Virus record (IMG/VR): IMGVR_UViG_3300012359_000042
Coordinates: 1 to 31,353 of that record
Reading direction: 5' to 3' (one strand)
Origin: a virus
DNA length: 31,353 nucleotides
Below are positions 1 to 31,353 of this stretch, one piece after another. The notes beneath the pieces were generated by a model. That model did no database searches, was not told where the DNA came from, and saw nothing but the letters and a program-made list of their open reading frames with translations. A program made the position numbers and the translations under genes. The number at the start of each line of letters is the position of its first letter. Within the stretch, counting starts at the first letter, position 1.

Positions 1-246
1 CGCCACGTAGACCTCGTCGCCTTCCTCGACCTGGGTGGAGAACTGCGACGTCATCACGTACAAGCCGCCGCCGCCGTCGTTCGCCAGCTCCGGGCCGCCA
101 ACGTAAAAGTTGTACCCGCTCGACGACTGTCCCTGCCCAGGAAGCGGCAACGTCGCGATGGTGACTTCCAAGTCACCCGCCTTCGCCGTGTACACGCACT
201 GGGCACTGCCGGGCTCAACCGCCTTGAAAAACGTGCGCAACGGCAT
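1..246 (-). CDS. Partial small phage protein downstream of capsid
   Basis: Only the first 82 residues are visible; the frame runs off the left edge. The ATG at 246 has a GGAGG ribosome-binding site 5 bases upstream, which fixes the start. The peptide begins MPLRTFFKAVEPGSAQCVY and has a Gly/Ser-rich middle (QGQSSSGYNFYVGG) followed by a run of glycines, then alternating polar and hydrophobic residues suggestive of beta strands. Its place right after the capsid gene suggests a head or head-tail accessory protein, but I recognise no family. Confidence 0.7.
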   Translation of the reverse strand, partial: MPLRTFFKAVEPGSAQCVYTAKAGDLEVTIATLPLPGQGQSSSGYNFYVGGPELANDGGGGLYVMTSQFSTQVEEGDEVYVA

Positions 247-284
247 GTCCACCTCCGAGTCAGATACCCGATTGTAGACATGAA

Positions 285-317
285 GCCGCCCCCCCGGTTC
301 AGGACCAGGGGGGCGGC
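285..317 (-). terminator. GC hairpin after the capsid gene
   Basis: A 10-base-pair stem of GCCGCCCCCC against GGGGGGCGGC, extended inward by GGT/ACC past one mismatch, with a 5-base loop. It lies between the capsid stop at 341 and the next minus-strand start at 246. There is no T tract, as is common for actinobacterial terminators; it could equally stabilise the capsid mRNA 3' end. Confidence 0.55.
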
Positions 318-340
318 GACAGTCCCCAGTGACTGCGAGC

Positions 341-1900
341 CTACAGGACAGACAGAAGCCTGAAAGCGTTCGGAACCAGGATCTTGGAGTTGTTGAACCA
401 GATCGCCAGGATGCCGCGCTGACCGACGGGGAACCGGTTCGTCGGGCCGAACAGGTGCGGGATCAGCTCGATGCCCATACCGATACGGTCCACGATCAGG
501 AACTGGCTGAAGTCACCCTGAAGCAGAACCAGGGAACCAGAAGTGATCGCGCTCGTCATCGTGGACAGCTCGTACGCCGGGTAGCCGTTGAACGTCGCCG
601 GGGTACCAGCCGAAGGCCGCACCCACGAGTCAAACGCGGCCGAAGCCAGCGCCTGGAAAAGCTGCCGGAACCGGTTGAAAGTCGTCTTGCTCGCCACGTA
701 CGCCGACTGCTGCCGGAACCGGGGGGGCATCACGTTCTCCAGGTTGTACAGGTCACCAATCGCCAGCGTCGCCGTGCCCGCCGTGTTCACCAGCGAACCG
801 GCCGACTGGTCGTGCAGCGTGGTGACGACACCGTTGGCGTTCGGGGCGGTGCCGTTGCCCAGGGCGAACGAGGTGGCTTCCTCAACGTCCTTGGCATCCA
901 TCAGCAGGTTCGTCATCTGGCTGCGCAGCGCGCCCCAGGAAACGTCCAGCTCGATGTTGAACGGCACGAAACCCTGCACCCGCGTGGTGCGGACGTTGGG
1001 CTGCACCAGCAGCGGGTCACCGGTCGCGGCCTCAGTACCTTCAGCCACACGGTTGACGACCACGCCAGCGGACGTCACACCGTCCCATTCCTTACCGGTG
1101 ACCTGCTCGACCCGGCTGATCTGCCGGAGCGGGTTGATAGCACCGTTCGAAGAAAGAATCACGGTCGGGTCGAGCTGGAACGGCACCGCAAAACCGCCAG
1201 CGGAGTCCACACCAAGCTGAAGGGCTCGGGACTCCTCCGTGGACAGGCCGTTCACCGACAGCTTGCCGAGCATCTTGCCGAACGCCCGGTCGTACACCGG
1301 AGACCCGGTGACCAGCACGCGCCGGGCCAGGGTGCCCTGCTCGTCATCCACCCGGTCCAGCAGATTCGCGACCGTGGACTGGCAGTCCTCCCGGGACTTC
1401 GGCCCGGCGTAACGCACCATTTCGATGGCCCGCATGGCGTGCTCACGCATCAGCACCGGAACCTCATCGAAGTTGTGCGCCCGCTGCCGGATCGCGGTCA
1501 GGTCGAAAACCTGCTCCGAACGCATCGGGTTGTAGAGTGCGGGGGCATTGTTGCCGTTGGCCTGGCGGTAAGTCGGGGCGGTGCGCGAACCGGGACCGAA
1601 ACCAGCCGGAACCTGCTGGTAGCCGTTGGTCTCGCCGTAACCGATCCCGGCGTTGCCGGTGCCCTCGGTGTAGCCCTGAAGCTCAGGGTTTTCGAGAATG
1701 GTCCGCAGGTACTCCGACCGGGCCGTCGCGTCCTTAATGGCACGCTGGTGAATGACCAGCTCCTGCTGAAGAGCGCTCCACTCGGTCCTGGTGTCATCAG
1801 GAAGCTCCGCGCCCATGTTCTCGGCGTCGATTTCCTGAAGACGATGCTGGACCTCGCCGAGCCGCGCCTGCCGCTGGTCGATGGACATAAGGTCTGCCAT
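341..1900 (-). CDS. Internal start: stand-alone major capsid protein (519 aa)
   Basis: Within the protease-capsid frame, ATG at 1900 (MADLMSIDQRQ) is preceded by AGGAG at 1912-1908 with a 7-base spacer, a textbook ribosome-binding site. Translation from here would make a 519-residue capsid precursor: an N-terminal helical scaffold domain (residues about 1-75, Glu/Gln/Arg-rich), then the HK97-like shell domain. This would solve the stoichiometry problem of a 1:1 protease-capsid fusion. The start is inferred from the sequence; no expression is shown. Confidence 0.7.
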   Translation of the reverse strand: MADLMSIDQRQARLGEVQHRLQEIDAENMGAELPDDTRTEWSALQQELVIHQRAIKDATARSEYLRTILENPELQGYTEGTGNAGIGYGETNGYQQVPAGFGPGSRTAPTYRQANGNNAPALYNPMRSEQVFDLTAIRQRAHNFDEVPVLMREHAMRAIEMVRYAGPKSREDCQSTVANLLDRVDDEQGTLARRVLVTGSPVYDRAFGKMLGKLSVNGLSTEESRALQLGVDSAGGFAVPFQLDPTVILSSNGAINPLRQISRVEQVTGKEWDGVTSAGVVVNRVAEGTEAATGDPLLVQPNVRTTRVQGFVPFNIELDVSWGALRSQMTNLLMDAKDVEEATSFALGNGTAPNANGVVTTLHDQSAGSLVNTAGTATLAIGDLYNLENVMPPRFRQQSAYVASKTTFNRFRQLFQALASAAFDSWVRPSAGTPATFNGYPAYELSTMTSAITSGSLVLLQGDFSQFLIVDRIGMGIELIPHLFGPTNRFPVGQRGILAIWFNNSKILVPNAFRLLSVL

Positions 1901-3829
1901 CGTTTCGCTCCTGTTTGTAGTACTGGTATGTGCCGGGTGCGGCTGCGGCCCTGGCGTGGCGGCTGCGGACCCAGTGCTTGCGTCTGCGTTACGCGGGACG
2001 GCGGCGGCTGGCTTCCTGCCGGAACTGCTAGAACCCTTTGTACCACTCTTTGCCGCCTGAATGGCGCGTTCGTGCGCCTCCAGGTGCGCCTTTGCCGCCG
2101 TGGAGTTCACCAGGCCCTGGGTATTGCCGAGCCGCCCAAGCGCCGAACTAACCCCGGCCGCGTTCGGCGGGTCACCCGGCTTGTAGTGATGCGGAAGCGC
2201 CCACGTGGATTGCAGCTTCGAATCACCGTTACGGCGGCCAGCGCAAACAGCAGCAAAAAACTTCGCCGGATCATTCGCAGCCGAACCCGCGGACCACACC
2301 TTTCCGGCGTCCCACGCGGAAGTGTCCACACTTCCGCCGCGGTGACTGCCATCAGCGGGGTCATCGCCAACGTCGGGAGCGGAACGGGTGTCAGTGTCCT
2401 CCGGCGGGCTCGACTTCGCGCCGATACTCGTCGGCATGCCCAGGTCGTCAGTGTCAGACTGCTTCCCGTTCTTCTTCTTCTTCTTGCCGGCCCGGCCCGA
2501 GGTACCCGGTTCGTGGTCGTGGTCGTGCATCGCGTCGCCCTGGTGTTCGTGCTCGTGGCCGTGCATTCCGTCACTGTTGTCGTCAGGGCCGGCGTAGGCG
2601 TTGTGGTTATGTGCATGCGCGCCGGTGTGCGGCCCGTGGGTGGCAACCGTCGTGTCACGTTCCGGTGCCGGGCTGCCCATGTCATCCGCCGCGGGAGCAA
2701 CAGCGGCCCGCTCGGCTTCGTCCTGGGTGCCTGCGCCTGAATGGGAAGTCATTCCTGCTGCTCCTGTCACCACCGCTGGGTACGTCTTGTTATCCGCCGC
2801 CGTGGACGCGCCAGCGTCTTCAATGTGCGCCCGCAGGTGCGCCTTCGCCTTCTGCTTACTGTCGGTCGGGAACCCTTCAATGGTGTCGGCCTTCAGTAGT
2901 GCGTTCCGGGCGGCGATAAGGTTCGCCGGGCCGGGCGTGCCATCGTCACCGACGTGGTGGTGCGGCAAGTGCCCGTGCTCAGGCATGTACATGCCGCCCT
3001 TTTCAGCACCAGCGGCCTGGTCAGCAAGGGCGTACAGCGACTGCATGTGTTCCCACGACGTGGGGAACTTCATCTTGCCGATTTCAGCTTTGACGTGGTA
3101 GTCGGTGGTGGACACGTCGGTGTGGTGAACCGGCACACCGGTGCGGCTAGATCCGTTCAACTCGACGACCTCCCGGGCGGCCTGCTCGGGGTCGTACCCG
3201 CCGCGGACCATGGCTGCTAGTTCCCTCGCCCGGACTCCGACGATCTCCGCTGTGACGAACGCCGGGATCGGCGTCGGCCCGTACTCGATGAGGGCGATTT
3301 CCCTTCGGGTCACCAGCGTCAGCTCGCCGTTGCGGTCCGGCTTGTACTGCGAAAGGCCAGACCTTTCCGGGTCGCTTTGGACAAACACGCCGGTGTAGCT
3401 CATGCCCTTCAGCGCACCGGATTCGATGGCGGTGAGGATGCGGTCGTTGTCCGGCCCCCGGTCGTACCGGGTGACGGTGTACAGGCCCTTCCTGTCCGGC
3501 TTTATTTCCAGCGGCTTGCCCAACGGCACCGACCACATGTCCGACGGGGTGCCGTCCAGCGACTTGGCGTGGTTGTACACCGAGAAAATCTGGTCTGCCC
3601 GGTCGGAAAGAGAACGGTCAAACGACGCCGGGTGGTTCTGCTCGTTGTAGTGCCCGTCCTGGTCTACGATCTCCGACGGCGTGTTGAACACCGCGGCGTA
3701 AGCGACCACGTCCCGGCCCGTTCCGCCCTTACGGATGTGAATGTCCTCCAGGACGTGAGCCCGGGTGATGGTGACAGAACGGTCGCCGTCCAGCGCACGG
3801 CGCACCTTACGTGCGCTGTCAGTGCTCAT
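341..3829 (-). CDS. Fused HK97-type prohead protease and major capsid protein
   Basis: A 1162-residue polyprotein. Residues about 20-200 match an HK97 (U35) prohead protease: candidate catalytic His87 (NHAKS) and Ser144 (GMSYTGVF), then the typical strand EIALIEYGPTPIPAFV. Residues about 250-640 are a long linker with two LPHH-type modules (285-336 and 543-587), a His-rich stretch (399-439) and a KKKKK patch at 449-453. From Met644 onward comes a coiled-coil scaffold (delta-like) segment and an HK97-fold capsid domain with the typical ending (GILAIWFNNSKILVPNAFRLL). GGAGGG lies 4 bases before ATG 3829, and the gene overlaps the portal stop by 11 bases. Known families usually encode protease and capsid separately; here they share one frame, with an internal start that could release capsid alone. 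Confidence 0.92.
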   Translation of the reverse strand: MSTDSARKVRRALDGDRSVTITRAHVLEDIHIRKGGTGRDVVAYAAVFNTPSEIVDQDGHYNEQNHPASFDRSLSDRADQIFSVYNHAKSLDGTPSDMWSVPLGKPLEIKPDRKGLYTVTRYDRGPDNDRILTAIESGALKGMSYTGVFVQSDPERSGLSQYKPDRNGELTLVTRREIALIEYGPTPIPAFVTAEIVGVRARELAAMVRGGYDPEQAAREVVELNGSSRTGVPVHHTDVSTTDYHVKAEIGKMKFPTSWEHMQSLYALADQAAGAEKGGMYMPEHGHLPHHHVGDDGTPGPANLIAARNALLKADTIEGFPTDSKQKAKAHLRAHIEDAGASTAADNKTYPAVVTGAAGMTSHSGAGTQDEAERAAVAPAADDMGSPAPERDTTVATHGPHTGAHAHNHNAYAGPDDNSDGMHGHEHEHQGDAMHDHDHEPGTSGRAGKKKKKNGKQSDTDDLGMPTSIGAKSSPPEDTDTRSAPDVGDDPADGSHRGGSVDTSAWDAGKVWSAGSAANDPAKFFAAVCAGRRNGDSKLQSTWALPHHYKPGDPPNAAGVSSALGRLGNTQGLVNSTAAKAHLEAHERAIQAAKSGTKGSSSSGRKPAAAVPRNADASTGSAAATPGPQPHPAHTSTTNRSETMADLMSIDQRQARLGEVQHRLQEIDAENMGAELPDDTRTEWSALQQELVIHQRAIKDATARSEYLRTILENPELQGYTEGTGNAGIGYGETNGYQQVPAGFGPGSRTAPTYRQANGNNAPALYNPMRSEQVFDLTAIRQRAHNFDEVPVLMREHAMRAIEMVRYAGPKSREDCQSTVANLLDRVDDEQGTLARRVLVTGSPVYDRAFGKMLGKLSVNGLSTEESRALQLGVDSAGGFAVPFQLDPTVILSSNGAINPLRQISRVEQVTGKEWDGVTSAGVVVNRVAEGTEAATGDPLLVQPNVRTTRVQGFVPFNIELDVSWGALRSQMTNLLMDAKDVEEATSFALGNGTAPNANGVVTTLHDQSAGSLVNTAGTATLAIGDLYNLENVMPPRFRQQSAYVASKTTFNRFRQLFQALASAAFDSWVRPSAGTPATFNGYPAYELSTMTSAITSGSLVLLQGDFSQFLIVDRIGMGIELIPHLFGPTNRFPVGQRGILAIWFNNSKILVPNAFRLLSVL

Positions 3830-5603
3830 CCGGCCCTCCGATGGCAGCCTTTCCGTTAGAGCTAACCGTAACTGGTATATGGCGCTTTGGCTTTAGCACC
3901 ACAGGTTCTGAGTTCGCATCAGCGGGATGCGCCGCTTCCAGCGCATCCAGTTCGGCGCCTTCCACCTCGTAATGCTTACGAAGGTGACGGGCAAGCCGCT
4001 GCGCGTGCTGCGCAGCCGATTCCAGGTGATTATCAATATGGTCCTGGTTGAACTCGGCGTTCTCCGGCGTAGTCGAATCCCGCAAATGCGACAGATGCCT
4101 GCGCGCGTGCGCCAGGTCATGAGACACAGTCTCCAGCAGATGCGCCGTTGAACTCTCAACATGGTCAGAGCCGTCCACGTGATCAGGGCTGGCCGGTGTT
4201 TTCGTCTTCCCGCGCGACACCGGAACCAGGTCAATCACCGGCCGGGACTTCGCCAGTTGCGGCAAGCCAGGCTTCTGCGGCTCAGACGGCACTGACGAAC
4301 CCGGCGGCTGCAACTGCACCGACAGCAGCCCCGTGTGCTTCAGCATGCTCACATCGTTGTTAGCGACCGCCTTGATCACCGAATCCGGCTCGAAGCCTTC
4401 CCGCACCAGCTCGGTGATCGTGGATGCCTGCGATTGCGCGACAGCAGCGATATCTTTCGCGTCTTCCCGCATGAACGGCACCCGCGCGTCGAACCACAGG
4501 TTCGCCCCAGGTGGCACCTCCATGATGGATTCCAGCGCCGCCGACACTGTCATCCACAGGTGATACATGGTGCCGTCGGAGAACCGCCTCCGGGCTGAAT
4601 TGAAGTTCCCCGCGTTCAGCGACGATCCCTGAAGTCCCTCGGAGAAGCCCACCCAGGACGGCGGCACGCCCGCTGCCGCAGCCAGGCGGGATTCGCCTTT
4701 ACCTTGCGTTGCGGCGAAGTCGAGCTGCTGGAAGTCCTTGCCGACCGTGACCGGATCGGCGCCGCCACCAAGGTAGAGGGTCTTGTAGGCATTGAACGCG
4801 CCCTTGTGTTCCTCCTCCATCAGGGCCTTGAACTTCGTCACCATGTCAATCGGGATCGTTGGGTCGAACTTGATCGCCAGGTTCGGGGTCGCGGCGTTTT
4901 GGAAAAAACGGGCCTTATGCTCAACTGCGAGCGAATCACCCTGAACTTCCCGAATACAGGCGGTCAGCCACGACATGCCCAGGAACTGAAAGTTCGGGTC
5001 CGGCTGCGAAGCGTAATGCGCAACCTCATTCGGGAAGAAGAACTTCGCCCGGCCCGACCGCGGCCAGTAGGCGTACCCGGCGACCTCCACGTCTTCGGCG
5101 TCCATCGGGAAATCGGCGTCAAGCTGGGAGCCCAGAATGATCGTCACCAGGTCAGGACGGAGCCTGGCCAGCCGGTCACCCCGGGGCCGGACAATGTAGG
5201 AGTTACCCGCGATGGAGTTGTCAATTTCCATCCGGGCAAGCAGGTTAGCGGTCAGGCCACCGGGCCACGGGTGCTCCAGCACCGACAAGTCCGGGGAGCC
5301 GAACAGGTCACCGGGGTCGGAGCCCTTGAACCGGGTCCACTGGAACCTGATCTGGGAGAATGCCTGCATCCTCGCTTGCACCAGCGCGAACACGGCGGTG
5401 TTGCCGTGATGAGCAGCGATGGTGGAGCCGACGATCCGTTCCTCTTTGACGTTGCCCATCGTCGTCTGGATCAACGGGTACGTCAGGCCACCGAATTCGA
5501 ACAGGGCGGACCATTCGTCCACGTTCAGGGACATGTCACGCTGCGACGGCGCGGCCGAATACCGCCTGGCCATCTTCGCGTTGACGCGCTCCAGAACGCC
5601 CAT
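3819..5603 (-). CDS. Phage portal protein, HK97 type
   Basis: 594 residues. The N-terminal two thirds carries the pattern of HK97-type portal proteins: an opening QTTMGNV/RIVGSTIAAHHGNTAVFALVQ region, the conserved region around NSYIVRPRGDRLARL, and GVPPSWVGFSEGLQGSSLN near residue 320, followed by DGTMYHLWMTVSAALE. The portal forms the dodecameric DNA entry ring and binds terminase. The C-terminal ~170 residues are an added low-complexity and helical tail rich in His and Arg (HDLAHARRHLSHLRD). It lies directly upstream of the protease and overlaps it by 11 bases; the upstream gene stops 8 bases before. The ribosome-binding site is poor (a G run 10 bases upstream), so translation is probably coupled. 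Confidence 0.92.
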   Translation of the reverse strand: MGVLERVNAKMARRYSAAPSQRDMSLNVDEWSALFEFGGLTYPLIQTTMGNVKEERIVGSTIAAHHGNTAVFALVQARMQAFSQIRFQWTRFKGSDPGDLFGSPDLSVLEHPWPGGLTANLLARMEIDNSIAGNSYIVRPRGDRLARLRPDLVTIILGSQLDADFPMDAEDVEVAGYAYWPRSGRAKFFFPNEVAHYASQPDPNFQFLGMSWLTACIREVQGDSLAVEHKARFFQNAATPNLAIKFDPTIPIDMVTKFKALMEEEHKGAFNAYKTLYLGGGADPVTVGKDFQQLDFAATQGKGESRLAAAAGVPPSWVGFSEGLQGSSLNAGNFNSARRRFSDGTMYHLWMTVSAALESIMEVPPGANLWFDARVPFMREDAKDIAAVAQSQASTITELVREGFEPDSVIKAVANNDVSMLKHTGLLSVQLQPPGSSVPSEPQKPGLPQLAKSRPVIDLVPVSRGKTKTPASPDHVDGSDHVESSTAHLLETVSHDLAHARRHLSHLRDSTTPENAEFNQDHIDNHLESAAQHAQRLARHLRKHYEVEGAELDALEAAHPADANSEPVVLKPKRHIPVTVSSNGKAAIGGPDEH

Positions 5604-5610
5604 TTACGGC

Positions 5611-5874
5611 TTACCCCCCGGTGTTACGTGCGGCCTTCATCTCGCGGACGGTTTTGGTGTCAGCACGTGCGGCGGTCCACCCCTCCGCGAACGACAAGGC
5701 CATCCACACGGCGGCGAACCACACCACGGTGAACGTTTTCGCGACCACCCAGCCGAAAGTGAAAAGTGTCACCGCCAGAAGCCGGGCAACAGTCTCGATG
5801 AAACTGACTTCACGGGCACGGGCGGTGACGTCTTCGTGGTCCACCCGCTCCAGAAATGCCGTCATTGAGGTCAT
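5611..5874 (-). CDS. Small membrane protein between terminase and portal
   Basis: 87 residues with one or two hydrophobic segments (ARLLAVTLFTFGWVVA and FTVVWFAAVWMALSFA, about residues 30-62), flanked by charged ends. A single-pass or hairpin membrane protein is likely. No Shine-Dalgarno is visible before ATG 5874; an internal ATG four codons in is an alternative. A stable hairpin sits just upstream, so this gene may have its own leaderless transcript or be read through from terminase. Function unknown. Confidence 0.75.
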   Translation of the reverse strand: MTSMTAFLERVDHEDVTARAREVSFIETVARLLAVTLFTFGWVVAKTFTVVWFAAVWMALSFAEGWTAARADTKTVREMKAARNTGG

Positions 5875-5883
5875 AAAAGCATG

Positions 5884-5925
5884 CTAGTCGCCTGGACAGG
5901 CCAGGGCACCTGTTCAGGCGACTAG
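5884..5925 (-). terminator. Long hairpin between small head genes
   Basis: A 16-base-pair stem (CTAGTCGCCTG.ACAG against its complement, one G-U pair) with a 10-base loop lies between the small gene ending at 5938 and the membrane-protein gene starting at 5874. In the minus-strand transcript it is followed by a weak TTTT. It may attenuate transcription into the portal-capsid genes or protect RNA ends. Confidence 0.6.
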
Positions 5926-5937
5926 GTCTAGCGCGGA

Positions 5938-6144
5938 TTAACTGCGGCCGGAATGCTTATACGAGTCGTAAGCGGGCTTGCCCGATCCGCCGGCCGGCGG
6001 GTTGTGGGACATGTCGTCGTAGCTGACACCCGACACGGTGCCAACCTGCGTGTCCTGGGATGCCTGCTGGGCAAGCCAGGCGGCGTCGCCGTTCGGGTCG
6101 GAATGCGGTCCGATCTGGCCGAGTTCGCCCTTAGGGTCAGGCAT
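5938..6144 (-). CDS. Small hydrophilic protein in head operon
   Basis: 68 residues from ATG 6144 (MPDPKGELGQIGPHSDPNG), chosen because GGAGG lies 5 bases upstream; a GTG at 6156 would place the start inside that site. The protein is Gly, Pro and Ser-rich, likely unstructured, and ends DSYKHSGRS. No recognised domain. Its place between terminase and portal suggests a minor head-assembly role, but this is only by position. Confidence 0.7.
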   Translation of the reverse strand: MPDPKGELGQIGPHSDPNGDAAWLAQQASQDTQVGTVSGVSYDDMSHNPPAGGSGKPAYDSYKHSGRS

Positions 6145-6175
6145 TGGAACCTCCACGTTGCTTGTTGGGCTCAGC

Positions 6176-6337
6176 CTACACGCGCATGGATTTGCCGTAC
6201 CGGTAGCGATTCTTGAGCTGCAACGCCTTCGCCAGGTACGCCGCTGACTCCTCCAGGGTGACGCCTGTGCTGTTCGACTGGAACAGGAGCTTCCTTATTC
6301 GAATCGCCGTCATTACGTCCTGCCGGGTGAGGATCAA
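6176..6337 (-). CDS. Small basic protein, probable TTG start
   Basis: 53 residues if started at TTG 6337, which has GGAGGT 7 bases upstream; ATG 6313 is an alternative. The visible sequence (ILTRQDVMTAIRIRKLLFQ, then TGVTLEESAAYLAKALQLKNRYRYGKSMRV) is helical and basic. An open frame continues upstream to 6493 but that part looks like antisense noise. Function unknown; it lies between terminase large subunit and portal. Confidence 0.6.
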   Translation of the reverse strand: MILTRQDVMTAIRIRKLLFQSNSTGVTLEESAAYLAKALQLKNRYRYGKSMRV

Positions 6338-6342
6338 CGTGG

Positions 6343-6483
6343 TCACCTCCGGTAGTATTCTGTGGTAGACTGGAAGTCCGCCGGGGTCACAGTACCGTCG
6401 GCGATCAACACGACAAACCAAGCCGTTCCGTCCCCGGCCAACCCCAGCGACTGGCCAACACAGCCCAACCCCCGTCCGGCCAT
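6343..6483 (-). CDS. Candidate small protein after terminase
   Basis: 46 residues from ATG 6483 (MAGRGLGCVGQSLGLAGDG, then WFVVLIADGTVTPADF, ending TTEYYRR). It fills the gap between the terminase stop and the next start, and its TGA falls inside the next gene's ribosome-binding site, a common arrangement for coupled phage genes. A GTG one codon earlier is possible. GGAG is 14 bases upstream, too far to be convincing. No family recognised. Confidence 0.45.
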   Translation of the reverse strand: MAGRGLGCVGQSLGLAGDGTAWFVVLIADGTVTPADFQSTTEYYRR

Positions 6484-6511
6484 CACTGGCCATCCCGCTC
6501 CGGCGTTCCCA

Positions 6512-8017
6512 TCAAGAAAGGAAAAATGGTTCCGGCGGGTTCTTTTCGCCGAATGTGACCAGGCCATGCAGCGCCAGCGTCACTGACACCAGCGGCGTTA
6601 TGTCATACCCGGGAGCCGGAAGCCACCCCCATGCCTGGGCGATAGGACGAGTTCTCGCACCTTCCACGGCACGGTTCAATGGCACCTGATCCGGATGTCC
6701 CAAACCGCCATTGGTCACCAGGTTGGCGAAATCGCCACAACTTTGCGCGTACGCACGGCTGGTGGTCAGGACCAGGCGGTGCTTACCGAATGGCGTCGGC
6801 TTATCATCGGCGAGGGTGATGAGCCCGCGGTTCCGCAAGTGCTGCTCGAACGCTCCGCCGGGACCGGCCGGGTTCACCACAACAGCTACCGGGTTCCGCC
6901 GTTCAACGAGGCCCATAATGCGATCCAGCACCCACCCGGTACCAGGCAAATGCTCAACCAGTTCCACGTGCGGCAGTCCGTCATCCCTCCACGTCGCGAT
7001 GCCAATGGCAGAAACCGCGGAATCAGGCGAAACATCCACCCCGACGGCGACAATCCGGGCCATACCAGCCTGGGAACCGCCAAGCCCGTTCCAAAGCGGC
7101 ACCGACAGTGGGGCCGCGCCTTCTTCAGGGAGGTCCCACCAGCCCATACGTTCCCGGCAAAATTCGGACACAGGCAGGGCTCTGCGTTCGGCCTTGATGT
7201 ATTCAAAGCTGAGTCCGGTGCCGTTCGAGCGGCGCTTCCCGAGCGCGGGATTCGCTTGCGCCCAGTAGTCCGGTTTGTCGCAGCCGCACCCCACAGCAGT
7301 TTTCACATGGGTACAGCGGTCACCGGCGTCGCAAGCCATCACCGGGTCAGGGGCGCACCATTCCAGCCACGCAGCGGTGGGTTCACCGCCAGCGCGGCCA
7401 CGGTCGCGGAGATCACGCAGCACCTCCGACTCCGCCATCCCGGCGGAGGAGCCGTATAGCACCTGCGGGTCGGGTTGCGCGGACATCGTTGGCAACAGCG
7501 CACCGAGATGGGCTGGCTTCAAGAACATGCCCTCGTCGAGAACAACCTTGTTACCGGACAGGCCACGGCCACCACCCTTGGTTCTGGTACGGAAGATAAC
7601 CCGGGCACCTGTTTTCAGTTCAATGGCTTCTTCGCCGTGGTTCCGGACGATTTTCTTGACGTCCTGGCGGAGCAGGTCGGAGTTGGTGATCAGGTCCACC
7701 ATCAACCTGAATACTTCCATTGCAGTGCCGAACTCATGTGCTGAATAAACCACCAGGCGTTCATTCATATAGAACAGCCAGCCATTTATTGCCATAATTT
7801 CCAAGGCGGTTTTAATGTTCTGGCGACCGCATACAATGCCCACCTCAAAGGCGGCGGACCGGCCACCGTATTTCTTCGCGAAAATGGCATCTAGTGCGAG
7901 TCTTTGCTCTGGATCAGGAGTAAAACCGGCAGCTTCATTCAGTTCGGCAATGGCATCGCCGAACGTTTTATCGTATTCAGGCACCCAATAATGGGTAGGC
8001 GGGGTAAGGCCCTGCAT
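6512..8017 (-). CDS. terL: Terminase large subunit
   Basis: 501 residues. ATPase domain: Walker A-like CGRQNIKT (residues 63-70), the strand RLVVYSAHEFGTA, then Walker B VVLDEG (158-163) preceded by GGGRGLSGN. The nuclease-like domain begins near IVAVGVDVSPDSAVS (about 305), whose Asp residues fit the RNase H fold. It cuts and pumps concatemeric DNA into the prohead through the portal. The start ATG follows the small-subunit TAA with no gap, with AGGG upstream. Length is normal for the family. Confidence 0.93.
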   Translation of the reverse strand: MQGLTPPTHYWVPEYDKTFGDAIAELNEAAGFTPDPEQRLALDAIFAKKYGGRSAAFEVGIVCGRQNIKTALEIMAINGWLFYMNERLVVYSAHEFGTAMEVFRLMVDLITNSDLLRQDVKKIVRNHGEEAIELKTGARVIFRTRTKGGGRGLSGNKVVLDEGMFLKPAHLGALLPTMSAQPDPQVLYGSSAGMAESEVLRDLRDRGRAGGEPTAAWLEWCAPDPVMACDAGDRCTHVKTAVGCGCDKPDYWAQANPALGKRRSNGTGLSFEYIKAERRALPVSEFCRERMGWWDLPEEGAAPLSVPLWNGLGGSQAGMARIVAVGVDVSPDSAVSAIGIATWRDDGLPHVELVEHLPGTGWVLDRIMGLVERRNPVAVVVNPAGPGGAFEQHLRNRGLITLADDKPTPFGKHRLVLTTSRAYAQSCGDFANLVTNGGLGHPDQVPLNRAVEGARTRPIAQAWGWLPAPGYDITPLVSVTLALHGLVTFGEKNPPEPFFLS

Positions 8018-8503
8018 TTACTGCCCTAGTTCCTTCAGTCGCTGATCCCGCTTAGCGCGCAGCTCGTCCAGCTTGTCTGGGGCCTTGTCTGGTTCGGTGC
8101 CGAACTTAGCGTCCAGGCCCACCAGTGACGCCCTGCGCTCCCCTACGCGCAGCAGCGCAGACGACGCTTTGATGGCCAGGGCTGGGTCGCCGCCGCGTCC
8201 GCAGACACCACACCGGCCACCTTGACTCCCCCTCAAAACGGTTTCCATTATTCGCTGGATTGCGTCGAGGCGTTCCTCTTCGAGCGCGATTTGCAGTGCA
8301 CGCCCGCCGGTGAGCTTGCGTTCGGCGATTGCTTCGCTGATGTCGGCGTTGATTTGCGCGATGCTGCGCTGGGGGGTGCCGTTTTCTTCGGCTTCTTGCC
8401 GTGCGATTTGCGTGGGGGACAGTCCCGCGGCGCGCAGGGAAAGAGTCCGTGCTTTGCGGCGGGCGATGTCGTCGTCGGTGGGCTTTGGTTTGCGGGGTGC
8501 CAT
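8018..8503 (-). CDS. Probable terminase small subunit
   Basis: 161 residues from ATG 8503, which has an ideal AGGAGG 5 bases upstream. The open frame extends to 9316 but that part lies antisense to real genes and is not used. Residues about 10-60 form a basic helix-turn-helix-like segment (DDDIARRKARTLSLRAAGLSPTQIA), followed by helices and a small CGVCGRGG knuckle. Position directly before terminase large subunit and the DNA-binding N-terminus support a small terminase subunit that recognises the packaging site; sequence alone is not conclusive. Confidence 0.72.
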   Translation of the reverse strand: MAPRKPKPTDDDIARRKARTLSLRAAGLSPTQIARQEAEENGTPQRSIAQINADISEAIAERKLTGGRALQIALEEERLDAIQRIMETVLRGSQGGRCGVCGRGGDPALAIKASSALLRVGERRASLVGLDAKFGTEPDKAPDKLDELRAKRDQRLKELGQ

Positions 8504-8551
8504 GGTGCCTCCTTCCGTGCGGCATACGCAGTGTAACCTGGTAGTAGGGTG

Positions 8552-8560
8552 TGGTATACT
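8552..8560 (+). promoter_or_regulatory. Extended -10 promoter TGGTATACT for rightward genes
   Basis: TGGTATACT, identical to the element before five other plus-strand genes. Here the transcript would have a ~35-base leader with an AAGGA site before ATG 8603. GTGTGGT at 8549 is matched by ACCACAC at 8576, a 7-base inverted repeat around the start point that could be an operator. Confidence 0.75.
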
Positions 8561-8602
8561 TGAACTAGGGAACGAACCACACCAAGCCCCAAGGAACCCA
8601 CC

Positions 8603-8896
8603 ATGCTCAGCCCCGAGGATTACCGGCTCTCCATGCGAGTCAGCGCCCGCGCTAAGACCGACACCCCTGACCTGCGGACTCTGCTCATCCACCGGCTCCG
8701 CGCCGCCCCGAAGGCGGTGCTGCGGCTGTCCAACGCAAGAGACCTCGCCACCGCTGACATGGACCGTTACGGCGCGTACTGCGAACCGTGCGGACAGTGG
8801 ATCAAGCGGCCGGACTGGGGCGACGACTGGGAATGTCCCTACTGTCATACTCTGTACCGAATCGAAGTCGCGGTGTTCTCCGCCGTGCACCCGTGA
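8603..8896 (+). CDS. Zinc-ribbon protein, first rightward gene
   Basis: 97 residues. C-terminal half has two CxxC pairs, CEPC (residues about 59-62) and CPYC (about 77-80), 14 residues apart, a classic zinc ribbon. The N-terminal half is basic and helical (SMRVSARAKTDTPDLRTLLIHRLRAAPKAVLRL). AAGGA lies 7 bases before ATG. As first gene of the rightward set it might be a regulator, but no family is recognised. Confidence 0.82.
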   Translation: MLSPEDYRLSMRVSARAKTDTPDLRTLLIHRLRAAPKAVLRLSNARDLATADMDRYGAYCEPCGQWIKRPDWGDDWECPYCHTLYRIEVAVFSAVHP

Positions 8897-8908
8897 AAGG
8901 AGAAAACT

Positions 8909-9307
8909 ATGCCTGAAATGACAGCCGCTGAACAAGCAGCGTGGGAAGTCGCCAAGAACAGGGGCCTGACCATCTCCCGAAACGACCTGCGGCTTCTGCT
9001 CGAAGCTGCGAGTGCATACACATACACCAAAGAAGCAGTCTCCAGCGCCCTGAACTGGGCTGCCGACGAGGCCCAGGAAATCATCAACCCAGATGACATG
9101 GAGAGCAGCGACACCATCGCCGGTGACGACGTGGTCAATCTGGTCGTGAACCTCGCCGGGGAACGTCTTGACGGTGCCGAAACCGCGGCGGACGCGATCG
9201 GAAGCGCCTACGGCGGTGAGGACATCCAGGAATGGCACGGCTGGACGGTGAAAGACTGGCCTGAAAACGGCGAAGATTTCGGAGAAGACATCATCACTGA
9301 TGACTGA
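8909..9307 (+). CDS. Acidic hypothetical protein
   Basis: 132 residues, strongly acidic toward the C-terminus (NGEDFGEDIITDD), mostly helical with alanine-rich stretches. AAAGGAG lies 7 bases before ATG 8909. It overlaps the following ASCH gene by 8 bases. No known domain. Very acidic small phage proteins are sometimes DNA mimics, but nothing else here supports that. Confidence 0.85.
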   Translation: MPEMTAAEQAAWEVAKNRGLTISRNDLRLLLEAASAYTYTKEAVSSALNWAADEAQEIINPDDMESSDTIAGDDVVNLVVNLAGERLDGAETAADAIGSAYGGEDIQEWHGWTVKDWPENGEDFGEDIITDD

Positions 9308-9722
9308 CCTGCCCACCTACGTGGTGACGTTGCGGCAGCCGTGGGCCTGGGCGGTGATCTACGGCGGGAAGGATATCGAAAACCGGTCCCGGCGAATCAG
9401 TCCCTGCAACCTGCTCATCCACGCCGGGCTCGCCTACGACGACAACGCCGTGGACACGATCCTGGCACTGACCGGCCGGAAGCGGCTACCGGAACTGGCC
9501 ACCCGTGGCGGCTTCATCATCGGGCAAGTCACTGTTACTGACGCAACTTTCGGCAAACAGGACACACGCAGCCCGTGGGCGTTCGACAACACCTGGCACT
9601 GGCATTTGAAGAACCCCCGGCGCGCTGACCCGCCCATCACCTGCCGTGGCTACCCATCGCTCTGGCGTCCCCCGTCAGGGTGGGAAAAGTCATTCGCCCG
9701 ATCACGAAAGCGTGCGTCATGA
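9300..9722 (+). CDS. ASCH-domain protein
   Basis: 140 residues. The opening YVVTLRQPWAWAVIYGGKD followed by IENRSRR (residues 7-32) is the signature of ASCH domains: a beta strand, the LRQPWA motif and an E-N-R turn. The later GQVTVTDATF and AFDNTWHWHLKNPRR fit the rest of the barrel. ASCH domains are related to the PUA fold and bind RNA or modified nucleobases. The gene overlaps both neighbours (8 bases upstream, ATGA downstream), so it is translated as part of a chain. Confidence 0.88.
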   Translation: MTDLPTYVVTLRQPWAWAVIYGGKDIENRSRRISPCNLLIHAGLAYDDNAVDTILALTGRKRLPELATRGGFIIGQVTVTDATFGKQDTRSPWAFDNTWHWHLKNPRRADPPITCRGYPSLWRPPSGWEKSFARSRKRAS

Positions 9723-9949
9723 GACTCATACATAACCTGACCCACCAGCACATGATGGGCACCAAGGACGGCGTCGGGGAGTTCATCTCCTGCGGCTGGC
9801 GGTTTTCCCCGTATGTGCATGTCATGTACCGTCCTGACCTCCCTGGAGCCGACTGGCATGAGGTCGCAGACACCGACACTATGAGGAGGATGATGTCAGC
9901 GGGTGACGCACACGCGGCGATGGCCGAGTTGCGCGCCAGTGAGGAGTAG
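9719..9949 (+). CDS. Small hypothetical protein
   Basis: 76 residues from ATG 9719, which overlaps the previous TGA as ATGA; a GTG at 9680 would overlap far more and is less likely. Sequence is mixed, with a Trp/Tyr/His-rich centre (CGWRFSPYVHVMYRPDLPGADWHEV) and a helical C-terminus. No recognised family. Confidence 0.75.
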   Translation: MRLIHNLTHQHMMGTKDGVGEFISCGWRFSPYVHVMYRPDLPGADWHEVADTDTMRRMMSAGDAHAAMAELRASEE

Positions 9950-9951
9950 CA

Positions 9952-10185
9952 ATGGGCAGCATCTTCCGTTGCGCCAAGCACCGCAAGGAAGCTTTCACAT
10001 CGAAACAGCGGGCACTGGACCGCCTGGCTGAAGTTCTCGTCGAGGAACGCATCGGCACCAGGAAAACACCTCACCGGGTGCATTACGACGACGGCTGCGG
10101 GTTCTGGCATCTGACCAGCGAACACCGCGCCCGTTTCGAAGCAGCCGCTGAGGAAAACCTCGCCAAGCAAAAGGGGCGATTGTAA
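9952..10185 (+). CDS. Small basic hypothetical protein
   Basis: 77 residues, basic N-terminus (MGSIFRCAKHRKEAFTSKQRA), a centre reading HRVHYDDGCGFWHLTS and a helical C-terminus ending KQKGRL. The Cys/His spacing (C7, H10, then C56 and H60 or so) hints at a small metal site of the kind seen in phage proteins that recognise RNA or DNA. GAGGAG lies upstream of ATG 9952. Confidence 0.78.
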   Translation: MGSIFRCAKHRKEAFTSKQRALDRLAEVLVEERIGTRKTPHRVHYDDGCGFWHLTSEHRARFEAAAEENLAKQKGRL

Positions 10186-10395
10186 ATGTCGGATAAGCCA
10201 GAAGAAATAGAGAGGTACCTGACCCCGAGTGAGGTTGCCGCAATGTTCCGCGTGGACCCGAAGACCGTGACCAGGTGGGCGCAGGCCGGGAAGATCGGCT
10301 CGATCCGCACTCTGGGCGGGCACCGGCGGTACCGGGAGACGGAGGTATATGCACTGCTACGTGGGTACGAACCGCCGCGGCAGAGGGCCGAGTAG
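10186..10395 (+). CDS. BldC-like MerR-family DNA-binding protein
   Basis: 69 residues, single winged helix-turn-helix: YLTPSEVAAMFRVDPKTVTR, then WAQAGKIGSIRTLGGHRRYRE, then a short tail. From memory this is nearly superimposable on Streptomyces BldC (LTPAEVATMFRVDPKTVTRWAKAGKL..IRTLGGHRRYRE), far closer than to generic excisionases. BldC binds direct repeats cooperatively and delays development and sporulation in the host. A phage copy could reprogramme host development, regulate phage genes or act as an excisionase. ATG follows the previous TAA directly; AAGGGG lies upstream. Confidence 0.93.
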   Translation: MSDKPEEIERYLTPSEVAAMFRVDPKTVTRWAQAGKIGSIRTLGGHRRYRETEVYALLRGYEPPRQRAE

Positions 10396-10397
10396 CC

Positions 10398-10457
10398 ATG
10401 ATCGTCATCTTCAACGGCCCCAGTCAGAACCTTGACTGGACGGTGAAAACGTCATGA
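10398..10457 (+). CDS. Possible 19-residue coupled micro-ORF
   Basis: MIVIFNGPSQNLDWTVKTS, with its TGA overlapping the next gene's ATG (ATGA). No clear ribosome-binding site. The overlap and absence of another gene in the gap support translation; the size makes this uncertain. Confidence 0.35.
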   Translation: MIVIFNGPSQNLDWTVKTS

Positions 10458-10648
10458 ACATCTACATCGCCGTATCCGACCAGGATGGTTACACGAGCAA
10501 CATTTACGGCGCGTTCAGCACCGAGGAGAAGGCGCGGGCGGCCTGCGAGGAGGACGCTGGCAGGCCGCTCAAGTGGGCCGATGGCAGGGCAAGCCTGTAT
10601 GTCACCACCTACACGGTGCTACTCGTGAGCCTTGACGAGGCTATCTAA
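10454..10648 (+). CDS. Small hypothetical protein
   Basis: 64 residues (MNIYIAVSDQDGYTSNIYGAF...), a beta-strand opening, a helix rich in Ala/Glu (STEEKARAACEEDAG) and a hydrophobic strand at the end. The pattern resembles small phage proteins of the form strand-helix-strand with unknown function. Its end converges with the minus-strand ABC-GNAT gene, overlapping by 4 bases. Confidence 0.78.
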   Translation: MNIYIAVSDQDGYTSNIYGAFSTEEKARAACEEDAGRPLKWADGRASLYVTTYTVLLVSLDEAI

Positions 10649-11751
10649 ACCGGCAGGTACTCAAACGACCGGGTACCGAGCGAGCGTGGGTCCAGGGCAC
10701 GGGCGGTCATACCGCCCCGCTTTGGACCCACCCGCTTCCCGGTGCCGAGCTGCCTCGACCGGACGGTGGACTTCCACCGTGGTGACGCCACGAAGTAGTG
10801 CACCAGCCCAGGGTGGGCGGTGACGAACCGGTACCGGTACCCCCGGTCGGCGAGGTACTGGCCCTGCCACTCGCAAAGGCGCTTGGCGATGCCGAGTCCC
10901 TGCCAGTCGGGCAACACAACCACCCGGTGCGCCATCTGAATGTCCCGCACCTTCGGATGGGGAAAATGCCGGTACGAACTGAACGCAACTGGCCTGCCGT
11001 CGCAATACGCGGCAAAACACTTCGCCGTGGTGTGAAGGGAGGCACTCAGATAGTGATGACGTGCAAACATTCGCCAGAGGGAGCGGTCACAGGCATGGAC
11101 TTCGAGTTTGAGTGGTGGGTGGCGTTGAACCCGCCTCCACGCGAAATCACGGGCGGAAACGTCGTAGGCCCAGTCTGGCTGAAGCCACTTCTCGACATCA
11201 TAATGACAGGTAACAGCGACCAGTTGGCGGTCTGCCTTCCGCACCGTCTTCTGCACCGTGTGGGATGCCACTTTTGCGACCTGGCGGTCCACTACAGATG
11301 TGAACTCGTCGAGTACCACAAGCCCGTTGGTTTCGGCGAGAGCACGGGCGACGGTGGCGCGGAACGCTTCACCATTGGACAGGGTCCGGTAGGGCCGCAT
11401 CCACGCGGGCGGGGAACCGAACCCCACCGACGACAGCAAGCCGGTGACGTCCCGGACGCCCATCTCCGCGGGGAAGCCGTCGATGACAGCGTCGTCGGGG
11501 GGCCAGTCGTAGGTCGCTGCGACCTGGCCTGGCCACAGTTGCTGCGCCAGCAAGGTCTTACCGGCACCGGACGGGCCGTAGATCAAGCCAATGTTCCACG
11601 GGTGTTCTTCTACCGGCAGGTCGTGGTCCCACGTCAGCGTCAGCTTGTCTTCCAGCGGCACATCGAACAACCCCGACATTTGCCGGACCCGTGGTGTCAG
11701 GTGAACCGGTGATGAAACTGACACGTGAGCCTTCACGTCTGCCCCCATCAC
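10645..11751 (-). CDS. ABC-type ATPase fused to GNAT (Mom-like) domain
   Basis: 368 residues with two enzymes in one chain. N-terminal ABC-family ATPase: Walker A GPSGAGKT (59-66), a signature-like RTLSNGEAFRATVARAL (122-138), Walker B LVVLDEF (144-150) and a His in VAVTCHYD. C-terminal GNAT domain from about residue 220: FARHHYLSASLHTTAKCF, RPVAFSSYRHFPHP, and the acetyl-CoA loop WQGLGIAKRL. There are no membrane segments, so this is not a transporter. The HHYLS..F..Y..G.PVAF pattern recalls Mu Mom-type base-modification proteins. It follows a ParB-like gene by 10 bases on the minus strand. Candidate DNA-modification or anti-restriction enzyme. Confidence 0.85.
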   Translation of the reverse strand: MMGADVKAHVSVSSPVHLTPRVRQMSGLFDVPLEDKLTLTWDHDLPVEEHPWNIGLIYGPSGAGKTLLAQQLWPGQVAATYDWPPDDAVIDGFPAEMGVRDVTGLLSSVGFGSPPAWMRPYRTLSNGEAFRATVARALAETNGLVVLDEFTSVVDRQVAKVASHTVQKTVRKADRQLVAVTCHYDVEKWLQPDWAYDVSARDFAWRRVQRHPPLKLEVHACDRSLWRMFARHHYLSASLHTTAKCFAAYCDGRPVAFSSYRHFPHPKVRDIQMAHRVVVLPDWQGLGIAKRLCEWQGQYLADRGYRYRFVTAHPGLVHYFVASPRWKSTVRSRQLGTGKRVGPKRGGMTARALDPRSLGTRSFEYLPV

Positions 11752-11761
11752 GTTGGCAACG

Positions 11762-12301
11762 TCATGTCATGAGCGCCCGAACAGACAATCCGTCTGCCGA
11801 CAGTCGTTCGAGGAGGCGAAGCTGCTCGTCCTCAGTGCCGCACTCGACGATGATGCCCCACCGCATTCCGGCCTCCTCACCGTCACCGAGTTCATCGGGG
11901 AGAGGCGGGTCGATCATGCGGTCTACTTCGCTGGGACTCCAGCCAGTGCCCTCGTAGTCGCCGTCGAAGTAGGACAGTAGTTCAACGAGGGCGTCCTTGT
12001 CGTCGGTCGCCAGGTCGGAGATCCGGTTGTCAGCGACGTTGATCCGGGCGGCCTCATCGTCGCTGCATTTGAGGAGGGCACAGTCCGCTTCGGTGAAACC
12101 TTCAGCCTGCATGGCATCAGCGGTGCCGTTACCGGCAAGTATCACCATCGAGTCGCCGTCCAGTACGCGAACCACCAGTGGACGGTACTGCCCGAGCCGC
12201 TTCACCGACGCCCTGATCTGGTCGTCCGCGTGGATGCGGGCGTTACCCGGGAACCGGGTGAGGGTGGCTAGCTTCAATCGCTGCTCTCCGAGGCGTTCCA
12301 T
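11762..12301 (-). CDS. ParB/Srx-like domain protein
   Basis: 179 residues. The first 90 residues carry a ParB-like fold: LTRFPGNARIHADDQIRASV, then GQYRPLVVRVLDG, then the loop ILAGNGTADAMQAEG, and AARINVADNRISDLATDD. Family members act as CTPase clamps or nucleases; phage copies are often paired with DNA-modifying enzymes. The ~60-residue tail (WSPSEVDRMIDPPLPDEL...) is extra. Read on the minus strand inside an otherwise plus-strand region, immediately before the ABC-GNAT gene, which suggests they work together. The transcript may be leaderless (TAGACT at 12309-12314). Confidence 0.88.
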   Translation of the reverse strand: MERLGEQRLKLATLTRFPGNARIHADDQIRASVKRLGQYRPLVVRVLDGDSMVILAGNGTADAMQAEGFTEADCALLKCSDDEAARINVADNRISDLATDDKDALVELLSYFDGDYEGTGWSPSEVDRMIDPPLPDELGDGEEAGMRWGIIVECGTEDEQLRLLERLSADGLSVRALMT

Positions 12302-12308
12302 GCCTGGG

Positions 12309-12314
12309 AGTCTA
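12309..12314 (-). promoter_or_regulatory. Probable -10 (TAGACT) for ParB/ABC-GNAT
   Basis: On the minus strand, TTTGTAGACT ends 7 bases before the ParB ATG, matching the geometry of the plus-strand leaderless promoters (TGGTATACT). No Shine-Dalgarno precedes the ATG, consistent with a leaderless mRNA. TGTGAC about 16 bases further upstream is a weak -35. Confidence 0.5.
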
Positions 12315-12335
12315 CAAACAAAGGAGGATCGTCAC

Positions 12336-12698
12336 ATGAGCCGTCACGCGCTCGACAAGAACGAGCAAGCCAAGATCGAGGTTCAGCGCGGTCTCACGAC
12401 CTTGCTGAACCTCAATGAGCCTGTTCACAAGTACCTGTACGCCGCGGGCTGTAAGGGCAGGCGCAAGTCCTCCCACACCTGCCCGCTGGCGATGTTCCTC
12501 AGGAAGACCCTCCGCCTGGCGGGCTTCCCGGATTCCGGTACCGAAGTGGCGGTGGGCAAGACGGTCATCGTGGTTTATTACCCGGGCGCACGGGCGCAGA
12601 TGCTAACCATCCCCCCCGAACTGGAGGACTTCGTTGAAGCCTTTGACCTGGGTCTTTACCCGGAACTAGAAGCGGTTCCCGGTAATGTAGTAGTGTAG
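12336..12698 (+). CDS. Hypothetical protein
   Basis: 120 residues from ATG 12336 with AAGGAGG 8 bases upstream; the open frame extends back to 11997 but that part is antisense to ParB. The protein has a basic helical opening (RHALDKNEQAKIEVQRGLTT), a Cys pair (GCKGRRKSSHTCPLAMFLRK) and an acidic C-terminus. No family recognised. It diverges from the ParB gene, sharing the short intergenic control region. Confidence 0.8.
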   Translation: MSRHALDKNEQAKIEVQRGLTTLLNLNEPVHKYLYAAGCKGRRKSSHTCPLAMFLRKTLRLAGFPDSGTEVAVGKTVIVVYYPGARAQMLTIPPELEDFVEAFDLGLYPELEAVPGNVVV

Positions 12699-12703
12699 GA
12701 CGG

Positions 12704-12868
12704 ATGTGCGCCTGTCATGACCCCCTCGTATTTGGCCACCGGTGCAAGGATGAGCCCTGTGGTGACATCTATGCGTCCATCACCGAAGCACAGGTGACAG
12801 AACTAGACCGTTCACTGACTGCCATGATCAACGCCCTGAGCACGCTCAACCTCAAGCTGACAGCATGA
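12704..12868 (+). CDS. Cys/His microprotein
   Basis: 54 residues, MCACHDPLVFGHRCKDEPCGD then a helix. The pattern C-x-C-H...H-x-C-x5-C within the first 20 residues suggests one zinc site. ATG lies 5 bases after the previous stop and its TGA overlaps the next ATG, so it is translationally coupled. No stronger identification. Confidence 0.65.
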   Translation: MCACHDPLVFGHRCKDEPCGDIYASITEAQVTELDRSLTAMINALSTLNLKLTA

Positions 12869-12933
12869 CCAAGCCTCAATACGCCTCGCCCCTTGCGCAC
12901 AAGGCATGGACAACCAAAAAGAGTAGGTCATGA
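12865..12933 (+). CDS. 22-residue basic micro-ORF
   Basis: MTKPQYASPLAHKAWTTKKSRS, overlapping neighbours by ATGA at both ends. The double overlap argues for translation, either as a real peptide or as a ribosome relay to the membrane-protein gene that follows. Confidence 0.4.
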   Translation: MTKPQYASPLAHKAWTTKKSRS

Positions 12934-13340
12934 GGAGGTTCTGGCTGCTCCTAGCCTCCATGACCGTACTGTCTCTAGCGATCGGGTTCTGGTGGGACGC
13001 GGGCGGCGGGCAGACCTGGATAGCCGTCCACACGGGCACCGACTACTGCGTCGTTCCTCCCAGTGTGCTCACAGCCTGCCGTGCCTACGGCTACTGGTCA
13101 GCCTTTGGCGGTGTTTTTCCCTGGAGCATTGTCGCACTCGGCGGGGTTTTCGGTGCGCTGAGTCTGATCTGGCGTCACCACACCTGCCAGTACGCCTGGT
13201 GGTGCTGGCGCCGGCCGCAGCACCAGGTCGGTGACACCGTCCACATGATCTGCGGCCACCACCACCCCCATGTCACGCCAATCACCGCCAAGGAGGCCGT
13301 GACCCAGCTAGAAGGAGATGCCAATGACCCGCGATCATGA
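12930..13340 (+). CDS. Membrane protein with Cys/His-rich tail
   Basis: 136 residues. An N-terminal hydrophobic segment (FWLLLASMTVLSLAIGFWW, about 4-22) could be a signal anchor; a second spans about 60-82 (WSIVALGGVFGALSLIW). Between them is a segment with two Cys residues that could form a disulfide outside. The tail has CQYAWWCW and ICGHHHPHV, possible metal ligands. The start overlaps the preceding TGA. Likely a small inner-membrane protein; role unknown. Confidence 0.78.
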   Translation: MRRFWLLLASMTVLSLAIGFWWDAGGGQTWIAVHTGTDYCVVPPSVLTACRAYGYWSAFGGVFPWSIVALGGVFGALSLIWRHHTCQYAWWCWRRPQHQVGDTVHMICGHHHPHVTPITAKEAVTQLEGDANDPRS

Positions 13341-13533
13341 TGACCAGCCGTTCGGCGGGGACGGAAGCAGGTACCAGAACTGGGCCGGCAAGCCGCCGCA
13401 CTGGTGGAACATTAGTTACGACACGCACAGCGCCCCGCAACGGGCCGTACGGAATGTCATGCGATTGGTTTACACGGTCGTCGCCGTTGCGGTTGTCGTG
13501 ACGGTTATCAAGACCTTCATGTCGGCGCACTAG
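13324..13533 (+). CDS. Tail-anchored small membrane protein
   Basis: 69 residues from ATG 13324, which has AGAAGGAG 6 bases upstream (ATG 13318 lies too close to it). Polar N-terminal half, then one hydrophobic segment at the C-terminus (MRLVYTVVAVAVVVTVI). Likely anchored in the membrane with the N-terminus inside. Overlaps the previous membrane gene by 17 bases. Confidence 0.75.
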   Translation: MTRDHDDQPFGGDGSRYQNWAGKPPHWWNISYDTHSAPQRAVRNVMRLVYTVVAVAVVVTVIKTFMSAH

Positions 13534-13542
13534 CTTGTCGAT

Positions 13543-13571
13543 TTGACGGGACTGTATGTCGTATGTACAAT
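13543..13571 (+). promoter_or_regulatory. Consensus promoter TTGACG-17-TACAAT
   Basis: TTGACG at 13543-13548 and TACAAT at 13566-13571 with a 17-base spacer, the best sigma-70/HrdB-like promoter in the window. ATG 13578 lies 6 bases after the -10, so the RHH-like protein should be made from a leaderless mRNA. Confidence 0.8.
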
Positions 13572-13577
13572 AGAGGT

Positions 13578-13838
13578 ATGACAGCAACCACCAGTACCGC
13601 AAAGCGGCACAACCTCACCGCCCGAAAGAGGACCCTTCACAAGATCACCGTCAACTTCGTGCCCCGTGCCTGGACCGCGATCCGGACCGCCGCCACCGTG
13701 TTCGAGTTCTCGCAAACCGAAGCCATCAACAAGGGCGCCGTTCTCATGGGCGAGGCCGCCGAGGCAGTCACCAACGGCGGCGGCCTGTACATCCGGCACC
13801 ACGAGGGCGGCAAGATCGAACGCATCACGCTGCTCTGA
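13578..13838 (+). CDS. Ribbon-helix-helix-like regulator
   Basis: 86 residues from ATG 13578. After a basic leader (KRHNLTARKRTLHK) comes ITVNFVPRAWTAIRTAATVFEFSQTEAINKGAVLMGEAAEAV: a short strand, a helix, a turn and a second helix, as in RHH/CopG-type DNA-binding proteins, followed by a C-terminal strand pair. Its own strong promoter and a downstream terminator make it a separate unit, typical of a phage regulator. Family assignment is by pattern only. Confidence 0.78.
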   Translation: MTATTSTAKRHNLTARKRTLHKITVNFVPRAWTAIRTAATVFEFSQTEAINKGAVLMGEAAEAVTNGGGLYIRHHEGGKIERITLL

Positions 13839-13906
13839 CCAACGACCGGCACGCCAAGTCGCGCCGCACCAGCCCTCGCCGGCCGACCAGTAAGAATTAC
13901 CTGAAC

Positions 13907-13966
13907 GTGGCTCCCTCGTAAGCGCAGGTGCGATCGGTCTCAATCCCTCCGTCGAGAGGGAGCCAC
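13907..13966 (+). repeat. Long-range inverted repeat (11-bp arms)
   Basis: GTGGCTCCCTC at 13907-13917 is perfectly complementary to GAGGGAGCCAC at 13956-13966 with a 38-base loop. No gene occupies the interval on the plus strand. It may be a structured RNA leader or an operator pair. It precedes a terminator hairpin. Confidence 0.6.
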
Positions 13967-13973
13967 CCAACCG

Positions 13974-14004
13974 CCCCCGCCGGTTTCCTAGATTCCGGCG
14001 GGGG
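13974..14004 (+). terminator. GC-rich hairpin terminator
   Basis: Perfect 10-base-pair stem CCCCCGCCGG/CCGGCGGGGG with an 11-base loop, no T tract. It ends the unit of the RHH-like gene or, together with the inverted repeat just upstream, forms an attenuator before the next operon. Confidence 0.65.
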
Positions 14005-14022
14005 CACCAAGGATCGAAGAAC

Positions 14023-14193
14023 ATGGCAAGAAAGCCCGGCCAGGCGGTGCTGCTCGACATTGATGTCCCGTACACCACGCAGTCCCGGCATTACTGTTGC
14101 GAGCACAAACCCGCATGTCACTACTATGCGGGCTGCCGCCACTGCCCATGCGTCGTGGCGTGGGGCGGTGAAGGCCCAGGTGACTGTGACTGA
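14023..14193 (+). CDS. Cys-rich microprotein
   Basis: 56 residues with eight cysteines and several histidines (HYCCEHKPACHYYAGCRHCPC), likely binding one or two zinc ions. AAGGA lies 8 bases before ATG 14023. The gene overlaps the next one by 14 bases in a different frame. Confidence 0.7.
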   Translation: MARKPGQAVLLDIDVPYTTQSRHYCCEHKPACHYYAGCRHCPCVVAWGGEGPGDCD

Positions 14194-14416
14194 CAACAGG
14201 GTGGTGACGGCGTACTCACTGTTCGACGCCGCACCTCGCGGTGCGTGGCTGACGGCGAACGTTCACACCATCAACACCCTGAAGTATTACCTCGGACGGT
14301 ACGTTCGCGAAGGCGACGAAGGCGTCCTGACCGCTGGCGTGTGCCACCACTACAAGCTGGCCCAGGTTCCCGTCATCGTGGACAGCATCAAGCGGATCGC
14401 GGCGAGTGTCCGGTGA
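14180..14416 (+). CDS. Small hypothetical protein, GTG start
   Basis: 78 residues if started at GTG 14180, where AAGG is 6 bases upstream; a second GTG at 14186 is possible. The open frame before it is antisense-like noise over the microprotein gene. Sequence VTAYSLFDAAPRGAWLTANV then a helical Tyr/Arg-rich stretch; no domain recognised. Confidence 0.68.
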   Translation: MTVTDNRVVTAYSLFDAAPRGAWLTANVHTINTLKYYLGRYVREGDEGVLTAGVCHHYKLAQVPVIVDSIKRIAASVR

Positions 14417-14580
14417 GTCAGCGGGTGAAACTGGCGCTCTGGTGCCTGGGAATCGTCATCACCATGTTCGGGCTAGTTGCGGGCGGTGTCGTGCTGCACC
14501 ACGTCTTCGTCGGTCAGTCGCAGTACCAGGTGAGACACTCGCTGCGGCATCTGTGCCACGAAAATACCGCGTTTTGCTGA
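14413..14580 (+). CDS. Single-pass membrane microprotein
   Basis: 55 residues from GTG 14413, which overlaps the previous TGA. One hydrophobic segment (LALWCLGIVITMFGLVAGGVVL, about residues 7-28) after a short basic N-terminus, then a polar His/Arg/Cys tail. Predicted N-in membrane protein; function unknown. Confidence 0.68.
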   Translation: MSQRVKLALWCLGIVITMFGLVAGGVVLHHVFVGQSQYQVRHSLRHLCHENTAFC

Positions 14581-14590
14581 AGGAGCCCTG

Positions 14591-15073
14591 ATGGCCCAGG
14601 ACCACAAAACATCCGCTTACCCGCACCGTTGGGCGTTCATGAACGGCTTCCAGGTCCGTAAGTCGAACGGCCCGTTCCTGGACCGGCTGCGGCTTGTCCA
14701 GACCCCACTGTTCGGTGTGTACCTGCACCGTATCCACCAGCCTGACGTGGACCGCGACCCGCACGACCACCCGTGGCCGTTCATGTCGGTGATCCTGTCA
14801 GGCAGCTACGAAGAGCGAGTTTGGGCGGGCAAGGGCCGGGTCCGCAACGATGTGCACAGTATGGGGTTCCTGCGCCGCCGTGGCTCGGTGCACTTGATGT
14901 CGCAGGGGCGGGCGCACAAGATCACCGAGGTGCGCGGGCAGCTCTGGACGCTGGTGATTACCGGCAGGCGGAGCCGCGACTGGGGATTCTGGACGATAGA
15001 TGGCTTCGTACCCTGGCGCGAATACCTCGGTGGGGATGAGACTGGTGACGAGAAGGCCCTTTGGGGGCCATGA
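14591..15073 (+). CDS. Cupin-like small protein
   Basis: 160 residues. Core motif DPHDHPWPFMSVILSGSYEER (residues 56-76): two His in HDH followed by strands and a Gly turn, as in cupin motif 1; a second His region lies at VHLMSQGRAHKI. The fold likely holds a metal and may act on a sugar or nucleotide substrate; many phages encode this short family with unknown role. AAGGAG is 5 bases upstream of ATG. Confidence 0.75.
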   Translation: MAQDHKTSAYPHRWAFMNGFQVRKSNGPFLDRLRLVQTPLFGVYLHRIHQPDVDRDPHDHPWPFMSVILSGSYEERVWAGKGRVRNDVHSMGFLRRRGSVHLMSQGRAHKITEVRGQLWTLVITGRRSRDWGFWTIDGFVPWREYLGGDETGDEKALWGP

Positions 15074-15085
15074 GAGGAGGTACCC

Positions 15086-15190
15086 ATGCAGCTTGTTTTC
15101 TTCCTTGCCGCTGGTGGGCTGAACATAACTCACCATGTTTGGCATGTGCTGGGGCTTGTCGTCGGCCCGAACATGTACCACCACGCCTGA
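15086..15190 (+). CDS. 34-residue hydrophobic microprotein
   Basis: MQLVFFLAAGGLNITHHVWH, then VLGLVVGPNMYHHA. AGGAGG lies 5 bases before ATG, a strong site for such a short frame. Hydrophobic with four or five His residues; perhaps a short membrane helix. Confidence 0.6.
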   Translation: MQLVFFLAAGGLNITHHVWHVLGLVVGPNMYHHA

Positions 15191-15206
15191 ATCTTTCCTT
15201 CGATCG

Positions 15207-15248
15207 TGAGGCCCCGGCCCTGCTTCCCCTCCCGCATCCGGGGCCTCA
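15207..15248 (+). terminator. Hairpin terminator
   Basis: Perfect 11-base-pair stem TGAGGCCCCGG/CCGGGGCCTCA with a 20-base loop, between a gene end and a new leaderless promoter. No T tract. Confidence 0.65.
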
Positions 15249-15289
15249 CCCCGTATCCGATGACGGTCACTACCTGGCCCGGACCTGGG

Positions 15290-15298
15290 TGGTATACT
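15290..15298 (+). promoter_or_regulatory. Leaderless promoter TGGTATACT
   Basis: TGGTATACTAG, 8 bases between the -10 and ATG 15307. Same element as at 18800, 20514, 23615 and 26678. No Shine-Dalgarno precedes the gene. Confidence 0.8.
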
Positions 15299-15306
15299 AG
15301 GGGAGC

Positions 15307-15486
15307 ATGACCACCGACGACGACACTGGCTGGGAAGACTACGAATCGGACTTCCTTTTCCCGCCCCTGGACGGGCCGCAATGCACCTGCGCCCACGAGG
15401 CCGCCGAACACGGCTACTCCGGCTGCGAAGTCAGCGACTTCGGCGACGGGCCTTGCGACTGCCCCGCCTACTGGGAGCACACGTGA
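15307..15486 (+). CDS. Acidic Cys-rich microprotein
   Basis: 59 residues, very acidic N-terminus (MTTDDDTGWEDYESDF) then five cysteines (CTCAHEAAEHGYSGC...CDC), likely a zinc-binding microdomain. First gene after a leaderless promoter; shares the operon with a winged-helix protein and the VWA protein. Confidence 0.75.
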   Translation: MTTDDDTGWEDYESDFLFPPLDGPQCTCAHEAAEHGYSGCEVSDFGDGPCDCPAYWEHT

Positions 15487-15514
15487 AACAGGCCCTACGC
15501 GAAGGAGATGAATG

Positions 15515-15676
15515 ATGTCCAAGAATCAGCCTCCGGACACGGGCAAGAAAATTCTCACCGAGAAGGCCGACGGCAAGCACAAGCCAGACGCCGGGCCTGT
15601 CCACGGCAACGTGAAAGACGGAAGCTGCGACGAATGCGGCGCTGACGCCATCGGGCAGAAAAACATCAAGAAATGA
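15515..15676 (+). CDS. Lysine-rich microprotein
   Basis: 53 residues from ATG 15515, with AAGGAG 7 bases upstream; ATG 15512 is in another frame. Lys-rich, probably disordered, with one CDEC pair near the C-terminus. Its TGA overlaps the next ATG. Confidence 0.68.
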   Translation: MSKNQPPDTGKKILTEKADGKHKPDAGPVHGNVKDGSCDECGADAIGQKNIKK

Positions 15677-15873
15677 GCCGCGGCGACGACATACTCGCTG
15701 TGCTCCATGAACATCCCAGGGATTCCCGCCAGATCGCTCTCGCCCTGGGCATCGGCGGTTCCAGGGCCGCTGCGGCAAACGTTGCCGGCACGCTCCGGCG
15801 GCTGGAATCCCGCGGCAAAGTGCAGCGCAGGCAGAAGACCGAATACGACACCTGGATCTGGGAGCCCAAATGA
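15673..15873 (+). CDS. Small winged-helix DNA-binding protein
   Basis: 66 residues: ILAVLHEHPRDSRQIALALGI, then AAAANVAGTLRRLESRGKVQ, then RRQKTEYDTWIWEPK. This is the helix / recognition helix / beta-wing order of small winged-helix domains. Likely a regulator of DNA or an adapter for the VWA protein that follows, overlapping by ATGA. Confidence 0.8.
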   Translation: MSRGDDILAVLHEHPRDSRQIALALGIGGSRAAAANVAGTLRRLESRGKVQRRQKTEYDTWIWEPK

Positions 15874-16547
15874 GCAAGACGGCCAAGCTGAAGCGTATCT
15901 ATCACATCCTCATCCTCGACCGCACCGGCTCGATGAACGAACCCGCCGACCCGGGGTCGGAGCAGACCAAGGCCACCGTGGCGACGTCCGGTATCGCCGG
16001 GTACGTCAAGGCACAGAAGGGCGACGGTGTCACGTTCACTGCCTGGCAGTTCGACACTGCCAGCACGGACAAGATCGCCGATCGCGTCGCGTGGTTCAAC
16101 TGGATGTGCGTGCCGCGTGGTGGCACCCCGTTGCTGGATGCCGTCGGCACTGTCATCACGGCCGAATCCGAGCAGATCGAGAAGCTGCCGAAATCCGAGA
16201 AGCCTGACCGCGTGTTCGTGGTCATCGCCACCGACGGCCTGGAGAACGCCTCCCGCGAGTGGAGCAAGGCAGCCGTGGGGAAGCTGATCGGGGACCGTAC
16301 CGCCGACGGCTGGGACGTTGTCTTCATCGGTGCGGACTTCGACGCCTTCAGCGAAGCTGGCAGCTTCGGCGTCAACCGGGGGTCCACACTGTCCACCAAC
16401 ACCGCCAACGCTGGTGCGTACGCCGCGTCGTTCGCCGTGACCACCAACGCGGTGAGGCGCGCCGCTCGTGGCGGGCAGTCGGTGACGTACTCCACCTTGG
16501 AACGTGAGCAGGCCGAGAAGGGCGACGCCAAGACGGGCAATAAGTGA
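15870..16547 (+). CDS. Von Willebrand factor A domain protein
   Basis: 225 residues covering a single VWA domain. MIDAS residues: DRTGSM (17-22), GGTPLLDAV around residue 88, and IATDGLEN around residue 117. After that, VVFIGADFDAF is a typical late VWA strand. These bind a divalent metal and mediate protein contacts. Cytoplasmic, no signal peptide. Common in actinophage genomes, with no known function. Confidence 0.9.
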   Translation: MSKTAKLKRIYHILILDRTGSMNEPADPGSEQTKATVATSGIAGYVKAQKGDGVTFTAWQFDTASTDKIADRVAWFNWMCVPRGGTPLLDAVGTVITAESEQIEKLPKSEKPDRVFVVIATDGLENASREWSKAAVGKLIGDRTADGWDVVFIGADFDAFSEAGSFGVNRGSTLSTNTANAGAYAASFAVTTNAVRRAARGGQSVTYSTLEREQAEKGDAKTGNK

Positions 16548-16552
16548 CAGTC

Positions 16553-16711
16553 ATGCCCAAGACCGCCGATTACGCGCGCCGCAGCCGGTTCGCGGTGTGG
16601 CTGGCGAACCTGGCCCTAAAATTGGCCAGCGAACGGTACCGGAAGATGGTCCGGGGAGCCATCATCTACGGGCTCAAGGCGGCAGCCGAATCCGATAAGG
16701 AGAAACTATGA
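16553..16711 (+). CDS. Small basic amphipathic protein
   Basis: 52 residues, MPKTADYARRSRFAVWLANL followed by ALKLASERYRKMVRGAIIYG and a charged end. Strongly helical and basic; may bind nucleic acid or membrane. No Shine-Dalgarno; ATG follows the VWA stop by 5 bases and its TGA overlaps the next ATG. Confidence 0.62.
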   Translation: MPKTADYARRSRFAVWLANLALKLASERYRKMVRGAIIYGLKAAAESDKEKL

Positions 16712-16959
16712 CAACGGCACGACAGTCATCGTTCTGTGAGCACCACGCCTGTATCTGTGTCGAAGTGATCGCCGACGGCTGGGCGAAGGACACAACCGGG
16801 CACAATGTCACGGTGGACAACAGCAACGCCGGGACCGGCGTGGTGACGGTGCGTAACGCCACCCACCCGGCTGCTGGCCAGGCGACGTTCACCCCGGAAG
16901 AATGGCGGGTGTTCATCGCCGGGGTGAAAAACGGCGAATTCGACCTGCCCCCAGCGTAA
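16708..16959 (+). CDS. DUF397-like protein
   Basis: 83 residues. C-terminal half, VVTVRNATHPAAGQATFTPE then EWRVFIAGVKNGEFDLPP, fits the DUF397 pattern (V.VRDS..P.G..L.FTP.EW.AF..GV..GEFD), a family typical of Streptomyces and relatives, usually beside XRE-type regulators. The N-terminal half with CEHHACIC is unusual and could bind metal. AAGGAG is 6 bases upstream. Confidence 0.8.
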   Translation: MTTARQSSFCEHHACICVEVIADGWAKDTTGHNVTVDNSNAGTGVVTVRNATHPAAGQATFTPEEWRVFIAGVKNGEFDLPPA

Positions 16960-16969
16960 TGTTCAAGTC

Positions 16970-17137
16970 ATGATTGTTCTCCTGACCGACGGCACCACGC
17001 GCACCATTAATGGCGACGAGTTCTCCATCGACGACGCGGGCAACCTAGTCATCACCACACTGTCCGGCGTGTCCGTCGCCGGGTTCGCCCAGGGACATTG
17101 GGCCGCGGTGTACCTCACCAACGAGGTGTCGGTTTGA
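16970..17137 (+). CDS. Small beta-rich protein
   Basis: 55 residues, MIVLLTDGTTRTINGDEFSI followed by DDAGNLVITTLSGVSVAGFA and a short tail. Alternating residues imply a small beta sheet. Shine-Dalgarno is weak. It overlaps the next TTG start by the sequence TTTGA. Confidence 0.66.
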   Translation: MIVLLTDGTTRTINGDEFSIDDAGNLVITTLSGVSVAGFAQGHWAAVYLTNEVSV

Positions 17138-17325
17138 ACCGCGAACTGGTCCTGCTCACGTTCTGCAACTGGGGCGTGCTGACAGACTCCGATGTGAACG
17201 AGGCATGTGACCGTGCCCGGGACAACGCAGGCGTGCGGCAGCGGCTCGTCATCAGCGAGAATTGGTTCGCAGACATCACCTACGAGGACGGCAACTACGT
17301 CCTGACGCAGGGAAGGACGATGTGA
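17134..17325 (+). CDS. Small hypothetical protein, TTG start
   Basis: 63 residues from TTG 17134 with GAGGTG 6 bases upstream; the frame opens at 17098 but that would overlap the previous gene by 40 bases. Sequence LNRELVLLTFCNWGVLTDSD followed by helices and a strand pair. No domain recognised. Confidence 0.62.
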   Translation: MNRELVLLTFCNWGVLTDSDVNEACDRARDNAGVRQRLVISENWFADITYEDGNYVLTQGRTM

Positions 17326-17375
17326 TGAAAGCGAACCTTTACGTCGTGGCCAGGGAGATTGAGGTGACAGCATGA
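17325..17375 (+). CDS. 16-residue relay ORF
   Basis: MKANLYVVAREIEVTA, sharing one base with the previous stop (TGATG) and overlapping the next ATG as ATGA. GAAGGA lies upstream. Plausible as a coupling peptide for the glycoside-hydrolase-like gene; may not be a functional protein. Confidence 0.4.
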   Translation: MKANLYVVAREIEVTA

Positions 17376-18460
17376 AGCCCCCCACCGTCACTGGCCTGTC
17401 ATTCAGCAAGCTCACCTACACCGAAGGTGAGCAGGCAGAGCTGACTGTCACCTACACCCCCGGCATGTCGGACCTAGCTGAATCGTCGGTCTACGAGGCC
17501 ACCGACATGGCAGGCCGCGCGGGGATGCTGGAGATCACGTTCACCGTGGCTGATGGCCGCACCGACCCGGCCGAGACCACCGCTGCTGGTGGCAGCACAT
17601 GGGTGAAGGCTCCTGGCTCCGGCAGTCCAGCCGTGTTCACCGCCACGGCCCCCGGGCCGGGTTCCTATCCGGTCACCGTCACGGTCACCGACACCGCAAC
17701 CGGGCAATCCGCCACCGGCACGGTCGCGCTCACTGTCGCAGCTCCGCCTGGTGCCCCGATGCGGTTCGGCTGCAACCAGAACAGGTACGCCGACGTGTCA
17801 CCCTACGTTGGGCCTATCACTATCCAGCGCAGTTTCAAGGCTCTTTCCCTGGGGTGGCCGGTGATGCCCACCGGTCAGGCGTGCCACTGGTCCATCTATC
17901 CCAAGCATGACGATCTGCTGGCCGGGACGCTAGACGCCCAGATCAAGGCCGCGCTGCACGACGCACCACCCGGAAGCCTGCTGACCGCCTGGCATGAGCC
18001 AGAGCTGCATTCGGGACGTGCCACGGGGCCGACGATGTCCGAGCTGGCCGACATCCACAACTATCTGTTCGCCCTGACTCACGCCACCACGGGCAACGTG
18101 CTAGTTGGCCCGGTGATCACCGCCCACGCGGACGCTGGCTGGTGTGTTAAGGACATGGACTTTTACGGCGTGGACTCCTACGACTGGGCCGGGTTCGCTG
18201 ACCCGGTCAAGGAACTGTCGGACTGGTCGGCGCGGATGCCTCCCGGCCCCCGGGTGGTCGCGGAGACCAACACGTTCAAGCCGGAGAAACGGCCTGCATG
18301 GTTCACCGGCATTTACCAGTGGCTTGCCGCTCACGGCGGTATCGCCATGATGACGTTCTGGAATCCGACCGGCGGCCTGTCAGGACCGTTCCTGCCCGGT
18401 GATACAGCAACGATCGAGACGCTCAACCTGATCGCTACCGCCGCCGCGGTGCCACGATGA
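17372..18460 (+). CDS. Ig-like domain plus glycoside-hydrolase-like barrel
   Basis: 362 residues. Residues 1-130 are a PKD/Ig-like beta sandwich (LTVTYTPGMS, then SYPVTVTVTDTATGQSATGT). Residues 130-362 look like a TIM-barrel glycosidase: SLLTAWHEPELHSG (candidate acid/base Glu), MDFYGVDSYDWAGF, RVVAETNTF (candidate nucleophile Glu) and MMTFWNPTGG, an order seen in clan-A hydrolases. No signal peptide. It might cut host surface or capsule polysaccharide as part of the particle, though it lies among small accessory genes far from the head operon. Confidence 0.8.
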   Translation: MKPPTVTGLSFSKLTYTEGEQAELTVTYTPGMSDLAESSVYEATDMAGRAGMLEITFTVADGRTDPAETTAAGGSTWVKAPGSGSPAVFTATAPGPGSYPVTVTVTDTATGQSATGTVALTVAAPPGAPMRFGCNQNRYADVSPYVGPITIQRSFKALSLGWPVMPTGQACHWSIYPKHDDLLAGTLDAQIKAALHDAPPGSLLTAWHEPELHSGRATGPTMSELADIHNYLFALTHATTGNVLVGPVITAHADAGWCVKDMDFYGVDSYDWAGFADPVKELSDWSARMPPGPRVVAETNTFKPEKRPAWFTGIYQWLAAHGGIAMMTFWNPTGGLSGPFLPGDTATIETLNLIATAAAVPR

Positions 18461-18771
18461 TTCCGGCTGGTTCCTATTACCGCGCGCAGCAGATCGGCGG
18501 TTACTCCGGGCCGGTGGATTGCATCCTCGGCGATGCGACGACGCTTCGCCTGGATGCGCAGCTTCACACTGAGGCGAACGGCAACGGAATGGTCGGGTCG
18601 CTGACCCTGAAGGGTGGCGTGACTCACCTGTTCCACGGTGGTGACACGGTGACGCTTCGGCTGGTTAACACGCTGCCGGCGGGGATGGAACGCAAGTTCG
18701 TGGTGTCCGGCGTGGTGAAGACGTCCCGTGCTGATTTCGCGCAGGTGGGCTCGGTGGGGGGCTGGTTCTGA
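18457..18771 (+). CDS. Beta-rich protein coupled to the hydrolase
   Basis: 104 residues, alternating strands (TTLRLDAQLHTEANGNGM, VGSLTLKGGVTHLFHGGDTV) and ending KTSRADFAQVGSVGGWF. Starts by ATGA overlap with the hydrolase gene, so it is probably its partner, perhaps a small structural or carbohydrate-binding module. No family recognised. Confidence 0.78.
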   Translation: MIPAGSYYRAQQIGGYSGPVDCILGDATTLRLDAQLHTEANGNGMVGSLTLKGGVTHLFHGGDTVTLRLVNTLPAGMERKFVVSGVVKTSRADFAQVGSVGGWF

Positions 18772-18799
18772 GCTTTTACTGTGGGTAGGAATACCCGGG

Positions 18800-18808
18800 T
18801 GGTATACT
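18800..18808 (+). promoter_or_regulatory. Leaderless promoter TGGTATACT
   Basis: TGGTATACTAG with 7 bases to ATG 18816. Immediately preceded by AATACCCGGG, so the -35 region is not obvious; the extended -10 probably suffices. Confidence 0.8.
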
Positions 18809-18815
18809 AGACGGT

Positions 18816-19064
18816 ATGACCACGGTCCTGCGCACCGCGCACACCGCCCGGCACGCGCACCGCTGCGACTCATGCCGCAAGCCCATCCACCCAGGCCAAA
18901 GATACGAACGCATCGCTATCCCGCCCGGTGACATTGGGAACACCGGCTGGCTGCGCTACCGGCAGCACGTCCCGCCAGGTGCCTGCAACTGGGCCGAACC
19001 TGACCACGTGCACACCGCAAATTGCCTTGAATGTGACCAGCTTGCTCTTTTCGAGGAGACCTAA
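18816..19064 (+). CDS. Zinc-finger-like protein
   Basis: 82 residues: CDSCRKPIHPGQRYERIAIP with C-x2-C at 18-21, then HVPPGACNW, and CLECDQL at the end. Two CxxC pairs and two His residues imply a zinc ribbon similar to small phage proteins carrying treble-clef fingers. Leaderless start. Confidence 0.8.
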   Translation: MTTVLRTAHTARHAHRCDSCRKPIHPGQRYERIAIPPGDIGNTGWLRYRQHVPPGACNWAEPDHVHTANCLECDQLALFEET

Positions 19065-19276
19065 TGGCTGAAACCGAATGGTCCCTGCTCGGCATGCAAC
19101 TCGTCCCGCCTGACGACTCCGACAATGACCTGGAACAGCCCCTCGAAGCCGTCACCATCGTCAAAGGCTTCGACTCAGATGGCAACATCGCCTGGTGGCT
19201 GGCCAGCACGCCTGACCTTAATGTCATGGAGAAAACAGGCATGCTGCACTGGGCGCTCGGGAAGATTGAGACATGA
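19064..19276 (+). CDS. Small acidic hypothetical protein
   Basis: 70 residues, MAETEWSLLGMQLVPPDDSD followed by EAVTIVKGFDSDGNIAWWLA and a helical end. Starts within the previous TAATG. Beta-rich centre. No family recognised. Confidence 0.76.
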   Translation: MAETEWSLLGMQLVPPDDSDNDLEQPLEAVTIVKGFDSDGNIAWWLASTPDLNVMEKTGMLHWALGKIET

Positions 19277-19584
19277 GCGGTCTCACCAGGCATGAACATG
19301 CACGCCTGCGCGCGGCTATTAATGCGGTGGCGGGGGCACCGTCAGGAGTGCCGCGATCGTTCGCGGCTCACGCTGACGGCCAGATCGACATGCTTGACAT
19401 TGAGAGCGCAGTACGGCTGGCCGGGGTCAGCGCGGCGGCCTCAGCAGGTTACGACATCATGACCGATGACGGTGTGCCGCCGGAAACAGCCTGGAAAATG
19501 GCCCTCAGCGCAGAACGGGACGGAAAAAACCCGGAAGCATTCGCCCGGCACCTCGTTTCGCTGCGCAAGGCGTTGCGGTCATGA
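19273..19584 (+). CDS. Alpha-helical hypothetical protein
   Basis: 103 residues, Ala/Arg-rich helices (MSGLTRHEHARLRAAINAVA and ESAVRLAGVSAAASAGYDIM). ATGA overlaps with both neighbours. The GVPPETAWKMALSAERD segment suggests a helical hairpin. No domain recognised. Confidence 0.78.
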   Translation: MSGLTRHEHARLRAAINAVAGAPSGVPRSFAAHADGQIDMLDIESAVRLAGVSAAASAGYDIMTDDGVPPETAWKMALSAERDGKNPEAFARHLVSLRKALRS

Positions 19585-19799
19585 GCTGCGGCATGCCCTG
19601 CTGGGCCTGCGGGCGGCCTATCCCCCCCGAGCGCCACAATTTCCCTGAGATTCAGCGGGTGTTCTGCGGTGACACCTGCCGGGCGAACTTCACCCCGCCT
19701 GGTTATGACATCGAGGAAGCACGCCGTCGTATCGGTGATTGTTCGTTTTGCCGTGGGGAAGGCTGTGTCGAATGCGACCCGGAAACGGACTGGAAGTAG
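19581..19799 (+). CDS. Double zinc-knuckle protein
   Basis: 72 residues with CWACGRPIPPERHNF, then VFCGDTCRANF (a Cys-x2-Cys and a Cys-x3-Cys giving a treble-clef-like site), then CSFCRGEGCVEC, a second site. Typical of small phage zinc proteins with an HNH-like N-terminal knuckle but lacking the catalytic His-Asn-His. Confidence 0.78.
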   Translation: MSCGMPCWACGRPIPPERHNFPEIQRVFCGDTCRANFTPPGYDIEEARRRIGDCSFCRGEGCVECDPETDWK

Positions 19800-19857
19800 T
19801 ATGCCAGAGTGCCTATCAAGTCGAAGAACAAGCACAAAGGAGTAGTGAGAAAAAAAA

Positions 19858-19977
19858 ATGAAGTCATTCAGTAACGGGAACAGCGTCGGCGCGGCCACTG
19901 AGGCTCAGACCAACCCATCCTCGCTGACGATCACGGGCGTTTCACTCGGCGGCGAACACCAGCTCCGCGAGATCTAG
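19858..19977 (+). CDS. 39-residue microprotein after an A9 tract
   Basis: MKSFSNGNSVGAATEAQTNP then SSLTITGVSLGGEHQLREI. AAAGGAG lies 15 bases upstream, too far for a usual site, but the gap is an unbroken run of nine A (19850-19858), a possible ribosome standby site or slip site. A competing GTG frame at 19809-19874 encodes a basic 21-residue peptide. Confidence 0.5.
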   Translation: MKSFSNGNSVGAATEAQTNPSSLTITGVSLGGEHQLREI

Positions 19978-19978
19978 G

Positions 19979-20051
19979 TCTGGGTGGCGGGACTCGAACC
20001 CGCGTTTACCAGATCCCAAATCTGGTGGCCTTGCCGCTGGCCCACACCCAG
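19979..20051 (-). tRNA. tRNA-Pro (anticodon UGG)
   Basis: On the minus strand: acceptor CTGGGTG paired to CACCCAG, D stem GGCC/GGCC, anticodon stem CCAGA/TCTGG around TTTGGGA (anticodon TGG), T stem GCGGG/CCCGC around TTCGAGT, discriminator A. All four arms pair perfectly. CCA is not encoded (ACC follows). It lies opposite to the surrounding genes, with its own minus-strand promoter element. Confidence 0.95.
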
Positions 20052-20095
20052 GTGGCGGGGTGTGGGCGGGACGGTCGGGCACCAGACATGGCGGT

Positions 20096-20104
20096 ACCAT
20101 ACCA
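20096..20104 (-). promoter_or_regulatory. Promoter element for tRNA-Pro (TGGTATGGT)
   Basis: Minus-strand GTGTGGTATGGT resembles the plus-strand GTGTGGTATACT element, 44 bases upstream of the tRNA 5' end. Suggests the same polymerase recognition for the tRNA. Confidence 0.5.
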
Positions 20105-20210
20105 CACGTGGGGGGTGCGGCCCTCGCCGCGGTTGCGGCAAAAGTGACGTTTCGCACTGACAGGGCAGGTCACACCCACCCCCCCGCCTAAGGAGAGCGA
20201 TAATAACGCC

Positions 20211-20501
20211 ATGAATGACGGAACTTCCTGCTGCGGTGCCGGTGTCGTCGTCACCACGCATCAGCCGATCTCCTGGCACACCTGCTCGGGCTGTGGTTCC
20301 TTTGTCACGGCGAACGGGACGTTCATCGCATACGACACCACCACCAGCCACGCCCGGCACTTCAATCCTGATATGGGGTGCCGGGCGTGCGCGACACGAC
20401 CCTGGTTTCAGCAGGGTGATGCGCAGTGCCGGTGCGGACAGTCGGTCGAGTGGATCGAGCAGCGTGGCACCTGGTACTGCCGGGCCGGTCACCGCATTTG
20501 A
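20211..20501 (+). CDS. Cys-rich zinc protein
   Basis: 96 residues with SCCGAG, HTCSGCGSF, GCRACAT, CRCGQ and YCRAGH: at least two zinc sites (CxxC pairs at about 26-29 and 58-61, then C-x-C and C-x3-H). AAGGAG is 15 bases upstream. The frame at 20215 is a shadow. No named family. Confidence 0.75.
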   Translation: MNDGTSCCGAGVVVTTHQPISWHTCSGCGSFVTANGTFIAYDTTTSHARHFNPDMGCRACATRPWFQQGDAQCRCGQSVEWIEQRGTWYCRAGHRI

Positions 20502-20513
20502 CTAGCCGGTGAG

Positions 20514-20522
20514 TGGTATACT
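20514..20522 (+). promoter_or_regulatory. Leaderless promoter TGGTATACT
   Basis: TGGTATACTAG, 6 bases before ATG 20529 of the intein-containing nucleotidyltransferase. No Shine-Dalgarno. Confidence 0.82.
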
Positions 20523-20528
20523 AGATAG

Positions 20529-22091
20529 ATGCCCACCGGATACCACAAGCACGCCACCCCCAGTCACCAGCGCATCGCCGAGAACGGCACCATCTTCCGC
20601 TGCGTCGTCGGCTCCACCGTTCACGGCATATCCGTGAAAGCCCAAGACGACCGCGACGAAATGGGAATCTGCGTAGAGCCACGCGAATACGTCATCGGCC
20701 TCCAGCGGTTCGAGCAGTACATCACCCGCACCCAGCCTGAAGGGCACCGCAGCGGCCCAGGCGATCTTGACCTCACCATCTACTGTCATAATCCAGCGAG
20801 CAAGGTTCTCACGGCACAGTTGGACTGGGCCGCAATCGGGGACTTGACCGTCGGCCAGCACCTCGTCACCTTCGATGAAGGCTCACCATCACGCCGCCGG
20901 CATCGGCACTTCTCAACAGGCATCGTGACTGCTATTGAGACGCGGATTATGGAGCGGTGGCGAGTAGTTACCTCGCAAGGAGAGACGATCGTCACGCCCG
21001 GTCACCTATTCTTCGTGCGGAGAGAATGTCAGTGCAAAACCTGCCGGGCTAACAACACCCGCCGGGCGCGCTGGCTACGTGCCGACGAGTTGCAGTCAGG
21101 AGACGCGATCTACTCGCTGCCGGTATGGGAGTCTGAGCGCTCATGGGAATCGGGCTACCTTGCGGGACAGTTTGACGCAGACGGTTGCTTGAACTTCACG
21201 GGCAGTACTTCGCGGCTCTCCTGGGCACAGAAGGCCGGGCGTCCAGACATCCCATACGTTGAGCAACTTATGGCGGGCCGTGGATTCAAGACGCGCACCA
21301 ACGGGCCAACCAGAAGTGGCTGTAGCGCCGTACATGTTGCGGGTGACTGGACCGAGCAGATGCGTTTCCTTGGCACTGTCCAACCACAACGACTACTGCG
21401 GCATCCCGAGTTGAACCGACTCTGGGAGGCCCGCAGCTTGCAGGCGTGTGGCCGGGCCACCGTACAGGAAACCGCACCACTGCCGGATGGGCCGATGGTT
21501 GCGATGGAAACTAGCACCCGCACTTACATCGCCGATGGGCTTCTCACTCACAACTCCGCCCGTAAATGGATGAACCTTGCCCTCGCCGGCAACCCCACCA
21601 TCCTCCTGCCACTGTTCGTCCCAGACGACGCCATCCTGGTGCTCCACCCGGTAGCTAAAGAACTCCTCGCCCACCCGGAAATGATCATCAGCAGGCAGGT
21701 AGGTGAACGGTTCCTCGGCTACCTGAACCGTCAGCGACTGTCGTTGCTGTCCCGCGACGGGAAAGGCCGCGACGTCACCCGCGCCGAACTAGTGGAACAG
21801 TACGGCTTTGATACCAAATTCGCCGGGCACATGGTCCGTCTCGGCCTCCAGGGCGTTGAGCTGATGGAAACCGGCCGGATCACCTTGCCCGTTCCGGAAC
21901 CCTGGCGGACCTGGATCACCGACCTGCGCGTCGGCAAGCACACCCAGGCCGAAGCCCTCGAAGTCACCGTCAGTCTCGAAGAAGCACTGAAGCGACTCCG
22001 TATCACCTCCGAACTGCCTGAACGCCCCGACCGGGAAGCAGCCGACCGGTGGCTCATCAGCACCTACGAAACCCTCTGGGCGCAAGGATGA
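20529..22091 (+). CDS. Nucleotidyltransferase interrupted by an intein
   Basis: 520 residues. The extein (residues 1-85 joined to 343-520) is a Pol-beta-like nucleotidyltransferase of the COG3541 type: VVGSTVHGIS (GS motif, 27-36), DDRDEMGI (41-48) with paired acids, and the third strand DLDLTIY (79-85) continuing after splicing into SARKWMNLALAGNPTILLPL. It transfers a nucleotide to an unknown acceptor, in the cytoplasm. The intein (86-342) splits the enzyme exactly in the catalytic strand, so splicing is needed for activity. Starts from a leaderless promoter; its TGA overlaps the next ATG. Confidence 0.9.
   Translation: MPTGYHKHATPSHQRIAENGTIFRCVVGSTVHGISVKAQDDRDEMGICVEPREYVIGLQRFEQYITRTQPEGHRSGPGDLDLTIYCHNPASKVLTAQLDWAAIGDLTVGQHLVTFDEGSPSRRRHRHFSTGIVTAIETRIMERWRVVTSQGETIVTPGHLFFVRRECQCKTCRANNTRRARWLRADELQSGDAIYSLPVWESERSWESGYLAGQFDADGCLNFTGSTSRLSWAQKAGRPDIPYVEQLMAGRGFKTRTNGPTRSGCSAVHVAGDWTEQMRFLGTVQPQRLLRHPELNRLWEARSLQACGRATVQETAPLPDGPMVAMETSTRTYIADGLLTHNSARKWMNLALAGNPTILLPLFVPDDAILVLHPVAKELLAHPEMIISRQVGERFLGYLNRQRLSLLSRDGKGRDVTRAELVEQYGFDTKFAGHMVRLGLQGVELMETGRITLPVPEPWRTWITDLRVGKHTQAEALEVTVSLEEALKRLRITSELPERPDREAADRWLISTYETLWAQG
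20784..21554 (+). other. Intein with LAGLIDADG-like motif
   Basis: 257 residues starting at Cys86 and ending with His-Asn (341-342), followed by Ser343 as +1 residue. N-terminal splicing block ASKVLTAQLDWAAIGDLTVG, block B ETIVTPGHLFFV with the TxxH signature, block F-G TYIADGLLTHN. One endonuclease motif, LAGQFDADG (211-219), is visible; the second is not obvious, so the homing activity may be reduced. The inferred spliced junction Tyr-Ser restores a continuous nucleotidyltransferase strand. Confidence 0.92.
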
Positions 22092-22192
22092 TCTGCAAAC
22101 GTTGCCAGGACAACCATCACGAGGACTGCAAAGGCGGAACCTGGTGCGACTGCCAGCACGCCGACCGTGCCCAGTTCCCAGCGAAGGTCTGA
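22088..22192 (+). CDS. 34-residue zinc microprotein
   Basis: MICKRCQDNHHEDCKGGTWC followed by DCQHADRAQFPAKV: C-x2-C, C-x5-C-x-C and several His, a compact zinc site. ATGA overlap with the nucleotidyltransferase gene; AAGG upstream. Confidence 0.65.
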   Translation: MICKRCQDNHHEDCKGGTWCDCQHADRAQFPAKV

Positions 22193-22196
22193 CCCA

Positions 22197-22604
22197 ATGG
22201 ACTCCTACGCCCTGATCCAAGTCCTCGCAGCCTTCGAGCAGGCCGAGCTTTTCGAGGGCCTCATGTGGCGGACCGCCGATGACGGTGGCATCAAACTGTT
22301 CGCCCAGTGCAACGACGTGTTTGCCTGGGCCACCGCGGACTGCGAAGAAATCACCGACGACGATGTCCCGGTCCTCCAGCAAGCCCTGCGGGATCTGCAA
22401 GTCACGAAGGAGGAGTATTACCTCCCCGAACTGTTCGTTGCCCGCAAGCGGCACCTGCGCCCGCAGAAGCCTTTCTACAAGGGAATGACACCAGCGACAG
22501 CGGCACTGTTCGACGCCTGCTGCACCGAAGCTGAGCGCGCCGAGTTCGACCGTAAGGATCGTGAGTTCTGGCTGTCAGTCGCCCACCGGGCCAGACCCCG
22601 ATGA
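22197..22604 (+). CDS. Hypothetical protein
   Basis: 135 residues from ATG 22197. An acidic, helical N-terminal half (ALIQVLAAFEQAELFEGLMW, ATADCEEITDDDVPVLQQAL) and a basic C-terminal half (RKRHLRPQKPFYKGMTPATA). The frame opens at 22167 but that overlaps the preceding gene. No family recognised. Confidence 0.78.
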   Translation: MDSYALIQVLAAFEQAELFEGLMWRTADDGGIKLFAQCNDVFAWATADCEEITDDDVPVLQQALRDLQVTKEEYYLPELFVARKRHLRPQKPFYKGMTPATAALFDACCTEAERAEFDRKDREFWLSVAHRARPR

Positions 22605-22888
22605 GAGTCTGGTTCGGCATGATCGTGGACCGCGAGTTCTACGACGGCGTCGTTCACCCAAGCCCCCAGTGGGCTGTCATGGCCCGTGACGTGCTCACCG
22701 CTAAGGGTTACCAGCTCACCGACGACGAGCCTGTTATTCGCTGGACGAAGATCACTGAGCAGTGGGCCGCGATCAGCGGCGGCGACATAAAGGCCGGTGA
22801 TTACTGGCTTCACGTCGGCTTCCACGAAATACCTGGCACTGAGGTGCCAGACGTCGTCGAAGGAGAACCAGGATGGTCTGGAACCTGA
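22601..22888 (+). CDS. Hypothetical protein
   Basis: 95 residues, MRVWFGMIVDREFYDGVVHP then EWR-free mixed alpha/beta sequence with several Trp. ATGA overlap with the preceding gene. Overlaps the next membrane micro-ORF by 16 bases. No domain recognised. Confidence 0.76.
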   Translation: MRVWFGMIVDREFYDGVVHPSPQWAVMARDVLTAKGYQLTDDEPVIRWTKITEQWAAISGGDIKAGDYWLHVGFHEIPGTEVPDVVEGEPGWSGT

Positions 22889-22962
22889 CCCAGATAGCAG
22901 CAGGACTGGTCGCCGTGTGGCTGACCTGGCGTCTTTCGCCGTGGCCTGACGGCAGGCACTGA
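22873..22962 (+). CDS. 29-residue membrane microprotein
   Basis: MVWNLTQIAAGLVAVWLTWR then LSPWPDGRH, one hydrophobic helix flanked by a short basic tail. GAAGGAGAA lies 7 bases upstream, a strong site for this length. Membrane topology N-out or N-in cannot be told. Confidence 0.62.
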   Translation: MVWNLTQIAAGLVAVWLTWRLSPWPDGRH

Positions 22963-22993
22963 TGTTCTACCGCTAATTCAAGGAGACAAGACC

Positions 22994-23191
22994 ATGGCCG
23001 ACCAGGTGGTCTGCGACTACTGTTACCAAGTTATTAGTCAGCGAGCACGCGACGACGGAGAAATGTTCCACGTCTACGTCACCCTCGGCTGGGGACACGG
23101 CGACGGACGCTGGCGCGAATACCATCGCCGCTGCGCACGCAGTCTCACCCTCGCAGACGTGTACAACACAGAAGGCTTCAAGCCGCTATGA
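22994..23191 (+). CDS. Zinc-knuckle protein
   Basis: 65 residues: CDYCYQVIS (C-x2-C, residues 7-10), a beta hairpin (FHVYVTLGWGHGDGRW), then YHRRCARSL giving His and Cys, completing a treble-clef-like site. AAGGAGA is 8 bases upstream. Confidence 0.78.
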   Translation: MADQVVCDYCYQVISQRARDDGEMFHVYVTLGWGHGDGRWREYHRRCARSLTLADVYNTEGFKPL

Positions 23192-23218
23192 CGGCTGGAC
23201 TGAGATGGAGTCATGGTT

Positions 23219-23446
23219 ATGAGAGCTGAAGACATCCAGTCCCAGTGGCTCACCGACGCAACAGTCGGCACCAAATACCACGTCACCTGGGATGACTGCT
23301 GCGTCGCAGGCAGTTTCGAAGCCACCCTGGTAACCAAAAACCCGGCAGACGAAATCCCCGGCTACCCGGAGTGGCTGAACAGTGCCACCTTCGACAACGG
23401 TGTCACCATCAGCGGCGACGGTGTGGAGATCACCGAGACGGCATGA
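23219..23446 (+). CDS. Small beta-rich hypothetical protein
   Basis: 75 residues from ATG 23219, where GGAG is 8 bases upstream (ATG 23213 is too close). MRAEDIQSQWLTDATVGTKY followed by HVTWDDCCVAGSFEATLVT and DNGVTISGDGVEITE: strands suggesting a small barrel. No family recognised. Confidence 0.75.
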   Translation: MRAEDIQSQWLTDATVGTKYHVTWDDCCVAGSFEATLVTKNPADEIPGYPEWLNSATFDNGVTISGDGVEITETA

Positions 23447-23610
23447 ACACGCAAACGCAGAACAGTCAAGGTGAATGGGTGCCGTCCATCCCGGTGCCGT
23501 TCTACTCTTGGTTCCCCCGGTACCGCTGCCCCGAATGTCAGGCGGCGTACTGGACACGCCCCGGGTACCGGGGACACTACGCGCTCGCGCATATTCTGGG
23601 GACACCTTAA
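23443..23610 (+). CDS. C2H2-type zinc-finger microprotein
   Basis: 55 residues with YRCPECQAAYWTRPGYRGHY followed by ALAHILG: C-x2-C-x12-H-x4-H, a good C2H2 finger of the kind found in phage regulators. ATGA overlap with the preceding gene. Possibly DNA-binding. Confidence 0.75.
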   Translation: MNTQTQNSQGEWVPSIPVPFYSWFPRYRCPECQAAYWTRPGYRGHYALAHILGTP

Positions 23611-23614
23611 AACG

Positions 23615-23623
23615 TGGTATACT
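23615..23623 (+). promoter_or_regulatory. Leaderless promoter for the RAMP-array locus
   Basis: TGGTATACTAG, 5 bases before ATG 23629. It is the only clear promoter before array A, the RAMP gene and array B, and the next strong terminator is at 26565, so the ~3-kb unit is probably read from here. Confidence 0.82.
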
Positions 23624-23628
23624 AGAGT

Positions 23629-23865
23629 ATGAGTGAATATCAGGACCCGGTGCGGCAGGCGGTCGAGACATACTTCACCGAAAACCAGTCCGTCATATCC
23701 GCCGTTGCCGCAAAAGAACTCATCGACACCATCCTGCCCAGCAGCACGCTCCGCGGATGGCTATGGGGTAGGCGGTACGAAACCCTCACCGCCTACATCA
23801 CTCACCTGAGCCGCATGACCGGCGCACGTGACGCCCGCGACACACAGAAAGGAGCCTTCGCCTAA
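23629..23865 (+). CDS. Small helical protein at head of RAMP-array locus
   Basis: 78 residues (MSEYQDPVRQAVETYFTENQ, then VISAVAAKELIDTILPSSTL and RGWLWGRRYETLTAYITHLSRM). The N-terminal half looks like a helical, helix-turn-helix-like domain with a Trp/Arg turn. It starts from the leaderless promoter and ends at TAA 23863-23865, after which the same frame stays open and coding-like to 24171. Residues 56-62 (YITHLSR) resemble the first variable block of array A. Function unknown; a DNA-binding or regulatory role is only a guess. Confidence 0.8.
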   Translation: MSEYQDPVRQAVETYFTENQSVISAVAAKELIDTILPSSTLRGWLWGRRYETLTAYITHLSRMTGARDARDTQKGAFA

Positions 23866-24171
23866 CAGGTCGAGCAGCTCGAAGGTGCCATCGCGGCGGC
23901 CGAAGCCGCCGGCAACAGCGAACCTATCCACGAAATCTCCAAACTCTGGCACTGCGCCAACCAGGACGGCCGGCCGGTGCGGAAGCGTCTCGGTGACATG
24001 AACCGGACTGAAGTCAGATTCGTTCAGCATCGGGCCGAAGCCAACGTCCGGTACTACCAGCGAAGAATCAGATTCCTCGATCTGCTCGCCGAACGACTCG
24101 ACGACACCCAGACCGTTTCCGACGTGTTCTCAGCCGAGGAGCTTCAGGCCGTTCTCGATTCGATCACCTGA
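23866..24171 (+). other. In-frame continuation after TAA (101 codons)
   Basis: Directly after the TAA the same frame reads QVEQLEGAIAAAEAAGNSEP, then HEISKLWHCANQDGRPVRKR and a helical C-terminus to TGA 24171. Composition and helical pattern look like real coding sequence from the first codon, yet no ATG, GTG or TTG occurs in frame until GTG 23977. Either one 180-residue gene carries a nonsense mutation or programmed readthrough, or a second protein starts at GTG 23977 (64 residues) by reinitiation. AAAGGAG lies 10 bases before the TAA. Its stop codon overlaps the first anchor of array A. Confidence 0.6.
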
Positions 24172-24890
24172 CTACTCATCCCACCCCCACCCACTCCTGC
24201 CCCGCACGACCAGCCGCTCCTGGCCTCCCCCACCCTTACCGACAAGCCACCCCTACCCGGCCCGACCCGGGCGACTGACCTGACCGATTCGGCCCCGCCC
24301 CCGCGACGAACCTGACCGACCCCAACCCCCGCCGCTCCCGCCCGGACGACGCACCGCCCCGCCCCAGACCTGCCCCGGCCGACTATCCATGTCGCCCCGC
24401 CCCGACCCCTGCGACTGCCCATCCCTGCCCCGCCCGCACCCGGCGACGCGCCCGGCCGTTCCGCACCGAACCATGCGACTTCACTGTCCACCCCACCCCG
24501 CCACCTTCCTTCACGCCCCGACAAGCCCATCCCGACCCGTTCTGTCCCCCGCGACGACCCGCGCCTGCGACCAGCCAGCCCCGGCCTACCCCACCCGCGC
24601 CGACGAGCCCCGCCATTTCGACCACCCGCGCCGACCCAGCCCAGGCCAACCCCCGCGACTACCCAGCCCAGCCCGAGCGACAGACCCTACCCCCCCCACC
24701 CTGGCGACGACCCATACCCTTCCGGCCCTCACCCCCGCGACAAGCCGGCCCAACCCGCCCCTGCTCCTGCGACGAGCCCTGCCGAAACCCGGCCGCTCCT
24801 TCCCGCGCGACGCACCGCCCACCCCTCCCCATGCCTGTCCCGAACGACTAACCGCGCCGCGCCACCCAAGCACCTTCCCACGACAAAATC
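24169..24890 (+). repeat. Array A: CGAC blocks of triplets separated by CC
   Basis: By hand I place 23 anchors (22 CGAC, first one TGAC overlapping the preceding stop) at 24169, 24207, 24240, 24272, 24304, 24347, 24380, 24412, 24444, 24476, 24519, 24552, 24568, 24601, 24619, 24656, 24678, 24705, 24738, 24770, 24808, 24845, 24881. Each block reads CGAC-NNN-(CC-NNN)n. Intervals are mostly 32/33 bases (6 triplets), with 37/38, 43, 27, 22 and 16-18. About 91 of 110 inter-triplet positions are exactly CC and most others end in C. No block repeats another, so triplets are variable. The 5-base rhythm excludes protein coding. The last three or four blocks decay before the RAMP gene's ribosome-binding site. 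Confidence 0.93.
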
Positions 24891-24909
24891 ACCCAAAAGG
24901 AGAACCGAA

Positions 24910-25617
24910 ATGCCATCTGTTTTTGCTGATCTTCAGTCCCGCGCTTGGCCCTACCGCTACGTTGGCCGCCTTCACGTTGCCACCCTTTGCGGCGGCGTCC
25001 CCGCCGACGAGAAGCAGGTGACCGGGTGGATCTCAGCAAAGCTGAAGGACACCCGGTCGCCTGGCGAAATCTCCGAACTGGTGCTCCGCACCATGGCTGA
25101 CCGTGCCGCCGCCGGTGACGCCATCACCCAAGACCAGGCCATCGCTGAAGTGGCCGGGTCCATGGTCGGGCAGAACGGGTTTAAACAGGACCGGGCCGGC
25201 TTGTTCATCGAAGGGCGGCAGTTGAAGTCCGCCTTGAAGGAAGCCGTCTCGGTGGCGGTCGCTGCGAACAAGCTGCGCAAGGGCGGCTGGGGCGTCACCA
25301 AGAAGGGGCTCTACTCCTTCGTCGCTGAGCATGTGTTCGTCGCCGAGGAGAAGCTGCACCTGATGCGCGACGGCAGCCACCTCGACCACCCCGACGGCAC
25401 TCTCCAAAAGATGGTGCACACGTGGCGTGGCGACGCCATTTCCTACGAGGACTTCTGCCACGAAGTGGATTTGGACTTCACCATCATGTCCGACTACCAG
25501 TTTTCCCGCGACGAGTGGGGGCTTATTTGGTTGACCGGTCAGCTAGAGGGCATCGGCGCGTCCAGATCGCAGGGTTTTGGCCGCTATGAGGTGGTTCGCT
25601 GGGATCAGGAAAGCTAA
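24910..25617 (+). CDS. RAMP (Cas7-like) protein between two arrays
   Basis: 235 residues. Three features fit the RAMP/Cas7 superfamily, best matched to Csm3/Cmr4/Csf2-type proteins: the opening strand YRYVGRLHVATLCGGVPADE (15-34), the conserved loop FIEGRQLKSALKEA (99-112; compare IPGSSLKGALR in Csm3/Cmr4), and the C-terminal glycine-rich loop EGIGASRSQGFGRYEVV (213-229). No nuclease motif, HD or Cas10 partner is visible. Such proteins coat guide RNA and hold it in a fixed register. AAGGAG is 8 bases before ATG. It lies alone among phage genes, flanked on both sides by periodic arrays, so it probably binds their transcript. Confidence 0.82.
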   Translation: MPSVFADLQSRAWPYRYVGRLHVATLCGGVPADEKQVTGWISAKLKDTRSPGEISELVLRTMADRAAAGDAITQDQAIAEVAGSMVGQNGFKQDRAGLFIEGRQLKSALKEAVSVAVAANKLRKGGWGVTKKGLYSFVAEHVFVAEEKLHLMRDGSHLDHPDGTLQKMVHTWRGDAISYEDFCHEVDLDFTIMSDYQFSRDEWGLIWLTGQLEGIGASRSQGFGRYEVVRWDQES

Positions 25618-25621
25618 CACC

Positions 25622-26560
25622 CGACCAGCCGGACCTTCCCGGCCCCGGCCTACCCGAACCGACGAAATCGCGCTCGGCCTGCCCGCCCATATGACTGGCC
25701 TTGCCACCCCGGCCCCATCCATGCCGAACCGACCCACCTCACCTGCCCAAGTCACCCCACGCGACTACCCACTCCGGCCCTTCCCGCGTGACGAATCAGG
25801 CCGTCCCCGTTCGCACCAATCCCCCACGACCAGCCATCCCCTCCCGGCCACCCTGCCACACCGTACCGACAGGCCCAGTCCGCCCATGCCACCCCGTAAC
25901 CGACATGCCGTGCCGTCCCTGTCCGAGTCGTGCCAAGACGACGAGCCATCCCAGCCCCAGTCCGCCCCTACCGACGTGCCGCGTCATGCCTGCCCGCCCC
26001 GGGCCTCGTGACAAGCCATCCCTGTCCCGCCCGCTCCGCGTGACAAGTCGAGCCGCTCCTGCCCTGCCCAAGCCACACGACTACACCCCCCGGCCCTGGC
26101 CCATCCTCCCCTGGCCCGACCGACCATGCTTGGCCGCTCCTGCCCTGCCCGCACCCCCACGACTACACCCACCGGCCCAACCCGAACCGAACGACTACTC
26201 TGGCCACCCCGCGCCTTCCCGCCCCCGCGACCCCCCAAGCCGACACGGCCCGCCCCCGGACGACGGACCACGCCGCGCCCCCCCCACTGACAAGTCCGAC
26301 CGCCCCACCCCCGCCCGCGTGACGAACCTGGACGTGCCGACCCAGCCCCTCCGACAGTCCTCGCCAGCACCGTCCACCCCAACCCGGACGACAAACCGGC
26401 CCTCTCCGGCCCGTCCCGTTCCTTACGACGAACCCTCCCGCTCCCATCCCTACGACCGACCGGCCCGTTCCGCACCCTTCCACTCCCTCGACAGAACAAG
26501 CCGGGCCGACCCTGTTCCACCCGACATGCCATCCCGTTCCCTTCCACCCCCGGCGACCTA
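25622..26560 (+). repeat. Array B: CGAC/TGAC blocks of triplets separated by CC
   Basis: 28 anchors placed by hand at 25622, 25660, 25692, 25730, 25762, 25789, 25827, 25867, 25901, 25939, 25972, 26009, 26041, 26078, 26121, 26160, 26192, 26228, 26261, 26288, 26320, 26352, 26389, 26426, 26453, 26489, 26522, 26554; those at 25692, 25789, 26009, 26041, 26288 and 26320 are TGAC. Intervals are mostly 32/33 or 36-38, four-triplet-plus blocks of 27 and one of 43. About 117 of 140 inter-triplet positions are CC, excluding the irregular block at 25827. It starts 5 bases after the RAMP stop and ends 5 bases before a terminator stem. Confidence 0.93.
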
Positions 26561-26564
26561 TCGA

Positions 26565-26600
26565 AACGCCGCCCGGAGCATGCTCCGGGCGGCGTTTTTT
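26565..26600 (+). terminator. Strong intrinsic terminator ending the array locus
   Basis: A perfect 16-base-pair palindrome AACGCCGCCCGGAGCA/TGCTCCGGGCGGCGTT followed by TTTTTT. The only classical terminator with a long T tract in the window, placed immediately after array B; it would give the array transcript a fixed 3' end. Confidence 0.93.
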
Positions 26601-26677
26601 ATTGTCCGAAACCAAGGGCTTCCGTTCTTACCCGCCGGTGACGGAAGGCAAGTCACCGCAGGTCAAGGGCACCTCGC

Positions 26678-26686
26678 TGGTATACT
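26678..26686 (+). promoter_or_regulatory. Leaderless promoter TGGTATACT
   Basis: TGGTATACTAC, 7 bases before ATG 26694. First promoter after the array terminator. A short ATG at 26689 would give only two codons and is ignored. Confidence 0.8.
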
Positions 26687-26693
26687 ACATGTC

Positions 26694-26912
26694 ATGACCG
26701 GCATTCCCGAGGGAACAACCTGCCAGTACTGCGACCACCTAGCCACCGAAACTGTCGTCGATTCGGTGATGGACTGGGTTCACGGACACGCCAGCTACCT
26801 GTGCAAACACTGCATGCTGGAAGGATTCATTCACCAGGCCGAGGACATGGCCGCCAAGATCCCAGGGTGGCGCGAAGAACTCAAGGCCGCTTGCCCGCCG
26901 GTGGAGAAGTGA
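26694..26912 (+). CDS. Zinc-knuckle protein
   Basis: 72 residues with CQYCDHLA (residues 10-13) and CKHCMLEG, two CxxC pairs about 27 residues apart, a zinc-ribbon arrangement. The long open frame extending upstream to 25701 is an artefact of array B. Leaderless start at ATG 26694. Confidence 0.8.
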   Translation: MTGIPEGTTCQYCDHLATETVVDSVMDWVHGHASYLCKHCMLEGFIHQAEDMAAKIPGWREELKAACPPVEK

Positions 26913-26937
26913 GACTTCCCGCAGGTCAGGCGCTATG

Positions 26938-26946
26938 TGATACCCT
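26938..26946 (+). promoter_or_regulatory. Possible leaderless promoter (TGATACCCT)
   Basis: TGATACCCT ends 6 bases before ATG 26953, the same geometry as the TGGTATACT promoters, but the match is only partial. No Shine-Dalgarno is present, which supports a leaderless start. Confidence 0.4.
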
Positions 26947-26952
26947 ACCACC

Positions 26953-27126
26953 ATGAACATCATTAGCCCCCTGCTCTGCTACCGGTGCCTCAACCACGAA
27001 TGCGAACACCCCGGCAAGCACCGTCAAACCCCCGAAGGCCAAACCCCGCCCCGCCCCGCCGACACCATCTACGACGGTGACGCCATCTGCGCAGGCTGCC
27101 TCCACCACCTGCGAGCGACCCCATGA
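26953..27126 (+). CDS. Cys-rich microprotein
   Basis: 57 residues: CYRCLNHECEHPGKH (C-x2-C-x4-C-x-H), a Pro-rich linker, then CAGCLHHL. A two-part zinc site resembling a treble clef. ATGA overlap with the following micro-ORF. Confidence 0.72.
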   Translation: MNIISPLLCYRCLNHECEHPGKHRQTPEGQTPPRPADTIYDGDAICAGCLHHLRATP

Positions 27127-27221
27127 CCGGATTCTGGCACAACGTCTGGTTCAACCCCCTGATCGGCTGGGCCAGCCTGGTGTACATCAAGACACTCACA
27201 CCAAGGCAACACCATGAATGA
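27123..27221 (+). CDS. 32-residue membrane microprotein
   Basis: MTGFWHNVWFNPLIGWASLV followed by YIKTLTPRQHHE: one short hydrophobic, Trp-rich helix. Overlaps neighbours at both ends, so coupled. Confidence 0.55.
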   Translation: MTGFWHNVWFNPLIGWASLVYIKTLTPRQHHE

Positions 27222-27423
27222 TAACCAGCCCCACATGACAGTTGACCTGGCGAAATGCCGGTGCACAGCGTTCACTCAGCTCCCCTGCAAACGACTCGCC
27301 AGTCAAGAAGACCTCCACTGCGACGTTTGCCGCCGCGGGTGCACCGCCGTCCGCAGCGACCAAGGCGGCGGGTGGTACCTCGAAACCGGGCACCTGGACC
27401 TCCGCTTCGACAGACTGTCATGA
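27214..27423 (+). CDS. Cys-rich zinc protein
   Basis: 69 residues with CRCTAFTQLPC, then CDVCRRGC: C-x-C, C, C-x2-C-x3-C. A strand pair follows (GGWYLETGHLDLRF). AAGG is 8 bases upstream. The frame at 27242 is a shadow. Confidence 0.7.
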   Translation: MNDNQPHMTVDLAKCRCTAFTQLPCKRLASQEDLHCDVCRRGCTAVRSDQGGGWYLETGHLDLRFDRLS

Positions 27424-27623
27424 TCGTTTTTGGGCCTGACGAATCCGGTCATGGGCCGGTCACCGCCGCGGAGATACGTGCAGCCCTCGACCTCCGACCG
27501 AGGAAACCGGATGCTTCTCGCTTGGCTCACCTGGGGCGGCGTCACCGTCATATGTGTCGGCATAATCGTCAACGCGATCTGGAAAGAAACCCGCTGACCT
27601 GCGGGCACCCGGAGAGGAACTAG
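27420..27623 (+). CDS. Small protein overlapping a membrane micro-ORF
   Basis: 67 residues starting by ATGA overlap (MIVFGPDESGHGPVTAAEIR, then AALDLRPRKPD). The first ~30 residues look genuine; the Arg/His-rich remainder lies over the 28-residue membrane frame at 27511-27597 and may be its shadow. Either a true dual-coding pair or a frameshifted older gene. Confidence 0.55.
   Translation: MIVFGPDESGHGPVTAAEIRAALDLRPRKPDASRLAHLGRRHRHMCRHNRQRDLERNPLTCGHPERN
27511..27597 (+). CDS. 28-residue membrane microprotein in another frame
   Basis: MLLAWLTWGGVTVICVGIIV followed by NAIWKETR: one clear transmembrane helix with a basic tail, with GAGG 7 bases before ATG. The last third of its sequence recurs as a diverged copy at 28525-28562. 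Confidence 0.5.
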   Translation: MLLAWLTWGGVTVICVGIIVNAIWKETR

Positions 27624-27627
27624 GCAC

Positions 27628-28062
27628 GTGACCAGCAACGAACCGCACGAGTTCGGCCTCACGCCCGACGACCTCCGCCTAGCCGCCGGCTACCTTTACC
27701 CCCCGCTCGACACTCGCCTGTCGTCGCAACAGTTCACCCAGGACGAGGCAGTCAAGCTCGGCCGCATCCGGTCCCGGCTCCGCGGGCTAGCAGACGCAAT
27801 GGACGAAGATCATTTCGCCTGGGGACTTCACTACATCCAGTCCAGTTACGGGCATGAAGGAATGAGACTCACTGAACGCCTGCGCGTCCCCGGCTACGAA
27901 GGTTCCATCGGCCCCGGCCCAGGTCAGTACCATCTCCCCCACGTCTACGCCCGGGACATCTTCTCCGGTGCAGGAAACTGTGTTTGCGGCAGGGACCTTT
28001 ATGCTTCCGTTCACACCGAAGCGGCACCAGGTGTGCCGGTTCCCGATTTCGACCGTCGCTAA
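27628..28062 (+). CDS. Hypothetical protein, GTG start
   Basis: 144 residues from GTG 27628 with GAGAGGAA upstream. Helical centre (RSRLRGLADAMDEDHFAWGL) and a C-terminal half with CVCGRD and several His residues (HLPHVYARDIFSGAGNCVCG), suggesting a metal site. No family recognised. Confidence 0.78.
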   Translation: MTSNEPHEFGLTPDDLRLAAGYLYPPLDTRLSSQQFTQDEAVKLGRIRSRLRGLADAMDEDHFAWGLHYIQSSYGHEGMRLTERLRVPGYEGSIGPGPGQYHLPHVYARDIFSGAGNCVCGRDLYASVHTEAAPGVPVPDFDRR

Positions 28063-28077
28063 GGAGGCAACAACAAA

Positions 28078-28344
28078 ATGCCCTGGCATAAAGTCCACAC
28101 CGGCAGCAAATGGAAGGTCGTCAAGGACGACGGTGGCAAGGTCGTCGGCACCCACGACACCGAAGAACAAGCAAACGCCCAGCTCGCAGCCCTGTACGCC
28201 AACGAAAAGCGCACCAGCTACCGGGAAATCATTCTTCCCGGTGCGTTCGGCAACGCCCCTGACGAGGTGCCTTTGACCTACAACTTCGGCCCCCGCATCG
28301 GCACCGCACGCATCCACCGTGACAACGACCGGCACACCCGGTGA
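28078..28344 (+). CDS. Small protein with LysM-free DUF-like fold
   Basis: 88 residues: MPWHKVHTGSKWKVVKDDGG, then KVVGTHDTEEQANAQLAALY, a strand-strand-helix unit seen in many phage and bacterial small proteins (pattern GKWVVV..DG.V...H.T...A..QL.AL). C-terminal extension is charged. AAGGAGG is 10 bases upstream. Confidence 0.78.
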   Translation: MPWHKVHTGSKWKVVKDDGGKVVGTHDTEEQANAQLAALYANEKRTSYREIILPGAFGNAPDEVPLTYNFGPRIGTARIHRDNDRHTR

Positions 28345-28380
28345 CAGTCGCCCACCGCAAACCGCCTGGGGGTAAAGCCA

Positions 28381-28707
28381 ATGCGTGACGACTGCTGGTG
28401 TGAACGGGATAGCTGCCGTGAATGCAACGGCAAGTCTTGCTTCTGTCACGAAAAGACACGCGGCGGCGAAGCACTGGATGAGTGCGGCCTGTCCCTGCGC
28501 CGTGGCGGGATAAATGAAGCAGCATCAACGCAATCTGGAAAGAGAGACCCGCTGACCTGCGGCGACGCCTCAGGCGTTAAAAACGCCTATTTTTGCGGAG
28601 GGAGAAATCGCTCGACTGAGGTGGGTCGCGCGGTCGTGACGGCCCGTGGCTACCCCCTCCCCCTACGTCGTCTCGCCTTGGTTAGTGAGCTGACTGACTT
28701 GGGTTAG
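28381..28707 (+). CDS. Cys-rich protein, frame crosses a terminator
   Basis: 108 residues as an open frame, but only the first ~45 (MRDDCWCERDSCRECNGKSC, FCHEKTRGGEALDECG) look genuine: seven or eight cysteines forming a knuckle. The rest passes over a repeated segment (28525-28562) and an intrinsic terminator (28572-28594), so the true product may be shorter or the gene's end may be damaged. Confidence 0.5.
   Translation: MRDDCWCERDSCRECNGKSCFCHEKTRGGEALDECGLSLRRGGINEAASTQSGKRDPLTCGDASGVKNAYFCGGRNRSTEVGRAVVTARGYPLPLRRLALVSELTDLG
28572..28594 (+). terminator. Intrinsic terminator
   Basis: Stem AGGCGTT/AACGCCT with a 3-base loop, followed by ATTTTT. It closes the set of small genes from 26694 and precedes a long non-coding region. 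Confidence 0.75.
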
Positions 28708-28734
28708 CTGACTGACTTGCAAGGCTAACCCGTG

Positions 28735-28750
28735 TCGAACGCTTGTTCGA
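28735..28750. promoter_or_regulatory. SOS/LexA-box-like palindrome
   Basis: TCGAACGCTTGTTCGA: half-sites TCGAAC and GTTCGA around four bases, the actinobacterial LexA box pattern (TCGAAC-N4-GTTCGA). A near match, TCGAACAGACGTGCGA, follows at 28776-28791. Both lie in non-coding DNA. Confidence 0.6.
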
Positions 28751-28833
28751 TGGCGTGTTGAGGTTTCAGTGTGGCTCGAACAGACGTGCGAGTGACGCTG
28801 TGTGTGTGTCTTGTCACGCTGCTTGTTCGAGTC

Positions 28834-29010
28834 GCTGTTCGAATTAACGCTGTGACCTGCGATCGTTAACGTTGCTAACTACCTGCTGCTGCTACCTTTA
28901 TTCGAATGTGTGCTGTAACCTGCGACGTTGCAAAGTGTGACGTAGATCATAGGGAAAGCTTAGACGTCGAACCATAGCTGCACGCTGTTCGAATAAACGC
29001 TGTGACCTGC
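28834..29010 (+). repeat. Three direct repeats, TTCGAA-N5-GCTGTRACCTGC
   Basis: The first and third copies (28834-28860 and 28984-29010) match over 27 bases with one mismatch; the second (28901-28923) keeps both halves with the same 5-base spacer. The TTCGAA half is palindromic, the rest gives the repeat a direction. Confidence 0.8.
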
Positions 29011-29057
29011 ACACATGCCATGTGAGTGTTCGAATTAGGTCTCATACGCTGCTGATA

Positions 29058-29074
29058 TGCTTGCGGAGCAAGCA
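29058..29074 (+). repeat. Small hairpin before the histone-like gene
   Basis: TGCTTGC GGA GCAAGCA, a perfect 7-base-pair stem with a 3-base loop, 24 bases before ATG 29098. Could be a 5' leader structure or an operator. Confidence 0.6.
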
Positions 29075-29097
29075 CACCAACCGAGAGGATGACCACC

Positions 29098-29535
29098 ATG
29101 ACCAGCACCACCAGTCCCGCGCTGGGTCGCAACGCAATCGGTCAGATCGTCGCGTCCGCGATCATGGATCACGTTGCGAAGAACCTCCTGAAGACCTGGT
29201 CCCCGAAGACGCACCAGGGGATCACCCGGGAGCAAGCGCTCGACGCTGCTCGTCAGGTCTTCGGGTACGTGAGTCCCGGAGCGTGGAGCTACTCGACCCC
29301 GCATCCCTTCTACGGACCCAGGAACGTCGGACGTCCCGCTCCCAAGTCCGCTGCTCCCAAGTCCACCGCGCGACCGGGTCGGACCAGCAAGACCAAGTCC
29401 ACCAAGGGTGCGACCAAGTCCCCTGCGTCCTCGACCAAGGGTGCTCCCCGGAGGACCAGCGCTTCCCCGCGCACGGTCGCGCGGGTCGCGTCCAAGTCCA
29501 CCGCTGCTCCCAAGACCGCTGCTCCCGCAGCGTGA
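29098..29535 (+). CDS. Histone H1-like lysine/alanine-rich protein
   Basis: 145 residues from ATG 29098 (GAGAGG 9 bases upstream; ATG 29089 overlaps that site). The first ~65 residues form a small folded domain (NAIGQIVASAIMDHVAKNLL, ITREQALDAARQVFGYV). The tail, about 80 residues, is a low-complexity run of Lys, Ala, Pro, Ser, Thr (PKSAAPKSTARP, TKSTKGATKSPASSTKG), like H1 or bacterial nucleoid proteins such as HupS/Lsr2 tails. Probably binds DNA nonspecifically, compacting phage or host DNA. Codon choice (AAGTCC, GCTGCT) differs from its neighbours. Confidence 0.8.
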   Translation: MTSTTSPALGRNAIGQIVASAIMDHVAKNLLKTWSPKTHQGITREQALDAARQVFGYVSPGAWSYSTPHPFYGPRNVGRPAPKSAAPKSTARPGRTSKTKSTKGATKSPASSTKGAPRRTSASPRTVARVASKSTAAPKTAAPAA

Positions 29536-29544
29536 CCCACGGGT

Positions 29545-29591
29545 GCGACCGGTCCCGAACCGGTCGCGCTCTGGGTTCCGCTTCGGAACCC
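29545..29591 (+). terminator. Tandem hairpins after histone-like gene
   Basis: Two perfect hairpins: GCGACCGGT/ACCGGTCGC with a 5-base loop (29545-29567), then GGGTTCCG/CGGAACCC with a 3-base loop (29573-29591). The second lies close to the next gene's ribosome-binding site. Either a partial terminator or an mRNA-stability element. Confidence 0.55.
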
Positions 29592-29609
29592 CCGGAGGAG
29601 GTAACGATC

Positions 29610-29783
29610 ATGAATCACACCCACGCGCACCTCGCGCACGACCACGGGTTGACCATCACCCCGGGAACCCTGACCCCGGAGGAACTGAACGCGCTCCACC
29701 AGCGCGACCACGTGACCCGGTCCGACTGCACCCACGCGGACATGCAGCGCATCCGTCGCGAGATCGACGCTGAGTGCGCATGA
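29610..29783 (+). CDS. His-rich microprotein
   Basis: 57 residues: MNHTHAHLAHDHGLTITPGT, then LTPEELNALHQRDHVTRSDC and a helical end. Eight or nine histidines, five of them in the first 12 residues, suggest metal binding. GGAGGAGGT lies 6 bases upstream of ATG. Confidence 0.7.
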   Translation: MNHTHAHLAHDHGLTITPGTLTPEELNALHQRDHVTRSDCTHADMQRIRREIDAECA

Positions 29784-29799
29784 CCGCTCCAGCAACCCA

Positions 29800-29834
29800 G
29801 GTCACCCGGGACGCGAGTCGCGTCCCGGGTGACC
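29800..29834 (+). terminator. Very stable hairpin between genes
   Basis: 16-base-pair perfect stem GGTCACCCGGGACGCG/CGCGTCCCGGGTGACC with a 3-base loop. No T tract. Lies between the His-rich microprotein and the next ribosome-binding site; could be an attenuator, RNase-resistant end or protein-binding site. Confidence 0.6.
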
Positions 29835-29860
29835 GCGTCCCCGACCCCGAGGAGGCACAA

Positions 29861-30208
29861 ATGAACGAAAGCCAGCAGGACGCCGCCGTGGTCGCCGCCG
29901 CCGGACTGGTAATTCCGCCTCCGGTGACCCGGAGCAGTCCCTACCAACGGCGCGTCCGTCACCTGTCGGACAGGCTCACCGCATTCATCGACGCCGAAGT
30001 ACAGCTCACCAGCCGGCACCACGGTCCGAAACGCCGGTGGGACGCACTGACCGCCGACATGCGGACCCTGGTGGACGTGGACGCCGCCGTGGTGCACCGC
30101 TGGGTCGAATGGGCGGTCACCGGTGAAGAAATGAAACTCATCGGCGTTTCGTCACGCAATCTCGCCAACGCCGTCGCACGCACCTGGGTTGACGGCTTCT
30201 CCTACTAG
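29861..30208 (+). CDS. Helical hypothetical protein
   Basis: 115 residues from ATG 29861 with GAGGAGGCAC upstream; the frame opens at 29774 but passes through the hairpin. Helical throughout (QRRVRHLSDRLTAFIDAEVQ, VVHRWVEWAVTGEEMKLIGV, SSRNLANAVARTWVDGF). The last helices have a helix-turn-helix feel (EEMKLIGVSSRNLANAVAR), so it may bind DNA. Confidence 0.78.
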   Translation: MNESQQDAAVVAAAGLVIPPPVTRSSPYQRRVRHLSDRLTAFIDAEVQLTSRHHGPKRRWDALTADMRTLVDVDAAVVHRWVEWAVTGEEMKLIGVSSRNLANAVARTWVDGFSY

Positions 30209-30218
30209 GAGGCACAAC

Positions 30219-30422
30219 ATGTACGCCGACATTAACTTCCCCACCAAGGCCGCACTGAAGCGCGCGGTCGCCGAAGGCACCAAGGTCACCGTGTTCGCCC
30301 CAGGTTTGGGCACCCCCAAGCGTGACGGCACCGAATACCTCGAAGGCCCCTGGTCGCCGCAGCCGCACTCCTGGTACGCGCAGGTCACCGTGGCCGACGG
30401 CGTCATCGTCAAAGTCAAGTAG
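30219..30422 (+). CDS. Small protein
   Basis: 67 residues from ATG 30219 with TAGGAGGCAC upstream (MYADINFPTKAALKRAVAEG, TKVTVFAPGLG, ending QVTVADGVIVKVK). Two strand pairs with a helix, likely a small alpha/beta fold. No family recognised. Confidence 0.76.
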   Translation: MYADINFPTKAALKRAVAEGTKVTVFAPGLGTPKRDGTEYLEGPWSPQPHSWYAQVTVADGVIVKVK

Positions 30423-30432
30423 GAGGCACGAC

Positions 30433-30624
30433 ATGTGGATCAACCACGCCAACGGCATGCGCAGCAGGCCCGTGTTCTACAACGGCAAGCAGTTCATCGT
30501 GGCGCAGGCCCACCCGGAGTGGCGGCCCGGTGCGAACTGCCTGGTCGCCTGCTACTCCAGCAACGGCGACCGGTACCCCAGGTCGTTCGGCGTCGCCAGT
30601 CCCCCAAGGGGGCCACGGCCATGA
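30433..30624 (+). CDS. Small protein
   Basis: 63 residues (MWINHANGMRSRPVFYNGKQ, FIVAQAHPEWRPGANCLVAC, ending ASPPRGPRP). Mainly beta with a Pro/Arg-rich tail. Same TAGGAGGCAC site. ATGA overlap with the next gene. The paired layout with its neighbour at 30219 suggests a duplicated regulatory context, not clear sequence homology. Confidence 0.72.
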   Translation: MWINHANGMRSRPVFYNGKQFIVAQAHPEWRPGANCLVACYSSNGDRYPRSFGVASPPRGPRP

Positions 30625-30854
30625 AAGCAGCCGCTACATGCACACCGGCACACCTGTGCTGCGCGTGCAGGTTCGGGCACAGGCACGCATGCTTGAACAT
30701 CGAAAGGCTCAGGCTCATCGAGCATGACTCCGAAGTCGCCCAGGGCCGCAGAACCGGTCACCTGTGCATGAAACCCCGGTGCCTGGAATGCGGCAACAAC
30801 ACCCAGATCCAGATGGCACGGAACAGGATGGAAGCCATGCGGAAGCCGGGTTAG
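30621..30854 (+). CDS. Cys/His-rich zinc protein
   Basis: 77 residues: CTPAHLCCACRFGHRHACL at the start, then CMKPRCLECGNN, then a basic helix. Several CxxC/CxxH combinations imply two zinc ions; the N-terminal CCACR..HRHAC looks like a treble clef. No named family. Confidence 0.74.
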   Translation: MKAAATCTPAHLCCACRFGHRHACLNIERLRLIEHDSEVAQGRRTGHLCMKPRCLECGNNTQIQMARNRMEAMRKPG

Positions 30855-30858
30855 TGCT

Positions 30859-30896
30859 CCGAACCAACGGGGGTGGCGACGCCCCCGTTGGTTCGG
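30859..30896 (+). terminator. Long hairpin terminator
   Basis: Perfect 15-base-pair stem CCGAACCAACGGGGG/CCCCCGTTGGTTCGG with an 8-base loop, starting 5 bases after a stop codon. No T tract. Confidence 0.75.
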
Positions 30897-30938
30897 GGAG
30901 TCCAACCGGGCTCAGCCCAACCACCACGAGGAGCCGTA

Positions 30939-31211
30939 ATGCAAGAACTAGCCGGTCACCCGGGCATTCCCAACACCGAAGCGGGCCTGCGCCGCGTCGT
31001 GGACGCCGCCGTGGTCGCCGCCGCAGGGTCTGGGCATATCCCGGGCACCGCCTGTGACGTGACCCGCACAGCCGCCTGGCCGCACGGATGGTGCCGGACG
31101 CACGCTCGTGCCGTCGCCAATACTGACGTGTGCGCCTGGTGCGGGGCGCCTGTTCCGCCGGGCGCTTTCGCGTGCACCGGGCCGTGTGACTACAGCACGG
31201 GGGCAGGGTGA
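30939..31211 (+). CDS. Zinc-ribbon protein
   Basis: 90 residues from ATG 30939 (GAGGAG 8 bases upstream). An Ala/Val-rich helix (RRVVDAAVVAAAGSGHIPGT) then CDVTRTAAWPHGWC, and VCAWCGAPVPPGAFACTGPC: C-x2-C ... C-x3-C, a zinc ribbon. No further identification. Confidence 0.76.
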   Translation: MQELAGHPGIPNTEAGLRRVVDAAVVAAAGSGHIPGTACDVTRTAAWPHGWCRTHARAVANTDVCAWCGAPVPPGAFACTGPCDYSTGAG

Positions 31212-31296
31212 TGTGGGTCACATCGGGCACGTCTTCCGCTCACACGCGGCGCGTGGTAGGGTGGAAGTGCACAGATCACCACGTAGGAGGCACCAA

Positions 31297-31353
31297 ATGA
31301 GCACCACCGACCTGTCGCGAGGCGCGACCCAGCGCGCGCATGAAATGGCCGAG
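31297..31353 (+). CDS. Partial CDS at right edge
   Basis: 19 residues visible (MSTTDLSRGATQRAHEMAE). TAGGAGGCAC lies 6 bases upstream of ATG, the same ribosome-binding site as three upstream genes. TGGTAGGGT at 31251 is a possible -10. Product unknown. Confidence 0.65.
   Translation, partial: MSTTDLSRGATQRAHEMAE

Follow-up and report, generated by a model that had tools for sequence, protein, structure and literature searches.

The window studied here, the full IMG/VR record IMGVR_UViG_3300012359_000042 of 31,353 bases, carries a locus that very likely represents a phage-encoded, RNA-guided system of the VIPR type; no transcript data are available for it. VIPR (Viral Interference Programmable Repeat; bioRxiv 2026.04.26.720920 / PMC13142463) combines a phage RAMP protein, a vap gene, and guide RNAs built of pentameric repeats. 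The window system is probably VIPR in kind and appears to be a distinct form other than type II, its expression, transcribed strand, and activity being inferred. These data confirm VIPR independently from raw sequence and add a form, rich in guides and largely uncharted, that occurs in dozens of environmental phages and in at least one Streptacidiphilus genome. The codon frame of the targets is shown in the stored triplets without experiment.

Organization of the locus

The features of the locus are listed in Table 1. All of them lie on the + strand in the order TATACT box, vap, array 1, ribosome-binding site, vipr, array 2, and hairpin with T6. The first anchor of array 1 overlaps the vap stop codon, and the final remnant of this array reaches the vipr ribosome-binding site. 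Hairpins 3' of downstream arrays are not general in the family, the exceptional cases being four of 27. No Rfam families were found in the region 23500-26800.

Table 1. Features of the VIPR-type locus and the two array blocks with recognizable targets
Feature	Position	Strand	Description	Basis
TATACT	23618..23623	+	-10-box-like; role as operon promoter inferred	Read in sequence, a few bases 5' of the vap ATG
vap	23629..24171	+	Accessory gene, all-helical protein	Homologues upstream of vipr/array; fold of a relative
Guide array 1	24169..24894	+	22 blocks, CGAC/TGAC + NNN(CCNNN)n	Sequence, lag-5 test, Viterbi parse
AAGGAG	24897..24902	+	Ribosome-binding site of vipr	Read in sequence, immediately 3' of array 1
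vipr	24910..25617	+	235-aa RAMP protein, glycine-rich loop GIGASRSQGFG	AlphaFold, Foldseek
Guide array 2	25622..26562	+	28 blocks, make-up as array 1	Sequence, lag-5 test, Viterbi parse
Block 25622	25622..25659	+	CAG GGA TTC GGC CGG TAC GAA = QGFGRYE, Vipr glycine-rich loop	First-two-base match 14/14
Block 25692	25692..25729	+	TGG TTG ACC GGC CAT ATG GAA = WLTGHME	Own vipr WLTGQLE, 13/14
Hairpin + T6	26564..26600	+	14-bp GC hairpin, intrinsic terminator	+ strand end of array 2

The arrays were parsed by a small Viterbi model, in which a block is CGAC or TGAC followed by NNN-CC-NNN-CC. The resulting 50 blocks, 22 of them within 24169-24881 and 28 within 25622-26570, mostly contain 5-8 triplets each; seven have a TGAC anchor. 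CC accounts for 226 of the 260 separators (87%), the others being mainly TC (17) and AC (12), and the closed blocks are 32 (n=13), 33 (n=8), 36-38 (n=14), 27 (n=4), or 43 (n=3) bases long. The CC-CC lag-5 ratio is 1.70 in array 1 and 1.73 in array 2, compared with 1.03+-0.09 and 1.05+-0.09, respectively (largest value 1.33), in 500 second-order Markov simulations per array that kept the dinucleotide or trinucleotide content. The parse and the simulations uphold the first-pass annotation, which had described two CGAC-led arrays with a strict five-base NNN-CC rhythm and had proposed a lag-5 comparison with shuffled sequence as a check: the signal is present and well above the simulations. The annotation's counts were right within one or two. 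Its seven TGAC anchors and 21 intervals of 32/33 bases are exact, its 51 anchors correspond to the 50 parsed blocks and its 15 intervals of 36-38 bases to 14, and its estimate of CC separators had been about 208 of 250. Odd intervals of 9, 13, and 23 bases result from several printed CGACs being chance GAC triplets after a separator.

Adjacent blocks do not carry on one target, and since neighbors do not extend the same target, the blocks appear to be individual guides. No structured tail was found between the window blocks, and the segments tried gave no convincing fold. Most relatives are punctuated as (NNNCC)n+GAC with a block length of 5n+3, compared with the mix of 5n+2 and 5n+3 in the window. 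Guides of the family mostly have 5-13 repeats, with up to about 80 blocks per locus. Separators in some other phages of the family are AC or TC instead of CC, so that conservation is stronger for the rhythm than for the letters. For instance, in two phages of lower GC (45-46%; loci L019 and L023) the separator is mostly AC, with the CGAC punctuation kept.

The AlphaFold model of Vipr, run with 59 relatives, has a pLDDT of 84.5, and its 50 best Foldseek matches in the PDB are all Cas7-type RAMPs (best E 1.7e-6) from type III, type VII, or Cas7-11/gRAMP complexes. The fold predicted by the model is that of Cas7/Csm3 RAMPs. The GIGASRSQGFG loop is the conserved core of the family, and the locus has a single RAMP homologue. 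The PADLOC profiles of Cas6, Csm3, and Csm4 match the family weakly, in up to 21 of 59 members, and the window Vipr was assigned to no Pfam or PHROG family. The family profile gives only a weak match (E 0.0068, probability 5.6%), aligned at the C-terminal glycine-rich loop region, to the 195-aa protein KT454805 28474-29061, which we take to be the Vipr of SUSP1.

A vap homologue lies directly 5' of vipr or the array, on the same strand, in about 60 vipr loci. No Pfam match was found for vap, and the structure of a Vap relative has no match in the PDB. In most relatives vap is one open frame; the window gene is split by an in-frame TAA at 23863-23865, which may reflect either a broken copy or an error in the contig.

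Recurrence of the arrays beside RAMP genes

The association of arrays with vipr was found independently of protein sequence. A DNA pattern comprising one block and the next anchor, with no protein information, retrieved 12 of 2.9 million IMG/VR contigs, nine of which carry vipr. The other three (L010, L011, and L013) were considered as possible exceptions, L013 as an array without vipr, and were rejected, the array being situated at the contig edge in all of them; in L011, vap adjoins the edge array. The pattern, sought across viral contigs, occurs beside RAMP genes in related phages.

A search with the RAMP alignment identified 77 viral loci (about 70 viral contigs), most of them with arrays. 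Single-protein scans of viral contigs and genome contigs gave no matches, so alignments are required. The only match among isolate phages is Microcystis phage Mae-JY09, whose RAMP protein (32% identity) is followed by a like array, and no match was found in plasmids. The search of genomes yielded one bacterial locus, in Streptacidiphilus carbonis NBRC 100919. This sole locus from the genome collection (L092, NZ_BBPM01000058), in which part of the array reads N, provides an array in a culturable host, open to study.

The array usually sits between the accessory gene and the RAMP gene, extending in about 40 loci from vap to the vipr ribosome-binding site; the median gap from the array to the vipr start is 26 bases, and the vipr-sense strand carries CC in 60 of 72 loci. 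The L028 arrays (1-234 and 2083-2965) have GG on this strand and lie outside the vap-vipr pair, and therefore array orientation is not fixed in the family. Weaker antisense runs were observed in L068, L070/L071, and L080.

Stored triplets are codons in register

Bases 1, 2, and 3 of the triplets behave as codon positions 1, 2, and 3, that is, the triplets are codons in register. In a test that uses no target database, the GC content of triplet base 3 depends on the phage GC content with a slope of 1.30 (r 0.70, 61 loci), compared with slopes of 0.57 and 0.59 for bases 1 and 2. These slopes could partly reflect the composition beside the separators, but a neighbor effect alone would not steepen base 3 only.

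Guide matches in competing mobile elements include vipr, a probable vap, a C5-methyltransferase, an integrase-like gene, a P-loop gene, and ImmA/IrrE; they are shown as sequence matches, pairing being inferred, and the methyltransferase, P-loop, and integrase-like names come from motifs read by eye. In the vipr, methyltransferase, P-loop, and ImmA matches the first two bases of the triplets agree and base 3 falls on the wobble base. Only two of the 50 window blocks have a recognizable target, and in both cases it is a vipr gene (Table 1). Block 25622 matches all first and second bases in 12 vipr genes, including its own, and differs at base 3 only. Two of its seven third bases match the own vipr. 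Given the match at bases 1 and 2, the block would be self-targeting if base 3 is unread; this self-match argues either for reading of base 3 or for autoregulation. For block 25692, the predicted rival site WLTGHMEG[..]GA had 0 matches in IMG/VR.

Targets of the same kind were identified for arrays of other phages. In eight vipr genes, the antisense strand agrees at 16/16 positions with an eight-triplet block of L030, which has two mismatches to its own vipr. Blocks of L017 and L081 correspond to the antisense strand of a vipr and probably a vap gene, with two mismatches each. The ten triplets of block 6083 in L077 spell NAADYGVPQT, a C5-methyltransferase motif (20/20), and block 4680 in L035 is the antisense of the P-loop VRGPHGLGK(S) (18/18), with base 3 at codon position 3 in both. 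Block 4427 of the Streptacidiphilus locus is near an integrase-like site, with three mismatches. Arrays of two different contigs (L024:4406 and L030:4732) both contain the antisense code of the ImmA/IrrE motif HELGHxVxH. This guide pattern occurs in at least 120 IMG/VR contigs. Of 80 matches inspected, 71 are within ORFs of >=300 bases and in the frame predicted; the one match submitted to Pfam was identified as Peptidase_M78 + HTH_3, a regulator of the XRE plus ImmA/IrrE kind.

The bulk statistics of target searches are modest, as the guides are short and the true targets mostly unsampled. In a 2-Mb target scan, four matches against none in shuffles were found at E<0.001 and eight against four at E<0.01, and other masks yield similar totals at weaker thresholds. 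Blocks of 7+ triplets gave 25 vap/vipr matches, compared with 17 in reordered controls. No excess under any skip rule was detected for 7+ triplet blocks against 0.74 Mb of vipr flanks, nor any overall excess for 6+ triplets against vipr genes, since short guides are noise-limited in such global scans. A pattern shared by L033 and L034 had only 3 IMG/VR matches. A candidate target of window block 24304 was rejected: its 31 IMG/VR matches mostly fall in other families and place the third base at codon position 2, and none is claimed. A 16-base pattern can therefore match conserved families out of phase, and single patterns can mislead.

The role of base 3 is less clear. Among 11 pairs of guides at shared sites that are >=80% alike (three pairs from one site), there are 7, 9, and 21 mismatches at bases 1, 2, and 3, respectively. 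At codons whose third base matters, those that are two-fold or one-fold, the amino acid is retained in 24 of 26 guide codons, and third bases agree with the database relative in 40 of 66 cases. The criterion for selecting the matches behind these tallies was bases 1 and 2, but some matches were picked by eye. Being coding-consistent and often identical to relatives, base 3 is probably target-derived. In one ImmA guide the motif reads HELGQ, a sequence not expected in a functional HExxH metalloprotease, and this argues for tolerance at base 3.

Proposed mechanism, alternatives, and known systems

We suggest that vap, array 1, vipr, array 2, and the terminator form an operon with transcription on the + strand. 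Its transcript would be cleaved at the CGAC punctuation to give about 50 guides, most of them with 5-8 repeats. By inference from the published VIPR mechanism, Vipr would oligomerize along the guide, one subunit per five-base NNN-CC repeat, with CC protein-bound and unpaired and NNN presenting three target bases. Successive triplets correspond to successive target codons on either strand, which is shown in sequence; pairing is inferred. As the triplets are in codon register, the third base would fall on the wobble base and may mismatch. Guide-loaded Vipr is inferred to recognize dsDNA in genes of competing phages or prophages. Among these are lysogeny regulators and the vipr genes of rivals, for which several guides show sequence matches. 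No nuclease domain was recognized in Vipr or Vap, so the inferred effect is binding and transcriptional silencing. The proposal of the first-pass annotation that a guide-like array serves the RAMP protein between its halves is supported by the RAMP fold, the recurrent pairing, the codon-register matches to phage genes, and published VIPR; transcription and loading of the array are still inference.

The transcribed strand is the weakest step of this mechanism, as the minus strand would yield GGNNN, nearer to the published consensus. It is a real, if less likely, possibility that the same system makes its guide RNA from the opposite strand, as 5'-(NNNGG)n-GTCG-3', with the GGY/NN layout, a less restricted skip base, and GTC(G) serving as a minimal 3' tail. 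The minus strand indeed has the order GG, skip base, NN, as in GGY/NN, and its invariant element is 3', as in SUSP1; the L028 arrays and the weaker antisense runs mentioned above also fit. Against this, CC is on the sense strand in most loci, the T-run of the window terminator points in the + direction after array 2, and, where the array fills the space between vap and the vipr ribosome-binding site, there is no room for an antisense promoter outside vipr. Another reading that cannot be dismissed is that base 3 is also read, each repeat presenting three contiguous bases with CC alone skipped and no 1-nt skip. The target-derived third bases support it, and it would spare the own vipr from block 25622; the preference of mismatches for base 3 in guide pairs, the HELGQ guide where the metalloprotease needs HELGH, and the one-base skip of published type II VIPR (PMC13142463) speak against it.

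Readings without a VIPR-type guide system fare worse. That the arrays have no guide function and represent compositional drift or a coding repeat of low complexity, rich in C or proline, is very improbable. The array region is 51-54% C, and long open frames traverse the arrays because C-rich DNA is short of stops; however, the period is 5 and not the 3 of coding DNA, the arrays recur, with AC, TC, or CC separators, beside a single RAMP family in phages that differ in base composition, and the triplets have the codon statistics of other genes and match conserved phage motifs exactly. The first-pass annotation called the arrays not coding, which is correct for the DNA itself, yet every triplet is a target-gene codon. 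A CRISPR or TIGR-Tas array, which would likewise account for tandem, punctuated, phage-borne guides, can practically be ruled out. The repeats are only four bases, compared with about 20-40 in CRISPR, so that the earlier exclusion of ordinary CRISPR also held; cas1/cas2 were not recognized among the window proteins searched, which were not all proteins; and the partner is a lone Cas7-like RAMP rather than a Nop-domain Tas protein.

Nearly all features of the window system are shared with VIPR: a lone phage-borne RAMP gene with one accessory gene; flanking pentameric repeats in which constant and hypervariable bases alternate; and guides directed at rival phages, at lysogeny regulators, and at other VIPR systems. 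The vrRNAs of VIPR consist of YNNGG repeats with a 1-nt skip aligned to wobble bases, and they target rival phages and other VIPR systems, type II silencing transcription (PMC13142463). The wobble position of the skipped base on both strands is a further likeness, with the reservation that here it is undecided whether base 3 is skipped. A characterized type II guide consists of 9-16 YNNGG repeats with a structured 3' tail, measures about 100 nt, and has only Y as the skip base, and guides are few per locus (PMC13142463); in SUSP1, which we checked, the YNNGG tracts are on the vipr-sense strand. The window, in contrast, has NNNCC on the vipr-sense strand (antisense GGNNN), punctuation by CGAC/GAC only without a structured tail, dozens of compact guides instead of a few long ones, and a base 3 that is unconstrained and target-derived, not limited to Y. 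It is for these differences in consensus letters, punctuation, guide number and length, and base 3 that we file the system as VIPR but not type II. The same paper (PMC13142463) cites "a related consensus", "staggered arrays with overlapping vrRNAs", and seven types, and the window form may be one of them.

The RAMP fold and the glycine-rich loop are shared with class 1 CRISPR effectors (Cas7/Csm3/Cmr4, types III and VII), for which periodic interruption of guide pairing by subunit thumbs has been published. The window differs in having one RAMP, no recognized CRISPR repeats or adaptation genes, and a five-base repeat whose three-base variable part is encoded in the array itself. TIGR-Tas (PMC12045711) also has phage-encoded compact guide arrays next to a single effector; however, Tas has a Nop domain, and the tigRNA carries two spacers and no pentameric code. 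These distinctions rest partly on that paper and partly on general background, without a sequence search.

A bolder interpretation, which we consider no more than possible, is a VIPR clade with a codon-by-codon code, whose guides would retain every base of the target codons, be copied from targets by an unknown Cas1-free acquisition, and be read at three bases per repeat, with partial tolerance of synonymous escape and with third bases distinguishing self from rival vipr. Loci with tens of guides, many keeping their third bases, make guide acquisition and the choice between a one-base and a zero-base skip testable. Guides against rival vipr and probably rival vap genes suggest warfare among guide systems.

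The terminase of the window virus has 37-40% identity to those of Gordonia and Mycobacterium phages, and the host is likely an actinobacterium. Outside the locus, the gene at 10645-11751 (-) encodes an ABC-type ATPase part fused to an acetyltransferase part (phrog_11143, unknown function). The gene at 20529-22091 (+) encodes an RlaP-type nucleotidyltransferase, and its frame has a weak Hint-domain match at residues 84-196; the matching part terminates in ...LLTHN-S. Judging by its sequence alone, this could be an intein inside an RNA-repair nucleotidyltransferase.
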